A DNA stretch of 64,000 bases from Gammaproteobacteria bacterium (GTDB taxonomy: Bacteria; Pseudomonadota; Gammaproteobacteria; Poriferisulfidales; Poriferisulfidaceae). The position numbers and the translations under genes are program-made. The stretch is taken from positions 1-64,000 of the forward strand of contig JAPOXW010000030.1 in assembly GCA_026706895.1 (NCBI GenBank), in the 5' to 3' direction. How positions within the stretch are numbered: the stretch's first letter is position 1; every line of letters begins with the position of its first letter. This document shows positions 1-64,000 of the stretch, in pieces. The notes under the pieces are model-generated. The model searched no databases. It had not been told where the DNA came from and was given only the letters and a program-made list of their open reading frames with translations.

Positions 1-54
1 CGCGAAGGCGGGCGCACGGTCGGCGCCGGCGTCGTCACCAAGATCTCCAAGTAA
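1..54 (+). CDS. tuf: Elongation factor Tu, C-terminal end (partial)
   Basis: Only the last 17 codons are in the window, ending at TAA 52-54. They read REGGRTVGAGVVTKISK, the invariant end of domain III of EF-Tu, the GTPase that delivers aminoacyl-tRNA to the ribosome. Its position just before rpsJ matches the end of the str operon (rpsL-rpsG-fusA-tuf) in gammaproteobacteria. The 39-nt gap to rpsJ holds no obvious terminator, so read-through into the S10 operon is possible. Confidence 0.95.
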   Translation, partial: REGGRTVGAGVVTKISK

Positions 55-93
55 CGCTGACACATTTCGAATAACCGCAGACTGAATCGAACC

Positions 94-486
94 ATGGCCG
101 CTCCGAAGAAGAAAGCCCGCCAACCGAAAACGGAAACTGCGGTCTCCGAAGCGGTTTCGGCTGCACCGAAGAAAGGGAAGGGCCGCTACAGCAGCTTGCG
201 GCTGCGGCTGAAAGCATTCGATCACCGGCTGGTGGATCAGTCGGCAAAAGAGATCGTCGAGACGGCGCGGCGCACCGGGGCCCAGGTGCACGGGCCGATC
301 CCGCTGCCGACCCGGATGGAGCGATTTACCGTGCTGATTTCTCCGCACGTCGACAAGGATGCGCGCGACCAGTACGAGATCCGCACCCACAAACGCATGA
401 TCGACATCATCAACCCTTCCGAGAAGACGGTGGACGCGTTGATGAAGCTGGACCTGCCTGCCGGCATCAATGTCCAGCTCAAGTAA
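94..486 (+). CDS. rpsJ: 30S ribosomal protein S10, with N-terminal extension
   Basis: S10 sits in the head of the 30S subunit and, as NusE, joins antitermination complexes. The S10 core starts near residue 31 and includes the conserved stretches [15 protein letters not shown] and [10 protein letters not shown]. The protein has 130 residues, whereas the family is usually about 103. The extra N-terminal 30 residues are Lys/Ala-rich and low in complexity. No good start codon lies at the usual position, so the extension appears to be translated. First gene of the S10 operon, 12 nt before rplC. Confidence 0.97.
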
Positions 487-498
487 GGGGACGGAATC

Positions 499-1128
499 AT
501 GAGCCTCGGCATCATCGGAACCAAGATCGGCATGACGCGGCTGTTTCGCGACAGCGGCGAGTCCGTGCCGGTGACGCTGGTTTCGGTGGACGCCAACCGG
601 GTGGTGCGCGTGAAGACCGGGGAATCGGACGGCTATGCGGCCGTGCAGATGAGCTACGGCACCCGTCCGGCGAAATGGATGCGCCGTCCGCTGGCGGGCG
701 AGATCAAGCAGATTGGGTTGGAGACCGCCCGCGGCCTGAAGGAATTCAGGGTCGAGGCGGACGAGGAACTTCCGGAAGTCGGCGCCGAAGTGGGCGCGGA
801 CCTGTTCGAAGTCGGCCAGAAGGTCAACGTCAGCGGCACCACGATCGGCAAGGGTTTCGCCGGCACGATCAAGCGGCACAACTTCCGCGGCCAGGATCGT
901 TCGCACGGCAATTCGTTGTCGCACCGGGTGATGGGTGCGACTGGACAGTGCCAGTTCCCGGGGCGCGTGTTCAAGGGCAAGAAGATGCCCGGGCGCATGG
1001 GCGGCAAGCAGGTCACCCAGCGCAACCTGGAAGTGGTCCAGGTCAACAGCGAAGAGCAACTGCTTTGGATTCGCGGCGCGGTTCCGGGCACCACCGGCGG
1101 ACGGGTGATTGTCCGTCCGGCGCGGTGA
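499..1128 (+). CDS. rplC: 50S ribosomal protein L3
   Basis: L3 binds near the 3' end of 23S rRNA and helps start 50S assembly. At 209 residues it has the usual length. The N-terminus ([14 protein letters not shown]) and the central [17 protein letters not shown] and SHGNSLSHR segments are family signatures. The last contains the Gln/Gly loop that points to the peptidyl-transferase centre. Second gene of the S10 operon. Confidence 0.97.
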
Positions 1129-1138
1129 GGGAATGGAC

Positions 1139-1756
1139 ATGGAACTGAAGACCCGCGATACCCAGGCTGCCGTGACCGTCGCAGACGAGTGCTTTGACGT
1201 GGCATTTCACGAAGCGCTGGTCCACCAGGCAGTGGTGACCTACGCGCAGCGGGGTCGCCAGGGGACATCCGCGCAGAAGAATCGTGCTGCGGTCCGTGGC
1301 GGCGGCGCCAAGCCCTGGCGCCAGAAAGGCACCGGGCGAGCCCGGGCCGGAAGCATCCGCTCGCCGATCTGGCGTGGCGGAGGTGTGACGCACCCGGCGA
1401 CCAATCGCACGTACAACGCCAAGCTGAACAAGAAGATGTACCGCCACGCGATGCGTTCGATCTTCTCCGAACTGTTGCGTCAGGAGCGCCTGCACGTCGT
1501 GGAATCGTTCGATCTGCCGGAGCCGAAGACCCGGCTCGCTCGCGAGAAGCTTGAAGAGCTCGGCCTGACCAGCGTCCTGATCCTGGTCGAGCGCATGGAG
1601 CCAAACGTATTCCTGGCCGTACGCAACCTTCCGAATTACGATGCCTGCGAAGTGAACGCAGTGGATCCGGTATCGCTGCTGCGATACGAACATGTACTGG
1701 TGACCCGGTCGGCGCTGAGCCTTCTGGAGCAACGTTTGGGGGGTGCGGCGTCATGA
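1139..1756 (+). CDS. rplD: 50S ribosomal protein L4
   Basis: L4 lines the peptide exit tunnel and in enterobacteria represses its own S10 operon. The tunnel loop (KPWRQKGTGRARAGSIRSPIWRGGG) is intact. I place the start at ATG 1139 (MELKTRD) rather than the in-frame ATG at 1133, because GTGAGGG lies about 8 nt upstream and the family begins MEL. Length 205 residues. The stop overlaps rplW by 4 nt (ATGA), suggesting translational coupling. Confidence 0.96.
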   Translation: MELKTRDTQAAVTVADECFDVAFHEALVHQAVVTYAQRGRQGTSAQKNRAAVRGGGAKPWRQKGTGRARAGSIRSPIWRGGGVTHPATNRTYNAKLNKKMYRHAMRSIFSELLRQERLHVVESFDLPEPKTRLAREKLEELGLTSVLILVERMEPNVFLAVRNLPNYDACEVNAVDPVSLLRYEHVLVTRSALSLLEQRLGGAAS

Positions 1757-2217
1757 GCATGTTCGGAAAGATCAAGGGCCTCTTCAAGGGCAAGCCGAAG
1801 GAGGCGCCCGCCGAGGAAATCGAGAAAGTCGAGAAGCCGGAGGCTGAGGACAAGCCGGCTGCGGCGAAGAAAGTCGCGGCTGCTCCGGCGAAGCCGGCCA
1901 AGCCGAAACCTGCCCCGGTCGTCGCCAAGAAGCCCAGCGAAGAACGCCTGAGCCGGGTGATCCTGGGTGCCCGGATGTCCGAGAAATCAGTGCGTCTGGC
2001 AGAAAACGAGCAGCATGTCTTCGAGGTGCTGAAGGATGCAACCCGCGATGAAGTCAAGCATGCAGTCGAGACGATGTTCGACGTAAAGGTTGACGGAGTG
2101 CGGATGGCCAACGTTCGTGGCAAGGTCAAGCGCCAGGGCCGCCGCAGTGACTGGAGCAAGGCCTATGTGCGGCTTGCGCCCGGGCAGACCATCGAAGGCG
2201 CGGAGATTGGGGCATGA
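1753..2217 (+). CDS. rplW: 50S ribosomal protein L23, with long N-terminal extension
   Basis: L23 lies at the exit of the peptide tunnel and docks trigger factor and SRP. The L23 core begins near residue 62 ([18 protein letters not shown]) and ends with [17 protein letters not shown]. About 60 extra residues precede it: a short basic amphipathic start ([12 protein letters not shown]) and then a Lys/Ala/Pro/Glu-rich tail. The protein has 154 residues against about 100 for the family. The start overlaps the rplD stop. An alternative ATG at 1759 would change little. Confidence 0.95.
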
Positions 2218-3047
2218 CCGTCGTCAAGGCTCGCCCGACTTCTCCCGGCCGCCGGTTCCGCGCCAGCGTCCGCACGCCGGATTTGCATCGCGGCAAGCCG
2301 CATCGGGCACTGGTTTCAGGCCAGTCGAAGACGGGGGGGCGCAACAACCAGGGGCGCATCACCACCCGCCACATCGGCGGTGGCCACAAGCAGCTCTACC
2401 GGACGATTGATTTTCGTCGCAACAAGGACGATATCCCGGCCCGGGTGGAACGGATCGAATACGACCCGAACCGCAGTTCGCACATTGCCCTGCTGCTGTA
2501 TGCGGACGGGGAGCGGCGGTACATCATTGCTGCCGAGGGCTTGAAGGCGGGGATGGAAGTGATGTCCGGCGACAAGGCGCCGATCTCCCCGGGCAACTGC
2601 CTGCCCTTGCGGAACATGCCGGTCGGCATCATGGTGCACTGCGTGGAACTGCGTCCCGGCGGCGGCGCACGCCTGGCGCGCAGCGCAGGCACGTACGTCC
2701 AACTGCTAGCCCGTGAAGGCGCTTACGCCACGCTGCGGCTGCGTTCCGGTGAGATGCGCAAGGTGCTGAGCGAGTGCCGCGCGGCAGTCGGCGAAGTGGG
2801 CAATGCGGAACATTCCCTGGCCAAGCTCGGCAAGGCCGGCGCGAAGCGCTGGCGCGGGGTGCGCCCGACGGTGCGCGGCGTGGCCATGAATCCGGTCGAT
2901 CACCCGCACGGCGGCGGCGAAGGCAAGACCTCCGGCGGCCGCCACCCGGTCACCCCTTGGGGCGTGCCGACCAAAGGACACAAGACCCGACACAACAAGC
3001 GGACCAATTACCTGATTGTCCGCCGCCGCCACAAGAAACAACGGTGA
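2214..3047 (+). CDS. rplB: 50S ribosomal protein L2
   Basis: L2 is a primary 23S rRNA-binding protein needed for subunit association and peptidyl transfer. At 277 residues it has normal length. The C-terminal [17 protein letters not shown] segment contains the conserved His of the catalytic-centre loop. It overlaps rplW by 4 nt. Confidence 0.97.
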
Positions 3048-3051
3048 TGCC

Positions 3052-3327
3052 ATGCCACGTTCACTGAAGAAAGGCCCGTTCGTCGACCATCACCTGATGG
3101 CCAAGGTGCGCGAGGCCGTCGAGAACAACGACCGCCGCCAGATCAAGACCTGGTCGCGGCGTTCCATGATTGTGCCGGAGATGGTCGGGCTGACCCTGGC
3201 CGTGCACGACGGCCGCCGGCATGTCCCGGTGCTGGTCAACGAGAACATGGTGGGACACAAGCTCGGCGAATTCGCGCTGACGCGCACGTTCCGGCAACAT
3301 GCGGGCGATCGCAAGGCGAAGGCCTGA
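3052..3327 (+). CDS. rpsS: 30S ribosomal protein S19
   Basis: S19 is in the 30S head and contacts the A-site finger and S13. The start at ATG 3052 gives [15 protein letters not shown], the family N-terminus. A longer reading frame from 3016 lies inside rplB and is not credible. Length 91 residues. It shares one base with the rplV start (TGATG). Confidence 0.97.
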
Positions 3328-3665
3328 TGGAAACGCGCTGCGTCTCCCGCTATCAGCGCATCAGCCCGCGCAAGTGCCGGCTGGTGGCCAACCAGGTGCG
3401 TAGCCTGCCGGTCGGGGAAGCCTTGGAAATCCTGCGCTTCTCGCCACACAAGGCGGCGCAGTTGATGCGCAAGACCATGGAGTCGGCGTTGGCCAACGCG
3501 GAGCACAATCACGGCGCGGACATCGACCTGCTGCGGGTGAGCCGCGTGACGGTCGATGAAGGGCCGGTATTCAAGCGCTTCCGCCCGCGCGCCCGGGGCC
3601 GGGTCGGAAAGATCCTGAAGCGCACCAGCCACATCACGGTCGTGCTGAGCGACGCGGAGGAGTAA
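3327..3665 (+). CDS. rplV: 50S ribosomal protein L22
   Basis: L22 reaches with a long hairpin to the narrowest point of the peptide tunnel, the region affected in macrolide resistance. The [15 protein letters not shown] and [21 protein letters not shown] segments are typical. Length 112 residues. It starts within the rpsS stop codon and is followed 2 nt later by rpsC. Confidence 0.96.
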
Positions 3666-3667
3666 GC

Positions 3668-4327
3668 ATGGGACAGAAAGTCAACCCGATCGGATTCCGC
3701 CTCGGCATCATGACCGACTGGAACTCGAACTGGTACGCGGAGGGCACCGAATACCGCGACCAGCTCAACAACGACCTCATGGTTCGCGATTTCCTGCGCC
3801 ACAAGCTGGCGCAGGCTTCGGTCAGCCGTATCCGGATCGAGCGGCGCAACGACACGGCCGAGATCACCATCCATACGGCCCGTCCCGGAATCGTGATCGG
3901 CAAGAAGGGCAACGATATTGAGATCCTGCGCCGCGAAGTTGCGCAGATGATGGGTCTGGCTCTCGGCACGGTCAAGATCAACATCGATGAGATTCACAAC
4001 CCGGAAGTGGATGCCCACCTGGTGGCCGAGAGTGTCGCCCAGCAGTTGGAAGGGCGCATCATGTACCGGCGCGCCATGAAGCGGGCCGTGCAGAACGCCA
4101 TGCGGCTTGGCGTTCAGGGAATCAAGTTGAACGTGGCCGGGCGTCTCAATGGCGCCGAGATCGCGCGCAGCGAATGGTGCCGCGAAGGCCGGGTTCCGTT
4201 GCATACCCTGCGCGCGGACATTGATTACGGATTCGCCGAGGCGCGGACCACCTACGGCATTATCGGTGTCAAGGCCTGGATCTTCAACGGCGAGATCGGC
4301 GGGCCGGACGGGTCGCTCGGCAAGTAA
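3668..4327 (+). CDS. rpsC: 30S ribosomal protein S3
   Basis: S3 lines the mRNA entry channel and contributes to helicase activity. It starts [13 protein letters not shown] and has a KH domain with the GKKG motif ([11 protein letters not shown]), then the C-terminal [14 protein letters not shown] segment. Length 219 residues, slightly shorter than the 233 of E. coli because the C-terminal tail is reduced. Confidence 0.97.
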
Positions 4328-4342
4328 CGGAGACCGCCCGCC

Positions 4343-4756
4343 ATGATGCAACCCAAGCGCACCCGCTATCGCAAGCAGCAGAAAGGCCGCAACCGGGGCC
4401 TGTCGCAGCGTGGGAGCAAGGTCAGCTTCGGTGAGTACGGCCTGAAGGCGACCACGGGAGGGCGCCTGACTGCCCGCCAGATCGAGGCGGCTCGGCGGGC
4501 CATGACCCGTCACATCCGGCGCGGCGGCAAGATCTGGATCCGGGTGTTCCCGGATGTTCCGGTGACCAAGAAGCCGCTGGAGTCGCGTCAGGGCAAGGGC
4601 AAGGGCAACGTCGAGTACTGGGTTGCCAAGATCCAGCCGGGTCGCATGCTTTACGAAATCGAAGGCGTTCAGGAAGACCTGGCGCGCGAGGCGTTTCGCC
4701 GCGCTGCCGCCAAGCTTCCGGTCCAGACCACCTTCGCGCACCGGACGTTGGCCTGA
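4343..4756 (+). CDS. rplP: 50S ribosomal protein L16
   Basis: L16 organises the A site and the 5S rRNA region of the 50S subunit. It begins [19 protein letters not shown] and has the conserved Arg/Gly motif ending in [20 protein letters not shown]. The arginine that YcfD-type oxygenases hydroxylate in E. coli lies in this motif. Length 137 residues. It shares one base with rpmC. Confidence 0.97.
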
Positions 4757-4956
4757 TGGATATGCAGGCCCTGCGCGCGAAAGATGACGCGGAGCTGCGT
4801 GCCGAATTGTTGCGTCTTCGGCGCAGCGAGTTCGAGATGCGGATGCAAGTGCGCATCGGGCAGATGGCGCGCAACCATGCCTTCCAGGAGACGCGTCGCG
4901 ACATCGCCCGGATCAAGACATTGATGACGGAACGTCGTCGGGGAGAGAAGAAATGA
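4756..4956 (+). CDS. rpmC: 50S ribosomal protein L29
   Basis: L29 is a small two-helix protein next to L23 at the tunnel exit. The helical hairpin ([13 protein letters not shown], then [16 protein letters not shown]) fits the family. Length 66 residues. It overlaps rpsQ by 4 nt. Confidence 0.95.
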
Positions 4957-5216
4957 GCGAGAAGATCCGCTCCGTGATCGGCCAGGTGGTCAGTGACCGC
5001 ATGGACAAGACTGCGTCGGTCGAGGTGGTGCGTCAGCTCCGCCATCCCCTGTACGGCAAGTACATTCGCCGGTCGACCAAGATCCTGGTGCACGACGAGG
5101 AGAACCAGGCGCACGTCGGCGACCGCGTGCGGATTCGCGAGTGCCGCCCGCACTCCAAGCACAAGGCCTGGGAACTGGTCGAGGTCCTTAAGGCGGCAAC
5201 GGAGGGAAGCTCGTGA
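4953..5216 (+). CDS. rpsQ: 30S ribosomal protein S17
   Basis: S17 is a primary 16S rRNA-binding OB-fold protein of the 30S body. Recognised by [16 protein letters not shown], the [14 protein letters not shown] loop and [19 protein letters not shown]. Length 87 residues. It closes the S10 operon and overlaps the GTG start of rplN by 4 nt. Confidence 0.97.
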
Positions 5217-5581
5217 TCCAGGTCGAGACCATGCTCGATGCGGCCGACAACAGCGGCGCGCGCAAGGTGCAGTGCATCAAGGTACTCGGCGGGTCGCGTC
5301 GACGCTATGCGCACATTGGCGACGTGATCAAGGTCAGCGTCAAGGATGCGATCCCGCGCGGCAAGGTGCGCAAGGGCGAAGTGCTGAACGCGGTGGTAGT
5401 GCGCACGGCACACGGCGTCCGCCGCGGCGACGGTTCGTTGATCCGTTTCGACCGCAATGCTGCCGTGTTGCTGAACAACCAGATGCAGCCGATCGGCACG
5501 CGCGTGTTCGGCCCGGTCACCCGGGAACTGCGTTCAGAGAAATTCATGAAGATCATTTCACTGGCACCGGAGGTGCTGTGA
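5213..5581 (+). CDS. rplN: 50S ribosomal protein L14
   Basis: L14 contacts the 30S subunit and is the docking site of the silencing factor RsfS, which is encoded in this window at 30211-30558. The start is GTG at 5213 with GGAGG 7-8 nt upstream and gives [19 protein letters not shown], the family N-terminus. Length 122 residues. First gene of the spc block. The 4-nt overlap with rpsQ suggests the S10 and spc blocks are joined. Confidence 0.97.
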
Positions 5582-5587
5582 GGAATC

Positions 5588-5905
5588 ATGAACAGGATCC
5601 GAAAAGGCGACACGGTCGTGGTCATGGTTGGCAAGGATCGGGGGCGGCAGGGTACGGTCCTGCGTATGCTGTCGGGCAACCGGGTCGTGGTGGAAGGCCT
5701 GAACCTGGTGAAGCGGCACACCAAGCCGAATCCGCAGGCCGGCCTGCAGGGCGGCATTGTCGAGCGCGAAGCGCCGCTGGACCTCTCCAACGTGCAGATC
5801 TACAACCCGACCACCCAGCGTCCGGACCGGGTCGGTTTCCGCAGCCTGGAAGACGGGCGCAAGGTTCGCTTCTTCAAATCCAACAAGGAAGTCATCGACA
5901 TCTGA
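5588..5905 (+). CDS. rplX: 50S ribosomal protein L24
   Basis: L24 starts 50S assembly by binding the 5' domain of 23S rRNA. The KOW motif is clear ([19 protein letters not shown]), followed by the [14 protein letters not shown] segment. Length 105 residues. Confidence 0.97.
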
Positions 5906-5912
5906 GGTTGCC

Positions 5913-6452
5913 ATGGCCCGTCTGAAGCAGCAATACCTGGAAGAGATTCGTCCCCAGTTGAAGGAAGAACTTGGGGTGAACAGCCCGATGGCCGTTCCCC
6001 GGATCGAGAAGATCACCCTGAACATGGGATTGGGCGCGAGTGCGCGCGACAAGAAGACCATTCAGAATGCGCTGGACGACCTGAAGCGCATCACCAGCCA
6101 GACGCCGGTGGTGACCCGGGCGCGCAAGTCGGTGGCCGGATTCTCCATCCGAGACGGTTGGCCGGTCGGCTGCCGGGTCACGTTGCGCCGGACCCTGATG
6201 TACGAGTTCCTGGATCGGTTGATCAACATCGTGATTCCCCGGATGCGCGATTTTCGCGGATTGCCGGTGCGTTCCTTCGATGGGCGCGGCAATTACAGCA
6301 TGGGCATCCCCGAGCAGATCGTCTTCCCCGAGATCGACTACGACACGATCGACCAGATGCGAGGACTGGACGTGACCATTACCACCAATGCGCGCAATGA
6401 CGCCCAGGCCGAGGCCCTGTTGCGCGCGTTCAAATTTCCCCTGCGGAGTTGA
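5913..6452 (+). CDS. rplE: 50S ribosomal protein L5
   Basis: L5 binds 5S rRNA and touches P-site tRNA. The start at ATG 5913 ([14 protein letters not shown]) follows rplX by 7 nt. A longer frame from 5757 lies within rplX. The core has [13 protein letters not shown], the [15 protein letters not shown] loop and the conserved end [14 protein letters not shown]-like residues. Length 179 residues. Confidence 0.97.
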
Positions 6453-6455
6453 AGC

Positions 6456-6761
6456 ATGGCCAAAGTCAGCATGATTCAGAGAGACCGCCGGCGCCAGCGC
6501 TTGGTGCGCAGTTATGTCAAGCGTCGTGCTGCCGCGCGTGCCATTATCAAGGACCCGAGCAGCACGCTGGAGCAGCGTCTGGCCGCCCAGGAGACGCTGC
6601 AGAAGATGCCGCGGGACTCCTCGCCGATTCGCCTGCGCAACCGGTGCAGCATCACCGGTCGGCCACGGGGCTATTACCGCCGCTTCGGCCTGGGGCGCAA
6701 CAAACTCCGCGAGGCCGCCATGCGCGGCGACATCCCGGGCCTGACCAAGGCCAGTTGGTGA
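6456..6761 (+). CDS. rpsN: 30S ribosomal protein S14 (zinc-free type)
   Basis: S14 is in the 30S head. This is the long form without zinc: 101 residues and the C-terminal signature [19 protein letters not shown], with a single Cys instead of the two CxxC pairs of the zinc form. It therefore would not need a zinc-independent spare copy. Confidence 0.97.
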
Positions 6762-6771
6762 GGACAGTGCC

Positions 6772-7167
6772 ATGAGCATGCAAGATCCGATCGCCGATAT
6801 GCTGACCCGCATCCGTAATGCCCAACAGGCTCGGCATGAGACGGTAGAAATGGAATATTCGAAGCACCGCGAGTCAGTCGTCCGGGTGCTGCGCGACGAG
6901 GGCTACCTCAGCGGTTACGAGGTCGAGGAGGGCCAGCCTTGCAACATCCTTCGGATCACCTTGAAGTACCACGAGGAAAAGCCGGTGATCGACCGTCTGC
7001 GCCGAGTCAGCCGTCCTGGCTTGAGAGTCTATCGTGGTGCGCGTGATTTGCCGTGGATCCGTGGGGGTCTCGGCATCGCGGTGGTGTCGACTTCGCACGG
7101 CGTCATGACCGACCATGAGGCCCGAAAGGGTGGACATGGCGGCGAGATCCTCTGTACCGTGGAGTAA
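6772..7167 (+). CDS. rpsH: 30S ribosomal protein S8
   Basis: S8 is a primary 16S rRNA binder and in E. coli the translational repressor of the spc operon. The N-terminal DPIADMLTRIRNAQ and C-terminal GIAVVSTSHGVMTDHEAR are diagnostic. Length 131 residues. I did not confirm a repressor site in the rplE leader. Confidence 0.97.
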   Translation: MSMQDPIADMLTRIRNAQQARHETVEMEYSKHRESVVRVLRDEGYLSGYEVEEGQPCNILRITLKYHEEKPVIDRLRRVSRPGLRVYRGARDLPWIRGGLGIAVVSTSHGVMTDHEARKGGHGGEILCTVE

Positions 7168-7170
7168 ACG

Positions 7171-7695
7171 ATGTCGCGTATTGCCAGCCGCCCCATTCCA
7201 CTGCCGGACAAGGTCGAATTCTCCTTGGCCGACCGGCAGGTAACGGTCAAGGGGCCGAAGGGAGAACTTTCGCTGCAGCTGGCGGACCCGGTCAGCGTGC
7301 GCGAAGAGGACCGCGTGGTGTACTTCGATGCGCCTCCGGAAGCGTCCGCGTTGGCGGGGACGATGAATTCCCTGTTGACGAACAACATCAAGGGCGTCCA
7401 GGAAGGCTACTCGAAGAAGCTGGAGCTGGTTGGCGTCGGTTATCGGGCACAGATGCGGGGGCAGGCCCTGAACCTGAATCTTGGTTTTTCGCACCAGATC
7501 AATTACACCGCTCCCGAGGGCGTGACTCTGCAGACTCCCAGCCAGACCGAAGTGGTGGTGTCTGGGATCGACAAGCAGAAAGTCGGCCAGGTGGCAGCGG
7601 AAATTCGCGCCTACCGGCCGCCGGAACCATACAAGGGCAAGGGCGTGCGTTACAGTGACGAACGGGTGCTGCGAAAGGAGGCGAAGAAGAAATGA
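7171..7695 (+). CDS. rplF: 50S ribosomal protein L6
   Basis: L6 sits near the factor-binding site of the 50S subunit. Two related domains are visible. The C-terminal motif PPEPYKGKGVRYSDE is the family signature. Length 174 residues. It overlaps rplR by 4 nt. Confidence 0.97.
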   Translation: MSRIASRPIPLPDKVEFSLADRQVTVKGPKGELSLQLADPVSVREEDRVVYFDAPPEASALAGTMNSLLTNNIKGVQEGYSKKLELVGVGYRAQMRGQALNLNLGFSHQINYTAPEGVTLQTPSQTEVVVSGIDKQKVGQVAAEIRAYRPPEPYKGKGVRYSDERVLRKEAKKK

Positions 7696-8048
7696 GCCGT
7701 CTCGACCAAGTTCGCGGCCGACGGATGCGCCGGGTCCGCACCCGGCTGGAGGATTCCAGCCGGCACCGGATGACCGTGCACCGCACCGAGCGGCACGTGT
7801 ATGCCCAGGTGCTCAGCCCGGATGGTGCTCAGGTGATTGCCCAGGCATCGACCCTGAGTCCGGAGTTGTGCAAAAAGCTCAAAGCCACCGGCAACTGCGA
7901 AGCAGCAGGACAGGTCGGGCGCATGGTGGCGGAACGGGCGCTCAAGGCGAAGGTGGAAGAGGTCTGGTTCGACCGCGGACGATTCCGCTATCACGGCCGC
8001 GTGCGCGCGCTGGCGGAAGCCGCGCGGGAAGCGGGGATCAAGTTCTGA
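7692..8048 (+). CDS. rplR: 50S ribosomal protein L18
   Basis: L18 binds 5S rRNA with L5 and L25. It has a basic N-terminus ([12 protein letters not shown]), then the [16 protein letters not shown] strand region and the end [26 protein letters not shown]. Length 118 residues. Confidence 0.97.
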
Positions 8049-8058
8049 GGAGATAAGA

Positions 8059-8589
8059 ATGGCGACGAATCTTGAAGTTCTGCAAGGCAGCGAAGAGCTG
8101 GTCGAGAAAATGGTCGCGGTCAACCGCGTAGCCAAGGTCGTCAAGGGCGGCCGGCAGTTCGGCTTCACCGCGCTGACCGTGGTCGGCGACCGCAACGGCC
8201 GCGTCGGAGTCGGTTACGGCAAAGCGCGCGAGGTGCCGCTGGCCATCCAGAAGAGCATGGAGAAGGCGCGACGGTCCATGGTCACGGTGCCACTTCGCGA
8301 TGGCACTCTGTATTATCCGGTCACCGGCACGCACGGCGCGGCGCGGGTCTACATGCAACCCGCCTCCGAAGGTACCGGGATCATCGCCGGCGGACCCATG
8401 CGCGCCGTCTTCGAGGTGCTTGGCGTCCACAACGTGCTGGCCAAGTGCATCGGCTCGCGCAATCCGATCAACACCGTCTACGCGACCCTCAAGGGGTTGC
8501 AGTCCATCCAGTCGCCGGAACAAGTGGCCGATAAACTCGGCAAGCCGGCGGCCGAAATGAAGGAGCGCATGCAATGGCAAAAAGCCTGA
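8059..8589 (+). CDS. rpsE: 30S ribosomal protein S5
   Basis: S5 affects decoding fidelity. The double-stranded RNA-binding fold includes the [19 protein letters not shown] loop, where spectinomycin-resistance changes occur in other species, and [14 protein letters not shown]. Length 176 residues. It overlaps rpmD by 16 nt in another frame. Confidence 0.97.
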
Positions 8590-8756
8590 AGGTCACCCTG
8601 GTGAAGAGCCTGATCGGCCGCTTGCCGGATCACCGGGCCTGCGTGCGCGGCCTAGGCCTGCGCCGCCTGCACCAGACCGTCGAAGTGCAGGATACGCCGC
8701 AGAACCGCGGCATGGTGCGCAAGGTCGACTACCTGCTTGAAGTGGAGGAGAGCTAA
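8574..8756 (+). CDS. rpmD: 50S ribosomal protein L30
   Basis: Small 60-residue 50S protein with the [31 protein letters not shown] core typical of bacterial L30. The ATG lies inside the end of rpsE, 16 nt before its stop. The stop shares one base with the rplO start (TAATG). Confidence 0.96.
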
Positions 8757-9187
8757 TGCGCCTCAACACCCTGACGCCGCCGTCCGGCAGCCGCCGCCCG
8801 CGCAAACGCGTGGGGCGCGGCATCGGCAGCGGGATCGGCAAGACCGCGGGACGAGGCCACAAGGGCCAGAAGTCGCGCTCCGGAGGCTATCACAAGACTG
8901 GCTTCGAGGGCGGGCAGATGCCCCTGCAGCGCCGCTTGCCCAAATCCGGCTTCCGCTCGCATCGGCCACTGTGTGCCGAGGTGGGTACCGGCCGCCTGGA
9001 GAGCCTGGACGAGCCGACCGTGACGCTGGACTCCCTGCGCAGCGCCGGGCTGGTGCCGGGCCACGCGGTGCGCGCGAAGATCATGCTGCGCGGTGAATTG
9101 ACCCGGGCGTACGCCGTACAGGGGGTCGCGGTGACCCGCGGTGCGCGCGCAGCCATCGAAGCGGCCGGCGGAGAGATCCAGGAGTAA
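8756..9187 (+). CDS. rplO: 50S ribosomal protein L15
   Basis: L15 is a late 50S assembly protein. The basic, Gly-rich N-terminus ([29 protein letters not shown]) threads into 23S rRNA. A globular end follows ([18 protein letters not shown]). Length 143 residues. Confidence 0.97.
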
Positions 9188-9190
9188 ACC

Positions 9191-10501
9191 GTGGCACCTC
9201 CCAAAGCCTCGCCGTTCGCCGAGTTGCGCCAACGCCTCCTGTTCGTGGTGGGCGCGCTGATCGTCTATCGCATCGGGACCTACATTCCGGTGCCGGGCGT
9301 GGATCCCAGTGCGCTGGCCCGCTTCTTCGAACAGCAAAGCGGCACCATCATCGACTTGTTCAACATGTTCTCGGGGGGTGCGCTGGAGCGCCTCAGCATC
9401 TTGGCGTTGGGCATCATGCCGTACATTTCGTCCGCGATCATCATGCAGTTGATGACCGCCGTGATCCCGAGCCTCAAGGAATTGCGCAAGGAAGGGGAGC
9501 AGGGACGGCGGCAGATCACCCAGTACACGCGTTACGGCACCCTGGCCTTGGCCACGTTTCAGGCCGGCGGCGTGTCGGTGGCGCTGCAAAGCCAGGGCAT
9601 CGCGCTTTATACCGGCTACGGCTTCGCGATCACTGCGATCATCACCCTGGTGACCGGGACCATGTTCCTGATGTGGCTCGGCGAGCAGATCACGGAGCGC
9701 GGCATCGGAAACGGAATCTCGCTGATCATCTTCACCAGTATCGTCGCCGGTCTGCCGACCGCAGTCGGTGGCACTCTGGAACTGGCCAGCACCGGCGAAC
9801 TGTCGTCCGCGCTGGTGGTGCTCCTGTTTGCCCTGGTTCTGGCCATCACCGCGTTTGTTGTATTCATCGAACGTGGGCAGCGCCGCATCACGGTCAACTA
9901 CGCCCGACAGCAGCAGGGCCGGCATGTCGCCATGCAGTCGACGCACCTGCCGTTCAAGCTCAACATGGCTGGCGTCATCCCGCCGATCTTCGCTTCCAGC
10001 ATCATCCTGTTCCCGGCCACGTTCGGGCAATGGGCCGGCACGGCCGAAGGCATGGGCTGGTTGCGCGACCTGTCGGCCACCTTGGGGCCGGGGCAGCCGC
10101 TTTACGTGCTGTTCTACGCGGTCGCCATCGCGTTCTTCTGTTTCTTCTATACCGCGCTGGTGTACGATTCCAAGGACACCGCGGACAACTTGAAGCGCTC
10201 CGGCGCATTCATCCCGGGCATCCGCCCGGGTGCGCAGACGGCCCGCTACATCGACACCGTGATGACCCGCCTGACTGCAGTCGGCGCGATGTACATCGTG
10301 TTCGTGTGTTTGCTGCCCGAATTCCTGATCCTGGGTCTGAGCGTTCCGTTTTATTTCGGCGGGACTTCGCTGCTGATCATCGTGGTGGTGGTGATGGATT
10401 TCATCGCCCAGCTACAGACGCACCTGATGTCGCATCAGTACGAAGGGCTGCTGAAGAAAGCCGAGGCGCGGGGCATGCGTTCCCGCAGCCTCCTGCGATG
10501 A
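9191..10501 (+). CDS. secY: Protein translocase subunit SecY
   Basis: SecY is the channel of the SecYEG translocon in the inner membrane. The 436-residue protein shows about ten hydrophobic segments, with YIPVPGVD after the first and a QQQGR-containing cytosolic loop. The start is GTG at 9191, with AGGAG 7 nt upstream, directly after the rplO stop. Its place between rplO and rpmJ is the standard one. Confidence 0.97.
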
Positions 10502-10513
10502 GAGGAGGATTCC

Positions 10514-10627
10514 ATGAAAGTCCAGGCTTCCGTCAAACGAATCTGCCGTCACTGCAAGATCGTGCGCCGCAACGGCGTGGTGCGCGTAATTTGCAGGATT
10601 CCCCGCCACAAGCAACGGCAGGGTTGA
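10514..10627 (+). CDS. rpmJ: 50S ribosomal protein L36 (zinc-binding type)
   Basis: A 37-residue protein: [19 protein letters not shown], then NGVVRVIC and [10 protein letters not shown]. The CxxC...CxxxxH pattern is the zinc ribbon of the C+ form of L36. GGAGG lies just upstream (10503-10507). The 38-nt gap to rpsM contains TAAAAT at 10633 but no matching -35 box. Confidence 0.96.
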
Positions 10628-10665
10628 TGCAGTAAAATACAACCCTTTTACGCGCACGAAAAACC

Positions 10666-11022
10666 ATGGCACGAATTGCAGGCGTCAACCTCCCCGATCA
10701 CAAGCATACGGTGATCGCGTTGCAGTCTATTTTTGGCATCGGACGCAGCCGGGCGGTGGCGATTTGCGCGACCTGCTCGGTGAATCCGGCGGAGAAGTTG
10801 GGCGGCCTCAGCGAGGTGGAGCTCGGTGCGTTGCGCGAAGCGGTTGGGAAGTACACCATCGAGGGCGATCTGCGCCGCGAGACCGCCATGAGCATCAAGC
10901 GCCTGATGGACCTCGGCTGCTACCGGGGGGTGCGCCATCGGCGCAGCCTGCCGCTGCGCGGCCAGCGAACCCGAACCAACGCACGTACCCGAAAAGGGCC
11001 GCGTCGCCCTATCCGCAAGTAA
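10666..11022 (+). CDS. rpsM: 30S ribosomal protein S13
   Basis: S13 is in the 30S head and forms intersubunit bridges. It begins [20 protein letters not shown] and has the IGRSRA helix-hairpin motif and the basic tail [20 protein letters not shown]. Length 118 residues. First gene of the alpha block. Confidence 0.97.
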
Positions 11023-11025
11023 TCC

Positions 11026-11427
11026 ATGGCTGCTCCTAAATCCAAGACCTCCACCCGGGCGCGCAAGAAAGTCCGCCGGACGTTGACCGACGGGATCGCG
11101 CACATCCGCGCCTCGTTCAACAACACGATCGTGACCATCACCGACCTGCAGGGCAACACCCTGTGTTGGGCGACCTCCGGGGGATCCGGCTTCAAGGGTT
11201 CCCGCAAGAGTACTCCGTTTGCCGCCCAGGTCGCAGCTTCGCGAGTCGGCAAGGAAGCCCAAGAATTCGGGATCCGCAACCTGGAAGTCCGGGTGCGCGG
11301 GCCGGGACCGGGCCGCGAGTCGGCCATGCGGGCGCTGAACGCAAGCGGTTTCCGGATCACCAACATCCGGGACATCACCCCGGTTCCACACAACGGCTGC
11401 CGCCCGCCGAAGCGGCGCCGCGTCTGA
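11026..11427 (+). CDS. rpsK: 30S ribosomal protein S11
   Basis: S11 shapes the 30S platform and the mRNA path near the E site. Recognised by [19 protein letters not shown], the [21 protein letters not shown] loop and the C-terminal [13 protein letters not shown]. Length 133 residues. Confidence 0.97.
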
Positions 11428-11437
11428 GGGTAGGGTC

Positions 11438-12067
11438 ATGGCACGATATCTCGGACCCCGATGCAAGCTCATGCGGCGCGAGGGCACCAACTTGGAGCTC
11501 AAGTCTCCGGTGCGTGAACTGGACAAGAAGTGCAAGCTCGACGTACCGCCGGGCAGCAAGGGTGGACGTGGCGGCCGACGCGGACGGATTTCCGATTACG
11601 GCCTGCAGTTGCGCGAAAAACAGAAACTGCGCCGCCTGTACGGCGTGCTTGAGCGGCAGTTCCGCAACTATTACAAGAAAGCCTCGCAGGCCAAGGGCTC
11701 GACTGGCGACAACCTGATGCGCTTGTTGGAGTGCCGGCTGGACAACGTGGTGTACCGGATGGGCTTTGGCACGACCCGGGCGGAATGCCGCCAGATCGTC
11801 TCGCACAAAGGCATTGAGGTGAACGGCAAGATAGTCAACATTCCGTCGTATTCGGTCGAGGCCGGCGACGTGATTGCCGTGCGCGAGAAGATGCGGGAGC
11901 AGGTGCGGATCAGGGACGCGGTCGGCATTGCCAAGCAGCAGGGCCTGCCGGACTGGGTGGACGTCGATTTTGACAAGCTCGAAGGGACCTTCAAGCAACC
12001 TCCGGCGCGTGACGAGATTTACAGGGAAATCAACGAATCTCTTGTCGTTGAGTTCTATTCGAAATAA
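11438..12067 (+). CDS. rpsD: 30S ribosomal protein S4
   Basis: S4 starts 16S assembly and in E. coli represses the alpha operon. It starts [23 protein letters not shown]. The S4 RNA-binding domain spans about residues 97-160 ([16 protein letters not shown]). The end is VVEFYSK. Length 209 residues. It lacks the full four-Cys zinc knuckle. Confidence 0.97.
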
Positions 12068-12087
12068 TCCTGAAGAGGACTGGAAGA

Positions 12088-13083
12088 ATGCTGAGCAGCG
12101 AACTGATGGTGCCCCGCGTGGTGGAAGCCAAGTACACGGCCGGCCGCGAGGCGCGGGTGGTGTTGGAGCCGATGGAGCGAGGGTTCGGGCACACGCTCGG
12201 GAACGCGCTGCGACGGGTCTTGCTGTCGTCCATCCCGGGCTCGGCCATCACCGAGGTCGAGATCGAGGGCGTGAAACACGAGTACGACACGCTCGACGGG
12301 GTGCAGGAGGACGTGGTCGACATCCTGCTCAACCTCAAGGGCATCGCCATCCGCATGCATGAACGGGTCAAGGCCGAACTGCACCTGCAGAAGAGCGGCC
12401 CGGGGGTCGTGTGTGCAGGTGACATCGAGATTGGTCACGACATCGAGATCGCAAATCCGGATCACGTGATTGCGCACCTGACCGAGGCCGGCTCGCTGGA
12501 CATGCGGCTGAAGATCGAACGAGGGCGTGGGTACGTCCCGGTTCCGGCACGCCGGCGCGACGACCAGGAACATTCCATTGGCACCCTGCTGCTGGACGCG
12601 AGTTTCAGCCCGATCCGACGGGTGGCCTACCACGTGGAGAACACCCGCGTGGAGCAGCGCACCGATCTGGACAAGCTGGTGCTGGACCTGGAGACGAATG
12701 GCACCGTTGAGCCGGAGGAGATCATTCGCATGGCTGCAGTGATCCTGAGTGAGCAGCTGTCGGTGCTGGTTGGTCTCGAAGGCGAGGTAATGCGCCCGGT
12801 TCCGGCCCACACCACCGAAGTCGATCCGGTCTTCAAACTGCCGATCGACGAACTGGAACTGGGAGTTCGCTCGATCAACAGCCTCAAGCAGGAGAACATC
12901 TTCTTCGTGGGCGACTTGGTGCAGAAGGGCGAGGACGAACTGATGAAGCAGACGCCGAACATCGGGGTGAAGACCGTCGCGGAAATCAAGCAGGCCCTGG
13001 CGGCACGCGAGCTCACGCTGGCCATGAAGATCGAGAATTGGCCCCCCGCCGACTTGGTGCGCGGACGCACGCCGCTATTCTGA
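12088..13083 (+). CDS. rpoA: DNA-directed RNA polymerase subunit alpha
   Basis: RpoA dimerises to nucleate RNA polymerase assembly. The N-terminal domain includes [22 protein letters not shown] linker follows, then the C-terminal domain (about residues 245-315: [17 protein letters not shown], then [14 protein letters not shown]) that binds UP elements and activators. Length 331 residues, close to the 329 of E. coli. Confidence 0.98.
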
Positions 13084-13093
13084 GGAATCCGCC

Positions 13094-13522
13094 ATGCGCC
13101 ACCGAAAGGCCGGCCGCCGCCTGAACCGAACCTCGGCACATCGTCGAGCCATGTTCCGCAACATGGCCGTGTCGCTGCTGCAGCACGAGGGGATTCACAC
13201 GACCTTGCCGAAAGCCAAGGAACTGCGTCGGGTCGTCGAGCCGCTGATCACGTTGGCCGGCGAGGACACGTTGGCCCGTCGTCGCCGTGCGTTCGACAAG
13301 CTGCGCGACCGACCGACCGTCGGCAAATTGTTTACCGAATTAGGACCGAAATACAAGGATCGCCCTGGAGGCTACCTCCGGGTTCTCAAGAACGGTTACC
13401 GACCGGGCGACAACGCCCCGATGGCGTACGTCGAACTGGTAGATCGGGAAATCAATTCTGACGCAGAAATGGAATCGTCTGCTCCCGAGACTGTTGAAGA
13501 AGCTGCTGAAGCAGCGGAATAA
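13094..13522 (+). CDS. rplQ: 50S ribosomal protein L17
   Basis: L17 lies near the tunnel exit. The N-terminal [24 protein letters not shown] is invariant in the family. The 142-residue length includes an acidic Ala/Glu tail (about 20 residues) past the usual end. Last gene of the ribosomal block. Confidence 0.96.
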
Positions 13523-13547
13523 CCAGAATCTGCTTTCTTTTTGCACG

Positions 13548-13564
13548 AGGCCAGGCTCTGGCCT
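13548..13564 (+). terminator. Possible terminator hairpin after rplQ
   Basis: A perfect 7-bp stem (AGGCCAG / CTGGCCT) with a 3-nt loop lies 25 nt after the rplQ stop. No T tract follows, so it may act as a weak or Rho-assisted terminator, or only protect the 3' end. Confidence 0.45.
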
Positions 13565-13622
13565 TCCCGAGATTTGATTGCCGCCGCAGCCCGCTTCGAA
13601 GGGAGTGTGGTTGCGTTTATGC

Positions 13623-13656
13623 TTGACAGTAGCGGGTGAGAGGCTATACTTCTCAC
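13623..13656 (+). promoter_or_regulatory. higBA promoter with overlapping operator palindrome
   Basis: A -35 box TTGACA (13623-13628), a 16-nt spacer and a -10 box TATACT (13645-13650). A palindrome GTGAGA (13636-13641) / TCTCAC (13651-13656) straddles the -10 box, as expected for an autorepressed toxin-antitoxin operon. The predicted transcription start falls on or next to the higB ATG at 13657, so the message may be leaderless. Confidence 0.7.
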
Positions 13657-13935
13657 ATGATCAAGAATTTTCGTCACAAAGGTCTGAAACTGCTCTACGA
13701 AAAAGGTGACCGACGGAAAATTCAAGCGGATCATGCAGAGAAGATCAGGAGTATTCTCTTCATGCTGGAGCAAATGGAAAGTATGGATGATTTGGCATAC
13801 TTGGGACTGCGTCTGCATCCCTTGAAGGGTGATCTGGCGAATTTTTGGTCCGTCACAGTTTCAGCAAACTGGCGCATCATTTTCCGTTTTGACGGCGAGG
13901 ATGCAAGTGAAATCGACTTGATTGACTACCACTAG
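13657..13935 (+). CDS. higB: HigB-family toxin (RelE/ParE-like mRNA interferase)
   Basis: A 92-residue protein of the HigB plasmid-maintenance killer family, which cuts translated mRNA in the ribosomal A site. Diagnostic segments are MIKNFRHKGLKLLYEKGDRRK near the start, LHPLKGDLANFWSVTVSANWRIIFRF in the core and an end like IDLIDYH. The start at ATG 13657 matches the family. A longer frame from GTG 13636 would begin inside the promoter. higA follows 30 nt later, the toxin-first order typical of higBA. Confidence 0.92.
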   Translation: MIKNFRHKGLKLLYEKGDRRKIQADHAEKIRSILFMLEQMESMDDLAYLGLRLHPLKGDLANFWSVTVSANWRIIFRFDGEDASEIDLIDYH

Positions 13936-13965
13936 ATCTTACTGCGCGTAAATGGAGAATTTGAT

Positions 13966-14259
13966 ATGGCGATGAAAGACCCTCCACATCCGGGATCGGT
14001 ATTCCGGCAGGTGTGCATTGATCCCATAGGCTTGACTGTCACTGAGGCAGCGACGCATCTGGGAGTTAGCCGCAGACAGCTTTCAGATGTAGTGAATGGT
14101 CGTTCGGGCATTTCTCCGGAAATGGCCGTCCGTATTAGCAAGGTTTTTGGCGGTAGTGCGCAAATCTGGTGCCGCATGCAGGCGGCTTATGACCTTGCCC
14201 GTACATTGGAGCGCGCTGACACCATTAAAGTTGGCCGTTTGCGTCCTGTGGCGACGTAA
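13966..14259 (+). CDS. higA: HigA-family antitoxin (XRE-type HTH)
   Basis: A 97-residue antitoxin that neutralises HigB and, with it, represses the operon. Family features are HPGSVFRQVCIDPIGL near the N-terminus and a helix-turn-helix around residues 25-60 (TEAATHLGVSRRQLSDVVNGRSGIS, then MAVRISKVFG). A GGAG Shine-Dalgarno site lies 8 nt upstream. A HigA paralogue without a toxin is at 27392-27679. Confidence 0.93.
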   Translation: MAMKDPPHPGSVFRQVCIDPIGLTVTEAATHLGVSRRQLSDVVNGRSGISPEMAVRISKVFGGSAQIWCRMQAAYDLARTLERADTIKVGRLRPVAT

Positions 14260-14322
14260 GCGGTTGCCCATTCGATTCTCCGGGCTTACTCCGGCTTCTT
14301 GAGGCTTAGAGTCTTTCGGGCG

Positions 14323-14484
14323 TCAAATCGTTGCGTCGGTGTAATCGCATAGTACCAATTTACCTATTTCCGCATCATTGGAAATCAGGCATAGCACTGC
14401 CTCTTCGAGAAGGGCCTCGCGAAAGTCTGGATCGCACTCAACACGAGCGAGGATCGTTTCTTTGAAGTTCCATGTCGAAGCCAT
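14323..14484 (-). pseudogene. Truncated antitoxin-like protein remnant
   Basis: A 53-codon frame begins MASTWNFKETILARVECDPD and ends TGA after DYTDATI. It resembles, from memory of the family, the first half of the roughly 100-residue addiction-module antidote proteins that begin with a FKET...R...RDP.F..AL pattern and continue with a helix-turn-helix after the DATIGF-like segment. Here the HTH half is missing and no toxin gene is next to it. It lies between higA and uvrA, so this is probably a decayed toxin-antitoxin unit. It could also be a short functional peptide. Confidence 0.55.
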
Positions 14485-14534
14485 GTGTTGGTTTCTCTCA
14501 CGGGGATGCCTGATCTACAATCGGCAGACCGCAT

Positions 14535-17348
14535 TCAGGTTGCTTTCAATGCTGGCGCCAAGAATTGCCCAGTATAAGACCTCTTGTTACGTGCCACTTT
14601 TTCTGGCGGACCTTCGGTGACGATCCGCCCGCCTGCCTGACCGCCTTCCGGGCCGAGATCGATGATCCAATCGGCAGTCTTGATGACGTCCAGGTTGTGT
14701 TCGATCACGATCACAGTGTTGCCGCGGTCGCGCAATTGATGCAGGACGTGCAACAGAAGCTTGATGTCGTGGAAATGCAGTCCGGTGGTCGGCTCGTCCA
14801 GGATGTAGAGGGTCTGCCCGGTCCCGCGCTTGGACAATTCGCGTGACAACTTGATGCGCTGGGCTTCTCCTCCCGACAGGGTGGTGGCACTCTGCCCGAG
14901 GTGCAGATAGGACAGACCGACTTGTGCCAAGGTGTCAAGCTTGCGGCGTACTACGGGGACATTTTCGAAGAATTCGCGGGCCGTCTCGACCGTCATGTCG
15001 AGAATTTCCGCTATGTTCTTGTGCTTGTAGCGGATGTCCAGCGTTTCCCGGTTGTACCGCAGTCCCTCGCAAACATCGCAGGGCACGTAGACGTCCGGTA
15101 AGAAGTGCATTTCAACCTTGATGACGCCGTCGCCCTGGCAGGCTTCGCAGCGGCCGCCCCGGACATTGAAACTGAACCGACCCGGCCGGTAGCCCCGGGA
15201 ACGGGCTTCCTGGGTGCCTGCGAACAATTCCCGCACCGGGCCGAACAGGCCGGTATAGGTAGCCGGATTCGAACGGGGAGTGCGCCCGATCGGGCTCTGA
15301 TCGATGCGGATGACCTTGTCGATCAAGTCCAAACCTTCCAGCTTTTCGCAAGGGCCAGGAATCCAATCTTTCGGTTGGATCATCTGCCCGTACAGGGTGT
15401 CGTTCACGAGTGTCGACTTCCCGGATCCAGAGACGCCGGTGACGCAGGTGAGAAGGCCGACCGGAATCGACACGTCCAGGTCGCACAGGTTGTTGCCAGA
15501 GGCCTTGTGGACGATCAACTGCCGGTCTTTCTGCGCACGTACCCGTTGCGTGGGGATTTCGATCTTCTGCTGCCCTGAAAGGTATTGGGCAGTCAAAGAA
15601 TCCTTCACCCGAGAGACTTCTTCCGCCGAGCCTTGGGCAACTACGCGACCGCCATGGATTCCTGCACCGGGACCGAGGTCGACCAGATGGTCGGCGCTAA
15701 GCATGGCACTTTCGTCGTGCTCCACGACGATAACGGTGTTTCCGAGATCGCGCAGGTGGGCGAGCGTCCTCAGGAGCCGGGCGTTGTCCCGCTGGTGTAG
15801 GCCGATGGACGGTTCATCCAGGATGTAGGTTACGCCGACCAGCCCGGCACCGATCTGGCTGGCCAGGCGGATGCGTTGCGCTTCGCCGCCGGACAGGGTT
15901 TCGGCGCGACGTTCCAAGCTTAGGTACTCCAGGCCGACATCGATCAAAAATCGAAGCCGCTGGCCAATTTCGGCAATGATCTTCGCGGCAATTTTCGCCC
16001 GGTACCCGGAAAGATCCAACTTTTCGAAGAATCCGAAGACATCGGCAATGGGCCAGCGCAGCAATTGGGGCAGGGGGGTGCCATCTATGAAGACGTTTCG
16101 GGCAGCTTCACACAGGCGCTCACCCTCACAGGCCGGGCAGGCACGCTGGCTGCGGTAGCGCGAGAGTTCGTCGCGCACGGCCGGAGACTCCGTGTCGCGG
16201 TAGCGTCGCTCCATGTTCGGGAGCACCCCCTCGAACGGGTGCTTGGAACGCATCCGGCGACCATGGGTGTCGGTGTATTCAAACGTGATGGATTCGCCGT
16301 TAGAACCGTACAGGATGATGTCGCGCGCACGGCGCGGCAGGCGCTCGAACGTGGCATCAACGGAAAATTTATAGTGCCTTGCCAAGGTTTTGATCATCCG
16401 AAAATAGGCGACATTTCGCGAATCCCATCCACGGATCGCGCCGTGGCGCAGGGAGCGGTCGGAATGAATTACCTTGGCCTCATCGAAAAACGTCTGCACG
16501 CCAAGGCCATCGCATTCGTCGCAGGCGCCGACCGGGCTGTTGAAGGAAAACAGCCGGGGTTCCAGTTCGTTGAGGCTGTAGCCGCATTCCGGGCAGGCGT
16601 ACTGGCTGGAGAAGGTTTCGTCGATGGACTCACCGTCCATATTGACCACGCGCGCCACTCCTTGTCCAAGTCTTAGCGCGGTTTCGAAGGATTCGGCAAT
16701 GCGGGTACGGATTCCGTCGCGAACCTTCAGGCGGTCGACGATGACTTCGATCGTGTGTTTGCGGCGGAGATCCAATTGGATCGGTTCGTCGAGTTCGCGG
16801 GCTTTGCCATCAATGCGCGCACGCAGGAAACCTTGCGCCTGCAGTCCCTGCAAGAGTTCTTGGTGCTCTCCTTTGCGATCACGCACCACGGGCGCAAGAA
16901 TCATGACACGCCGACCTTCCGGCAGGGCCTGCACGTGATCCGTCATCTCGGTGATGGTCTGGGCCTGCAGGTCGTGGCTGTGGCGCGGGCACCGGGGGGT
17001 GCCGACCCGAGCGTACATCAGGCGCAGGTAATCGTGAATTTCGGTGATCGTGCCGACGGTGGAACGGGGATTATGCGAGGCGCTCTTCTGTTCGATCGAG
17101 ATGGCCGGGGACAGTCCTTCAATGCTGTCCACGTCGGGCTTTTCCATGCGTGCGAGGAACTGGCGGGCATACGCCGACAAGGATTCGACGTAGCGGCGCT
17201 GCCCCTCGGCGAAGATGGTGTCGAAAGCGAGCGAGGATTTGCCGGATCCGGACAGGCCGGTGACCACGGTCAACCGGTCACGCGGGATGTCCAGATCGAT
17301 ATTGTCGAGATTGTGCGTCCGTGCTCCGCGGATCCGGATTTGTTCCAT
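14535..17348 (-). CDS. uvrA: UvrABC system protein A (excinuclease ATPase)
   Basis: UvrA detects bulky DNA lesions as a dimer and loads UvrB in nucleotide excision repair. The 937-residue protein has two ABC modules: Walker A sites GLSGSGKSS near residue 31 and GVSGSGKST in the second half, and two LSGGEAQRI signatures. Zinc modules are visible as CPECG...CDECDG and CEACQGDG...CDVCEG. It is divergent from the MFS gene, with a 137-nt gap. I saw only half of a possible LexA box there (CTGT-N8-AGGA). Confidence 0.98.
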
Positions 17349-17485
17349 GTCGAGGCTTCCGTCAGGTTAGCCTCCTACTATACGACAGAACCGGACTTGC
17401 CCGCTACCTGAAGTCCTGACCGGTGGGCACTACCAAGTGCTAGAAAACGAGGCTCATGTTGCAATTGATAAAATAGCGACAGCCC

Positions 17486-18724
17486 ATGCACTTGCCGCAT
17501 CAGGCCTGCATGCTACAAAAACCAATGGGCCTTAATTCCCCCTCGACTGATTCTTCTCTCACCTCTCTGGAATACAGAGCGGTGGGAACCCTTGGAGGCG
17601 TATATGCCCTGCGCATGCTGGGCCTGTTCATCATCTTCCCAGTCTTTGCTATTTACGCAGAGACCTTGCAAAACTCGACTCCAATGCTTGCGGGCATTGC
17701 GGTAGGAATTTACGGATTGACGCAGGCGGCGCTGCAAGTGCCGATGGGTTGGCTGTCGGATCGCTTTGGCCGCCGTGCCGTCGTGCTGTTGGGACTCACG
17801 GTATTCGTGGTGGGGAGCTTGGTGGCGGCAGATGCCACCAGTATTGAACAGATGATCATTGGACGTGCGTTGCAGGGGGCCGGCGCGATCTCCGCGGCCT
17901 TGACCGCGTGGGTGGCCGACCTGAGCCGGGAGCAGGTGCGAGCCCGGATGATGGGAATGATTGGAATGCTGATTGGCTCGACTTTCATTATTTCCCTGAT
18001 CGCCGGGCCTCTGCTGGCCGGAAAGATCGGGGTGGACGGCATATTCGCATTGGTAGCAGGCTTGGCCGTGCTGGCCATGGTCATGGTGTTGGTGCTGATT
18101 CCGGCAGGACAGGCCGCACCCCAACGGGTGGCAGGCTCGTGGAGCGATATGAGAGAGATCTTGCGAGATTCCAGGTTGTTGCGCCTGAGTCTGGGCGCGT
18201 CCATCATCCACATGCTGCTGACTGCGAATTTCATGTCGCTGCCGCTCGCGATGCGGGATCTCGCCGGCCTCCCGGTCGAGCAGCACAGCATGTTTTATCT
18301 GGTCGTCCTGGCCGGATCGGCACTGTTCCTCTTTCCGATCCTCCGTCTGGCGCAGTCCCGTGTCGAGGGATGGATGCGGACCTTCGCATTGATACTGGTT
18401 GTCTCTGAAGTGCTATTGATCTTTGTGCGCCATGAAACAATGTTGTTGGGCGGCGTACTGCTGATATTTTTCATTGTCTTCAACTTTCTGGAGGCTCAGT
18501 TGCCGGCCCAGGTTTCTCGCCTGTGTCCGGTAGACCTCAAGGGCATGGCGCTGGGGGTTTTTTCCACGGCTCAGTTCATGGGGGCCTTTCTGGGCGGGCT
18601 TCTGGCAGGATTGTTTCTGGAGGGACAGAATGCGGAAGCCTTGTACTTGACCTTGGCCGGTTTTGCTGTGTTTTGGGCTCTGTTGCTGAATGGGCTAGAA
18701 TTGTCGGAGGAACGGCGCATATAA
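17486..18724 (+). CDS. Major facilitator superfamily transporter
   Basis: A proton-linked MFS efflux-type permease with about 12 hydrophobic segments. The loop 2-3 signature GWLSDRFGRRAVVLLGL is clear. The order uvrA-MFS-ssb recurs in gammaproteobacteria (for example Pseudomonas), which supports orthology but not a substrate. The start is uncertain: ATGs at 17486, 17510 and 17525 are in frame and none has a clear Shine-Dalgarno site. The last gives 399 residues. Confidence 0.88.
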   Translation: MHLPHQACMLQKPMGLNSPSTDSSLTSLEYRAVGTLGGVYALRMLGLFIIFPVFAIYAETLQNSTPMLAGIAVGIYGLTQAALQVPMGWLSDRFGRRAVVLLGLTVFVVGSLVAADATSIEQMIIGRALQGAGAISAALTAWVADLSREQVRARMMGMIGMLIGSTFIISLIAGPLLAGKIGVDGIFALVAGLAVLAMVMVLVLIPAGQAAPQRVAGSWSDMREILRDSRLLRLSLGASIIHMLLTANFMSLPLAMRDLAGLPVEQHSMFYLVVLAGSALFLFPILRLAQSRVEGWMRTFALILVVSEVLLIFVRHETMLLGGVLLIFFIVFNFLEAQLPAQVSRLCPVDLKGMALGVFSTAQFMGAFLGGLLAGLFLEGQNAEALYLTLAGFAVFWALLLNGLELSEERRI

Positions 18725-18841
18725 GGCAACCGCAAGGTTATAATTTTTCTAGTAATAAGCGGTAGTGCGTTGAATAATAATAAAAATATGCTTAAGTATT
18801 ATCGCACGGAAGCGAAAGCATGTAAGTCCGGAGGATGAACG

Positions 18842-19330
18842 ATGTCGAGAGGAGTCAATAAAGTGATTCTGGTGGGGACTTTGGGGGCTGATCCCGAACT
18901 TCGCCAGACCAACAGTGGATCCAGTGTTTGCAACATGCGAATCGCCACCAACGACTGGCGGCGGGACAGTGCAACGAATGAACGGGTGGAAACGACCGAA
19001 TGGCACAACATCGTGCTGTTCAAACGCTTGGCCGAAGTAGCGGAACGCTACCTGAAAAAAGGTTCTCAGGTGTATATTGAGGGCAAGTTGCGAACCCGGA
19101 AATGGCAGGATCGGGATGGGAATAACCGCTACAGCACGGAAGTGATCGCCAACGACATGCAGTTGTTAGGCGCGCGCGGCGGCAGTGGCGGCTATGCATC
19201 GGAAAGCCAGGGGAACTATATGTCGGAAAACTCGAGGCCGAGCGGCGGCAATGGTCCCGGCTCGGGGGGGGCTCCGGCAGAGGCTCCGGCAGGGGATGAT
19301 GCCGACTTTGATGACGACATTCCGTTTTAG
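18842..19330 (+). CDS. ssb: Single-stranded DNA-binding protein
   Basis: SSB coats single-stranded DNA and recruits repair and replication enzymes. It has an N-terminal OB fold ([20 protein letters not shown]), a Gly-rich linker and the acidic tip DDDIPF that binds partner proteins. Length 162 residues. GGAGGA precedes the ATG. The 117-nt upstream gap is unusually AT-rich (TATAAT at 18737) and probably holds its promoter. Confidence 0.98.
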
Positions 19331-19372
19331 ATACCCGCGCGGGCATTCCATGCCGCGGCGGCGGAAGGAGTA

Positions 19373-20701
19373 ATGGCCGGTAAGGTCTACATCGAGACCC
19401 ACGGGTGTCAGATGAATGAGTACGATTCCGCAAGGATGCGGGACGTGCTGCAGGATCGGCTGGGTATGACCCCGACTTCAGATGAAGCCGAGGCGGATCT
19501 GTTTCTTTTAAATACCTGCTCGGTGCGCGAGAAGGCTCAGGAGAAAGTGTTCAGCCGCTTGGGTCGGCTTGCCCGCCACAAGGAATCCAGGCCCGATGTG
19601 CTGATCGGCGTCGGCGGTTGCGTGGCCAGCCAGGAAGGGGAGGCCTTGCGTCGGCGCGCGCCGCAGGTCGACCTCGTATTCGGGCCGCAAACCCTGCACC
19701 GCTTGCCGGACTTGGTCATGCGGGCACGCCAGAACGGAAGTGCGGTGGACGTCAGTTTCCCGGAAATCGAGAAGTTCGACTGCCTGCCCGAGCCTTCGGT
19801 ACAGGGTGCGTCGGCATTCGTGTCGATCATGGAAGGGTGCAGCAAGTACTGTTCATTCTGCGTGGTCCCCTATACCCGCGGGGAAGAAGTCAGCCGGCCC
19901 TTCGACAGCATCATCCGGGAAGTGGTGGGCCTGGTTGAACGTGGCGTTCGAGAGGTGACGCTGCTCGGACAGAACGTCAACGCCTGGAGGGACAGTTTGC
20001 ACGATGGGCAGCCTGCCGACTTTGCACTTCTCTTGCGTTATGTTTCCGCGATTGACGGCATCGAACGGGTTCGATATACCACGTCTCATCCGCGGGAATT
20101 TACCGATTCGTTGATCCAGGCGCATGCGGAAGTCGGGGAATTGGCGGCGCATGTGCACCTGCCGGTTCAAAGTGGTTCGGACCGGGTGTTGGCGGCGATG
20201 AAGCGCGGTTACACGGCGCTGGAATACAAGTCCATCATCCGAAAGCTCAAGGCCGCGCGCCCGGAGGTGTCCATTTCTTCTGATTTCATCGTCGGGTTTC
20301 CCGGAGAGACCGAAGAAGACTTTGACCGCACCTGCCGCTTGGCGGAAGAGGTCGGGTTCGACCAGAGCTTCAGCTTCCTCTACAGCCCGCGCCCCGGCAC
20401 GCCGGCCGCGGAACTGGACAATGACACGCCGCTGGAAGAAAGACAAGCCCGTTTGGCACGACTCCAGAAGCAACTGGAGACACAGGGAGCCGAGATCGCA
20501 AAGACTCGCCTCAATACGGTTCAGCGAGTTCTGGTGGAAGGCCCTTCGCGCCGCGACCCGGCGGAGTTGGCGGGGCGAGCCTCGGATAACCGCGTGATCA
20601 ACTTCAAGGGTCCTGAAGACCTGATTGGAACATTTCAACCAGTCCGTGTAACTGAGATGCGGGCTCATTCGCTGCGTGGAGACTGGGCATCCGCCCCATA
20701 G
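19373..20701 (+). CDS. miaB: tRNA-2-methylthio-N6-isopentenyladenosine synthase MiaB
   Basis: MiaB adds the methylthio group to i6A37 in tRNAs that read U-starting codons, using two 4Fe-4S clusters. It has an N-terminal MTTase domain ([25 protein letters not shown]), the radical-SAM motif CSKYCSFC near residue 160 and a C-terminal TRAM domain. AAGGAG lies 5 nt before the ATG. Length 442 residues. First gene of the conserved miaB-phoH-ybeY-corC-lnt cluster. Confidence 0.98.
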
Positions 20702-20703
20702 AA

Positions 20704-21654
20704 TTGAGCGCCCAGGCCAGCACCCTGAAATTACTTCTGCAACCCGCAGACAATCCGCGCTTGGCCAGCCTTTGCGGCCCGCTCAACGCACACCTGCATC
20801 AACTGGAAGCACGGTTTGGCATCGAAATCCAGCACCGTGGCCATGATTTCCAGTTGCTTGGCGGGGAAGCATCCGTGGCGGCGGCGGCCGGTGCATTACA
20901 GGCTCTATACCGCCAGACGGAACATGCGGAACTTTCGGAGGACAGCGTCAACCGGTTCCTGCTGACTTCCGGGCACGATGAGGAAGCGGCGTCGGGACAG
21001 GTGAAGGATCTGATACTTCGCCATTCGCGCCTGCGTGCTTATGGAGAGAACCAGGAGAGTTATTTGGCGGCCTTACAGGATCACGACTTGGTTTTCGGCG
21101 TAGGGCCGGCAGGCACCGGCAAGACTTACTTGGCGATTGCCCAGGCGATCTACGCATTGGAACAGGATCTCGTCCAGAAAGTCGTCTTGGTGCGCCCGGT
21201 ACTGGAAACCGGGGAACGGCTGGGATTTCTGCCCGGCGACCTGACGCAGAAAATCGATCCCTATTTGCGGCCGATGTACGACGCGCTGGACGAACTGATG
21301 GGGCATGACCGAGTGATGCGGCGGATGGAGAGCAATGTCATCGAGATCGCGCCTCTGGCTTACATGCGTGGGCGGACTCTGAAAGATGCGTTCGTGATTC
21401 TGGACGAGGCACAGAATGCTTCACGTGGGCAGATGAAGATGTTTCTGACTCGACTCGGCTTCGGTTCGCGAACCGTGGTAACTGGCGACTTGACCCAGAC
21501 CGACCTGCCGTCAGGCGATTGTTCAGGGTTGCAGGAGGCTCTGGAACTCCTCGGTGGAATGCCGGGCATTGCGTGTGTGCATTTCACGGAGCATGATGTC
21601 GTACGGCATCCGTTGGTGCGGCAGGTCATCAAGGCTTACTCCCGGAAAAACTGA
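20704..21654 (+). CDS. ybeZ: PhoH-like ATPase (YbeZ)
   Basis: A PhoH-family ATPase associated with YbeY in rRNA processing. Walker A is GPAGTGKTYLAI and Walker B is AFVILDEAQNA. The start appears to be TTG at 20704, 2 nt after the miaB stop, with no clear Shine-Dalgarno site, because the family N-terminus (LKLLLQPADNPRLASLCGP) begins directly there. Length 316 residues. Confidence 0.95.
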   Translation: MSAQASTLKLLLQPADNPRLASLCGPLNAHLHQLEARFGIEIQHRGHDFQLLGGEASVAAAAGALQALYRQTEHAELSEDSVNRFLLTSGHDEEAASGQVKDLILRHSRLRAYGENQESYLAALQDHDLVFGVGPAGTGKTYLAIAQAIYALEQDLVQKVVLVRPVLETGERLGFLPGDLTQKIDPYLRPMYDALDELMGHDRVMRRMESNVIEIAPLAYMRGRTLKDAFVILDEAQNASRGQMKMFLTRLGFGSRTVVTGDLTQTDLPSGDCSGLQEALELLGGMPGIACVHFTEHDVVRHPLVRQVIKAYSRKN

Positions 21655-21655
21655 T

Positions 21656-22102
21656 ATGGCCATTCAGGCGGAAGTCCAGCGCGCCCTTTCTTCCTCCGGG
21701 GTGCCTTCAGCCGAGCGGTTTCAATGCTGGGCGAAGGCTATCGATCACCCGACAGAGGTTTCGGCATGCATCCGGGTCGTTGACGAGGCGGAGATGGAGC
21801 AACTCAACGAGCGTTATCGCGGAAAATCAGGCGCGACCAATGTTCTGGCCTTCGAGGCGGATCAGGCCGAACGTGAACAGGGCTGTCTGGGCGACGTGGT
21901 TATTTGTGCTCCGGAAGTATTCCGGGAAGCGCGTCAGTATGGACATGCGCCGGAAGCCAGATTCGCGCATATGACGATCCATGGACTGCTGCATCTTCTG
22001 GGTTACGGCCACAATGATGCCGGGACGACGGCCCGCATGGAGGGGGTGGAACGCGCCGTCATGGAGCGGCTGGGTTATTCGAACCCTTACGAACTGGGAT
22101 GA
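21656..22102 (+). CDS. ybeY: Endoribonuclease YbeY
   Basis: A zinc endoribonuclease needed for 16S rRNA 3'-end maturation and ribosome quality control. The metal motif reads HGLLHLLGYGH, the H-x3-H-x5-H signature, with Gly in place of the usual Asp before the last His. The start at ATG 21656 gives 148 residues. A longer frame from 21554 lies inside ybeZ. It overlaps the next gene by 4 nt. Confidence 0.96.
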   Translation: MAIQAEVQRALSSSGVPSAERFQCWAKAIDHPTEVSACIRVVDEAEMEQLNERYRGKSGATNVLAFEADQAEREQGCLGDVVICAPEVFREARQYGHAPEARFAHMTIHGLLHLLGYGHNDAGTTARMEGVERAVMERLGYSNPYELG

Positions 22103-22947
22103 ACCTCAAATTTTGGCAGAACCTAGGCTCACGCACTCGGCGTTGGGCGTGGCGAAAGGTTTGGATGCAGCCGAAGACTCAGGACGAAGCTCGGACCTTG
22201 ATCCGGGAATTCCATTGGAGGGAGCTGTTAAGCGAAAGCTTGCGAAATATGCTTGAAGGGGCCTTCAATATTTCGCGATTGCGGGCGTCGGACATCATGA
22301 TTCCACGTTCGGAAATGAACGTGATCCAGATTGATGCTTCGCGTGAGGACGTGATTGAAAGCGTGATCCAGTACGGTCACTCCCGCTATCCGGTGATTGA
22401 CGACGACCGCGGCGTGGTCGAGGGAATCCTGTTGGCTAAAGATGTACTAACCCGAATAGGGGCCTCGGAGAACCGAGATTTCTCGATCAAGGACATGATG
22501 CTGCCGCCACACACGCTTCCGGAGAGCAAACGGCTCAGCTCGCTGTTGCGTGATTTCCAGCACAAACGCAGCCATATGGGTATCGTGATCAATGAGTACG
22601 GAGAGGCGTCGGGCCTGGTGACGATCGAAGATGTCCTGGAGGAGATCGTCGGTGAAATCGAGGACGAACATGACCGGGAAATGGAATCGCCGTCGATCCG
22701 CGTCGTCGGAGAAGGGCACCACGAAGTCAACGCGACCGTGCCCATCGCGGATTTCAACCGGCACTTCAAATCTTCATTGGATCCGGCGGGGCAGGAAACC
22801 ATCGGAGGACTTGTGCTGAAGAAGATCGGCTACCTTCCCGCAATTGAGGAACAGGTCGAAATCGAAAGTTTCGTGTTTACGGTGGTGAGGGTCTCGGATC
22901 GGAGAATCCGCCTGCTAGACGTGTCGCGAGCACCATCCGGGAGATGA
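22099..22947 (+). CDS. corC: CBS-domain protein CorC/YbeX
   Basis: A cytosolic protein with two CBS domains (about residues 65-185: RASDIMIPRSEMNVI, then MGIVINEYGEASGLVTIEDVLEEIVGEI) and a C-terminal transporter-associated CorC/HlyC domain. In enterobacteria it is linked to Mg/Co efflux and ribosome function. Length 282 residues. ATGA overlap with ybeY. Confidence 0.95.
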   Translation: MNLKFWQNLGSRTRRWAWRKVWMQPKTQDEARTLIREFHWRELLSESLRNMLEGAFNISRLRASDIMIPRSEMNVIQIDASREDVIESVIQYGHSRYPVIDDDRGVVEGILLAKDVLTRIGASENRDFSIKDMMLPPHTLPESKRLSSLLRDFQHKRSHMGIVINEYGEASGLVTIEDVLEEIVGEIEDEHDREMESPSIRVVGEGHHEVNATVPIADFNRHFKSSLDPAGQETIGGLVLKKIGYLPAIEEQVEIESFVFTVVRVSDRRIRLLDVSRAPSGR

Positions 22948-22948
22948 C

Positions 22949-24481
22949 ATGAACATGTCCGGTCCGCTTAGGCTTTGGCGCGGACTTGGCAGGTTACCGT
23001 GGGGCCATGCCAGTGCCTTGACTGGTGGCATTGTCGCTTCATTCGGATTCGCCCCATACGCTTTTCGTCCGGCACTCTGGGTCGGATTGATCCTTTTCTT
23101 CTGCACGCTTCATTCAGGCACGGTGGCGACGGCCATGAAGCGGGGCGGACTGTTTGGCCTGGGGTATTTCGGTTTCGGAGTCTACTGGGTTTACTACAGT
23201 CTCTACCACTACGGCAGTACGCCGCTATGGTTGTCTCTCGCACTTTCTGCACTTTTGGTGATCTATCTGTCCCTGTACCCGATGCTGGCGGCAGGGTTGG
23301 CCGCACGCTTGTTGCCGAAGGGCGCAAGACGCCTGACTGGAATGGCCGTGTTGTTGGCGGGAGTGGAATGGCTACGCGGGACACTGCTCACCGGATTTCC
23401 ATGGGCTCTGATTGGGCAGGGCAGTTTGGACAGCCCTTGGGCGGGCTACCTGCCGTTGCTGGGCGCGTATGGAACCGGGTTGATGCTTCTGCTGGCGGCA
23501 GGATGGATGGCGGCATGGCTTCGGCAGCCATTTTCCATGCGGGCGGTTTGGCTGGGCGCCGCATTACTGATTGTGGGGAGTGGCGAAGCCCTTCGGCACA
23601 TTTCCTGGAGTACGCCATCCGGCGAATCCGTTGAAGTCGCCCTGATTCAGCCTAATCTGAGCCAAGACGCACGCTGGCGCCTGAAAAACCGGGGCTTGAT
23701 CAAGGACACTTACTGGGAAATGACACAGCAGGTAGCTGAAACCCCGCTAATCATCTGGCCCGAAGCTGCCATTCCGCAATATTACAGCCAAGTGGAAGAT
23801 TTTTACGAGAACCTGAAAGCGGAAGTTTTGGGTGACGACACAACCTTAATTGCGGGCGTGTTCTATCGCAAGGAAAATCAATCCGGGCCGTACAACGGGC
23901 TGATGAACCACAAAACCGGCCAACGCTACGGGAAACGCCGGTTGGTTCCTTTTGGGGAATACTCCCCGTTGGACGATTGGTTGGGCCCGCTGTATGAGCG
24001 GATTCACTTTAGGATGCGCGCTCTGGAGCCTTCCGATGACCGCCCCTTGCTTCAGGTTCGGGGCAGCCCGGTCGGTGTGACGATCTGCTATGAATCGGTC
24101 TACCCGTCGATCACTCGTTTGGCCTTTCCGGAAGCTGCCTATTTGGTGAACGTGAGCAATGACGCATGGTTTGGGGGGAGCCGGGCGCCGTGGCAGCATC
24201 TGGAATCCAGTCGCCTGCGCGCGGCGGAAACCGCCCGGGATCTCCTCCGGGTCGCGAGTACAGGCGTGACTGCGATCATTGACGCGGATGGGGCCATCCG
24301 CGCTTCTGCCCCTCAATTCGCGACCGCGATCTTGGAAGGCGAAGTGCAGCCCCGAGAGGGGGTGACGCCGTATGTCCGGTTCGGGGAGTGGGCGTTTGTC
24401 TTACTTTTTCTATTGATTCTTATGTTTTGTTTCTATCAACGTGAAATATCAAGGCATTTAACATTCTCAAAGAAACTCTGA
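22949..24481 (+). CDS. lnt: Apolipoprotein N-acyltransferase
   Basis: Lnt adds the third acyl chain to lipoproteins on the periplasmic face of the inner membrane. It has an N-terminal membrane region with about six to seven hydrophobic segments, a nitrilase domain with the Glu (IIWPEAAIP), Lys (GKRRLVPFGEYS) and Cys (VTICYES) of the catalytic triad, and a final hydrophobic helix. Length 510 residues. Its lipoprotein clients in this window probably include RlpA. Confidence 0.97.
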   Translation: MNMSGPLRLWRGLGRLPWGHASALTGGIVASFGFAPYAFRPALWVGLILFFCTLHSGTVATAMKRGGLFGLGYFGFGVYWVYYSLYHYGSTPLWLSLALSALLVIYLSLYPMLAAGLAARLLPKGARRLTGMAVLLAGVEWLRGTLLTGFPWALIGQGSLDSPWAGYLPLLGAYGTGLMLLLAAGWMAAWLRQPFSMRAVWLGAALLIVGSGEALRHISWSTPSGESVEVALIQPNLSQDARWRLKNRGLIKDTYWEMTQQVAETPLIIWPEAAIPQYYSQVEDFYENLKAEVLGDDTTLIAGVFYRKENQSGPYNGLMNHKTGQRYGKRRLVPFGEYSPLDDWLGPLYERIHFRMRALEPSDDRPLLQVRGSPVGVTICYESVYPSITRLAFPEAAYLVNVSNDAWFGGSRAPWQHLESSRLRAAETARDLLRVASTGVTAIIDADGAIRASAPQFATAILEGEVQPREGVTPYVRFGEWAFVLLFLLILMFCFYQREISRHLTFSKKL

Positions 24482-24500
24482 CTCAGCCCTGGAGAATAAC

Positions 24501-25247
24501 TTACAGGGCTCGGACGTGAGCCAACGCCAGATGTGGATCACCAGCTAGAGGTATATCCAGCAATTCGGCTTTGGGTTCGCACAATGATTCCAGCAGCTTC
24601 AGGGTTGTTTCCAGGCAGACCGGCTCGGTTCTGGTAGAACGGCGGCACAAGGCACCCCGGAAGCCTAGATAGTCCGGGCGGGCGGGCAAGAAATACCGCG
24701 CGGATTCAGCACTCAGCCGGCCAGCTAGGCCACACAACAACCCAGCTTCCTTGGTGGTCTGCGTCCAGTCCTTTACTTGGGACAAATCCATGTGCCGATC
24801 CAGCGACCCAGAGTGCTTGTCGGCAGTATCCAGCATCAGTCCAGAAAACCCTGCTGTGCGGGCCGGTTCGATCCATTGCATCGGATCGATTTCGGGACTG
24901 TCCGCGAACAGTACCGCGACAGCTTGAGTCGGGGCCGTGATAGCGGTTCGCAGTTCGGGCAATAAGGATTGCTGCGATGCGCAGGAAAATCCGACCTTGA
25001 CGAAATCAACGCCTTCCAAGGACAACTGGTAAGCCTTGTCCATTATGTCTTTGTCGTCTGCAGAGCCGGCGGCGGCACTCACATGGCGCCGACCTTCGAC
25101 CTGGTTGACGACTTGGCGGACTACTGCAGGGTCCGCTGCGCCCAATGCACCACGTTCAGGATTCTTCAAGTCCAGGATTGCGATCGAGGTCTGGAGAAGC
25201 AGTTCCGCCTCCTGAGGGTTGCGCACACTTCCAAGAATACGGGTCAC
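24501..25247 (-). CDS. mfnB: (5-formylfuran-3-yl)methyl phosphate synthase MfnB
   Basis: MfnB (DUF556) condenses two glyceraldehyde-3-phosphates to the furan precursor of methanofuran, a C1 carrier of methanogens and of methylotrophs using the tetrahydromethanopterin pathway. A TIM-barrel protein; the conserved DLKNPERGALGA near residue 26 and DFVKVGF carry the family active-site lysines. I start at GTG 25247, which overlaps the upstream stop (GTGA) and gives 248 residues, close to the family length. A longer frame from 25304 would overlap the previous gene by 61 nt. Confidence 0.88.
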   Translation of the reverse strand: MTRILGSVRNPQEAELLLQTSIAILDLKNPERGALGAADPAVVRQVVNQVEGRRHVSAAAGSADDKDIMDKAYQLSLEGVDFVKVGFSCASQQSLLPELRTAITAPTQAVAVLFADSPEIDPMQWIEPARTAGFSGLMLDTADKHSGSLDRHMDLSQVKDWTQTTKEAGLLCGLAGRLSAESARYFLPARPDYLGFRGALCRRSTRTEPVCLETTLKLLESLCEPKAELLDIPLAGDPHLALAHVRAL

Positions 25248-25819
25248 GACGCGGCCTCTTTGGGTGCGAAGTGTTCGTGGACTCGTTCCATGAGCCAGTT
25301 CCATGCTTCCAATTCAATCTCCCCGGCGGTTTTCTCGATCGCGATTTCAAGATAGGCGATTTCGCCGCGTATTTTCTCATCCGGCAGCCGGTTCAGACGG
25401 CTGACTAAGATGGCAAGTTCAATGACGGCCGATTGCGCCCGGTTATAGCCCTGGAAAGGAGCATGAGCCGTCTCGTGCACGATCTTGCAGGTGAAGGTGG
25501 GACGCACCGGGTCGTCATCGAAATCTTCCACTTCCACTTCCGCATGTGACAGGCAGTCCGCCAATCGTTGGCAGGGAACGATCTCGGCGCTGGTAAAGGG
25601 CCAATCATAACGCCCGGTTAAGCATCCGGCGTAGACGCGCACATCGTCCGGACGATTGACAACGGCACAGCCCTCACGCTGGAGATTCTCCAAGGTCTGC
25701 GAAGGTCGAAACGGCTTGAGCAACAGCTTCCGGTCCACACAGTGCACACCCATGGGTGCGATGTGCGTCTGATCGTCAGCACCGCGAGTCGTCACGATGC
25801 TCTCCAGGATTTTTGGCAT
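25244..25819 (-). CDS. DUF447-family protein of the C1-cofactor cluster
   Basis: A 191-residue protein with the start MPKILESIVTTRGADDQTHIAPMG and the VNRPDDVRVYAGCLTGR segment of DUF447, which has a flavin-reductase-like split-barrel fold. DUF447 genes occur with tetrahydromethanopterin/methanofuran genes in methanogens and methylotrophs. The exact reaction is not known to me. It shares one base with the upstream gene and 4 nt with mfnB, so the three genes form one operon. Confidence 0.85.
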   Translation of the reverse strand: MPKILESIVTTRGADDQTHIAPMGVHCVDRKLLLKPFRPSQTLENLQREGCAVVNRPDDVRVYAGCLTGRYDWPFTSAEIVPCQRLADCLSHAEVEVEDFDDDPVRPTFTCKIVHETAHAPFQGYNRAQSAVIELAILVSRLNRLPDEKIRGEIAYLEIAIEKTAGEIELEAWNWLMERVHEHFAPKEAAS

Positions 25820-27234
25820 CAGGAGTCCTTCCTATGCTTGATCGCGTCCTTGTGTTTTTGACGGGTAGGACCGACTTCCCTGAAGGCCGACAGGTCCTTG
25901 GGAGACGCTGTCACTGCACATCCCCACAGGAAATCTTCGTCCTGCTCGTAACGTTTGCCAAGCTGCCATGCAATCTGAGCCCGTGTCAGTTCAATGCCCA
26001 AATAGAACAAGTGGCCGGGATCGTCGTCCAGGTCTAGGTCCGGATAGAAGTCGAGCGGATCCGTATGAATCAGTTCGCCGTCCCGATTGTACAGGTGAAC
26101 GCCGTCTTCGGTAACTTGGATTCGGAAATTGGGGTCTTTCACCTGGGCGGCAAATTCGGCGATTTCCTCCGGACTGTAAGGGAATGGGTGCCGCTCGTGC
26201 AGCATCATCAACTGGTCGTCGATGCCCTTTGGGGGAATTCCGTGAGCCGCTGCGGCCCGCATGATTCTTCGAGCACGGTCCGCTTCACGCAGTGAAGTCC
26301 GACAGTGTTCGCTGACTTGGGTGGTCAGTGCGTATTGGATTTTCAGCTCGGAGATCAGGCCGAACAGGAGAGCATTCATCCCAGCCGTATCCGCATGGGT
26401 CAGCTCGGTCAGATTGCCGATGCCCATCATCATCTGAATATCTGGATAGCGACGGCGAAGTTCGACATACCGGGCGATAGAGTCGGCGCAGCCGAAATGG
26501 ATGGGATCCAGAATCGGATCGGCGATAAACGGTTGGTCTTTCTCCAAACAGCATTCAATGCAGGCATACAGGGACTCAAGGTTCGTGTTGCTGTCGCCGA
26601 TCAGGATAGGGACGGATTCGACTTCGTCGGCAACCCACAGGCTAGCCGACTTCAGGCTCAGGAGAAAGTCTGCACCGGCCTGCCCCCCGGTGAGCAGGTC
26701 CTGCGTTTCGAGCGAGTCGACGCTCACGACAAAATCTTCCTGCTTGAGCATTTGCACGGTTTCGGCCAGATGCGGGAATTCTACGCCCGGCAGGCAGCCG
26801 ACGTCGATGATGTCGGCACCGTCTTCCCGGTAACGGCGGGCTTCGGCTAGGATTTCGTCTAGGCCGAGGTTTGGCGCCTCGGTGATTTCGGCGAAGATCC
26901 GGACATCGTAGCGGGTCAGATCTTCCGCCATCGCGGCCCGGCCGAAATAGGTGGGAATATCCTTGAGTTCATCGGGACCCCGCTCGACCGGCACTCCAAA
27001 CTGCGCTTCCAGTGGTTTCAAATCCCCGCGCACTCGGCCGGGAAGCAGGATGCGGTCAATTCCCGGGGGAAGTTCAAGTCGTTTCTGGATCAACTTGGGG
27101 GTCATCAGTGCGGCGACGCTCGCGCCGACTTGACGAACTTCGTAGTCAAAGTCCGTCGGTTGCATGGATTCCAGCACGCGATGCAGGCTCCGCTCGGCAA
27201 GCTTCCCGGTCAGGAAAAGGATTTTTTCGGTCAT
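25819..27234 (-). CDS. DUF6513 / dihydropteroate-synthase-like protein
   Basis: A 471-residue protein with an N-terminal DUF6513-type domain (about residues 1-115) and a central pterin-binding TIM-barrel like dihydropteroate synthase (about 120-370: FAEITEAPNLGLDEILAEARRYREDGADIIDVGCLPG). A C-terminal tail contains LYFYL-like and acidic segments. Such proteins are implicated in making the tetrahydromethanopterin-type pterin in archaea and methylotrophs. First gene of the minus-strand operon with the DUF447 gene and mfnB. Confidence 0.85.
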   Translation of the reverse strand: MTEKILFLTGKLAERSLHRVLESMQPTDFDYEVRQVGASVAALMTPKLIQKRLELPPGIDRILLPGRVRGDLKPLEAQFGVPVERGPDELKDIPTYFGRAAMAEDLTRYDVRIFAEITEAPNLGLDEILAEARRYREDGADIIDVGCLPGVEFPHLAETVQMLKQEDFVVSVDSLETQDLLTGGQAGADFLLSLKSASLWVADEVESVPILIGDSNTNLESLYACIECCLEKDQPFIADPILDPIHFGCADSIARYVELRRRYPDIQMMMGIGNLTELTHADTAGMNALLFGLISELKIQYALTTQVSEHCRTSLREADRARRIMRAAAAHGIPPKGIDDQLMMLHERHPFPYSPEEIAEFAAQVKDPNFRIQVTEDGVHLYNRDGELIHTDPLDFYPDLDLDDDPGHLFYLGIELTRAQIAWQLGKRYEQDEDFLWGCAVTASPKDLSAFREVGPTRQKHKDAIKHRKDS

Positions 27235-27284
27235 GGATGTGAGCCTGTTTACAATTTTAGCAAGGGGATTCGCTCAGACTAGCG

Positions 27285-27313
27285 TTGACTATTGTTGAGA
27301 GACGCAACACAAT
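27285..27313 (+). promoter_or_regulatory. Candidate promoter of the solitary higA-like gene
   Basis: TTGACT (27285-27290), a 17-nt spacer and CACAAT (27308-27313). A pair of arms TTGTTG (27292-27297) and CAACAA (27317-27322) encloses the -10 box and could be an operator for the HTH protein encoded downstream. Confidence 0.45.
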
Positions 27314-27391
27314 TTGCAACAACCGAGTCATTTGGACTAGAGAGAGCAAGTTTCGGGTGCTTGGCGCTTAAATCACTTGGGAGATATTGAG

Positions 27392-27679
27392 ATGGCAATG
27401 GAAAGTCCTGTGCACCCCGGTATCATCGTGCGTGAGGAGTGCCTGAAACCATTAGGTCTCTCGGTCACTGAGGGAGCAAGCCGGCTCGGAGTCGGACGAC
27501 AAACATTGTCTAGGTTGGTCAACGAAAAAGCATCCATTTCCATTGAAATGGCTTACCGCCTGTCGAAAGCGTTCGGTTCGATTCCTGAAACGTGGCTCGG
27601 CATGCAGTTAGCTTTTGATCTTGCCCAGTCGCGCGATTTGGAGCACAAAATTAACATCGAGCGAGTCGTGGCTGCTTAG
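27392..27679 (+). CDS. Solitary HigA-family antitoxin-like regulator
   Basis: A 95-residue XRE-type HTH protein: MAMESPVHPGIIVREECLKP, then the HTH around residues 25-60 (TEGASRLGVGRQTLSRLVNEKASIS) and METWLGM-like end segments. It is clearly paralogous to higA at 13966. No HigB-like frame is present in the 157 nt upstream or just downstream, so it is either an orphan antitoxin or a regulator recruited from a toxin-antitoxin module. It sits in the divergent gap upstream of the C1-cofactor operon. Confidence 0.85.
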   Translation: MAMESPVHPGIIVREECLKPLGLSVTEGASRLGVGRQTLSRLVNEKASISIEMAYRLSKAFGSIPETWLGMQLAFDLAQSRDLEHKINIERVVAA

Positions 27680-27820
27680 CGGAGCACTGTCGCACGGGAC
27701 CTGCCTGGAGATCAGGAATTGAGATGTGGCGGATACGGCTAGAAGCAGTCCTGTAAAATCCGACCTATGGCTCACCCACCTGGATGTCTAGAGTAGCTGT
27801 AGATTTGAGCACACTGTTTT

Positions 27821-29560
27821 TTGAACACTCGGCCTCAACCCAAAATCACCCGCAGGAGCGCTTCTCCAGAAGCGCTGGATGCACTTCAGGCCCTGCCGCC
27901 GTTGCAACGGAGAGTGTTCGCCCAGCGCGGAATTACCGATCCGGACGAGCTCGAGTTATCGTTGCGGCGGTTGCATCCGGTCAGCGAGTTCCCGGCCTGC
28001 ATCCAGGCGGCAGAATTGCTATACTCCGTGATGCGCGAGGACGGACGAATTCTGTTGGTCGGCGATTACGACGCAGATGGTGCAACAGGCGTGGCTGTCG
28101 CCATACGCAGTTTGCATGCGATGGACTACAAACAAGTGGGTTACCTAGTCCCGGACCGTTTCCGGCACGGTTATGGATTTTGTCCGGAGTTGATGGAGGA
28201 AGTCGAGAAACAAAATCCCGCCCTGATCGTGACAGTCGACAATGGGATGTCGAGCCAGGCGGCAGTGGCAGAGGCCCGCAAGCGTAACATTCAGGTGCTG
28301 ATTACCGACCATCATCTCCCAAGCGACGATCTGCCCGAAGCTAATTGCATCGTCAACCCAAACAGCCCCCCCGACAGTTTTGCAAGCACGGCCCTTGCGG
28401 GTGTCGGAGTCATGTTTTACGTGATGCTGGCTTTACGCCAGCACTTGGAGAAGGAGGGCTGGTTCGCCCAAAAGGGCATCGACGCACCCAATATGGCCCA
28501 GTTTCTGGACTTGGTGGCGCTGGGCACAGTGGCCGATGTCGTGCCGCTGGATCGGAACAACCGAATTCTGGTGGAGCACGGGTTGCGGTGCATCCGGCAA
28601 GGCCGAGGGGCTCCCGGGATTGTTTCTCTCTTGCGCTACGGCAGACGTGACCCGAGGCAGGTCAGCAGCACGGATCTGGCATTCGTGGTGGCGCCGCGCA
28701 TCAATGCAGCCGGGAGAATGGAAGACATCGTGATCGGAATCCGGTGTCTCCTCGCAGAGGGCCGTGTCGAAGCCCACGATCTTGCCGAGCAGTTGAATCA
28801 GATCAACACCCGGCGGCGTGACGAGGAAGGGTCGATGCATGCCGAAGCGTTGCGCGAAGTCGAACAGCTGTCCCTTGAGACCGACAAGGCAATGAGTTTA
28901 TGCCTTTACCGGCCGAATTGGCACGAGGGTGTGGTGGGCATCATCGCATCGCGCATCAAGGAACGGTGTGGTTTGCCAACCATCGTGTTTGCCCGGAGTC
29001 AGGACAACCTCTTGAAAGGGTCCGGGCGCTCGGTTCCAGGCCTGAACCTCCGGGATGCGCTGGTCGATGTGGAGCAGGCGGAGCCAGGGCTGATGCGGCG
29101 CTACGGCGGCCACGCGATGGCGGTCGGGCTGACCTTGCATGAAAGCGGGCTGGAACGATTCCAGGCTGTACTGGAACAGGCGGTCTCGAAAGCTCTGGGC
29201 GGTGTGCGGCCAAGCCAGACTATTGAGACGGATGGCGAACTGGCCAGCGAGGAACTGACGCTTGAAAATGCAGAATTCGCCGTACTCGGCCACCCTTGGG
29301 GAAAGGATTTCCTGCCGCCGCTGTTCGAGGGCGAGTTCGAGGTCCAAGATCGCCGGACTTTCAAGGGTGCCCACACTCGGTTCCATCTCAATCCAATCGG
29401 ACATCCGGAACGCCGAATCAAGGCTATGGCGTTTTCTCACGACCGCTTCGACTGGGACCCGGAGAGTTCTCGGTTCAGGCTGGTGTATGAACTGAGCGTG
29501 GACGAGTACCAGGGGCATCGATCCTGCATGTTGAACATCCAACACATCGAGTCGCTTTAG
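27821..29560 (+). CDS. recJ: Single-stranded-DNA-specific exonuclease RecJ
   Basis: RecJ degrades single-stranded DNA 5' to 3' in RecF-pathway recombination and mismatch repair. DHH motifs are present: VGDYDADGATG, VDNGMSS, ITDHHLP and the C-terminal GSGRS loop of DHHA1. The start appears to be TTG at 27821, because no ATG or GTG lies at the right place and the family N-terminus follows at once. Length 579 residues. Confidence 0.96.
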   Translation: MNTRPQPKITRRSASPEALDALQALPPLQRRVFAQRGITDPDELELSLRRLHPVSEFPACIQAAELLYSVMREDGRILLVGDYDADGATGVAVAIRSLHAMDYKQVGYLVPDRFRHGYGFCPELMEEVEKQNPALIVTVDNGMSSQAAVAEARKRNIQVLITDHHLPSDDLPEANCIVNPNSPPDSFASTALAGVGVMFYVMLALRQHLEKEGWFAQKGIDAPNMAQFLDLVALGTVADVVPLDRNNRILVEHGLRCIRQGRGAPGIVSLLRYGRRDPRQVSSTDLAFVVAPRINAAGRMEDIVIGIRCLLAEGRVEAHDLAEQLNQINTRRRDEEGSMHAEALREVEQLSLETDKAMSLCLYRPNWHEGVVGIIASRIKERCGLPTIVFARSQDNLLKGSGRSVPGLNLRDALVDVEQAEPGLMRRYGGHAMAVGLTLHESGLERFQAVLEQAVSKALGGVRPSQTIETDGELASEELTLENAEFAVLGHPWGKDFLPPLFEGEFEVQDRRTFKGAHTRFHLNPIGHPERRIKAMAFSHDRFDWDPESSRFRLVYELSVDEYQGHRSCMLNIQHIESL

Positions 29561-29563
29561 CCC

Positions 29564-30181
29564 ATGCGCGGCATTCTCGGCGGAGTGTTCGACCCCATCC
29601 ATTTCGGGCATTACCGGCCTGCACTGGAACTGATGCCGATCCTGGGCCTGACGGAGATCCGCTTGATTCCCTGCGGCCGCCCGGTGCATCGCGTATCGCC
29701 GGAGGCTTCTGCGGAACACCGATGGAACATGGTGCAGCTGATCGCGGATGGCGTGAAAATGGTCGCGGATGACCGGGAACTGAAGAGTCCGGAGCCGTCC
29801 TACACCTATAACACGCTGTGTTCCCTCAAGGACGAGGATCCAGCTCCTTTATGCCTTCTGGTCGGGGCTGACGCGTTGCAGGGGCTCCCGTCCTGGCATC
29901 GCGCCGAGGAACTGATCCAGTTGTGCCATGTGGCCGCCGTTGCGCGGCCGGGAAGCGAATTGGAGCAGTCTCTGCCGGATTCGTGGCGTTCGCGTTGTAC
30001 CCAAGACCCCGAAACCCTGCGGCAATCGCCCTGTGGTAGGATTTATCTACACCAAGGGACCTTGTACGATTTTTCGTCCACCCAGATCCGCGATCTCATC
30101 CGTGCCGGCACGCCGCCGAGTTATTGTGTTCCAGGCCCCGTATGGGCCTACATTCGCCACCATCGCCTGTATCTAGACTAG
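29564..30181 (+). CDS. nadD: Nicotinate-nucleotide adenylyltransferase
   Basis: NadD joins nicotinate mononucleotide and ATP to make deamido-NAD. The nucleotidyltransferase motif GGVFDPIHFGHYRPA is at residues 5-19 and the SSTQIRD motif near the C-terminus. Length 205 residues. It starts 3 nt after the recJ stop and is followed by rsfS, a common pairing. Confidence 0.97.
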   Translation: MRGILGGVFDPIHFGHYRPALELMPILGLTEIRLIPCGRPVHRVSPEASAEHRWNMVQLIADGVKMVADDRELKSPEPSYTYNTLCSLKDEDPAPLCLLVGADALQGLPSWHRAEELIQLCHVAAVARPGSELEQSLPDSWRSRCTQDPETLRQSPCGRIYLHQGTLYDFSSTQIRDLIRAGTPPSYCVPGPVWAYIRHHRLYLD

Positions 30182-30210
30182 GCCGAGTGCTGCTGGAGAC
30201 TGATTCCCGA

Positions 30211-30558
30211 ATGGAAGCCGATGCACTCAAGCAATTGGTGATCGATGCATTGGAGGACATGAAAGCCGAAGAGATGACGGTGCTGGATGTTCGGGACAAG
30301 ACAACAATAACAATCTACATGGTCGTCGCAAGCGGGCGTTCCGACCGGCACGTGCGCAGCATCGCGGACCGGATTGTGGAGAGAGTGCGCGAAGCCCGCA
30401 TGGGCCGGGTTTCCGAGGAAAGCAGCCGCGATTGGGTCTTATTGGATGCGGGAGACGTCGTTGTGCACGTCATGCTGCCGGAAACTCGTCAGTTGTATGC
30501 CTTGGAAAAACTTTGGTCGGTTCCACCGGCTGAAGTGCGCGCCAGCGCCGGTCAATGA
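30211..30558 (+). CDS. rsfS: Ribosomal silencing factor RsfS
   Basis: RsfS binds L14 and blocks subunit joining during starvation. Core features are LDVRDKTTITIYMVVASGRSDRHVRSIAD and the WVLLDAGDVVVHVM strand region. I chose ATG 30211 (MEADALKQLV); a GTG at 30187 would add 8 residues and has a weaker upstream site. Length 115 residues. It overlaps maf by 4 nt. Confidence 0.93.
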   Translation: MEADALKQLVIDALEDMKAEEMTVLDVRDKTTITIYMVVASGRSDRHVRSIADRIVERVREARMGRVSEESSRDWVLLDAGDVVVHVMLPETRQLYALEKLWSVPPAEVRASAGQ

Positions 30559-31145
30559 GTCGCTTGATTCTGGCTTCGGCTTCGCCGAGGCGAGCCGAGT
30601 TGCTTCGCATGGCAGGAATCGATTTTGAGCCGCATCCGGTTTCGATCGATGAATCGCCCTGTTCGGGGGAAACCGGTGTCGAGTTGGTAGTACGGTTGGC
30701 GCAAAGCAAGGCTGAAGCTTGTCTGCAGAAACATCCCGAGGCGGTGGTGCTGGCAGCGGATACCGTGGTTTTATGCCGGGGAGAGCCCCGGGGCAAGCCC
30801 AGGGATTACGAGGATTATGCGGCGATGATGGAGGCATTCAGCGATGCTTCTCATGATGTGGTTAGCGGTGTCTGTGTCGCTTCGGAAGGCCAACAGAAAG
30901 TTTTTCACTGCGTGACCACGGTCGTGTTTGGCCGTCTGTCTTCAGCTTGGATCAAGGCGTATTGGGAAAGTGGCGAACCAAAAGACAAGGCAGGGGGTTA
31001 CGCAGCGCAGGGCCAAGCGGGAAGCCGGATACGAGAAATTCGGGGCAGTTATACCAACGTAGTCGGGTTGCCGTTGTACGAGACTTGCTCCGCATTGTCG
31101 GAATTCGGAATCATGGCGAATCCAGAGGGATTCCCGGCGCAGTAG
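30555..31145 (+). CDS. maf: Maf-family nucleoside triphosphate pyrophosphatase
   Basis: A Maf protein hydrolyses dTTP/UTP or modified nucleotides (YhdE-type). The signature LILASASPRRAELLRMAG begins at residue 4. VVLAADTVV and GGYAAQGQAGSRI-like segments complete the active site. Length 196 residues. The order maf-(rng)-yhdP is conserved in gammaproteobacteria; here rng is absent between them. Confidence 0.95.
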   Translation: MSRLILASASPRRAELLRMAGIDFEPHPVSIDESPCSGETGVELVVRLAQSKAEACLQKHPEAVVLAADTVVLCRGEPRGKPRDYEDYAAMMEAFSDASHDVVSGVCVASEGQQKVFHCVTTVVFGRLSSAWIKAYWESGEPKDKAGGYAAQGQAGSRIREIRGSYTNVVGLPLYETCSALSEFGIMANPEGFPAQ

Positions 31146-31253
31146 TTTCGTTTCGATTCTCTTACAATACGAAGGTTTGCCGGCCGCCCATACATCCGAG
31201 CGCGCCGGAAATCGAGTCTGCGCACCGAATCAATCAACCCGCCCGCATCATCC

Positions 31254-34200
31254 ATGAATAAACTCGGCGGCTATCTAGGTCTGGCGCTGACAGCGGCCGT
31301 GGGCGTGCTGGCCTTGATTTCGACGGCGTTGCGTGTCGTCTTGCTGACGCTGGATGATGTCCACCCTTATTTAAGCCACTGGGCTTCCGAAGCTTTCGAA
31401 GTGCAGATGGAGATTGGGCAGGCTGTCAGCGAGTGGCGGGGAGTCTATCCCTCCATCATCCTGGATGACGTGACGGTCAAATTTGATGATGCGGAAGCCG
31501 AACATCATTTCGGCCAAGTAGCGTTCAATCTCGACCTGCTCAAAAGCTTGTTTTCCCTGTCTCTGATTCCGGAGCAAATCTCCGTGAGCGGCGGCGCCAT
31601 TCGGCTGCAACGCCTGCAAGACGGGCAGTGGGGGTTGGAAGGGATGCCGATGGGACAGCTTGGTCCAAGCCTGGATTTTCCTGTTGATCGCATCCACCTG
31701 CGGAAGGTCGCGACAGTGTTATTCGACCAGAAGACCGACAATCGGCTGGATCTGGGCGAGGTGGATATGGACATGGCCTTTGGCCTGTGGGGCCTCGAAG
31801 TATTGGTGCGAAATCGAACGAAGGAATCAAGCGGCTTAGGCTTCGAACTGCAGGCGGAATTCAACTCCATGAACTCAGGAAACGGGACAATCCGGCTTGA
31901 ACGCATGCGGTTGGCAGAGTTGCTGCTTTGGCTTCCAGAGAATGCACTGCCGCTGGCGCAGCGGTTGCCGACAGACGCACGCTTGCGGATCGAAGCGCAG
32001 TTGGTTTGGGAGACCGATGTTCCGCAGTTGGCCGGGGTATGGGTTGAATTGGAGCGGCCACATTCTGAAGGAGCGGATTGGCAGAGATTGGCGGCAGCAC
32101 TCAAATGGCGGACTCTGGAAGAAGGTTACGCGGTTGCGTTGGAACAACTGGAACTGGATCAGCATGAGGTTGCGGACGGGGTATACATCGAACATGGCGA
32201 AAAATTCACCCGCGGTTATCTGACTTCGCTGGACATCAAACGCGCGAGGCGAGTCGCCGGGGTGGCCGGGTATCGGATGGAGGATTTCCTTCCCGGCAGC
32301 ATTACATCCGGGACTCTTTCCCGGTTGATTGGAGAGATCAATTGGGGAGACCCGCTCCGCTACCGCATCCATGCAGGAATGGAGGGCCTCGAAATTTCGA
32401 TGCCAGAACAAGATTTTCGAGTGACGGGCCTTGACGGCACGGTGGATGGGTCCGAACAGGGTATCCGCCTCAGCCTAGATTCGAAAGACTCGACGATTTC
32501 CTACGCACCGTGGCATCTGGACGAATTTCGGCCTGGCTTGGCGAAATTCCAACTGGACTGGTGGCCGGCCGAAGACTGTTGCGCGTTTAGGCTGACAGAT
32601 CTTCAGATATCGAGCCCCGCCCTGCAATTCCGCGGCGATATTTCGATGGGGGCTGGAGAACTGCGCAAGCTCCGTGCAGATCTTGATATCGAACATGCGG
32701 ATTTGGCTGTCGTGTCGCAATGGGTGCCTCCTGGTCTGCTGCTGGAAGCCGATGACCGATGGATTCGGTCGGCATTCAAGACGGGTCGCCTAAGCGATGC
32801 GCATTTACGTTTGACCGGGCCGCTGTCGCCCGACATGCTTGCGGCAGCTGATTCGGAATTGACGCTGGATGGCAACCTGCATGAAGTCGATCTGGACTAT
32901 GAACCGGGATTGCCGATTTTCGAAGGCATCAATGGGGAGGTTTTTCTCGACAAGACATCGCTGCATCTCATCGTTCGCGATGCAAAAATCAAGAAGTCCA
33001 GCATCAGCCATGCAGCGCTCTGGATTGATGACCTGAGCCTGATGGACATGCATTCAAGCAGTGTCGTGAACGGGCCGGTGAGCGATATCCCGGAATTTCT
33101 TGAGCAGATCGAGTGGATGGCGCCGATGTTCAACCAAGTTCTTAAGTTCGGGGGACATTCAATACTGGATTTCCAGCTGAATCTTCCGTTGGACAACCGC
33201 TTGGATCATGATCCCGCGTTGAAAGGGACCCTGAAGCTTTCCGGCAACCGGCTTGACATTACGGCCAACGATGTCCGGCTGGACGCGATCAAAGGGAACC
33301 TGGAATACGGGAATGAGGCGTTGGTCGGCTCCTTGGATGCCCAGTTTGCGGGGCGCCCTGCTCGTATTGGACTAGCGACGGCTTCGACAGGAGATTTACA
33401 GATCAAGATGCAGGCATCTGCATCGATCACGGATTACATGCCGCGAGAGATTCGACCGACTTTCTCTTGGCTTGAAGGGCACTCTGCCTGGAATCTCGAA
33501 ATACTACTGCCTGGCGTGGCAGAAAAATCCCGCCAAAAGAATCTGACTGTGCGGGCAAGCAGCGACTTTCGCGGAATCTCGATCGATTTGCCGGAGCCTC
33601 TGGGCAAGATGGCGAAAAGTGTGCAGCCGATCCAGATAAGGGTAGATATTGAATTTGATGGAAGGGGGGCCTTCACGGTCAAATATGTGGATCGGGCACG
33701 CGCACGGATAAAAGTGACTCCTGAAGGAGGGGTGAGTGGAACCGTGAATCTGGGATCGGAAATGCCGCCCCCGCGTTCGGATTCCAAATTAATTTTGACG
33801 GGAAGTCTGCCGGAAACCAGTTTGCAGGACTGGATCGACTGGAGAGAACAGCGCACCGGGTCGGAAGGCCTCTGGCCGAGAATCGAGGGCTTGGAACTGG
33901 GCCTTCTGAAAGTCGGCAGTTTTGAAATTCACGATGCGGAAGTGTCGGCAGAATTCGCCGAGGAATTTGATCGATTTGCCATTGATGCGCCGATCATGCA
34001 AGGCGTGGTCGATTTTCCTAAAGAGGAAGGAAAACAGGCCAAGGGAGCTTTTAACTGGCTACGTTTTTCTGAGCCACACTTGGAAACCGTGGCGGATGTG
34101 GAAAGTACGGACCTCAATCCTCAGAGCATTCCGCCTCTGGATCTTAAATTTAAATTGCTGCACATCGGACCCTATGAAATGCATGACGCAGTGCTTGTAA

Positions 34201-34955
34201 CCTCTCCGGGCGACCGACGGCTCACCATCGACAAGCTACAGGCGAAATCCCATAAATTCAATATGGATTTGAAGGGGTACTGGAAGCTGGAAAACGGCAA
34301 GCCTCTTACTCAGCTTGAAGGCAAAGCCCATACGGGCGATTTGCATGAAACATTGAATCACTGGTCGGTCGGCAACCCTTTGCGCAAGGGTGTGATCGAT
34401 ATGAATGTGGCCCTCCAGTGGCCCGGAGCCCCTCAGGACTACGAGTTCAAGAACCTTCAGGGCAAGATCGATATAAAAGGGAAAGACGGACGAATTCGGA
34501 ATGTGGCCCCGGAACTGGCCCGCATTTTGGCGTTGCTGAATCTTGAAATGATTTTCAAACGCCTGTCGCTGGATTTCGACGACGTGGTCCGGGGCGGGTT
34601 CACCTATGAGACTGCCGAGGGAGAATTCGCTTTCCTGCAGGGCAACCTGAATACCAGCGAATTCCGTATCATCGGCCCATCGGCACAGTTCCTGATCATT
34701 GGCCGCATCGGAGTCGAGAACGAAGATTACGATCTGACAGTGGTTGCCACGCCTGAAACCAGCGCGCTGCTACCGGTGCTCGGCGCGGTTGGAGGGCCGC
34801 TGGGGGTTGCCGGGGTCTATGTCGGCAACAAGGTGTTGGAGTGGCTCGGCCTTGGCATCGACGATGCGACGGCGGTCACCTACAAGGTCACTGGGCCTTG
34901 GTCGGATCCGATCATCGAAGAAGTTTTGGAAGCCGAGTCAGGCTTGGAAGAATGA
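31254..34955 (+). CDS. yhdP: YhdP-family AsmA-like envelope protein
   Basis: A very large (1233-residue) AsmA-like protein anchored by one N-terminal helix (about residues 7-33) with a long periplasmic beta-groove. YhdP takes part in phospholipid transport to the outer membrane in E. coli. The N-terminus and the C-terminal AsmA-type domain (LEMIFKRLSLDFDDVVRGGFTYE near residue 1100) are typical. It converges with rne, whose stop lies 1 nt away. Confidence 0.93.
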   Translation: MNKLGGYLGLALTAAVGVLALISTALRVVLLTLDDVHPYLSHWASEAFEVQMEIGQAVSEWRGVYPSIILDDVTVKFDDAEAEHHFGQVAFNLDLLKSLFSLSLIPEQISVSGGAIRLQRLQDGQWGLEGMPMGQLGPSLDFPVDRIHLRKVATVLFDQKTDNRLDLGEVDMDMAFGLWGLEVLVRNRTKESSGLGFELQAEFNSMNSGNGTIRLERMRLAELLLWLPENALPLAQRLPTDARLRIEAQLVWETDVPQLAGVWVELERPHSEGADWQRLAAALKWRTLEEGYAVALEQLELDQHEVADGVYIEHGEKFTRGYLTSLDIKRARRVAGVAGYRMEDFLPGSITSGTLSRLIGEINWGDPLRYRIHAGMEGLEISMPEQDFRVTGLDGTVDGSEQGIRLSLDSKDSTISYAPWHLDEFRPGLAKFQLDWWPAEDCCAFRLTDLQISSPALQFRGDISMGAGELRKLRADLDIEHADLAVVSQWVPPGLLLEADDRWIRSAFKTGRLSDAHLRLTGPLSPDMLAAADSELTLDGNLHEVDLDYEPGLPIFEGINGEVFLDKTSLHLIVRDAKIKKSSISHAALWIDDLSLMDMHSSSVVNGPVSDIPEFLEQIEWMAPMFNQVLKFGGHSILDFQLNLPLDNRLDHDPALKGTLKLSGNRLDITANDVRLDAIKGNLEYGNEALVGSLDAQFAGRPARIGLATASTGDLQIKMQASASITDYMPREIRPTFSWLEGHSAWNLEILLPGVAEKSRQKNLTVRASSDFRGISIDLPEPLGKMAKSVQPIQIRVDIEFDGRGAFTVKYVDRARARIKVTPEGGVSGTVNLGSEMPPPRSDSKLILTGSLPETSLQDWIDWREQRTGSEGLWPRIEGLELGLLKVGSFEIHDAEVSAEFAEEFDRFAIDAPIMQGVVDFPKEEGKQAKGAFNWLRFSEPHLETVADVESTDLNPQSIPPLDLKFKLLHIGPYEMHDAVLVTSPGDRRLTIDKLQAKSHKFNMDLKGYWKLENGKPLTQLEGKAHTGDLHETLNHWSVGNPLRKGVIDMNVALQWPGAPQDYEFKNLQGKIDIKGKDGRIRNVAPELARILALLNLEMIFKRLSLDFDDVVRGGFTYETAEGEFAFLQGNLNTSEFRIIGPSAQFLIIGRIGVENEDYDLTVVATPETSALLPVLGAVGGPLGVAGVYVGNKVLEWLGLGIDDATAVTYKVTGPWSDPIIEEVLEAESGLEE

Positions 34956-34956
34956 G

Positions 34957-36984
34957 TCACTCTCCGGCAGGGGGTCTCTCCACAGGAGGTGGCGATGACG
35001 CCTTAGGAGTGGTCGGAGACTTTGCCTCAGATTTGGATGTTCCCTGAGGCGGCGTGCCGCCGTTGGAACCAGTGCCAGCAGATTCGGTTGTGGCAGCGCG
35101 CCTGCGGTTGCGTCCTCCTCTTCGGCCACGCCGGCGTCGGCGCGGTTGGCCGCTGCCCTGCCCGGAATTGTCTCCAGAAGCACGTTGTTCTCGTTGAGTT
35201 TGCTGGCCGGCCCCGTGGCGTCGCCGAGAGCGGCGTCGTCGGCGATCCGATTCGGATTGCCTGGATCTTTCCGAGGGGCTCGGCTCGGTTTTCGTTTCTA
35301 CGGGGAGTGGGGCGCTAGGACTCGAGAATAAGTTGAAAAGCCGGCGAAGCCCACGTGTCAGGCCTTTGTTGTTCGGAGAATCGGTGATGTGTTCCGCCAC
35401 ATCAATGACCGGACGCTCCCGGCGTCTGCGCTGACTTGAGGCAGATTTGGGGGTGCGGGATTTTTCCGATTCGGCCGGTTTGTGAGTCATCGAAGACTGG
35501 TAATCGAAGTGGCGCGGCGCCTCTGGATCATCTTCCCGATAGCGGTGAACGCGGTAATGTGGGGTCTCCAACCCTGGGGTTGGAAGCAAACGAACGTGGG
35601 GGCCGTGCCGCTGAGTAATTTTCTCGATGCTGTCACGCTTCTCGTTGAGCAGGTAGGCAGTGACTTCTATGGGAAGTTCTGTCACCACTATTCCCGTGTT
35701 CTCCTTCATCGCTTCTTCTTCGATCAGGCGGAGAATGGCGAGAGACAAGGATTGGATGGTTCGGATCGTGCCATGGCCATCGCAGCGGGGACAGGTGATC
35801 TGAGTAAATTCCCCGAGAGCCGGGCGTAGCCGCTGCCTGGACAGTTCTAAAAGCCCAAAGCGGGAGATGCGGCCGATCTGGACCCGTGCCCGATCTAGCC
35901 GGGTGCGTTCCCGAAATTCGTTCTCTACTTTTTTCTGGTTAGAGGAGCTGACCATATCAATGAAATCAATCACGATCAGGCCGCCAAGGTCGCGCAACCG
36001 CAGTTGGCGTGCGATTTCTCTGGCCGCTTCCAGGTTCGTGTTCAAGGCGGTGGTTTCGATGTCGCCGCTTTTGGTGGCACGCGCCGAATTAATATCAATC
36101 GAAACCAGCGCTTCAGTGTGATCGATCGCGATCGTGCCGCCGGACGGCAGGTCGATCATTCGATTGTGCGCGGACTCGATCTGGCTTTCGATCTGGTAAT
36201 GACTGAACAGAGGAACAGTTTCTTTATACAGCTTGATGTTCTTTCGGTATTGTGGAGCCATTCGTTCGACGAACTTGCTGGCTTCCTCGTAAGTCTCTTC
36301 GTCATCGATCAGGACTTCGCCGATGTCGTCGCGGAGGTTGTCCCGCAATGCGCGGACAACGGCATCATTGTCGCTGTAGATGAGGAAGGGTGCAGACTTT
36401 TTGGCGGCTTCCTGGATTGCCTCCCACAGTCGGACCTGGTTGTCGAGATCCCACTGAAGTTCCTCAGTGCTGTGGCCGATGCCAGCGGTTCGGATGATAA
36501 CCCCGGCTCCTTCAACCGGAGTCAGTTGGGAGACGAGCTTCTGGAGTTCGTCACGGTCTTCGCCTTCGATTTGTCTCGAGATTCCACTGGCGCGCGAGTT
36601 GTTCGGCGTCAGCACCAGGTAGCGGCCGGGCAGGCTGGGATACGTGGTCAGCGCGGCACCCTTGTTGCCACGCTCGTCCTGGGAGACTTGGACGATCAAT
36701 TCCTGGCCGTTGTTTACGGCCTCGCGGATCGAAGCCGCATTTCGGCTCTTGAAGTAATTCGGGGCAATTTCCCGAAATGGGAGAAATCCGTGGCGCGGTG
36801 CGCCGTAATCCACAAATGCCGCTTCAAGGCTAGGCTCGATGCGAACGATTTTTGCTTTGTAGATATTCGATTTCTTTTGCTTGTTCCCCGTTAGCTCAAT
36901 GTCGAGATCGTACAGCTCTTGGCCATCGACCATGGCCACGCGCAGTTCTTCCTGCTGCGTGGCGTTTACAAGAATTCGTTTCAT
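34957..36984 (-). CDS. rne: Ribonuclease E
   Basis: RNase E is the main endonuclease of mRNA decay and rRNA/tRNA processing. It starts [22 protein letters not shown] and has an S1 domain (about residues 37-120), catalytic aspartates in VSIDINSA and VIDFIDM, and the zinc-link CPRCDGHG. The 675-residue length leaves only about 160 residues after the catalytic core: Arg-rich and low-complexity, without the long degradosome scaffold of E. coli RNase E. AAGGA precedes the ATG. Confidence 0.95.
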
Positions 36985-37524
36985 GATGATCCTTCAACGG
37001 TTGCAGAACACCCGCCATGCAGTCGAGAGCATTGGGCCATGCGGCGCGCGCATCAAGATGTGATTCGCAGATACTTGGATTCATATCTCTTGTTCGCGTA
37101 TAGCGCTCATGCAGGGCAGGCGGCAAAAAGTCTTTCGGCTGGGTCCGGTTTGCGATGATGGTCGGTAACAATCACGGAGACTTCTTGCTGTGACTCGTTC
37201 AAAAGGCCCAGAATCCCGGCGCATGCGCGCTTCGGTCCGTGGCCTCAATGTTCACAGTATACAACAGATAGTTCCCGAATCGTTTCGGCAGCATGGGACA
37301 ACCTTTCAACGGAATAGATCGGCTTTTCATGCAAGACATTGAAATATATGATATTTGTAGACTCAATGAAGCTGCGAAAAGCCAGTATGCGTGGCGGTCA
37401 TTACTAGTTTTTCACCGCTCACGACCAAGTGGCACGATTATGGCCAGAACAAGCAACCAACTTGCTTCATACGCTTGCACCATTGAGCGGTGTCGATTCC
37501 AACGAGGGTATTATTCAGCCATTC
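36985..37524. other. Long intergenic region, probable rne leader
   Basis: No gene is supported in these 540 bases; the frames here have no family resemblance and poor codon use. The part next to rne is probably its 5' untranslated region. RNase E messages usually carry a long, structured, autoregulatory leader. A TATACT-like -10 box on the minus strand (37256-37261) would give a leader of about 265 nt, but its -35 box is poor. Confidence 0.4.
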
Positions 37525-37553
37525 TTGGCTTTTTTCTGACACAGTCATACGAT
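37525..37553 (+). promoter_or_regulatory. Candidate promoter of the YkgJ-family gene
   Basis: TTGGCT (37525-37530), a 17-nt spacer and TACGAT (37548-37553). Transcription would begin near 37560, which favours the ATG at 37584 over the GTG at 37566 as translation start. Confidence 0.4.
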
Positions 37554-37583
37554 AAAATGCGCTAAGTGGCTCTCACGCTTTTC

Positions 37584-38480
37584 ATGAGTTCCCTCGCGAA
37601 GTCTGCAACGCCTCCTCAGGTTTCTCCCATCCAGCCAGTGGAGTTGAAGCTCGACAGTGTTTTCCAGTTCCGTTGCCACAAAGATATCGCCTGTTTCAAT
37701 GCATGTTGCCGAAACATTGATCTGCAGCTTACTCCGTACGACATCCTGCAACTGAAGAACCGTTTGGGCCTGACTTCCAGCGAATTCGTCGCACGCTACA
37801 CCGTGCCGTTCGAGATGGATGCCCACGGCATGCCCGGGCTGAAAATGACGACCAAGCCGGGCACCTCGGAGTGCATCCACCTGACCGAGGAAGGGTGCGG
37901 CGTCTACGAAGACCGCCCGGCCGCCTGCCGCTATTACGCCTTGGGCAACGTCGCGGTGCGGAAAAAAGATGCCGGGGAAATTGAGGATGCCTACTTTGTC
38001 GTGCGCGAAACACATTGTCTGGGACATGAGGAACCGCACGAGCAAAGCGTGGCGGAATATCGGGTTGAGCAGAGTTTGGACAAATATGACGAGATGAACA
38101 GCCATTGGCGCAGGCTGATTCTGAAAAAGCGTTCGGCAGGCCCCACGGTGGGCTCGCCGTCGGAACGAAGCCTGCAACTGTTCGATATGTGCAGTTACGA
38201 TCTGGATAGCTTCCGCGAATTTGTACAGAACTCGAAATTCAAGGAAATCGTGGATCTGCCGCCGGAACAGGAACAGGAACTGATGGGCAATGAGGAAGGT
38301 TTGCTCAAGTTTGCCATGAGTTTTCTGGAGCAGGTGCTGTTCGGCATCGGTTCGGTGAAGGTAAGGCTTGGTGCTCGGGAGAAACGGATCAGGGAACGCC
38401 AGGCAGTTTGGGCTCAGCGTCGGCAGCAGCAGGTCACGAAACACAAGGCAGACCTCCAAAAGCAGCAGTATGGGGAGTAA
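37584..38480 (+). CDS. YkgJ-family cysteine-cluster protein
   Basis: A 298-residue cytosolic protein with the Cys pattern of the YkgJ family: CHKDIACFNACC near the start and ECIHLTEEGCGVYEDRPAACR around residue 100. These cysteines probably bind zinc or an iron-sulfur cluster; the family's function is unsettled. The C-terminus is basic and helical (REKRIRERQ...). The next gene overlaps by 11 nt. Confidence 0.85.
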   Translation: MSSLAKSATPPQVSPIQPVELKLDSVFQFRCHKDIACFNACCRNIDLQLTPYDILQLKNRLGLTSSEFVARYTVPFEMDAHGMPGLKMTTKPGTSECIHLTEEGCGVYEDRPAACRYYALGNVAVRKKDAGEIEDAYFVVRETHCLGHEEPHEQSVAEYRVEQSLDKYDEMNSHWRRLILKKRSAGPTVGSPSERSLQLFDMCSYDLDSFREFVQNSKFKEIVDLPPEQEQELMGNEEGLLKFAMSFLEQVLFGIGSVKVRLGAREKRIRERQAVWAQRRQQQVTKHKADLQKQQYGE

Positions 38481-39042
38481 ATCTCAGGTCGAACCTCGAT
38501 CCGAGGAGACGGCGCTGGAAGTCCCTCGCCGCAAGGTCAGAATCGGGGTATTGTCGGATACGCACGGGTGGATCGACCCGAACATCCAGGAGATCCTGGC
38601 TAGCGCCGACTGCATCGTACACGCGGGTGATGTGCTGGGGGCATCGGTGCTTCAGACCCTTGAGGGATTGGTGGGACAGGAGCAGGTCGTGGCTGTGGCG
38701 GGTAATAACGACATCGGGGGCAGGGCTTCCAATGGAGATGATTTGCCGATCGTAGCCGAGGTTCGGCTTCCGGGTGGGGCACTAGTCGTAACACACGGCG
38801 ATCAGTTCGGCGCGACTCCGACGCATGAGAGATTGAGGGAAGCATGGCCGGAGGCTAGAGTCATTGTCTACGGGCACACGCACAGACTGGTCTGTGATCA
38901 GGAAACCCTCCCTTGGGTGTTGAATCCTGGCGCGGCTGGCCGAACCCGGGTCCACGATGGGCCTTCCTGCCTGATGTTGACAATTGATGGGGAAGGTTGG
39001 ACAGTAGAAACGCACCAGTTCAAACCGTCTGGCGGAGGCTGA
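38470..39042 (+). CDS. YfcE/MJ0936-type metallophosphoesterase
   Basis: A 190-residue calcineurin-like phosphodiesterase. Metal motifs are LSDTHG, HAGDVLG, GNNDIG, THGDQFG and YGHTHR, followed by the NPGAAGRTR loop typical of YfcE. The start at ATG 38470 overlaps the upstream gene by 11 nt. The substrate is unknown. Confidence 0.9.
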   Translation: MGSKSQVEPRSEETALEVPRRKVRIGVLSDTHGWIDPNIQEILASADCIVHAGDVLGASVLQTLEGLVGQEQVVAVAGNNDIGGRASNGDDLPIVAEVRLPGGALVVTHGDQFGATPTHERLREAWPEARVIVYGHTHRLVCDQETLPWVLNPGAAGRTRVHDGPSCLMLTIDGEGWTVETHQFKPSGGG

Positions 39043-39044
39043 AC

Positions 39045-40166
39045 ATGTCCGTTGCGAGGAAATGGGCGTTGAAGATTCTGGCAACTGCCGGGATCGAGGA
39101 GAACGGCCCCCAGCCTTGGGACATCCAAGTGCACAACCCCAAGCTCTATTGGCGAATCCTGACGCAGGGCTCGCTTGGCCTCGGTGAATCCTATATGGAT
39201 GGTTGGTGGGATTGCGAGGCATTGGATGAATTTTTTGCCCGGGTGCTGGGTTCCGGCCTGGATCATCAGATTACTGGGCTCAACAAGATCATGGTTCTCG
39301 GACTTTCACGGCTCCTGAACATGCAGAATCGTGCCCGATCCAAGGACGTCGCCCGGCAGCACTACGACGTGGGGAACGATCTCTACAGCAAGATGCTGGA
39401 TCAAACGATGATGTATTCCTGCGGCTACTGGCGCCGAGCCGAAACCCTGAATGAGGCCCAAGAGGCGAAATTGGAGTTGATTGCCTGCAAGCTGGAACTT
39501 CAGCCGAATACTCGGATCTTGGATATCGGATGCGGATGGGGCGGTGCGTGCCGGTTCTTCGCCGAACGCTATGGCGTGGAGGTGACCGGGGTGACCTTGT
39601 CCGGGGAACAGGCCAGCCTTGCACGCGAGCATTGCGAGGGGCATGCTGTCCAGATTCTCCAGCAGGACTACCGGGATCTGCCGTCAGGCGAAACGTTCGA
39701 CGCAATCTATTCGATCGGAATGTTCGAGCATGTCGGTTACAAGAATTACCGGACCTTCATGCGCAAGGCGCATGAACTGCTGCCATCCGGAGGCCGGTTC
39801 CTCCTCCATACTATTGGCCGCAATGATACGGGAATCAGCACCGACCCCTGGATTAACCGGTACATCTTCCCGCACGGCATGGTGCCCTCGGTCCGGCAAA
39901 TCGGGCAATCCATCGAGAACCTGTTCGTGATGGAGGATTGGCATACGTTCGGCCGGGATTACGACCGCACCCTGATGGCGTGGCGAACCAATTTCGAGTC
40001 CGCATGGGAATCCCTTCGCGAGCGCTACGATGAACGATTCTTCCGCATGTGGCGATATTATCTGAGCTGTTGCGCAGGTTCTTTTCGGGCGCGACAGAAC
40101 CAGCTGTGGCAGATTCTGTTGGTGAAAGACGGCCTGAAAGTCGATCATCCGCCGGCTTGCCGCTGA
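39045..40166 (+). CDS. cfa: Cyclopropane-fatty-acyl-phospholipid synthase
   Basis: Cfa transfers a methylene group from S-adenosylmethionine to unsaturated membrane lipids. The N-terminal GLGESYMDGWWDCEALDEFF and DVARQHYDVGNDLYSKML are family signatures. The SAM site is LDIGCGWGG, and the active-site region follows (MFEHVGYKNY). The start at ATG 39045 is 2 nt after the previous stop. Length 373 residues. Confidence 0.96.
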   Translation: MSVARKWALKILATAGIEENGPQPWDIQVHNPKLYWRILTQGSLGLGESYMDGWWDCEALDEFFARVLGSGLDHQITGLNKIMVLGLSRLLNMQNRARSKDVARQHYDVGNDLYSKMLDQTMMYSCGYWRRAETLNEAQEAKLELIACKLELQPNTRILDIGCGWGGACRFFAERYGVEVTGVTLSGEQASLAREHCEGHAVQILQQDYRDLPSGETFDAIYSIGMFEHVGYKNYRTFMRKAHELLPSGGRFLLHTIGRNDTGISTDPWINRYIFPHGMVPSVRQIGQSIENLFVMEDWHTFGRDYDRTLMAWRTNFESAWESLRERYDERFFRMWRYYLSCCAGSFRARQNQLWQILLVKDGLKVDHPPACR

Positions 40167-40193
40167 GGAACGCAGTTGCTGGCGACCCTGCGG

Positions 40194-40231
40194 AGCCTGA
40201 AGCGCAAACGCAGGCCGAGGTCCTTCAGGCT
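40194..40231. terminator. Inverted repeat between convergent cfa and small membrane gene
   Basis: Perfect 9-bp arms AGCCTGAAG (40194-40202) and CTTCAGGCT (40223-40231) flank a 20-nt loop, 27 nt after the cfa stop and touching the stop of the minus-strand small gene. It could terminate both transcripts. The loop is long and no T tract is present. Confidence 0.35.
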
Positions 40232-40331
40232 AGCAGAGCACGATGCTGACAACCAACGCGAGTCCTGCACCGCAGAGACCGGCGGCCATCATCATGAAAA
40301 CAATGTCGGTACGGTTGATTTCGATTTTCAT
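40230..40331 (-). CDS. Small membrane protein, 33 residues
   Basis: The frame reads MKIEINRTDIVFMMMAAGLC, then GAGLALVVSIVLC. After a charged nine-residue start comes a single hydrophobic helix (about residues 10-33). AAAGGA lies about 8 nt before the ATG, and a perfect TATAAT on the same strand (40355-40360) would start transcription some 16 nt upstream. I do not recognise a family. It lies between lipA and cfa. Confidence 0.6.
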   Translation of the reverse strand: MKIEINRTDIVFMMMAAGLCGAGLALVVSIVLC

Positions 40332-40354
40332 GGCGGTTTTCCTTTGCGCGAGAG

Positions 40355-40360
40355 ATTATA
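40355..40360 (-). promoter_or_regulatory. -10 box of the small membrane gene
   Basis: A perfect TATAAT on the minus strand. No good -35 box is found at 16-18 nt; TTGACT directly abuts it and is misplaced. Confidence 0.4.
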
Positions 40361-40389
40361 GTCAAGTCGAACTTCCTTCTGCGGCAAGC

Positions 40390-41349
40390 TCAGGCCGTAC
40401 CCGCCCGTTGTCCTAGGATTCCTGCCGCCTGCCGGTCCGCGTGGTAGGAGGAACGCACCAGGGGACCGCTGGCCACTTCCAGGAACCCGAGTCGCTTGGC
40501 CTCGTCGCCCAGCGCGTCGAACTCCTCTGGTGGCACGTAGCGCCGAACCGGGAGGTGATGCCGGGTCGGTTGCAGGTACTGCCCCAGCGTCAGCATCTGG
40601 CAGCCGTGGTCCAACAGGTCCTGCATGACGGCCCGCACCTGTTGCGGAGTTTCGCCGAGGCCCAGCATCAGGCCTGATTTGGTTGGGATATCCGGATGGG
40701 CATGGCTGAATTGTTGCAGCAGCTTCAAGGAGTGGAGGTAGTCGGCCCCCGGACGCGCGGTGCGGTACAGTTGCGGAACGGTTTCGAGGTTATGGTTGAA
40801 CACGTCCGGAATCCCGGCACTTAATTCCTCCAGCGCTCGATCAAGCCGGCCGCGAAAGTCAGGAACCAGGATCTCTACGCGGATGCCGGGACTGCGCGTG
40901 CGGACTGCTCGAACGCATTCCGCGAAATGTCGGGCACCGCCGTCGTGCAGGTCGTCCCGGTCCACCGAGGTGATAACCACGTAGCGCAGATCCAGTTCTG
41001 AAACGGCCTCTGCCAAACGCTTCGGCTCATCGGCATCCACCGGAAGCGGTCGCCCGTGGGCCACGTCGCAGAAAGGGCAACGTCGCGTGCAGAGGTCGCC
41101 GAGGATCATGAACGTAGCGGTGCCGTGTCCGAAGCATTCCGGCAGGTTCGGACAGGAGGCTTCCTCGCAGACAGTGTGCAGGGACTGCAAGCGCAGGAGC
41201 TCGCGCATCTGCCGAACCTGCGGAGCATGCCGGAGGCGGATGCGCAGCCAAGGCGGTTTGCGCAGGACCGGGTCATCGAAGGACGGTTTGATTGGAATGC
41301 GCGAGAGCTTTTGCTCTGTTGTCTGCTTGATGCCGGGCGGGAGGCTCAT
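40390..41349 (-). CDS. lipA: Lipoyl synthase
   Basis: LipA inserts two sulfurs into octanoyl groups on E2 and GcvH proteins. Two 4Fe-4S sites are visible: the auxiliary [12 protein letters not shown] and the radical-SAM CTRRCPFC, plus the C-terminal RSSYHA serine ligand. The start at ATG 41349 overlaps the lipB stop (ATGA). A TTG at 41355 would add two residues. Length 319 residues. Confidence 0.97.
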
Positions 41350-41975
41350 GCGCAAACCTGGTCCGGGTACAGGGTGTGCAGCAGGTGCGGCAGGAACTTC
41401 CGGGCGGTCTCGTCAACGCTCCAGCCCACTCCGCACTCCCGCAGACTTGTGGCTTCGAGTTTTGGGTTGCTGCAAATGTCGATTTGGCGGAACAGGCTTA
41501 GATCCGGGTGGACATTCAGTGCTAGTCCGTGGGAGCTTTGAGCGCGACTGATCCGCAAGCCGATGGACATGATCTTCTTTCCTTCTACGTATACCCCGGG
41601 CATGCCGTTTTCCCGGCGGGCGGGTGTTCGAGCTTCCTCCAACAGGGCCAACACCGCACTTTCCAGCCGTTCTACCAGTGCGCGAACCCCGAGGCGCATC
41701 CGGCGCAGATCCAGCAAGGTGTAGACGACCAGTTGGCCGGGCATGTGGCAGGTCACTTGGCCGCCGCGGCTGCTGCGGATCACCGGCAACGGGCACTGGG
41801 GGTGGATGTGGGATGGGTCGGCACCGACCCCGAGGGTCAGGACGCTCGGATGCTGCAACAGCCAGATTTCGTCAGCGCTGTTCTTGTCCCTTGTTTCGGT
41901 TTGTTGGCGCATGGCCTCGGCGCAGGGCTCGTAGTCGTACAAGTCCCAGTGTCGGATTCGGGGTGCAGGAATCAT
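41346..41975 (-). CDS. lipB: Octanoyltransferase LipB
   Basis: LipB moves octanoate from acyl-carrier protein to lipoyl domains. Motifs are [16 protein letters not shown], where the family usually has THGPGQ, then [11 protein letters not shown] with the Lys, HGLALNV, and the catalytic Cys in the segment before EATSL. Length 209 residues. It overlaps dat upstream and lipA downstream by 4 nt each. Confidence 0.96.
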
Positions 41976-42808
41976 GGGGCGTTGCAGAATTCGCTGTACC
42001 AGTTGCGGACACGTTGTGTGACCGAGCCGATGGCCCTGTCGCCCACCGGGCTACCGTCAAGTTCGACCACGGGCATGACGCCGCGGGTGGAGCCGGTGAC
42101 CCAGACTTCTTCAGCGCGCCGCAATTCATCGACACGCAACAGGCCTTCTTGATATTCGATCCCGTTCTCGCGCATCAACTTCAGCGTCAGTTTCCGAGTA
42201 ACACCGGGCAGGATCCGGGGGCTCAGCGCGGGCGTTCGGACTTGTCCGTCCACCACGGCAAAGACATTGCTGGTCGCGCCTTCCATCACTTCTTCCCTCC
42301 GATGCAGGATGGCTTCTCCCGCCTGCTGGTCTACTGCAGCCTGCGTTGCGAAAACGGTTTCCAGCAGCATGAGGGACTTGATGTGGCAGCGCCCCCAGCG
42401 TTGGTCTTCGCGGGTAATGGCGGAGATGGAGTCGGGTCTTGCGGGCAGGGGTTGCGCCATGGCGAAAACAGTGGGCGAACCGTCCAGAAACTGCTTTCGG
42501 AAAGGTGCCCCATCGGGGATAACGCCGCGCGTGACCTGGAAGTACACGAAGCACTCGTCGGGACTCTGTTCGATCAGGCGGGCGGAGATTTCCCGCCAAG
42601 TGGATTCTTCCGGTGCATTGTTGATGTGGATTGCAGCCAAACTGTTTTTCAGACGTTCCAGGTGGTCATCCAGGCAGCGCGGGCGCTTGCAGTAGACGGG
42701 TATCAATTCATAGACGCCGTCGGCAAACAGGAAGCCGTGATCCATGATCGGGATCGTGAGTCCCTCAAGAGGGCGGTATTCGCCGTTGTAGTAGGCAGGA
42801 ATCGACAT
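41972..42808 (-). CDS. dat: D-amino-acid aminotransferase (class IV PLP enzyme)
   Basis: A class IV aminotransferase that likely makes D-alanine and D-glutamate for peptidoglycan. Features are MDHGFLFADGVYE, the PLP lysine in CHIKSLMLLE near residue 147, EVMEGATSNVF and the SPRILPGVTR loop. Length 278 residues. It lies between dacA and lipB where enterobacteria have ybeD. Branched-chain aminotransferases and aminodeoxychorismate lyases share the fold, so the substrate is inferred. Confidence 0.85.
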   Translation of the reverse strand: MSIPAYYNGEYRPLEGLTIPIMDHGFLFADGVYELIPVYCKRPRCLDDHLERLKNSLAAIHINNAPEESTWREISARLIEQSPDECFVYFQVTRGVIPDGAPFRKQFLDGSPTVFAMAQPLPARPDSISAITREDQRWGRCHIKSLMLLETVFATQAAVDQQAGEAILHRREEVMEGATSNVFAVVDGQVRTPALSPRILPGVTRKLTLKLMRENGIEYQEGLLRVDELRRAEEVWVTGSTRGVMPVVELDGSPVGDRAIGSVTQRVRNWYSEFCNAP

Positions 42809-42977
42809 GGCAACTTATGAGGTCGAACCGTCGTGATGATTCCGCCTTGGCAATTTCATGTAGTCCATACCAATGTCTCCCGACCCGGGATTCCTATTAT
42901 GGAACCGGTGGATGGCCTTCCGCAAGGGGTGTTGCCGGGGTTCCAGGCGTGAACCCGGATGGCGGGTCAATGCGCGA

Positions 42978-44111
42978 TCAGTTCATCAATCGCCGTAGCC
43001 GGTGCCAGAGTCGGATGAAAAAGCCGACTTGCGGCACATCGGTCAGAACTACGGCCGGCACCTGAGCCAGGATCCGGTTTTTATGGCGCACGGTAATTCG
43101 GCCGACCGGTTGCCCCTTCGTGAGAGGCGCTTCCACTTCCGGCTCCAAATGGTAGGTGGTTTCCAGTTCTTCGTATGCCGCGACCGGCAAGGTCATCACC
43201 AGGTCTTCGGCCAATCCCACCGGCACCTGCTCGGTTTCCGCAAACCATACCGGAATTTCCGTCAGTGGGTTCATGCCGGCATGAATCTTCCGCGTCCGGA
43301 AGAAACGGAACCCCCAGTTCAGCAAGGCCCGGCTGTCGCGCACCCGGGCTCGCCCGCTTTTGGCGCCGAGGACAACCGAAACCAGTCGCATGTTGTTCAG
43401 GTCAGGGCGTACGGCGCTTGCGGCCAGGCAATACTGTGCCGCCTCGGTGAAACCGGTCTTGATGCCGTCCACCGTGGGATCCAATTTCAAGAGACGGTTG
43501 CGATTGGGCTGCTTGATACGATTCCAGGTGTATTCCTGTTCCCGGAACATTGCGTAGAGTTCAGGAAACTCGTTGATCATGGCGGCGGAAAGAATGGCGG
43601 TGTCACGGGCCGACATGTAGTGGTCCGGCCCGCCGAGCCCGGATGAATCAATAAAACGGCTCTTATTCATGCCCAGGCGTTCGGCCTCCGCATTCATCAT
43701 GCCGGCAAAAGACTCCTCATTGCCGGCGATGTGTTCCGCGAGCGCGATGCTGGCGTCGTTGCCGGACTGCACGATGATGCCGCGCAACAGATCAATAACC
43801 GGGACTTGACTGTTGACTTCCACGAACATCCGGGAGCCGACCGCCCTACGCGCCTTGCGGCTGATCGTCACCAGGTCCTGTTCCCCGATCAGGCCGTCTC
43901 CCAGGGCCCGAAAGGCCAGGTACGTGGTCATGATTTTCGTCAGGCTGGCCGGCTCGACCGGCTGGTCGGCATTGGCCTCGGCCAGGATCTCGCCGGTTTG
44001 CGTGTCCATCAGGATGTAACTGGGCGCATCCAGCGAGGGGGCAGGTGGGGTCGGCAGTTCGGCCCAGGCCGGGCCGGCCAGCAACAGCGTGGCGAGAATC
44101 AGACGAATCAT
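42978..44111 (-). CDS. dacA: D-alanyl-D-alanine carboxypeptidase (PBP5/6 type)
   Basis: A periplasmic enzyme that trims the terminal D-Ala of peptidoglycan stems. It has a signal peptide (about residues 1-17, ending AWA), SxxK as SLTK at residues 56-59, SGND and KTGFT motifs, a C-terminal PBP5 domain and an amphipathic end helix for membrane contact. Length 377 residues. It overlaps rlpA by 4 nt. Confidence 0.96.
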   Translation of the reverse strand: MIRLILATLLLAGPAWAELPTPPAPSLDAPSYILMDTQTGEILAEANADQPVEPASLTKIMTTYLAFRALGDGLIGEQDLVTISRKARRAVGSRMFVEVNSQVPVIDLLRGIIVQSGNDASIALAEHIAGNEESFAGMMNAEAERLGMNKSRFIDSSGLGGPDHYMSARDTAILSAAMINEFPELYAMFREQEYTWNRIKQPNRNRLLKLDPTVDGIKTGFTEAAQYCLAASAVRPDLNNMRLVSVVLGAKSGRARVRDSRALLNWGFRFFRTRKIHAGMNPLTEIPVWFAETEQVPVGLAEDLVMTLPVAAYEELETTYHLEPEVEAPLTKGQPVGRITVRHKNRILAQVPAVVLTDVPQVGFFIRLWHRLRRLMN

Positions 44112-44881
44112 TGGGGACTTATGGGTTTCCAGTGGGGAATGTTGACCGGGGTGTATTCAGTAATGCCGAGAGTTTCGAGTTTCGCGATGGCTTGGTCAAG
44201 TTTGGCGCTGTCATCGAACGGGCCCTGCAGGACCCGGTGCAGTGTCGTGTTCCGTTTCCGGGTTCGGACGGAAAGCCGGACCAGTCCTTGGCGGCGCAAT
44301 TTTTGCACAAAAGCCTCCGCGTTGCCCCGGATCGCGAAAGCGCCAAGTTGCAGGAACTGGTGTTCGGCGGCCTGGGGCGCCGTGCTGGGGCCGCGGATGG
44401 CGCGCACCTCGACCGGGGCCAGTCCCTCGTCGACAATTCCCAGGGCCAAGGCCGCCTGGCGGGACAGGTCGATGATGCGGCCTTCCTTGAAGGGGCCTCG
44501 GTCGTTCACGCGGACGGTGATGGCGTGGCCGGTCTCAAGGTGGGTGACCTTGACCCAGGTAGACAGGGGCAGGGTCTTGTGCGCGGCGGTGACTTGGTGC
44601 ATATCGAAAACCTCGCCACTGGAAGTTTTCCTGCCGTGAAATTTCGGCCCGTACCAGGACGCCAGCCCGCGCTCGACATAGCCCTCGGCCGAGTCCAGAA
44701 CGTGGTAGCGAACGCCGAAGACGACGTAGCTGGAAGAAGCTCCGGAACGGCTTCCGGATCCTGAGTCGGAGTCAGAAAAAGTCTCGGCGACGTAGTCGTA
44801 GACGCTGCACCCGCTGCCAGTCAAGGCTAGGGCCAGAGTCAGGGCTAATAGCCGGACGGCGCGGTCAGAGCCCTGGGTCAT
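44108..44881 (-). CDS. rlpA: Septal ring lytic transglycosylase RlpA
   Basis: RlpA cleaves denuded glycan strands at the septum. It has a lipoprotein signal with Cys25, a double-psi beta-barrel domain (about 68-160: GLASWYGPKFHGRKTSSGE, NDRGPF with the catalytic Asp) and a C-terminal SPOR domain (about 175-250). Length 257 residues. It overlaps mltB by 17 nt. Confidence 0.95.
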   Translation of the reverse strand: MTQGSDRAVRLLALTLALALTGSGCSVYDYVAETFSDSDSGSGSRSGASSSYVVFGVRYHVLDSAEGYVERGLASWYGPKFHGRKTSSGEVFDMHQVTAAHKTLPLSTWVKVTHLETGHAITVRVNDRGPFKEGRIIDLSRQAALALGIVDEGLAPVEVRAIRGPSTAPQAAEHQFLQLGAFAIRGNAEAFVQKLRRQGLVRLSVRTRKRNTTLHRVLQGPFDDSAKLDQAIAKLETLGITEYTPVNIPHWKPISPQ

Positions 44882-45842
44882 TCTTCAGGGCCTGGCTCAA
44901 CTGATGGATCATGAGCGCGTACAGGGCACTGTGGTTATAACGCGTGATTACGTAAAAGTTGTGATAGCCGACCCAATATTCGGGCGATTTAGAGTTCTCG
45001 AATCTGTGCACGGCCACCGGTTCGGCGGTCGGATTCTGCAGCATGATTCCGGATGCGGCCAACCGTTCCGGCGGGATGTCCGGAAGCAGGGCCTTGCTCA
45101 GTGGAACCTGATCGGGGTTTTCGGGGTGAATCAGTTCCGCGACCGGTTCGTCCGGGCGCCAGTGATGCTTTTTGAAGTAGTTTGCGATGCTGAAGATGAT
45201 GTCGGCTGGGCTGTCCCATAGATCGCGCCGGCCGTCGTGATCGCCGTCGACGGCGAAATGCCGGTAGCTGCTGGGGATGAACTGGGCCTGTCCGAGCGCG
45301 CCGGCCCACGAGCCGCGCAGGTTCTTGATGTCCAGCCCGGCTTCGCGCTCCAGCAGGAACAACTGCTCCAGTTGCTGGCGGAAGAATTCCCCGCGAGGCG
45401 AGTAGTCGAACCCCAAGGTCACCAAGGTGTCCAGCACCGGGTGCGCTCCGGTATTGCGTCCGAAGTTGGATTCGGCCGCAATAATGGCGGTGATTACTTC
45501 GGCCGGCACTTGATAGTCGCGCTCCGCTTCCCCGAGCAGGTCGGCATGTTCCCTGAGATAGGTGCGCCCCCGGTGAATGCGGTCGCTGGTGAGGAAGACA
45601 TTCCGGTACCAGTGCCAGGGCTTGGATTCGGCGGGGCGTTGAGCGCTGGCAATGACCTGGGCTTGACGCCGGCACTCCGCGATCAGTTTGTGGATGCGTC
45701 CGGAGGGCAGGCCGTGCTCGTTCACGACCCGTTCGATCCAGGCGCGGACCTCGGGACGTTCAATGTACGGGACGGGACTTTCGTCTGCCAGGGCACAGCC
45801 CGGCAGAAGGCACAGCAAAAGCCAGCGATTTCTGAATGTCAT
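44865..45842 (-). CDS. mltB: Membrane-bound lytic murein transglycosylase B
   Basis: MltB cuts glycan strands to 1,6-anhydro ends. The catalytic Glu lies in IIAAESNFGRNTG. The segment GSWAGALGQAQFIPSSY is characteristic of the family. A Cys16 in LLPGC looks like a lipobox with an unusual Pro at -2. Length 325 residues. Part of the rodA-mltB-rlpA-dacA unit. Confidence 0.95.
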   Translation of the reverse strand: MTFRNRWLLLCLLPGCALADESPVPYIERPEVRAWIERVVNEHGLPSGRIHKLIAECRRQAQVIASAQRPAESKPWHWYRNVFLTSDRIHRGRTYLREHADLLGEAERDYQVPAEVITAIIAAESNFGRNTGAHPVLDTLVTLGFDYSPRGEFFRQQLEQLFLLEREAGLDIKNLRGSWAGALGQAQFIPSSYRHFAVDGDHDGRRDLWDSPADIIFSIANYFKKHHWRPDEPVAELIHPENPDQVPLSKALLPDIPPERLAASGIMLQNPTAEPVAVHRFENSKSPEYWVGYHNFYVITRYNHSALYALMIHQLSQALKNDPGL

Positions 45843-45855
45843 GCAGGTTCCTGCT

Positions 45856-46962
45856 TTATTTGTGACGCGCGTGGGCGTAATGCCGGGCCGCCATCATCAT
45901 ACCGAATGCGGCCAGAGTGCTGATCATGGCGCTTCCCCCATAACTTAGCAGGGGCAGCGGCGACCCGGCCACGGGGGCATGGCCGACGGTCATCGCGATG
46001 TTGACCAGGACATGCATGAGCAGGGACAGGCCGAGCCCGCCGATCAGCAGCTGGCTGAACCGGTCCGGTCCGGCCTGGCTCAGAGCGACCACCCGCCACA
46101 GAATCGCCAGGTACAGGGCGATCAGCAGGGCGACCCCGATCAGGCCGAATTCCTCGGCGTAGACGGAAAAGATGAAATCGGTCGAGTGCTCCGGAAGGAA
46201 ATCGAACTGCGCCTGGGTGCTTTGGGTCCAGCCCTTGCCGGAGAGGCCGCCGGAGCCGACGGCGATCTTGGACTGGATGACGTTGTAACCGCTGCCGAGC
46301 GGGTCGGCCTCTGGATTGAAGAAGATCCGGATCCGATCTTTCTGATATTCGCGCAAGGCGTACTGCCACACGAACGGCAGGCTGATGCCGGACAATGCTC
46401 CAAAGCCGAGGATCCACCACCTTGAAATCCCGGCCAGCAGGATGACCGAGACCCCGATCGCGAAGACCAAAAACGCTGTGCCCAGATCCGGCTGGATCGC
46501 AACCAACCAGGTCGCGAAGGCCACCAGTCCCAGGACCAAGCCGACACGGAGAGTGGACAGGGGCGGCAGGGAAGGCCCCAGGACGTAGGCCACGATCATG
46601 GGGATGGTGAGTTTGAGTAGCTCGGACGGCTGAAAGGCAATCGGGCCGTACGACAGCCAGCGCTGCGCGGTGCTGCCGCTGCCATAGAACACGACGACCA
46701 CCAGCAGCAGCAGGTTGAGCAGGAACAAGGCGGGGGTCCATCGCCTCAGGTGCCGCGGGGCAATGTGCGCCATGGCCAGAAGCGCGAGCAGGCCGATCCC
46801 GATGCGAATGGCATGCTGCTGGGTCGCTTGAAGACTCATGTCGTTGGCGCTGTATTGAATAGTCAGGCTGAGCGCCAGGACCGCCAGCAGCAAAGCCATC
46901 AGGGTGCGGTCCAGCGGCTCCACGAGCCTGGACACGGCAGAGATGTAGAAGTGCTGTGCCAT
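45856..46962 (-). CDS. rodA: Rod shape-determining protein RodA
   Basis: RodA is the SEDS glycosyltransferase of the elongasome. About ten hydrophobic segments are present with the conserved FQPSELLKLTIP, QPDLGTA and FIFSVYAEEFG segments. The start at ATG 46962 (MAQHFYISAVSRL) overlaps the mrdA stop (TAATG) and gives 368 residues. A longer frame extends upstream into mrdA and is not credible. Confidence 0.96.
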   Translation of the reverse strand: MAQHFYISAVSRLVEPLDRTLMALLLAVLALSLTIQYSANDMSLQATQQHAIRIGIGLLALLAMAHIAPRHLRRWTPALFLLNLLLLVVVVFYGSGSTAQRWLSYGPIAFQPSELLKLTIPMIVAYVLGPSLPPLSTLRVGLVLGLVAFATWLVAIQPDLGTAFLVFAIGVSVILLAGISRWWILGFGALSGISLPFVWQYALREYQKDRIRIFFNPEADPLGSGYNVIQSKIAVGSGGLSGKGWTQSTQAQFDFLPEHSTDFIFSVYAEEFGLIGVALLIALYLAILWRVVALSQAGPDRFSQLLIGGLGLSLLMHVLVNIAMTVGHAPVAGSPLPLLSYGGSAMISTLAAFGMMMAARHYAHARHK

Positions 46963-48797
46963 TACAGAGGTCTCAGGAGGTAGGCGTCCAGAACCTGGCG
47001 GGCGATGGGCGCGGCCATGGTGGAACCGTGCCCCCCGTGCTCGACGATAACCGCGAGGGCAATTTTCGGAGCTTCGGCAGGAGCGAAAGCGATGAACAGG
47101 GAATGGTCGCGGAGATGTTCGGGGAGGTCTTCGGAATCGGGGCGTTTCTCGCCGTAGCTGATGACCTGCGCGGTTCCGGTCTTGCCTGCGATGCGATACG
47201 CCGCATCCAGTCCGGAGCGCCAGGCGGTTCCGTTCGGCGCGTGAACCACATCGACCATGGCGTTCGTGACCAGGTCCCACCAGGCCGGATTGGAGAGCGT
47301 CACGCGCCCGAGTTCTTCCGGCGGGTTCTCGATGATCTCTCCATCCTGTCCGTAGGCGCGCAACAGGCGCGGCTTCATACGTATGCCGCGGGTCGCCAGC
47401 GCTGCGGTCGCGGTGGCGAGTTGCAGGGGAGTCAGCAGCAGGTACCCTTGGCCGATGCCCATGATGACGGTTTCGCCCGGATACCAGGGTTGCCCGTACA
47501 TCTTTTGCTTCCATGTTTCATTGGGAAGCAGCCCGGGGCGTTCCCCGGGCAGGTCGAGTTGCTGGGTCTGGCCGAGCCCGAATTGCGCCAGGAAAGGTTC
47601 TAGCGCCTCGATTCCCATGCGGTAGGCCAGTGAATAAAAATAAACGTCGCAGGATTGGGTGATCGAGGAACTGACCGTGACCCAGCCGTGACCCTCGTCC
47701 TTCCAATCACGGAAGGGGCGGCGATAGTTCGGAATCTTGAATTGGGGGGTCGCGAAGAATTGCTTGTCCGGAATGGCGTGACCCGACTCCAGTCCGGCCA
47801 GGGCGATGAAAGGCTTGATGGTGGAGCCCGGCGCATACTGCCCCTGGATGGCGCGATTGAGCAGCGGATTTTTCGCATCCCGGATCAGGTTCTGGTAGTC
47901 GTCGGGATCAATGCTGTGCCCGAACACATCCGGATCGAAACTGGGTGCACTGACCAATGCCAGAATATCGCCAGTTGAAGGTTCAAGGGCAACGACGGCG
48001 CCCACCAGTCCAGCCATGGCGTCGCTTGCCACCCGCTGCAGGTCCGCGTCCAGCGTAAGAACTAGGTTGCTGCCGGGGGTGGGCACCTTGCGGTCGTGCA
48101 CCATCAGGGAACGGCCCTGTGCATTGACTTCAGCTTGTTGCAGGCCGGGGATCCCGAGCAGAAGAGATTCGTACTGATGCTCGATCCCGGCTCGGCCGAT
48201 CCTCTGGATTCCCCGGTAGCGGTATAAATCAATGCGCTCCCGGTCTCTCTTGCTGATGCTGGCCAGATGGCCGAGCACATGAGCCATCGATTCGCCGTAC
48301 GTGTAGCGGCGTGCGGCATAGGCCTCCAGGTAAACGCTCGGCAATTGGTGCAATTGCACGGCGACCCGCGCAATCGTCTCTTCCGACAGATCAATCTTGA
48401 GAGGAGTCGTTTCAAATTTGCTGCCTTGTCCGCGCTGCTGGAATCGCTGGACTTCCCGGTCATGGATGTTGGCCAGCTCCCGCAACTTCGAGATCGTGGC
48501 ATCCAGGTCGTCAACCTGGGAAGGAATCAGGCTCAGGCTGTATGCGACGCTGTTATCCGCAAGCAGAGTACCGTGGCGGTCGAAAATCAGACCGCGTGAA
48601 GGAGGCAGGGGAATCTGGCGCAGGTGGTTTTCCGTTGACAACGCGGTGAAGTGTGCGGTGTGAATTGTCTGCATCCAGCCGATTCGCAGCAGCAATAGCA
48701 GCAACAACAAGCTTCCGAAGCTGACCAACAGGCGCAACCGCCGATGGGTCTGGGCAATACTGCGGTGAAGATCGCCTTTCTGGGTGGCGGGAGTCAT
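46962..48797 (-). CDS. mrdA: Peptidoglycan D,D-transpeptidase MrdA (PBP2)
   Basis: PBP2 cross-links lateral-wall peptidoglycan with RodA. It has an N-terminal cytoplasmic tail and one membrane helix (about residues 22-40), a pedestal domain, then the transpeptidase with SxxK in GSTIKPF, SCDVYFY and KTGTAQV. Length 611 residues. It sits directly before rodA, as usual. Confidence 0.97.
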   Translation of the reverse strand: MTPATQKGDLHRSIAQTHRRLRLLVSFGSLLLLLLLLRIGWMQTIHTAHFTALSTENHLRQIPLPPSRGLIFDRHGTLLADNSVAYSLSLIPSQVDDLDATISKLRELANIHDREVQRFQQRGQGSKFETTPLKIDLSEETIARVAVQLHQLPSVYLEAYAARRYTYGESMAHVLGHLASISKRDRERIDLYRYRGIQRIGRAGIEHQYESLLLGIPGLQQAEVNAQGRSLMVHDRKVPTPGSNLVLTLDADLQRVASDAMAGLVGAVVALEPSTGDILALVSAPSFDPDVFGHSIDPDDYQNLIRDAKNPLLNRAIQGQYAPGSTIKPFIALAGLESGHAIPDKQFFATPQFKIPNYRRPFRDWKDEGHGWVTVSSSITQSCDVYFYSLAYRMGIEALEPFLAQFGLGQTQQLDLPGERPGLLPNETWKQKMYGQPWYPGETVIMGIGQGYLLLTPLQLATATAALATRGIRMKPRLLRAYGQDGEIIENPPEELGRVTLSNPAWWDLVTNAMVDVVHAPNGTAWRSGLDAAYRIAGKTGTAQVISYGEKRPDSEDLPEHLRDHSLFIAFAPAEAPKIALAVIVEHGGHGSTMAAPIARQVLDAYLLRPL

Positions 48798-48799
48798 GG

Positions 48800-50149
48800 T
48801 CAGGGCAGCAAAATGAACTGGTTGCGTGTTCCGCGCTGGACCTGAAGCAGCACTTTAGCGGAATCCCGGTCAATGGTGGCGCGGACATCCTCCACGCTCT
48901 TCACGGGACGGCGGTTGACGGAGCGCAACCGGTCGCCGGCACGAATCCCGGCCTGCGTGGCAGGATAACCGGGCTCGGCCTTGACGATTTCGACGAATGT
49001 CGTCCCGGCATCCCGCTGGGTCGACAGCGTCAGCCCGGTCATGGCCGAATGGAGATTGGCCCCGTCGATGCGCAGGGTTGCGGTCGCCGCGCGGACGGTT
49101 ACGGTCTCGCGGCCGCGGAGCAGTTCAATCTCCACTTCTCGGCCAGCACGCAGCAGGCCCAGCACATTGCGCATGTCTTTGACATCACGGATCTCTTCTC
49201 CATCAATGCGCACCAGAATATCTCCCGGGACAATTCCAGCCTGGTCGGCCGGTGACCCTTCCACCACTTCGGTGATGACGACCCCCTCAGTCTGTTTGAG
49301 ACCAAATGCTTCCGCCAGTTCCGGAGTCATGGCCTGGGCCTGTACGCCTAATTGACCGCGCTGTACCTGGCCGAATTCGGTCAATTGGTTGGCTACTTGG
49401 AGCACCATGTGGATGGGGATTGCGAAACCGATTCCGATATTGCCGCCGGACCGGCTCAGGATCGCGGTATTGATGCCGACCAGTTCACCCCGCAAGTTCA
49501 CTAGGGCGCCGCCGGAATTCCCGGGGTTGATGGAGGCGTCGGTCTGGATGAAGTCCTCGTAGCCGTAGTTGTCGAATACGCCGCTGCGGCCCAGCGCGCT
49601 GACGATCCCGGAAGTTACGGTCTGGCCTAAGCCGAAAGGGTTGCCGATCGCCACGACGAAATCGCCGACTCGGAGTTGCTCGGAATCGGCGAACGGCAGG
49701 CTGGTCAGGTCCTCGGCCTTGATGCGTAGCATGGCCACGTCCGTTTCGCTGTCCGAGCCGATCAACTCGGCCTTGACTTCACGCCCGTCGCTCAGGGCCA
49801 CCGTAATGTCATCCGCTCGCGCGATCAGGTGATGGTTGGTGACGACATGGCCTTTTTCCGCATCCAGGATCACGCCGGTGCCGAGGCCTCGTCGCACCCG
49901 TTTCCGAGTCTGTTGACCGGGCAGGCCGAAAAAATGCTGGAAAAAGGGGTCCCGGAACAGCGGGCCCGTGCGCACCACCTCTTCGTGGGCGGTGGAAATA
50001 TTGACAACCGCCGGCACGGTTTTTTCGAGCATCGGAGCCAGCGAAGGCAGCGAATCCTCGTTGCCTTCCCAAGGGAATGCAGCCCAAGCGGGCAGGGCGA
50101 GGATGGCTGCAAGCGGGAGTACGGGCGCGATGCGAGACAGAGAAGGCAT
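48800..50149 (-). CDS. degQ: DegQ/DegP-type periplasmic serine protease
   Basis: An HtrA-family protease-chaperone. It has a signal peptide ending AWA (MPSLSRIAPVLPLAAILALPAWA), a catalytic triad His in TNHHLI, Asp in SETDVAML and Ser in INPGNSGG, and two PDZ domains (about 265-350 and 365-449). I start at ATG 50149; the longer frame from 50218 runs through the end of the adjacent transposon. Length 449 residues. The name DegQ rather than DegP is a guess based on length. Confidence 0.93.
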   Translation of the reverse strand: MPSLSRIAPVLPLAAILALPAWAAFPWEGNEDSLPSLAPMLEKTVPAVVNISTAHEEVVRTGPLFRDPFFQHFFGLPGQQTRKRVRRGLGTGVILDAEKGHVVTNHHLIARADDITVALSDGREVKAELIGSDSETDVAMLRIKAEDLTSLPFADSEQLRVGDFVVAIGNPFGLGQTVTSGIVSALGRSGVFDNYGYEDFIQTDASINPGNSGGALVNLRGELVGINTAILSRSGGNIGIGFAIPIHMVLQVANQLTEFGQVQRGQLGVQAQAMTPELAEAFGLKQTEGVVITEVVEGSPADQAGIVPGDILVRIDGEEIRDVKDMRNVLGLLRAGREVEIELLRGRETVTVRAATATLRIDGANLHSAMTGLTLSTQRDAGTTFVEIVKAEPGYPATQAGIRAGDRLRSVNRRPVKSVEDVRATIDRDSAKVLLQVQRGTRNQFILLP

Positions 50150-50159
50150 AATCCCGGAA

Positions 50160-50165
50160 AGTATA
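50160..50165 (-). promoter_or_regulatory. Possible -10 box of degQ
   Basis: TATACT on the minus strand, 11 nt before the degQ ATG. The matching -35 position (50183-50188) overlaps the left target duplication of the transposon and has no consensus match. Confidence 0.25.
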
Positions 50166-50185
50166 CCCCGTTCAGATGACTTTCG

Positions 50186-50193
50186 TCTTGTTA
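50186..50193 (+). repeat. Left target-site duplication
   Basis: TCTTGTTA, identical to 53249-53256 on the same strand, directly outside the left inverted repeat. Confidence 0.93.
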
Positions 50194-50220
50194 GGGAATT
50201 ATGTAGCAAAATCTGCAAAA
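50194..50220 (+). repeat. Left terminal inverted repeat of the transposon
   Basis: 27 bp, exact reverse complement of 53222-53248. Identity ends sharply at base 27. Confidence 0.95.
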
Positions 50221-50221
50221 A

Positions 50222-50395
50222 TCATTTCCGCCGCTTCAATTTGAAGCCCGCCGATAGCTCTTTCATGGTCGGTTCCCGATTTTCCCAACGGGATTGCTTC
50301 TGCAAGGGTTTCAGCAGGATGCTTTTCAGCGCATCCTGAAAGTCTTTCAATGAAACCGGCTCGTGGTCGGCTGGGTCGAGTTCTTGACGTTTCAC
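50222..50395 (-). CDS. Small basic protein of the transposon, 57 residues
   Basis: Starting at GTG 50395, 2 nt past the upstream small gene, the frame gives MKRQELDPADHEPVSLKDFQ and ends in a basic SAGFKLKRRK. It stops one base before the left inverted repeat. A longer frame from GTG 50467 overlaps the membrane peptide in another frame. I recognise no family. Its tight packing against the transposon end suggests it is a true cargo gene. Confidence 0.55.
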   Translation of the reverse strand: MKRQELDPADHEPVSLKDFQDALKSILLKPLQKQSRWENREPTMKELSAGFKLKRRK

Positions 50396-50397
50396 TT

Positions 50398-50511
50398 TTA
50401 TATGCCTGGTATTGGCATAAGGATTAATATCAACGTAAGGATAACGGCTATGTATGTCAGTCGCCACCTAATCTGACGCAAGATTTCTTGTTCGGCTCCA
50501 TTCTCGCTCAT
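50398..50511 (-). CDS. Small membrane protein of the transposon, 37 residues
   Basis: MSENGAEQEILRQIRWRLTY, then a hydrophobic helix (about residues 19-36) ending MPIPGI. AAGGAG stands 8 nt before the ATG. It begins 32 nt after the methyltransferase-nuclease stop and is followed 2 nt later by the basic protein. The function is unknown; the pair could modulate the restriction enzyme or the transposase. Confidence 0.6.
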   Translation of the reverse strand: MSENGAEQEILRQIRWRLTYIAVILTLILILMPIPGI

Positions 50512-50543
50512 TTCCCTACTCCTTGATCGTTGCGATTTACAAA

Positions 50544-52220
50544 TCATATCAGGTGTATCTGCGCCATAGGTTTGCCGGTGTATGGATTCAGCATGGGTGG
50601 AAGGTTTGGAAATCGTCCGTCAAAGTATTCCTCTATCGACCAGAATTGAACACGCGGATAATTGTTCGCACCAATCTCGAACCTGCCCATGCTCTCAAAT
50701 TCCTGATACGCACTCCGTTTTCTCCTGTCCACCTTTTCGGTAGTGATGAACACACCACAAACGGCTTTTTCCCTGTCTATGGTGCATAAGAAATCTCTGG
50801 CATCAGAAGCCAATCCGCCAAGCCCTCCGCTCTTGACTTGAGCCAATGCAAGATTGAGATCATTCCATTTGTTCATAAGCGTAGCTCGCCCGTCTATTCC
50901 GCCATCGCCCACCTGCTTCTGATTTGGAACAAATCCTGGAATTTTGTTTATTGCCCATTTCTCAAATCCGAATCTGTCGGCCTCTGCCAGTCGTTTGGCA
51001 CCAGTAAGGTCTAATGGGATACCTGCTGTTTGGATTTGAGGGTCTTGCAGGCGTTCATTGATAATCAGGTCGATGGCGAAGGAGGAAATATCAACGCCAA
51101 GCCATTGCCTGTTCAATCTATGAGCCGCATCTACCGCCGTGCCACATCCACAGAACGGGTCGAGTACCACGTCTCCCTTGTTTGTGCTGGCCTCAATGAT
51201 GCGTTCCAATAATGCCCTTGGTTTTCTGGTCGGATAATCCGCAATGTTCTTAACTTCTCCCTCAAGGGATATGTCCGTCCATATGTCATTGACTTTCGGT
51301 CCTCGGTTGGCAGCATTGGCAGGGCGAAAAAGCTCTGGTGTCCCCTTCTTTGAAAATTTAATAAATCCTTTCTCATGCAATGCGTCCAATCGTTCATGAA
51401 CGCTTTCAATGTTCTTGTATCCGGGAATGAGGTTTTTCTCTATCCAGTCCGCGTAGGTTCCAGTTTTAGGAACCGACCAATGCCTTCCTCTACCTGATTT
51501 GGCAGGGTCATACCCGTGCCAAAGTTTACCCGCTTCCCCTTGTGAAATCCCTGAACCAGTCAGTGGGATAGTTCGATCTCCCTTGACGACTAAACCATCT
51601 TGATGATATTGGTTTTTCCAAGTCGCTCCTTTTTCAGCGTAAAACAATATTGAATCCGAAATGCGCCCATATCGGTTTCCATCGCCTCTTGATGTTGTTC
51701 GTTTCCAAGTGATTTCATTTTGATAAATTTTAGCCCCAAAAACATCGTCCATGACTACCTTCAAGTAGTGGCTTGCTGTAGGATCGCAATGAAGATATAG
51801 GCTTCCTGTACTTTTCAGGATGCGCCTCATTTCCGCCAGTCTTTCCGCCATATAGGACAGATAGGAAAGCATCCCGCAATCCCCTAGTACCAAATGCAAT
51901 CCGGTGACCGACTTGTGCGCCGGATGCGCCACCGCACCCTTGATGCTTTCTACTCGTTCATGTGCTTTCTCGTTCCATGTCCATGTATCTTCGAATGCCT
52001 GCAACTGGGCGGGCTTGCCGTTCTGTGTCCCGAAAAGAATGTTGTAGTTGGTATCCGATTTGAAAGGGGGGTCGAGATATATCAAGTCGATACATTCGTC
52101 CGGCCATTTCTGCATCCAGTCCAAACAATCTCCATAGTAAAGAGTGTTTGGCTGAAAATCTGATTTTCTGCGGGGGGGGGGGTCACGACACAAGCACCTT
52201 GTAGGGAATGCGCTTGCCAC
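50544..52220 (-). CDS. DNA methyltransferase fused to Mrr-like nuclease domain
   Basis: A 558-residue protein. Residues 25-400 are a beta-class N6-adenine/N4-cytosine methyltransferase: DPPF (motif IV) at 50-53 precedes the SAM motif DPFCGCG at 354-360. Residues 415-535 look like a PD-(D/E)XK nuclease of the Mrr type: GDGGIDG (D443) and QVK (461-463). One protein may thus both modify and cut DNA. The start is GTG 52220, with AAGGGA upstream, inside the end of the transposase gene. An 11-C tract at codons 13-17 precedes every catalytic motif. The target sequence cannot be inferred. Confidence 0.85.
   Translation of the reverse strand: MASAFPTRCLCRDPPPRRKSDFQPNTLYYGDCLDWMQKWPDECIDLIYLDPPFKSDTNYNILFGTQNGKPAQLQAFEDTWTWNEKAHERVESIKGAVAHPAHKSVTGLHLVLGDCGMLSYLSYMAERLAEMRRILKSTGSLYLHCDPTASHYLKVVMDDVFGAKIYQNEITWKRTTSRGDGNRYGRISDSILFYAEKGATWKNQYHQDGLVVKGDRTIPLTGSGISQGEAGKLWHGYDPAKSGRGRHWSVPKTGTYADWIEKNLIPGYKNIESVHERLDALHEKGFIKFSKKGTPELFRPANAANRGPKVNDIWTDISLEGEVKNIADYPTRKPRALLERIIEASTNKGDVVLDPFCGCGTAVDAAHRLNRQWLGVDISSFAIDLIINERLQDPQIQTAGIPLDLTGAKRLAEADRFGFEKWAINKIPGFVPNQKQVGDGGIDGRATLMNKWNDLNLALAQVKSGGLGGLASDARDFLCTIDREKAVCGVFITTEKVDRRKRSAYQEFESMGRFEIGANNYPRVQFWSIEEYFDGRFPNLPPMLNPYTGKPMAQIHLI
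52172..52182 (+). repeat. 11-base G/C homopolymer in the methyltransferase start region
   Basis: Eleven G on the plus strand (C on the coding strand), encoding D-P-P-P-R at residues 13-17 of the methyltransferase-nuclease. It lies directly after the transposase stop. No in-frame start codon occurs between the tract and the first methyltransferase motif, so a one-base length change would switch the gene off. Confidence 0.85.
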
Positions 52221-53106
52221 CCATTCCCTTCACCAGTGAATCCATGCGGTCGATTGTATCAATTTCGCAATTCCCCTCATTGAGCCGGAACGTAAATTCG
52301 TTCAAGTACCGATGCAGATGCTTCTTGCTGACATGGTGGAAGGTTCCGTTCACGCCACGCTTGAGTACAGCCCATACTGACTCCACGCCGTTTGTGTGCG
52401 CCATATCATTGACATATTCTTTCGCGCTGTGATTGACCGTGTAATGCCGATGGGCAACGCCGGTGTAGGACGGGTTTTCGTCCGTGTAGATCGTGGAGCC
52501 GGGTCGAACATTCTCATGCACTTTGCCCTGCAAGGTGGGCTTGGTGGTGTCGGCAATCGGCATGGCCTTGACCTTGCCGCCGCGTTCACGAAGTCCAAGC
52601 ACGGCCTGTTTGCCACCCCCACCACCGCCGACACGAAGTTTCTTGCTCTCATGCTTGTTGTCCTCCAACCCGCCGATATATGTCTCGTCAATTTCAACAG
52701 AACCGAACAGTTTGAAGTCTCCCTGCTGGCAAGCTTCGCGGATCCGGTGAAGCATGTACCAGGCGGTGCGCTGCTGCACGCCCAGCTCCTTGCTCAACTG
52801 GAGGCTGCTCACGCTCTTGCGTGCGGTCAGCACGGAGTAGATGGCAACCACCCAGTTCTGCGTGGAAGTCTTGGAAGCGTGCATGATGGTGCCGGTCTTG
52901 ACCGTGAAGTTTTTTCTGCACGGCTTGCACCAGTAGGTGAACGGCTTGCTCTTGGGCTTGCTGATCTTCTCGATGCCACTGCAATGCGGGCAGACCGGCG
53001 TGCCGCCCCAGCGTGCCTGTTCCAGCCATTCGATGGATTTGCGCTCGGTTGAAAACTGTTTCAGCAACTGCGTGATGCTGATGGTTTCCGCTTTTCGTTT
53101 GCTCAT
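52183..53106 (-). CDS. IS1595-family transposase (ISXO2-like)
   Basis: A 307-residue DDE transposase. It has an N-terminal zinc ribbon (C39, C42, C60, C63) and a catalytic core with D140 in VEIDETYIGG, D209 in YTDENPSY and N239/E242 in HTNGVESVW. GGAG lies about 12 nt before the ATG. The frame is intact and its stop overlaps the start region of the methyltransferase-nuclease, suggesting joint expression. Confidence 0.95.
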   Translation of the reverse strand: MSKRKAETISITQLLKQFSTERKSIEWLEQARWGGTPVCPHCSGIEKISKPKSKPFTYWCKPCRKNFTVKTGTIMHASKTSTQNWVVAIYSVLTARKSVSSLQLSKELGVQQRTAWYMLHRIREACQQGDFKLFGSVEIDETYIGGLEDNKHESKKLRVGGGGGGKQAVLGLRERGGKVKAMPIADTTKPTLQGKVHENVRPGSTIYTDENPSYTGVAHRHYTVNHSAKEYVNDMAHTNGVESVWAVLKRGVNGTFHHVSKKHLHRYLNEFTFRLNEGNCEIDTIDRMDSLVKGMGGKRIPYKVLVS

Positions 53107-53144
53107 TTCTGTATCTCCACAAACAACTCTCTTATTTGCAGATT

Positions 53145-53173
53145 ATTATATCACAGAATTGTATAATTGTCAA
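53145..53173 (-). promoter_or_regulatory. Consensus sigma-70 promoter of the transposon
   Basis: Exact TTGACA and TATAAT boxes 17 nt apart on the minus strand (-35 at 53168-53173, -10 at 53145-53150). Transcription would start near 53137, about 30 nt before the transposase ATG, and could run through all four element genes. Confidence 0.85.
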
Positions 53174-53221
53174 CTCCTGTAAGTCATTGATTCAATGTTC
53201 CTTTGTGGCTGATTTACAATG

Positions 53222-53248
53222 TTTTGCAGATTTTGCTACATAATTCCC
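53222..53248 (+). repeat. Right terminal inverted repeat of the transposon
   Basis: 27 bp, exact reverse complement of 50194-50220. Confidence 0.95.
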
Positions 53249-53256
53249 TCTTGTTA
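53249..53256 (+). repeat. Right target-site duplication
   Basis: TCTTGTTA, identical to 50186-50193. Confidence 0.93.
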
Positions 53257-53349
53257 TTTGGTCGGTTTAGGGGGGCGATCCAGACGGAAATCATGGCGGC
53301 ACCAGGCTGTTTCGGGATTTCAGATACGGTCATTGGCCGACCGCAAGTC

Positions 53350-53440
<91 letters not shown>

Positions 53441-53459
53441 GGGATCCCTCCGGCGGAAT

Positions 53460-53792
53460 CTAGGCTTTCTGGATGTCGCCCGTTCCCGCCATCGGAGGCA
53501 GATACGTGACGTTTCCTTCAGCCTTGCGGATTTCGCCGGTTCCCGCTTTCTCCACCTCGTCGATGCGCATGACCGAGTGCATCGGGATATAGGTCCGGGG
53601 GACGGACTCAAATTCAGCTTTCAGCCGCTCTTCACTCGGGTCGACCACCACTTTCGCCTTCTCGCCGAAAATGATTCCTTCGATGACGATGAAGCCATAG
53701 AGGTCGGAGGAGTATACGTGCTCCGCGTAGATCTCGTAGATTTCCCCGTTGGAGAAGAAGATCACTTTGTAGATCGGCTCTGGTTCTTGCAT
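53460..53792 (-). CDS. DUF1820-family protein
   Basis: A 110-residue protein with the DUF1820 pattern: IYKVIFFSNGEIYEIYAEHV, SSDLYGFIVIEGIIFGE and VDPSEERLKAEFESV, followed by RTYIPMHSVMRIDEVEKAGTG. Such genes are common in gammaproteobacteria and of unknown function. It lies downstream of icd on the same strand. Confidence 0.85.
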   Translation of the reverse strand: MQEPEPIYKVIFFSNGEIYEIYAEHVYSSDLYGFIVIEGIIFGEKAKVVVDPSEERLKAEFESVPRTYIPMHSVMRIDEVEKAGTGEIRKAEGNVTYLPPMAGTGDIQKA

Positions 53793-53836
53793 GACACTAC
53801 CGTGATCGAGGCATAACGATTATAGCAAGACCAGCG

Positions 53837-55180
53837 TCACTGCATGTGCTGGATGACGGCATCGGCGAACCCGGAAGTTGTCACCAGGGTGGCCCCGGGA
53901 ATCAACTCCTGCATATGCTCTTCCACCCGTTGCCGGCTGTCGGCGGTGCCATGGCGACCGGCCGAAATACCGGCCCGGACCCGGGCCAGGTCGTAGGTCA
54001 AATACTTGTTGGCGATCGCCCCGGCAATCCCCTTGAGAATCAGGTCGGCAGCCTCGGTCCAGCCGAGGTAGCGCAGCATCATTTCGGCGGACAGCAGGAT
54101 GGAGCCGGGGTTGACCCGGTTCTTGCCGGCATACTTGGGTGCGGAGCCGTGGGTCGCCTCGAACACCGCGACCGCGTCCGCCATGTTGGCTCCCGGCGCG
54201 ATGCCAATCCCTCCGACCTGGGCCGCCAGCGCATCCGAAATATAGTCGCCGTTGAGATTCAGGGTGGCGATGACGTCGTAGTCGGCCGGCTTCAAGAGAA
54301 TCTGTTGCAGGAAATTGTCCGCGATGACATCCTTGATTACGATGGGCTCTCCGTTTTTCGGGTTCTTGATCGTTCGCCATGGCCCGTCGCCGATCATTTC
54401 GGCCCCGAATTCCTCCGTCACCAGTTCGTAGCCCCAGCGGCAGAACGCTCCTTCGGTGTACTTCATGATATTGCCCTTGTGCACCAGGGTGACCGAAGAA
54501 CGGTGATTGTCGATCGCGTAGCGAACCGCTTTCCGGATCAGCCGGGAGGAGCCTTCCTGAGAAACCGGCTTGATGCCGATGCCGGAACTTTCGGGAAACC
54601 GGATTCCGTGGACATCCATTTCCTTTTGCAGGAATTCGATCAACTTGTGGACCTCGGCCGAGCCGTTGGGCCATTCGATGCCGGCGTAGATGTCTTCGGT
54701 GTTTTCCCGGAACACGACCATGTCGGTCGTGTCGGAGGTCTTCAACGGGGTCGGTGTGCCGGGGAAGAAACGGATCGGCCGCACACAGGCGTACAGGTCC
54801 ATCTGCTGGCGAATGGCGACATTGAGCGAACGGATGCCTTCGCCGACCGGCGTGGTCAAGGGCCCCTTGATTGATACAACGTAGTCCTGCATCGCTTGCA
54901 GCGTCTCGTCGGGCAGCCAGTTGCCTTGCTGGTACAGCTTGCTGGCCTTCTCGCCCGCGTAGATCTCCATCCAGTAGATTTTTCGCTCGCTGCCGTAGGC
55001 AATCTTGACCGCCTGTTTCACGACCTGCCGCATGACGGGCGTGACGTCGATCCCGATCCCGTCCCCTTCGATGAAGGGGATGATCGGGTGGTCGGGGACT
55101 TCCAGCGACTGGTCCGAGCCGATCGTGATCCGCTCGCCGTCCACCGGGATGTGGATGTGCTCGTACTCTTCAGCCGCCAT
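53837..55180 (-). CDS. icd: Isocitrate dehydrogenase (NADP type)
   Basis: Oxidatively decarboxylates isocitrate to 2-oxoglutarate. Substrate and metal residues lie in the conserved [20 protein letters not shown] and [17 protein letters not shown] segments. [11 protein letters not shown] precedes the coenzyme site. The phosphorylatable serine of E. coli Icd corresponds to the Ser in IRSLN. Length 447 residues, longer than the 416 of E. coli. It follows aceA by 23 nt, so both branch-point enzymes are probably co-transcribed. Confidence 0.96.
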
Positions 55181-55203
55181 GGCGCACCCTTGGCCGAAGG
55201 CCG

Positions 55204-56523
55204 TTAGAACTGCTCTTCTTCGGTAGACCCGGTCAGTGCCGTGACGGAAGACTGTCCGCCCTGAATGACGGTGGTCACGTCATCGAAGTAGCCGGCCCCG
55301 ACTTCCTGCTGGTGGCTGACGAACGTGTAACCCCGGTCTGCCGAAGAGAACTCCGGCTCCTGGACTTTCTCCACGTAGTGCTTCATGCCTTCCTCGCCCG
55401 CGTAGTCGTAGGCAAGGTCGAACATGTTGTACCACATGCTGTGAATGCCGGCCAAAGTGATGAACTGGTATTTATAGCCCATCGCCGACAGCTCGCGCTG
55501 GAACTTGGCGATGGTCGCATCGTCCAGGTTCTTCCTCCAGTTGAAGGAGGGGGAGCAGTTGTAAGCCAGCAACTGATCCGGATACTCCTTGCGCAGGGCA
55601 TCCGCGAACGCCTTGGCGAATTCCAGATCCGGCGTGCCGGTCTCGCACCAGACCAGATCCGCATAAGGCGCATACGCCAGGCCGCGCGAGATGGCCTGAT
55701 CCAGGCCGTTGCGCACGCGGTAGAAGCCTTCAGAGGTCCGCTCGCCGGTCAGGAAAGGTTTGTCGTTCTCGTCGAAGTCGGAGGTCACGAGATTGGCGGC
55801 TTCCGCATCGGTGCGTGCCAGTACCACGGTGGGGACGCCCATGACGTCGGCGGCCAGCCGGGCCGCGACCAGTTTCTGGACGGCTTCCTGGGTCGGCACC
55901 AGCACTTTCCCGCCCATGTGGCCGCACTTCTTGACAGCGGCCAGTTGGTCCTCGTAATGGACCCCGGCAGCACCGTTGTTGATCATGTTTTTCATCAGTT
56001 CGAAGGCGTTTAGCACACCGCCGAACCCGGCCTCGGCATCCGCCACGATCGGGGCGAAATAGTCGACAAATTCCTCATCACCGGGGTTGACGCCGCGCGA
56101 CCACTGGATCTCGTCCGCGCGCTTGAACGCATTATTGATGCGGCGCACCACGGTCGGCACCGAATCGTAGGCGTACAGGGACTGGTCCGGGTACATGGTT
56201 TCGGATGTGTTGGCGTCAGCGGCAACCTGCCAGCCAGACAGGTAGATGGCCTCGATGCCGGCCTTGACCTGCTGCACCGCCTGGCCGCCGGTCAGGGCGC
56301 CGAGGCAGTTGACGTAACCCTTGCGCGCCTCGCCGTTGACCAGGCGCCAGAGTTTCTCGGCGCCTTCCGTCGCGGTGGTATTGGCAGGCACGCGCGAGCC
56401 GCGCAGGCGCACGACATCTTCTGCCGTGTAGCCGCGCTGCACGTCGCTCCAGCGCGGGTTGGTGTCCCAGTCTTTCTGCAGGGCTTCGATCTGTTTTCCT
56501 CGATCCACTTGGAGGGTCCTCAT
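55204..56523 (-). CDS. aceA: Isocitrate lyase
   Basis: Splits isocitrate into glyoxylate and succinate. The active-site signature [18 protein letters not shown] is present, with [10 protein letters not shown] and the SPSFNW loop. The start at ATG 56523 ([19 protein letters not shown]) gives 439 residues. The extra upstream frame lacks family resemblance. No malate synthase is within the window. Confidence 0.96.
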
Positions 56524-56645
56524 TTCATTGATTCGGGCAACCTCACCCGGCGCGAAGCGAAATCGCGCGCCGGAAAAAGGCTGACCAGGCAATTTTAACA
56601 GAAATGGAAATTGAGCCGGCTTGCATGCCGCCCGTGCTTTTACTT

Positions 56646-56945
56646 TTACTGGGGGTCCTGCGCCTCACTTTCCCAGGCGAGTTCTTGCAGCATCATCAAC
56701 AAGGGGGTGCCGCACGGATTGTTGGAAAGCATGTTCAACTCCTTTGCCAACTGGATGGCGCGGGTCTTCGAGGAGCCACGCCAGACGATCCGGGTCGAAT
56801 GCCGCGCCAAGATCGCAAATTTTCCCTCGATGGTCGTGTAGGCTACATAGGATGATTCTTCGGGAATCGATTTCTCCGCGAATCCCGATTCACTTCTTTC
56901 GGAATTAGGCGACAGTTCGTCCAACAGTTCCTTCCACGTCTCCAT
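56646..56945 (-). CDS. Hypothetical protein, 99 residues
   Basis: [20 protein letters not shown], then a mixed segment with [22 protein letters not shown] and an end [15 protein letters not shown]. No family recognised. GGCGGAAAAG upstream of the ATG may serve as a weak ribosome site. Several frames overlap on the other strand; this one has the most protein-like composition. It is divergent from the tRNA operon. Confidence 0.5.
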
Positions 56946-56966
56946 TTGCTTTTCCGCCTTATCAAT

Positions 56967-56995
56967 TTGACAGCCCCGGGTGGGGGTGCGACAAT
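56967..56995 (+). promoter_or_regulatory. Promoter of the Gly-Cys-Leu tRNA operon
   Basis: TTGACA (56967-56972), a 17-nt G-rich spacer and GACAAT (56990-56995). Transcription would start about 57002, 10 nt before tRNA-Gly. Confidence 0.65.
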
Positions 56996-57011
56996 TCTAC
57001 CCCATTGCGGA

Positions 57012-57087
57012 GCGGGAATAGCTCAGTTGGTAGAGCGTAACCTTGCCAAGGTTAAGGTCGCCGGTTCGAACCCGGTTTCCCGCTCCA
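57012..57087 (+). tRNA. glyW: tRNA-Gly (anticodon GCC)
   Basis: 76 nt with acceptor GCGGGAA/TTCCCGC, anticodon GCC in TTGCCAA, T arm GGTTCGAACC and an encoded CCA. First of three tRNA genes in the order known as glyW-cysT-leuZ in E. coli. Confidence 0.96.
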
Positions 57088-57101
57088 GTTCCTTGCTTTG
57101 G

Positions 57102-57175
57102 GGCTGAGTGGCAGAGTGGTTATGCAGCGGCCTGCAAAGCCGTGGACGCCGGTTCGATTCCGACCTCAGCCTCCA
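57102..57175 (+). tRNA. cysT: tRNA-Cys (anticodon GCA)
   Basis: 74 nt with acceptor GGCTGAG/CTCAGCC, anticodon GCA in CTGCAAA, T arm GGTTCGATTCC, discriminator T and an encoded CCA. It follows tRNA-Gly by 14 nt. Confidence 0.95.
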
Positions 57176-57210
57176 GTTTCCTTCTCTCTTTGCACTATGA
57201 TAGGTGCGTT

Positions 57211-57512
57211 GCGGGCGTGGCGGAACCGGTAGACGCTGCGGACTTGAGGCCATTGAGTGCTCTTCGGGAAACCGGGGATGCAGAACTGCTCAAATTCGGG
57301 GAACCCTGTGAAATGGCGATCCCGAGCCAAGCCCGGGAGAGGACTTCCGGGAAGGTGTAGAGACTAGACGGGCAGCGCCTAAGGCCGGACGGCTAAGGCG
57401 AAGGGATAGTCCGGACCACAAACGCCGCACAGCGGCGGCGGCGAAAGCCGTAGCTGGTGCGAAAATCCGCTGGGCTTTGCCCGTGGGGGTTCGAATCCCT
57501 CCGCCCGCACCA
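57211..57512 (+). tRNA. leuZ: tRNA-Leu (anticodon UAA), split by a group I intron
   Basis: Exon 1 is 57211-57245 and exon 2 is 57462-57512. Joined, they give an 86-nt tRNA with acceptor GCGGGCG/CGCCCGC, anticodon stem GCGGA/TCCGC, loop CTTAAAA (anticodon TAA), a long variable arm GGGC/GCCC, T arm GGTTCGAATCC and an encoded CCA. The third-gene position after Gly and Cys is that of leuZ. The gene is functional only after removal of 57246-57461. Confidence 0.93.
57246..57461 (+). ncRNA. Group I self-splicing intron in tRNA-Leu(UAA)
   Basis: A 216-nt intron between U34 and A35, the site of the cyanobacterial and plastid trnL intron. Hallmarks: the 5' exon ends in U, the intron ends in G, and P1 pairs ACTTGA (exon-intron junction, 57242-57247) with TTGAGT (57253-57258), with the splice-site U opposite G. 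The conserved core is visible: GGTGTAGAGACTAGACGG (R/P7, about 57354-57371) and GAAGGGATAGTCC (S, 57400-57412), with CGATCCCGAGCCAAGC (P3-P6) before and a GCGAAAGC P9 loop after. It resembles subgroup IC3 introns such as Azoarcus, as I recall them. No ORF inside. Confidence 0.92.
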
Positions 57513-57546
57513 TACCCCCCGAAAACCGCATGAAAACAGGCCTTTC

Positions 57547-57555
57547 TGCTATACT
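57547..57555 (+). promoter_or_regulatory. Extended -10 promoter of the MotA-like gene
   Basis: TGC followed by TATACT (57550-57555), an extended -10 element without a good -35 box. Transcription would start near 57562, about 44 nt before the ATG at 57606. Read-through from the tRNA operon is also possible. Confidence 0.5.
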
Positions 57556-57605
57556 CTGCCGGCTCAAGAGGGCTGGAAGCGAACGGCAATTTCATCGCTA
57601 ACGCC

Positions 57606-58526
57606 ATGATTCGAAAGATTTTTCCAAGCCGCCCGAACTTCATGGTGCTGCAGGCGGGCATTGCGCTTGTCCTGTTCGGCGCCTTGCTGCATTGGCAGAG
57701 AGACGTCTTGGCGGATATCTACTGGGGGCCGCTGGCGACAAAACTCGGCATGGTCGTCAATGGCGTCATCGTGGTGCTGTTTCTGGCCGCCTTGGCCCGG
57801 ATTTTCTACTTGCTGTTCACCTACATCCGTGAAGATCGTTCGACCGACAAGTTCGAAGAGCAACTGGATTTCGGCCTGACCGAAGCCGGCATCGAAGACC
57901 TGTCCGATTCCCTGATCGTGCAGCGCTACCGTGTCCTGCAGCAAGGCCAGTCGGAACTGGACCGCCCCCAGCAGGCCGCCTTGTCGGCCATCCTGCTGAA
58001 CCAGGAAATGACCCGCCTCGGCCTGATCCGCCTGATTCAGAGCCTGCTGATCCTGCTCGGCGTGTTCGGGACGGTTGCGTCGCTGTCCCTGGCCCTGGTC
58101 GGGGCTTCCGACCTGCTGGCCTTCCCGCGGAACGGGGGCGGCATCACCCTGGTGGTCCACGGGATGGCGACTGCGCTCTCCACCACGATGACCGCCATTG
58201 GAGCCTACCTGGTGCTGACACTCATCTTTTCCCGGCTGGTGGCGAGCCAGTCCAGCGTGTGTCAGCAGATCGAGTTGTTGACCCTGCGCCGGTTGCTGCC
58301 GCTGGTGTCACGCGAAGGCGGAAACCTGGCCCATACCCTGGCACTCAGGCTGAAGGATCTCAACGAAGTGGCCGTCGCCTTGGCGGAAGTCCAGGATCGC
58401 TTGGCTCCCCACCTTGAAGCCATGCGCCACGAAAGGCACGTGCAGAACGAACACAGCAAGAAATTGATGGAGGCACTGCAAAGCGTCGACAAGACCCTGA
58501 GGAAGGGATTCCGGTTGGACCAGTAA
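57606..58526 (+). CDS. MotA/TolQ/ExbB-like proton-channel protein
   Basis: A 306-residue membrane protein with four hydrophobic segments (about 13-32, 46-72, 137-162, 180-206). The last two carry the family pattern: LLGVFGTVASLSLALVGA and VHGMATALSTTMTAIGAYLV. A helical C-terminal cytoplasmic region (220-306) follows. Such proteins form the pentamer of ion-driven motors (Mot, Tol, Exb, Zor). The partner gene starts 5 nt later. The cargo or work of this motor is unknown. Confidence 0.8.
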   Translation: MIRKIFPSRPNFMVLQAGIALVLFGALLHWQRDVLADIYWGPLATKLGMVVNGVIVVLFLAALARIFYLLFTYIREDRSTDKFEEQLDFGLTEAGIEDLSDSLIVQRYRVLQQGQSELDRPQQAALSAILLNQEMTRLGLIRLIQSLLILLGVFGTVASLSLALVGASDLLAFPRNGGGITLVVHGMATALSTTMTAIGAYLVLTLIFSRLVASQSSVCQQIELLTLRRLLPLVSREGGNLAHTLALRLKDLNEVAVALAEVQDRLAPHLEAMRHERHVQNEHSKKLMEALQSVDKTLRKGFRLDQ

Positions 58527-58531
58527 AAACC

Positions 58532-59431
58532 ATGATCGGCGGCCAATCCTCGTTTCCCGACTACGCTTCCCATCTCTCCTCGATCAACGAGGAGAACTTC
58601 TGGCCGTCCTTCACCGACATCATGATGGTTGTGGTCATCGTGTTCCTGCTGTCCAGCACGGTCGCCGTACTGCATAACTGGGACCTGTCCAGACAGGTTC
58701 AGGAAACGGTTGCGCTTGAGCAGCAGGCCAGGGAAAGGGCGGAAGACCTGAACTTGCGCCGTATGCTGCTTCAACTCGAGTTGGAGGAGATGCAGGGTCG
58801 CATGGAAAAGACCCGTGAGGCACTGGAGGCCAAGATCGGCCAATTGGAGAAGCGGGAGGAAGATCTGGCCGGCGCGCAGGGCGCGTTGGCCGAGCAGCAG
58901 ATGCAGCTGATGGATATGCAGGAGGAATATGCGCGCGTAAAGACGGAGATGAAGATGAGCCAGGACGTGAGCGCGGAACGCGAGTTGGAATTGCTCGAAG
59001 TGCAGCAGCAACTGGAGAAAATGCGGGAAGAAAGCGTGCTGCACGAGCAGATGTACGTCGAGGTCGAGCAACAGCAGCGGCAGACCCGGGAGGAACTGGG
59101 GCTCCTGCAGAAGGAGTACGAGGAGATGGGCGAGAAATACGCGGCGTTGTCCAAACCCGCCCGCAGTCCCATGGGCAAGGTGGTGGCCGCCGTTCGCTAC
59201 CGGAAGGTGGACGGGCAGCCGTCGTTCATGCTCAAATTCCCGGATGCTGAGCAGTTCGAATCCATCGGCCGGGACGAAATGCACCAGACCCTGTCGCGAC
59301 TCAAGGAGGAACACGGGGACAAGCTGTTCGTCCGGATCGTGATCCCGATGGACAGCAATCTGACCTATCAGGAAGGTTGGGAGTTTTCGCTAGACCTGCT
59401 GAGGCGCTACGACTACTACTATGCGGATTAA
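58532..59431 (+). CDS. MotB/TolR-like partner with long coiled coil
   Basis: A 299-residue protein. One helix near the N-terminus (about residues 26-48) begins PSFTDIMMVVVIVFLL, with Asp29 at the proton-carrying position of MotB, TolR and ZorB. Residues 55-215 are a Glu/Gln-rich coiled coil. Residues 220-299 form a small domain ending DLLRRYDYYYAD. That domain is not an OmpA-like peptidoglycan binder and I do not recognise it. It pairs with the MotA-like protein 5 nt upstream. Confidence 0.75.
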   Translation: MIGGQSSFPDYASHLSSINEENFWPSFTDIMMVVVIVFLLSSTVAVLHNWDLSRQVQETVALEQQARERAEDLNLRRMLLQLELEEMQGRMEKTREALEAKIGQLEKREEDLAGAQGALAEQQMQLMDMQEEYARVKTEMKMSQDVSAERELELLEVQQQLEKMREESVLHEQMYVEVEQQQRQTREELGLLQKEYEEMGEKYAALSKPARSPMGKVVAAVRYRKVDGQPSFMLKFPDAEQFESIGRDEMHQTLSRLKEEHGDKLFVRIVIPMDSNLTYQEGWEFSLDLLRRYDYYYAD

Positions 59432-59470
59432 GAGAGAATCACTCGATTATGTGCAGCAACTGGAATCCGC

Positions 59471-59500
59471 TTGAAACGGCAGGGGCAAGCCCCATATTAA
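59471..59500 (+). promoter_or_regulatory. Candidate promoter of the Gld-type ABC cluster
   Basis: TTGAAA (59471-59476), an 18-nt spacer and TATTAA (59495-59500), 50 nt before the ATPase ATG. A small GGGGC/GCCCC hairpin lies in the spacer. Confidence 0.4.
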
Positions 59501-59550
59501 TCGGCGACGCCTGAATTCCCGTACACGACAAGAAAGAGAGGAACGCATAC

Positions 59551-60477
59551 ATGTCCGGGTCTGTTGTGGTTGAAAACCTGGTCAAGATCTACGGCGACCT
59601 GCATGCCGTGGACGACCTGAGCTTTGAGGTCGGGTCCGGCGAAGTCCTGGGTTTTCTCGGGCCGAACGGTGCCGGGAAGTCCACGACCATGAAAATCATC
59701 ACCGGCTTCCTGCCGCCGACTTCGGGTCGCGTGACGGTTTGCGGCCACCCGGTCGAGACACAGCCGGAGGCGGCCAAGAGATGCTTAGGCTATCTGCCGG
59801 AGGGGGCGCCGGCGTACAGCGAGATGACACCGTGGCAGTTCCTGAATTTCGTGGCGGACATTCGCCGGCCCAAAGATCGCCGGGGGCGATTGGACTGGGT
59901 CATCGGGCAGTTGGGGCTGGAGCCCGTGCTGCACCGCCCGGTCGACACCCTGTCGAAAGGATACCGCCGCCGGGTCGGCTTGGCGCAGGCCATGCTGCAC
60001 GACCCGCGCGTGTTGATCATGGATGAGCCGACCGACGGACTGGACCCGAACCAGAAGCGGCAGGTGCGCGACTTCATCAATGAGATGGCGAAGGACAAGA
60101 CCATCATCATCTCGACGCACATTCTCGAGGAGGTCGAGGCCATCTGCACGCGGGCCATCATCGTCTCCGCCGGCAAGATCCTGGTCGACGAAACCCCCGA
60201 GGAGTTGCGCCGCCGTTCCCGGTACTGCAATGCCGTGACGGTCCAAGCGGAGTTGAAGGAGCCGGTGCGCACCGCGCTTGGCGAACTCGAAGACGTTGCG
60301 GTAGTGGAGCCGGAACGCAACCAGGGCTTGACCCTGATTCCCCGGCCCGGCTGCACGCTGGAAGGCGCGGTCCGCGATGTCCTGCTGCGGCACAACCTGA
60401 AGGAAGTCCCACTGCACATTCAGGCCGGGCGGCTGGACGACGTGTTCCACACCCTGACTCATGACGTCCATGAATAA
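59551..60477 (+). CDS. ABC transporter ATP-binding protein (GldA-type)
   Basis: A 308-residue ABC-2 ATPase. Walker A GPNGAGKST, signature LSKGYRRRVGLAQ, Walker B VLIMDEPTDGLDP and the switch His in IISTHILEE are intact. A C-terminal domain (about 220-308) follows. The next genes encode its permease and a GldG-like auxiliary protein. The substrate is unknown. Confidence 0.92.
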   Translation: MSGSVVVENLVKIYGDLHAVDDLSFEVGSGEVLGFLGPNGAGKSTTMKIITGFLPPTSGRVTVCGHPVETQPEAAKRCLGYLPEGAPAYSEMTPWQFLNFVADIRRPKDRRGRLDWVIGQLGLEPVLHRPVDTLSKGYRRRVGLAQAMLHDPRVLIMDEPTDGLDPNQKRQVRDFINEMAKDKTIIISTHILEEVEAICTRAIIVSAGKILVDETPEELRRRSRYCNAVTVQAELKEPVRTALGELEDVAVVEPERNQGLTLIPRPGCTLEGAVRDVLLRHNLKEVPLHIQAGRLDDVFHTLTHDVHE

Positions 60478-61204
60478 CCTGATCGCGATTCTGAGGCGGG
60501 AACTGGTCGGCTATTTCCAGACGCCGGTCGCTTATGTCTTCATCATGATTTTCCTCCTGCTGTCCGGGACGCTGAGTTTTTACCTGGGAAATTTCTACGA
60601 GCGCGAGCAGGCGGACTTGGGCGCATTCTTCACGTTCCATCCTTGGTTGTACCTGTTCCTGGTCCCGGCTATCTCCATGCGCCTGTGGGCAGAGGAGCGA
60701 AAGACCGGCAGCATCGAGTTGCTGATGACGCTCCCGGTGACCGTGCCGCAGGCGGTACTCGGGAAGTTTCTGGCAGCCTGGATTTTCACTGGCATCGCGT
60801 TGTTCCTGACGTTCCCGCTCTGGCTCACGGTCAACTACCTGGGCGATCCGGACAACGGCATCATCCTGGGCGCCTATCTGGGCAGCTTCCTGATGGCAGG
60901 CGGATTCATGGCCATCGGCGCCTGCATTTCCGCGACCACGCGCAACCAGGTCGTGGCCTTCATCCTCAGCCTGGTGACTTGCTTCCTCTTCCTGCTGAGC
61001 GGCTTCCCGCTGGTACTGGACTTCTTCCAGCTGTGGCTTCCGCAGCCGGTCGTCGATGCCATCGCGTCGCTTAGCTTCCTGACTCACTTCTCCTCGATCA
61101 ACAAGGGCGTGATCGACCTGCGGGATCTGTCCTATTTCGTGATTCTGATCTCGGTCTGGCTGTACGCGAACATGATCGTGGTCCGGGCCCGCAAGGCAGC
61201 ATGA
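60461..61204 (+). CDS. ABC-2 permease (GldF-type)
   Basis: A 247-residue permease with about six hydrophobic segments and the ABC-2 pattern RLWAEERKTGSIELLMTLPVT. It overlaps the ATPase by 17 nt if started at ATG 60461 (MTSMNNL), or by 8 nt from ATG 60470. It overlaps the GldG-like gene by 4 nt. Confidence 0.9.
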   Translation: MTSMNNLIAILRRELVGYFQTPVAYVFIMIFLLLSGTLSFYLGNFYEREQADLGAFFTFHPWLYLFLVPAISMRLWAEERKTGSIELLMTLPVTVPQAVLGKFLAAWIFTGIALFLTFPLWLTVNYLGDPDNGIILGAYLGSFLMAGGFMAIGACISATTRNQVVAFILSLVTCFLFLLSGFPLVLDFFQLWLPQPVVDAIASLSFLTHFSSINKGVIDLRDLSYFVILISVWLYANMIVVRARKAA

Positions 61205-63084
61205 ACGGCTCGAATAGAAAGACTTATACGGCGGCAGGGCTCGGCCTGCTGGCCGTGCTGTTTGTCTCCTCCATCATGTTGAGCAATCTGGCCCTGGACA
61301 ACATGCGGCTGGACCTGACCGAACAGAAGCTCTACACCATAAGCGAGGGCACCCTGAAAGTAATCGACAGCATCCAGCAGCCGATCAACCTGTACCTGTT
61401 CTTCTCGGACCGGACCAGCGCGGAGAACGCCCCCCTGCGCAATTACGCGCGGCGGGTTCGGGAGTTGCTGGAAGAGTATACGTATTACTCGGACGGCCGG
61501 TTGATCCTGCATGTGATCGATCCGGCACCGTATTCGGAAGAGGAGGATCGGGCGACTGAATTCAACCTGCAATCGCTTCCGATGCAGGGCGGCGACAAGT
61601 TGTATTTCGGCCTGGTTGGCACGAACGTGGTGGATGACGTCGAGGTCATCGAATTCTTCCAGCCGGACCGTGAAGCTTTCCTTGAATACGACATCAGCCA
61701 GTTGATTTATGCCCTGACGAATCCGGCGAAACCCGTGGTGGGAGTCCTTACCGGCCTGCAGGTGTTCGGCGGGTTTGACCTGGCAAGCCAGCGATCCACG
61801 CCCCAGTGGGCGATTCTCGACCATATCGAACGGCTGTTCGAGGTCCGCCAGATCGATGTCGAGGCCGGGGTGATCGACCCGGACATCCGGATCCTGATGC
61901 TGATCCATCCGAAGGACCTGTCCGAGAAAATGCTGTATGCGGTGGACCAGTTCCTGATGCGCGGGGGCCGGTTGATGCTGTTCGCCGACCCGTATGCGGA
62001 CAAGGATCCCATGTTCCAGGACGCCAGCAATCCTCCGGATTCGGGCGGGATTCAGTCCTCCGATATCGACCGGTTGCTGGATGCGTGGGGACTTGAGATC
62101 AACATGGATGCGATCGTGGCCGACCGGGCCTTGGCCCTGCCGGTGCAAAGCCCGAATGTCCAGCGGCCGGTTCGCCATGTCTCGTTCATCGGGCTCGACG
62201 AAGAAGGAATCAACAAGGATAATCTGATTTCCGCCCAGCTGTCCCGGGTAACGTTCGCATTCGCGGGCCAGATCAGGAAGACGGATGCGTTCCAGGGTGA
62301 ATTCGAGCCGCTCTTGTACACGTCGGAGGATTCCGGCGAGATTCCGAAGCCGCGCTACCGACACCTTCCCGACCCGACTGCCTTGCTGGAGTGGTTCGAA
62401 CCCGGTGACACCCCCCTGACGCTGGCTGCTTGGGTGCGGCTGCGGCCGGGCAGCATGTTCCCGGGAGGTCCGCCTGAGGATGCGGGGCCGCCTGCGGACG
62501 GCCATCTGGCTGAGGCGCGGGAGGTGGTCGATGCGATCGTGGTTGCGGATGCCGACATGCTGTCGGATACCTTGTGGGCGCGGGTGCAGAACTTTTTCGG
62601 GCAGCGGATCGTACAGGCCTGGGCCAGCAACGGCGATTTCATTGTCAACGCACTGGAGAGCCTGGCCGGCAGCGGTGACCTGATCGGCTTGCGGGGTCGT
62701 TCCGAATTCGCGCGACCGTTCCATGTGGTCGAACAACTGCGGCGACAGGCGGAGCAACGGTTCCATGCCAAGGAGGAAGAGCTCCAGCAGCGGCTGCAGG
62801 AGGCGGAGGAGAGCATCAGCCGGATCCAGCAGTTGAGACAGGAAGGGGAGCAGAGCCTGTTGACGGAGCAGCAGCGTACTGAAATCGAGGCTTTCCAGAA
62901 AGAGCGGTTACGGGTACGCCGTGAGTTGCGCTCGGTTCGACACGAACTGGATCGGGATATCGAACATCTCGGCTTCGTCCTGCGCCTGATCAATATCTGG
63001 CTGGTTCCAGTCTTGGTCACGGTGGCTGCAGTCGGCCTGTGGCTGTTTCAGCGCCGGCGCCGTTCCCGGAGGGTGACCTCATGA
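61201..63084 (+). CDS. GldG-family ABC-associated protein
   Basis: A 627-residue protein with an N-terminal helix (about 10-30), a large extracytoplasmic GldG/ABC_transp_aux region (LYTISEGTLKVIDSIQQPINLYLFFS near residue 45; MLIHPKDLSEKMLYAVDQFLMRGGRLMLF near 240), a coiled coil (about 520-590) and a C-terminal helix ending RRRRRSRR. It overlaps the next gene by 4 nt. Confidence 0.88.
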   Translation: MNGSNRKTYTAAGLGLLAVLFVSSIMLSNLALDNMRLDLTEQKLYTISEGTLKVIDSIQQPINLYLFFSDRTSAENAPLRNYARRVRELLEEYTYYSDGRLILHVIDPAPYSEEEDRATEFNLQSLPMQGGDKLYFGLVGTNVVDDVEVIEFFQPDREAFLEYDISQLIYALTNPAKPVVGVLTGLQVFGGFDLASQRSTPQWAILDHIERLFEVRQIDVEAGVIDPDIRILMLIHPKDLSEKMLYAVDQFLMRGGRLMLFADPYADKDPMFQDASNPPDSGGIQSSDIDRLLDAWGLEINMDAIVADRALALPVQSPNVQRPVRHVSFIGLDEEGINKDNLISAQLSRVTFAFAGQIRKTDAFQGEFEPLLYTSEDSGEIPKPRYRHLPDPTALLEWFEPGDTPLTLAAWVRLRPGSMFPGGPPEDAGPPADGHLAEAREVVDAIVVADADMLSDTLWARVQNFFGQRIVQAWASNGDFIVNALESLAGSGDLIGLRGRSEFARPFHVVEQLRRQAEQRFHAKEEELQQRLQEAEESISRIQQLRQEGEQSLLTEQQRTEIEAFQKERLRVRRELRSVRHELDRDIEHLGFVLRLINIWLVPVLVTVAAVGLWLFQRRRRSRRVTS

Positions 63085-64000
63085 ACCGTCGCGAATTAAA
63101 CACCTTGGCGATCCTGACGGGGATCGTATTGCTCTTGACTGCCGCGATGTACAACATTCGCTACCAGTCCGGCGACCAGGAATACATCGGGAGCTTGTGG
63201 CTTGAGAATCTCGATATCAACTCCGTAGCTCGCATTGACGTAACCGGGCCGGGGAACATGCCGCAGGTCACCTTGGAGCGTCGCCCGGAAGGGTGGGGAG
63301 TGGTGCAGCGTCAGCACTATCCTGCGAATGTAGGCACCATCCGCAGCCTGTTGCTGGATTTGTCGGAAGCGAAGCTGCTTGAGCGCAAGACCCGTGATCC
63401 GGCGCAACATGCCCAGTTGGGTCTGGGCGGAATCGAACGGCTCGAGGCAAAAGGGCAGCAGGTCACGCTTCATTCCGCGGAAAGTGCTCGGTCGGTTCGC
63501 ATCGGCGCGAACCCGGATGGGCGCAGCGCCACTTATGTACGAAATGCCGATAACGATCAGGGCTGGCTTGTGGATCGGACATTCACGATTCCAAGCGAAC
63601 CACGACGCTGGCTCGACCCAGAGCTGCTGGATATCGGAATGGAGCAGATACGCCGGATGGAAGTCGTACATCCGGATGGAGAAAGGATCGAAGGGCAGCG
63701 TGCGGAAGAAGCCGCGGACGTGAAATTCACTGTGCTCGATCTTCCCGAAGGCGCGACATTGAAAAACGAGTACGCACTCAGCCGGATGGCCAGCGCCATT
63801 ACCAGCCTGTCGCTAGAGGATGTCATGCCGGCATCCCAAGCCGAGGTTTACCTGGAAGACGCGGCTCGGGCCCGGTACGAGTTCTATCAGGGCTACAGTC
63901 TGGAAGCGCGCTTGTTCCCAGTGGATGTGGAGCGGTATGCACGCTTTACGGTGCACTTGGGAGAGGGCATGAACGACGAAGACCGTACCCGCGCGAGCAT
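63081..64000 (+). CDS. DUF4340-family protein (partial, runs off the window)
   Basis: Starts MNRRELNTLAILTGIVLLLT with one helix (about 8-24). It then has repeated strand-rich segments such as VARIDVTGPG, VTLERRPEGWGVVQR and LEAKGQQVTLH, typical of DUF4340 proteins encoded after GldG homologues. It continues past position 64000 without a stop. ATGA overlap with the upstream gene. Confidence 0.8.
   Translation, partial: MNRRELNTLAILTGIVLLLTAAMYNIRYQSGDQEYIGSLWLENLDINSVARIDVTGPGNMPQVTLERRPEGWGVVQRQHYPANVGTIRSLLLDLSEAKLLERKTRDPAQHAQLGLGGIERLEAKGQQVTLHSAESARSVRIGANPDGRSATYVRNADNDQGWLVDRTFTIPSEPRRWLDPELLDIGMEQIRRMEVVHPDGERIEGQRAEEAADVKFTVLDLPEGATLKNEYALSRMASAITSLSLEDVMPASQAEVYLEDAARARYEFYQGYSLEARLFPVDVERYARFTVHLGEGMNDEDRTRAS

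Follow-up and report, generated by a model that had tools for sequence, protein, structure and literature searches.

The window analysed here, a 64,000-nucleotide stretch of gammaproteobacterial DNA, contains a 3,055-bp element at positions 50194-53248 (50186-53256 when both target-site duplications are taken in), which we read, with a probability of roughly 70%, as an IS1595 'transporter IS' whose cargo is a phase-variable restriction-modification (R-M) enzyme encoded by one gene and switched in and out of frame by a run of eleven cytosines (C11).

According to the proposed mechanism, the element inserted in the gap between a gene for a DegP/HtrA-type protease and a tRNA-Ser gene, through a transposase predicted to act on the 27-bp ends and to produce 8-bp target duplications. 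The cargo is probably a single-polypeptide R-M enzyme, whose target-recognition segment separates motif IV from motif I and whose nuclease is of the Mrr/MspJI type. Encoded on the same strand and immediately behind the transposase, it would be translated across the C11 tract: slippage adding or removing one C would shift the enzyme in or out of frame, so that copies could sit OFF or ON. The likely use of such a device would be a non-lethal landing in an unmethylated genome, followed by a later switch ON; once ON, the enzyme might provide phage defence, or make loss of the element costly. Slippage would be expected to occur within the population, and the benefit may lie either in defence or in selfish maintenance. 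A stronger version, in which an IS1595 lineage specialised in ferrying R-M enzymes solved the landing problem by the poly-C switch, jumping or establishing OFF and being later selected ON, with multi-copy elements keeping mixed OFF and ON alleles of swappable specificity in one genome, is offered as a tentative suggestion, which probably goes too far.

Boundaries and mobility of the element

The element is delimited by terminal inverted repeats at 50194-50220 (cargo side, plus strand) and 53222-53248 (transposase side, minus strand), identical over 27 of 27 bp, and is flanked by two copies of the octamer TCTTGTTA, at 50186-50193 and 53249-53256. Both the perfect ends and the perfect duplication had been reported by a first-pass annotation of the same DNA, and were found as described. 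The cargo-side repeat has 25 of 27 positions in common with that of an element on contig C2 of genome G004 (L023/L085).

In two genomes of the same genus, G004 and G001, the orthologous site is unoccupied and features a single TCTTGTTA: the insertion is therefore real, and chance is excluded. This comparison, which the first-pass annotation had itself suggested, also rules out fixed chromosomal genes flanked by fortuitous repeats, since related genomes provided empty sites rather than a cargo fixed in place. Together with three duplication-flanked sister copies found in genome G202, the empty sites support the view that the element moves as a unit, and lend weight to the earlier suggestion of a self-mobile one. 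That first description does not mention the poly-C tract, the exchange of cargo, how broad the family is or the presence of another such element in this genome.

The transposase (52183-53106, minus strand; 307 aa) contains a zinc ribbon and a DDE domain (VEIDETYIGG...TIYTDE...HTNGVESVWAVLKRG), and matches PF12762 (E 3e-43, 147.9 bits, cut-off 27), PF12760 (33.0 bits, cut-off 25.4) and NCBIfam NF033547 (203.6 bits, cut-off 75). Ends, 8-bp target duplication and transposase family all match, and the window element is a complete member of the IS1595 family, as initially proposed. With a passenger gene (50544-52220) that is unrelated to transposition and enclosed by one IS, it is a 'transporter IS' (tIS).

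Four co-directional genes had been described within these boundaries, and four are indeed present, all on the minus strand: the transposase, the enzyme and two short ORFs. For the latter, the early claim of two tiny proteins stands in part. The 81-aa ORF (50222-50467, minus strand) has relatives for its C-terminal half only, about 45 aa (SLKDFQDALKSILLKP...ENREPTMKEL...LKRRK) that recur in small ORFs at the equivalent position of further elements from this genus; the overlapping hydrophobic ORF of 49 aa (50398-50547, minus strand) is present, with neither conservation nor other independent support. Neither ORF matches any Pfam or NCBIfam family.

The methyltransferase-nuclease cargo

Read from the GTG at 52220, the passenger gene (50544-52220, minus strand) encodes a 558-aa fusion, matching PF01555 (E 3e-41) and the PADLOC MTase_II/III models. 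Foldseek matched EcoP15I Mod, CcrM and MboII, along with MspJI/AspBHI, with Mod structures (EcoP15I, 6k0w Mod) ranking highest. At a mean pLDDT of 57.7, the predicted structure is of modest quality, its N-terminal linker and recognition segment being modelled with low confidence, and it served for domain matches only.

At the C-terminus, over about residues 405-545 (50586-51008, minus strand), an Mrr/MspJI-like nuclease domain features D443 in a GGIDG motif and Q461-x-K463 in QVK; its fold matches are 4f0p MspJI and 4oc8 AspBHI (probability 0.98, E 0.02). Mrr_cat scores 14.1 bits, below the Pfam cut-off, the assignment being supported by fold and motif. A putative target-recognition segment, about residues 175-325 (51246-51698, minus strand), was delimited by alignment of the window protein with L007 and L019. 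Catalytic motifs of both activities lie in one chain, which supports reading the cargo as a DNA methyltransferase of the beta class joined to an Mrr/MspJI-like nuclease, and presumably active as an enzyme; the R-M-type fusion recognized by the first-pass annotation is thus borne out by the PF01555 match, the fold matches and the nuclease motif.

A type III system was rejected, as no ORF for a Res helicase-nuclease is found inside the element. A viral origin is unsupported, the one match on a viral contig (L018) being a 40% relative with broken frames. Searches for spread on plasmids returned only relatives below 60% identity, and in four plasmid IS1595 neighbourhoods inspected no R-M gene lies directly behind the transposase.

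The poly-C tract and the reading frame

The C11 tract (52172-52182, C on the coding, minus strand) lies between the candidate start codons and the methyltransferase domain, and its length sets the reading frame of the enzyme. A GTG at 52184-52186 (minus strand), overlapping the TGA stop of the transposase as GTGA, is in frame with the enzyme only with 9, 12 or 15 cytosines; another GTG, at 52218-52220 (minus strand) inside the transposase gene, is in frame at the assembled C11. It is accordingly uncertain where the 558-aa ORF begins, because the tract separates two differently framed candidate starts from the enzyme domain. Relatives outside transposons begin 1-2 residues before an 'NTLYYGDN' motif, and therefore translation of the window gene must cross the tract. 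For the window, C11 is the one length known, and comes from a draft assembly, where homopolymers are error-prone. A transposase-methyltransferase fusion produced by slippage was rejected, because the transposase stop precedes the tract. In genome G002, L007 starts at a contig break, immediately past the position of the tract: heterogeneity of the tract is suggested as the cause of this break, and no more than suggested, because a repeated transposase would also break the contig.

Runs of at least seven cytosines were found at the 5' end of 7 out of 37 distinct related genes, as compared to 0.57% of background windows (binomial 2e-9, a value which is too small because the 37 tested genes are related). 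In these seven diverged genes, some of which from other families (in G202, G064, G777 and G778), the tract is on the coding strand and lies within the translated path, after the start codon and ahead of the enzyme. For several of them (two in G064, one in G778), the surrounding 1.5 kb or so shows no IS1595 transposase, which weighs against the favoured reading. In G202, the three transposon copies are identical except for the tract, which counts 7, 7 and 8 cytosines: this sole polymorphism, subject to assembly accuracy at homopolymers, decides whether the 401-aa methyltransferase frame is open, as in one copy, or broken, as in the other two.

Related elements and exchange of cargo

A second complete element, with 30-bp ends and an 8-bp duplication (TAAATCAA, plus strand), is found in the same genome, on contig C15. 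Its transposase is 45% identical to that of the window element, and its cargo is the same fusion gene with a replaced recognition segment: this region is largely swapped out, the two matches to the C15 copy breaking between residues 205 and 276. In all, the single fusion gene occurs in three elements with different ends, showing that cargo and vehicle are exchanged among elements.

Other duplication-flanked elements carry different R-M cargo: an HNH fusion in G004 (contig C2) and in the three G202 copies, a methyltransferase with REase_II in G002 (contig C81) and a type IIG enzyme in G393. R-M genes accompany 11 of the 18 transposases of one clade (support 100/100) and 1 of 42 elsewhere; removal of the rows found via the methyltransferase leaves 8 of 15 versus 0 of 41 (Fisher p 4.5e-6). 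One well-supported IS1595 transposase clade repeatedly carries R-M genes of unrelated kinds, and its sister elements L117, L118, L120 and L079 bear other, non-methyltransferase cargo.

Alternative explanations

Transposon and cargo might be as proposed and the tract be no switch at all, but a neutral feature, the outcome of poly-C growth in the host or the seam along which cargo and transposase were joined. Genomes of this genus have many long poly-C/G runs elsewhere, so that the tract may reflect a mutational bias of the host; in the window and C15 elements it lies exactly where a shared cargo gene meets transposase ends that are unrelated; and several R-M elements of the clade (G004:C2, L218, L213) are devoid of it, which counts against a switch, as does the window copy, seen only in the in-frame state. 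We nevertheless hold this explanation to be unlikely, as it leaves unaccounted for both the recurrence of the tract in the coding path of seven diverged genes and the G202 copies, where the only polymorphism alters the frame. Still less probable is an ordinary passenger-gene element, one of many formed by chance capture, in which case this transposase clade would have no particular link to R-M genes: IS1595 passenger genes are indeed known (tISSag10/MTnSag1, tISCpe8; PMC5704250) and the clade includes members with other cargo, but the transposase-directed sampling (8/15 against 0/41) speaks for such a link.

The remaining alternatives concern the role of the enzyme. Its nuclease domain resembles Mrr and the modification-dependent MspJI and AspBHI, and relatives at 40% identity are found as single genes on chromosomes, as would suit a mobile epigenetic gene with no ordinary restriction, either modification-dependent or degenerate (a lone methyltransferase, its nuclease inactive or specific for modified DNA). 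The odds are well against it, however, since the GGIDG...QVK, DPPF and DPFCGCGT motifs are intact in three close copies, D443 and K463 are invariant in an eight-sequence alignment and other vehicles bear ordinary R-M pairs. Dam methylation restrains or times transposition of IS10, and the methyltransferase could similarly serve the transposon, by methylating its ends or the transposase promoter, the nuclease being secondary. The cargo does follow the transposase directly, in several elements with an overlap or contact at the transposase stop codon, and methyltransferases of unrelated types are associated; yet the exchange of recognition segments between copies, the co-travelling nucleases of several unrelated folds and the clade sisters with non-methyltransferase cargo make this a very improbable explanation.

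Significance and comparison with known systems

R-M systems travel on mobile elements, and how a restriction enzyme becomes established in an unprotected cell is a standing question. If the element is a transporter IS with a phase-variable R-M enzyme, as we favour, the enzyme sits inside a transposon with its frame tied to a stutter-prone tract, and one genome holds open and broken sister copies; the question would thus become testable, with frame-ON and frame-OFF versions of one element. The element set also amounts to a collection of exchangeable enzymes, in which recognition segments and nucleases of several folds are swapped, and would supply environmental bacteria with phase-variable methylation from a mobile source.

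The IS1595 'transporter ISs' tISSag10/MTnSag1 and tISCpe8 have a DDE transposase, inverted repeats of 25-30 bp, an 8-bp duplication and an internal passenger gene (PMC5704250). The window element shares with them transposase family, end type, duplication and a passenger inside the ends; their passenger is a lincomycin resistance gene, whereas here it is a methyltransferase-nuclease preceded by a homopolymer tract. Mobile R-M genes linked to ISs have been described, such as PaeR7I with IS1/IS5 and composite transposons, with the proposal that R-M confers stability on the mobile unit (PMC3031569, PMC4176335). There too R-M genes move with IS elements, but IS copies flank or join them, while in the window the R-M gene is inside a single IS, behind the transposase.

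Mrr, MspJI and AspBHI have the D...QxK core and a fold match in common with the window nuclease. These enzymes are not known to act with a fused methyltransferase, and differ in this from the window nuclease. Phase-variable type III Mod proteins resemble the cargo in fold, Mod structures being its top matches, and likewise have the recognition segment between motifs IV and I; mod genes that switch typically have simple repeats close to the 5' end. In contrast to type III systems, the window element features no Res helicase subunit and has its nuclease fused in cis. In type IIG enzymes the nuclease is normally N-terminal and the methyltransferase of a class other than beta: the window enzyme, with a beta-class methyltransferase first and a C-terminal Mrr-like nuclease, departs from this order, so it would work like a classical type IIG enzyme rather than be one. 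Campylobacter jejuni Cj0031c, a phase-variable type IIG R-M enzyme, has been shown experimentally to alter methylation and phage restriction (PMC4889913); like the window cargo, it is a single gene combining nuclease and methyltransferase, but it is not described as transposon cargo (PMC4889913). Judged against these published systems, each ingredient is known, and the combination appears to be a new variation.

Results

The IS1595-type transposon of the window is complete: it is bounded by terminal inverted repeats perfect over 27 bp (50194-50220 and 53222-53248) and flanked at both ends by the target-site duplication TCTTGTTA (50186-50193 and 53249-53256), as the first-pass annotation had read from the sequence. 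Its genes, an IS1595-type transposase (52183-53106), a 558-aa methyltransferase-nuclease fusion (50544-52220) and two short ORFs, are indeed co-directional, all on the minus strand. The insertion site is intergenic, between a DegP/HtrA-type protease gene and tRNA-Ser (53350-53440). Empty sites with one TCTTGTTA, which the annotation had proposed to seek in relatives, are present at the orthologous position in two same-genus genomes (G004, contig C2, and G001, contig C1), both reading ...TTTCGTCTTGTTATTTGGTCGG..., and the element is therefore a genuine insertion.

A short basic protein is encoded at the cargo-side end of the element (50222-50467). The same protein, with the motif F..A...IL...P...ENR.PT..EL..., is found in locus L007 on contig C108 of G002 (1632-1790), at the element end in loci L023/L085 and in locus L077 (1843-1995). 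The elements containing it differ in cargo and keep it at the cargo-side end; its gene may have an accessory role in the transposition or control of this IS1595 lineage.

The proposal of a fused methyltransferase-nuclease cargo is borne out. The methyltransferase belongs to the beta class (PF01555), since motif IV (DPPF) precedes motif I (DPFCGCGT), and the predicted structure matches EcoP15I Mod, 6k0w Mod, CcrM and MboII. The C-terminal domain matches MspJI and AspBHI (probability 0.98, E 0.02, at a model pLDDT of about 75) and contains a GGIDG...QVK signature, retained in close relatives, with D443 and K463 invariant in an eight-sequence alignment. Lone chromosomal relatives, about 35-41% identical, occur in several phyla, so that the family of fusions predates the transposon and reaches beyond it. 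These relatives start one or two residues ahead of the 'NTLYYGDN' motif, and the first 24 residues of the ORF in the window are thus junction, not enzyme.

A C11 tract (52172-52182) lies between possible start codons and the enzyme, whose frame, as read from the sequence, depends on tract length. At C11 the enzyme is in frame with GTG 52220, a codon within the transposase gene. A tract of C9, C12 or C15 would put it in frame with GTG 52186; this codon shares bases with the transposase stop (GTGA) and has an AAGGTG ahead of it, a candidate ribosome site. At C10 or C13 the enzyme is out of frame from both. The second copy of the fusion, on the host's contig C15, has a C11 at the matching position after ATGTCG, in frame. 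Known 5' sequence was compared for 37 distinct genes of the broad methyltransferase type: in 7 of them the 96 nt ahead of the enzyme include a coding-strand run of at least seven Cs, as against 0.57% of windows of 96 nt from the same loci. The genes span four families (f1, f46, f48 plus two genera of f46); they are related, which makes the test optimistic.

Mobility is also evident from sister copies. Genome G202 (one contig, 2.16 Mb) contains three copies of an IS1595 element of 2,530/2,531 bp, with duplications AAATTAAA, TAAATTTT and TTATTTTA, each composed of a transposase and a methyltransferase-HNH fusion gene facing it. Their sole difference is a C7, C7 or C8 in the fusion gene, within codons 10-12. 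A 401-aa frame is open with C8; with C7 it is lost, and no ATG, GTG or TTG stands in the enzyme frame ahead of the first conserved motif. A switch would be expected to look like this, although assembled homopolymers are error-prone.

Poly-C/G runs are not confined to such elements. A G8 run lies elsewhere in the window (19264-19271), and the host has about 15 runs of 11-23 nt, several at most 150 nt from an ORF start (loci L150-L160, contig:position C1:53047, C5:39622, C8:112810, C8:125381-125465, C13:4002, C16:2038 and 14252, C18:11776, C20:10541, C21:4340 and 4530, C22:55449). Runs also occur in same-genus genomes, one ahead of the same ORF on host contig C1 and G001 contig C15. The pattern resembles either a wider group of contingency loci or the product of a mutational bias. 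In L152 (host C8:111300-114300, about 1481-1524) a C14 immediately precedes a methyltransferase-like start (PPPPLQRTKWPNRTLFHGDDM...), whose frame runs on into something else, possibly a remnant of another tract-bearing methyltransferase. L210 (G778, contig C163) has a methyltransferase-HNH gene bearing C19 at the 5' end, with two G10 runs a short way ahead of it; the stretch covered contains no IS1595 transposase.

The window fusion shares 90% identity with the L007 gene and 71% with the copy on host contig C15. The L007 right end is GGGAACTATATACAATAATCCGC and the contig C15 element ends are GGGGATTATATACTTGGCTACACAAGGCTG; as ends differ among the three elements, one cargo occupies three vehicles. 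Between the window and contig C15 fusions, residues ~175-325 are largely different and flanking parts mostly identical, a pattern that would be expected of exchanged recognition segments.

IS1595 transposases of the window's genus precede unrelated R-M genes in several genomes: the Mrr fusion (window and host contig C15), an HNH fusion (G004, contig C2), a methyltransferase and REase_II pair (G002, C81), a methyltransferase with a 209-aa ORF (G003, C27) and, beside a decayed transposase, an EcoRI-type methyltransferase with REase_II (G003, C34). Outside the genus are a GIY-YIG fusion (L014), a type IIG enzyme after a partial transposase (G243, L099), other methyltransferases (G060, G777) and a type IIG-like enzyme in a duplication-flanked element of 4,053 bp (G393, L178). 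The latter (C10:324000-331000), complete at 815-4867, encodes the 628-aa type IIG-like enzyme and a possible specificity subunit of 327 aa.

A transposase tree of 60 rows, built without truncated or frame-shifted transposases, contains one clade, with support 100/100, in which R-M genes accompany 11 of 18 members, versus 1 of 42 others. With methyltransferase-found rows removed the figures are 8/15 versus 0/41 (p 4.5e-6, optimistic because rows are related). The clade also includes other cargo, for example in L117, L118 and L120, a sub-clade of the same lineage from other classes; their cargo, a 310-350-aa ORF with start/stop overlap, has no evident resemblance to methyltransferases.

Discussion

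The best-supported reading is an autonomous transposon whose cargo would be a single-chain R-M enzyme with its reading frame controlled by slippage. The fusion has intact motifs of its class and is probably active; the tract may switch within a population, and the cargo may serve in defence and addiction.

In the literature, covered in part, we found no description of an IS1595 transposon combining a single-chain R-M enzyme with a slippage tract. By itself the window element belongs to known kinds; weight is added by the recurrent tract, the frame difference from copy to copy and the R-M-enriched transposase clade. The window element parallels the transporter ISs already known in the IS1595 family (PMC5704250, PMC3129680). 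Its tract-bearing fusion has a counterpart in a known type IIG enzyme that is phase-variable and encoded by a single gene (PMC4889913), and its R-M cargo in the R-M systems known to move with IS elements (PMC3031569, PMC4176335).

What the first reader, a model, noticed from the sequence alone, without database searches (positions are those of the whole stretch)
57211..57512. Group I intron in tRNA-Leu(UAA) of a gammaproteobacterium
A clear IC3-like intron sits between U34 and A35, the same site as the cyanobacterial and plastid trnL intron. Its sequence looks closer to the small proteobacterial introns. I am not aware of this combination being usual in gammaproteobacteria. It raises the question of independent insertion versus transfer, and such a gene is easily missed or split by annotation.
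Basis: partly seen in the sequence, partly recalled or inferred. Interest (0 to 1): 0.8.

Follow-up and report, generated by a model that had tools for sequence, protein, structure and literature searches.

The report
Borrowed tRNA-leucine gene with self-splicing intron
A sulfur-oxidising gammaproteobacterium reads one leucine codon with a single tRNA gene that is split by an intron of a self-splicing kind, and both the gene and the intron look as if they were borrowed whole from a different class of bacteria.

Summary
ARAGORN and Rfam at its gathering score both miss it. It is the only tRNA-Leu(UAA) gene found in a 98.7% complete genome, so it presumably splices; splicing was not tested here. 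It sits in the usual gammaproteobacterial tRNA-Gly/tRNA-Cys/tRNA-Leu array and occurs in 5 of 6 genomes of its genus. The relatives of the order that I could read have an intronless gene there.

The combination is not unknown in gammaproteobacteria: it is published for Thiomargarita and BOGUAY, and I found 15 more genomes in a class sample. New here is that exons and intron both belong to the alphaproteobacterial type, a gene that otherwise stands alone (0 of 56 loci with tRNA-Gly/Cys nearby). Best reading: the whole gene with its intron came from an alphaproteobacterium and replaced the resident gene. A second gammaproteobacterial contig (L191) shows the same; the same gene type rides unannotated on resistance plasmids. 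Exon trees support transfer; intron trees alone do not exclude a basal position.

The parts
57211..57245 (+). 5' exon of tRNA-Leu(UAA): acceptor GCGGGCG, D arm, anticodon-stem 5' strand, C32 U33 U34
57246..57461 (+). group I (IC3-type) intron, 216 nt, no room for a homing endonuclease gene; last base G57461 is omega-G
   Evidence: RF00028 E 8.6e-9; co-varying core
57462..57512 (+). 3' exon: A35 A36 A37 A38, anticodon-stem 3' strand, variable arm, T arm, acceptor CGCCCGC, A73 and encoded CCA
57242..57258 (+). P1: exon ACUU 57242-57245 with intron GAGU 57255-57258; U34-G wobble at the 5' splice site
   Evidence: read from sequence
57286..57375 (+). P3: CUGCUC 57286-57291 with GGGCAG 57370-57375, enclosing P4-P6
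   Evidence: 100% of cells paired, one U-A/C-G exchange in 15 of 43 rows
57362..57411 (+). P7 (guanosine-binding helix): GACUA 57362-57366 with UAGUC 57407-57411
   Evidence: 100% of cells paired
57012..57087 (+). tRNA-Gly(GCC), first gene of the array
57102..57175 (+). tRNA-Cys(GCA), second gene of the array, 35 nt upstream of the split gene
56967..56995 (+). sigma-70-like promoter match ahead of the tRNA array (TTGACA-17-GACAAT); consensus match only

Best explanation
This is the cell's single tRNA-Leu(UAA) gene, interrupted by a small group I (IC3-type) intron without a homing endonuclease. In the precursor RNA the end of exon 1 (ACUU) pairs with GAGU in the intron (P1), a guanosine bound in P7 attacks after U34, and the freed U34 attacks after G57461 to join U34 to A35 and restore the UAA anticodon (mechanism from established knowledge of group I introns; not tested here). 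The gene did not arise by an intron jumping into the resident gammaproteobacterial gene: exons and intron are of the type found in Alphaproteobacteria, so the likely history is transfer of a complete alphaproteobacterial trnL gene, intron included, which then took over the resident third place in the tRNA-Gly/Cys/Leu array of the window's genus. Shown: anatomy, sole copy, presence in the genus, absence of the intron in the order relatives read. Inferred: splicing, direction and donor of transfer, mode of replacement.
For: Anatomy and covariation. Sole Leu(UAA) gene, 36 tRNAs above the cut-off, genome 98.7% complete. Present in 5 of 6 genomes of the genus, the miss being 76% complete, always behind tRNA-Gly and tRNA-Cys. 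RF00028 hits in the order only in this genus (5 of 20 genomes); relatives G006 and G019 carry the ordinary GCCCGGG gene without intron in that array. Alpha-type exon 1 occurs in 10 of 368 class genomes, and the other 9 are anticodon TAG (5) or GAG (4) genes. Exon identity to the window: best alphaproteobacterium 90.6%, the 15 gammaproteobacterial trnL-intron genes 66.3-71.8%; intron identity 85.1% against 55.5-68.8%. Exon trees reject window genus plus gammaproteobacteria as one side: p-AU 0.0176 on rows picked by RF00028 alone, 0.00016 on the larger set, 0.042 with order relatives added. Intron trees put the window genus with alphaproteobacteria across a 100/100 branch in both samples. Synteny: 0 of 42 named alphaproteobacterial and 0 of 14 further non-gamma loci have tRNA-Gly or tRNA-Cys within 700 nt; 11 of 15 gammaproteobacterial trnL-intron genes have tRNA-Cys upstream. 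Second case L191: uvrC-pgsA-tRNA-Gly-tRNA-Cys-alpha-type split trnL-ccmABC, whose UvrC is nearest to members of the window's class.
Against: Holding window genus plus gammaproteobacteria together is not rejected by the intron alone (p-AU 0.396; 0.432), because the base of the alphaproteobacterial side is unresolved. Exons are only 86 nt and p values are modest in the even sample. The large alphaproteobacterial set was picked with a pattern from the window's own intron and so is biased to resemble it; the RF00028 set avoids this. One order relative, G018, has yet another Leu(UAA) acceptor, GGGGACG, without an intron, and in the large exon tree it lies nearest alphaproteobacterial rows, so acceptor stems do drift here. 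In simple pairwise alignments order relatives score 75.3-85.3% to the spliced gene over 75-85 aligned positions, not far below alphaproteobacteria. Held together, the window genus and L191 are not rejected as one clade (p-AU 0.102), so one shared transfer is not excluded. No splicing data.
Confidence: 0.7

Rival explanations
1. The intron alone was transferred (intron homing or reverse splicing) from an alphaproteobacterial trnL into the resident gene, and the exons later drifted to resemble the donor type.
For: Intron is alphaproteobacterial-like; acceptor stems vary in the order (G018); group I introns are known to move without their exons (reviewed in PMC3984707, passages read).
Against: The exons match the alphaproteobacterial type in acceptor and anticodon stem, from the first base to the last; exon trees reject grouping with gammaproteobacteria; the intron has no endonuclease gene.
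Confidence: 0.13
2. Vertical inheritance: the intron was in the proteobacterial ancestor's trnL and most of the order lost it.
For: trnL introns are spread over many gammaproteobacterial families (15 of 368 genomes) and over alphaproteobacteria; intron trees do not reject a basal place for the window genus.
Against: The 15 gammaproteobacterial introns and the window's lie on opposite sides of a 100/100 branch; exons of the window are not of the type shared by those 15; no intron in the rest of the order.
Confidence: 0.1
3. Convergence: a resident or duplicated Leu gene of the genus was remodelled to GCGGGCG exons, unrelated to alphaproteobacteria.
For: Other Leu genes with GCGGACG acceptors exist in gammaproteobacteria as TAG and GAG genes.
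Against: The window genome's own other Leu tRNAs are only 73.4-76.5% identical to the spliced gene; convergence would not bring an alphaproteobacterial-type intron.
Confidence: 0.05
4. Assembly artefact, contamination or dead gene.
For: The window comes from a 33-contig draft.
Against: Same place and flanks in 4 further genomes of the genus, among them a single-contig one; gene intact, all stems paired, encoded CCA; no other gene for UUA, a codon used 5 times among 429 Leu codons of 9 window ORFs.
Confidence: 0.02

Closest known systems
tRNA-Leu(UAA) group I introns of Ca. Thiomargarita nelsonii Bud S10 and BOGUAY (PMC4853749, passages read)
   Same: Gammaproteobacterial sulfur oxidisers; same tRNA gene interrupted by a putative group I intron and missed by annotation
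   Different: Exon and intron sequences were not compared here; no claim of alphaproteobacterial gene replacement in the passages read
Alphaproteobacterial trnL(UAA) introns (e.g. Sphingomonas canadensis L162, Bradyrhizobium plasmid L003, phylum-sample loci L299-L320)
   Same: GCGGRCG exons, U34/A35 site, 200-250-nt IC3-like intron, up to 85% intron and 91% exon identity
   Different: Solitary gene, not in a Gly-Cys-Leu array; different class
Gammaproteobacterial trnL introns (15 class genomes, e.g. G145, G063)
   Same: Same gene, same site, mostly the same array
   Different: GCCCGGG-type exons; intron 55.5-68.8% identical, across a 100/100 branch
Cyanobacterial and plastid trnL intron (recalled; abstract of PMC4476775 seen)
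   Same: Same gene and insertion site, IC3 architecture
   Different: Not compared here: no cyanobacterial sequence was fetched
tRNA-Arg(CCU) intron of Bartonella bacilliformis (PMC7717549, passages read) and Azoarcus tRNA-Ile intron (named in PMC3984707)
   Same: Small proteobacterial tRNA group I introns; self-splicing in vitro and splicing in vivo shown for Bartonella
   Different: Other tRNA genes and sites
Rudi et al. [quoted passage not shown] paper not held)
   Same: Precedent for movement of the whole split trnL locus
   Different: Within cyanobacteria, not between classes
Vepritskiy et al. [quoted passage not shown] not held)
   Same: By recall, the same combination
   Different: Not read; details unverified

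Membership tests
Group I intron | Conserved core helices P3-P8 with P7 guanosine site | tested here: met
   full-length RF00028 alignment; P3, P4, P6, P7 100% of cells paired
[quoted passage not shown]
   read from sequence
Group I intron | GTP-started self-splicing and exact exon joining | not testable with these tools
   needs RNA
Rfam RF00028 as a curated hit list | Score at or above the gathering score of 50 bits | tested here: not met
   39.6 bits; a curation threshold, not a biological feature; many undoubted trnL introns here also fall below it
IC3 subgroup | Small tRNA-borne intron, no P5abc, GNRA loops in P2 and P9 region, branched P9 (list recalled) | tested here: met
   GAAA loops and short P5 in the drawn structure; assignment by architecture, not by a subgroup model; part of the P8 stem drawn is poorly kept (76% of cells)
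trnL(UAA) U34/A35 intron family | Insertion after U34 of tRNA-Leu(UAA) | tested here: met
Alphaproteobacterial trnL type | Exons and intron group with alphaproteobacterial trnL rather than gammaproteobacterial trnL | tested here: inconclusive
   exons yes (p-AU 0.0176; 0.00016); intron side 100/100 but basal placement not rejected
Mobile group I intron with homing endonuclease | Endonuclease gene inside the intron | tested here: not met
   216 nt; ORFs of 100 aa or more across it are mechanical overlaps running through exons and neighbours

The most novel reading that the evidence does not exclude
The alphaproteobacterial-type trnL(UAA) gene with its intron behaves as a travelling cassette: it moves between classes and phyla as a complete, ready-to-use tRNA gene, repeatedly takes over the single resident leuZ place in gammaproteobacteria (Porisulfidus and L191), appears in Acidobacteriota, and is carried on resistance plasmids, so that an essential tRNA gene is replaced while its intron hitch-hikes without an endonuclease.
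Probability: 0.35. Interest if true: 0.7.

Novelty: new member of a known kind. Interest (0 to 1): 0.45.

Why it matters
The trnL intron is the classic case in the debate over very old inheritance against lateral movement of group I introns. Here exons, intron and gene order can be scored separately, and they disagree: resident place, foreign exons, foreign intron. That makes replacement of a single-copy, presumably essential tRNA gene across classes directly testable, and shows that standard annotation leaves such genomes without any gene for the UUA codon.

Tried and rejected
Independent insertion into the resident gene: set aside because exons are not of the resident type. Dead gene, contamination: set aside. 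Intron-only tree as proof of nesting inside Alphaproteobacteria: tried, not supported; grouping with sphingomonads is allowed but not shown (p-AU 0.625, the held tree scored higher than the free one). Two pattern searches were poorly chosen and told little: ACTTAAAANC in the order and a two-mismatch exon pattern in the class; the exact pattern replaced the latter. The class and phylum RF00028 runs used stricter filters and missed the window's own genome, so their counts are lower bounds. Phage search: partial matches only, 19 records, none covering 80%. Naming the organism: Ca. Porisulfidus has no entry in the taxonomy copy; the name rests on the title of one record (L206), 82-85% identical DNA to the window over about 7 kb. 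A cyanobacterial outgroup was not obtained. G001, G004 and L206 were left out of trees as near-copies. Covariation used 43 of 66 available introns.

Full report
What is there. The window (contig C3 of a 1.69 Mb genome, 33 contigs, 98.7% complete) holds tRNA-Gly(GCC) at 57012-57087 and tRNA-Cys(GCA) at 57102-57175. Thirty-five bases on lies a gene that ARAGORN does not report: GCGGGCG...GCGGACTT at 57211-57245, a 216-nt insert at 57246-57461, and AAAATCCGC...CGCCCGCACCA at 57462-57512. Joined, the two parts fold as tRNA-Leu(taa) with loop CTTAAAA. Rfam lists nothing at its gathering scores, but the group I intron model matches end to end at E 8.6e-9, 39.6 bits against a gathering score of 50.

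The insert is a group I intron. P1 pairs exon ACUU with intron GAGU and leaves the U-G pair at the splice site; P3, P4, P6, P7, P8 and a branched P9 follow, with GAAA loops and a final G. On an alignment of 43 trnL introns (43 of 66 at hand) the drawn structure pairs in 93.0% of cells, against 27.8-44.9% when partners are slid by 1-3 columns, with 22 of 48 pairs changed on both sides (6-12 slid, 13.9 shuffled). The outer P8 and P6 pairs are less well kept: P8 as drawn pairs in 76% of cells. P1 was not in this test, since exons were left out. It is too short for an endonuclease gene.

It is needed. A tRNA search of the genome gives 36 matches over the cut-off; the Leu anticodons are CAA, TAG, CAG and GAG, none UAA. 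UUA is rare but used: 5 of 429 Leu codons in 9 window ORFs. So the split gene is presumably the only reader of UUA and must splice. This is inference; no RNA was seen.

Where it occurs. The family holds 6 genomes of one genus; 5 have the gene at 96-100% identity, the sixth is 76% complete. In the five, tRNA-Gly and tRNA-Cys precede it. One member, single-contig genome G005, is identical over 2,974 bp to record OY288106.1 titled candidatus Porisulfidus sp., which is 82-85% identical to the window over about 7 kb; Porisulfidus served as outgroup to SUP05 in PMC9123188 (one passage read). In the order, RF00028 matches only this genus (5 of 20 genomes). Intronless Leu(UAA) genes were read in eleven order relatives (G006-G010, G012, G013, G016-G019): of type GCCCGGG or GCCCAGG except G018 (GGGGACG). 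G006 and G019 have it directly behind tRNA-Cys, as in the window; in several others it lies about 1.2 kb from tRNA-Cys.

Is it usual in gammaproteobacteria? It is not unknown. PMC4853749 (passages read) reports tRNA-Leu-TAA split by putative group I introns in BOGUAY and Thiomargarita. In a class sample 52 of 368 genomes had RF00028 matches, and 15 of these 52 have one in tRNA-Leu(UAA); most others sit in tRNA-Ile(CAU), with some in Thr(UGU)- and Arg(CCU)-like genes (calls by my parser). That run missed the window's genome, so it undercounts.

What is odd. The exons are not of the class type. An exact pattern for exon 1 (GCGGRCGTGGYGNAANNGGYAGACRC) occurs in 10 of 368 class genomes; apart from the window these are TAG (5) and GAG (4) genes. 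The 15 gammaproteobacterial split trnL genes read GCCC(A/G)(G/A)(G/A).... By contrast, GCGGRCG exons with an intron at the same site are common in Alphaproteobacteria: a scan of named genomes with a core pattern of the window's intron gave at least 119 stretches, 80 shown, of which 50 parsed as trnL(UAA), 42 named Alphaproteobacteria, 4 Pseudomonadota of no stated class, 3 Acidobacteriota, and the Porisulfidus record. That set is biased by its pattern. An even sample, 398 genomes of the phylum searched with RF00028, had 31 with matches; 14 non-gamma loci were trnL(UAA), all with GCGGRCG exons, and one class member, L321, had a divergent GCCGGGG gene.

Trees. Intron identity to the window is up to 85.1% (Sphingomonas canadensis) and 55.5-68.8% for the 15 gammaproteobacterial introns; exons 90.6% and 66.3-71.8%. 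In both samples a 100/100 branch parts those 15 from the window genus plus alphaproteobacteria. Yet a tree with the window genus held on the gammaproteobacterial side is not rejected by the intron (p-AU 0.396; 0.432), because forks near the base of the other side are open. The exons do reject it: 0.0176 in the even sample, 0.00016 in the larger set, 0.042 with order relatives. These are several tests on 86 columns and should be read with that in mind.

Gene order. In 0 of 42 named alphaproteobacterial loci and 0 of 14 even-sample loci does a tRNA-Gly or tRNA-Cys lie within 700 nt of trnL (some loci are cut short); 11 of 15 gammaproteobacterial split trnL genes have tRNA-Cys upstream. So the window combines a resident place with a foreign gene. 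The neighbours look resident: the tRNA-Cys differs from that of G006 in only a few positions. Since both acceptor strands, the first and last stems of the gene, are of the foreign type, the exchanged stretch must span the whole gene.

A second case. L191 (CANGMU010000090.1, titled Proteobacteria bacterium) has uvrC, pgsA, tRNA-Gly, tRNA-Cys, an alpha-type trnL with a 243-nt intron, then ccmA and neighbours. Its UvrC matches members of the window's class best: in a 398-genome phylum sample every listed match stronger than E 1.1e-145, about 110 rows, is same class or own. Its intron falls with Mesorhizobium, Novosphingobium and plasmid rows (99/92), away from the window genus, though one shared origin is not rejected (p-AU 0.102).

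Plasmids. BLAST finds 1279 plasmid records with a match, 1266 covering at least 80%, and 625 of 5426 E. coli genomes, 577 of 656 places being on plasmids. In the four such records opened from E. coli, Citrobacter and Acinetobacter it lies by aac(3)-IId, in three of them with an AAA family ATPase gene annotated between; nothing is annotated under it. The copies tested (2) are nearest to a chromosomal gene of Enterovirga aerilata. This shows a route by which such a gene can travel; it does not show that the window's gene came that way.

Conclusion. Observation confirmed; the claim of rarity in the class is overstated; the question of insertion or transfer leans to transfer of the whole gene from Alphaproteobacteria with replacement of the resident one (0.7). 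Whole-locus movement of trnL has a precedent by title in cyanobacteria (Rudi et al. 2002, seen only in the reference list of PMC3984707). I found nothing in print on such a replacement in gammaproteobacteria in the searches, which cover open-licence papers only. This is a new member of a known kind with an instructive history.

Noticed in passing
L002 6001-6297, L004 6001-6299, L323 2501-2798, L324 2501-2799: An alphaproteobacterial-type tRNA-Leu(UAA) with group I intron lies unannotated beside aac(3)-IId on resistance plasmids; 1266 of 72,556 plasmid records match over at least 80% of the query, nearest chromosomal relative Enterovirga aerilata L172.
   Followed up: partly
L191 5115-5739: A second gammaproteobacterial contig with an alpha-type split trnL in the Gly-Cys-Leu array between pgsA and ccmA.
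   Followed up: partly
L050-L113: Group I introns in 52 of 368 class genomes, most in tRNA-Ile(CAU), also in Thr(UGU)- and Arg(CCU)-like genes; many below or near Rfam's gathering score.
   Followed up: partly
L149, L161, L173: Alpha-type trnL(UAA) with intron in Acidobacteriota MAG contigs; transfer or misbinning not separated.
   Followed up: no
L119 (G018): Order relative with an unusual intronless tRNA-Leu(UAA), acceptor GGGGACG, and a tRNA-Gly on the other strand.
   Followed up: no
window 50544-53106: IS1595 family transposase and a DNA methyltransferase-like gene next to tRNA-Ser(GGA) at 53350-53440: possible small island.
   Followed up: no
phage records LR756501.1 and NC_048021.1: Stretches 71-75% identical to the window gene in a 735-kb uncultured phage and Gordonia phage Daredevil, unannotated.
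   Followed up: no
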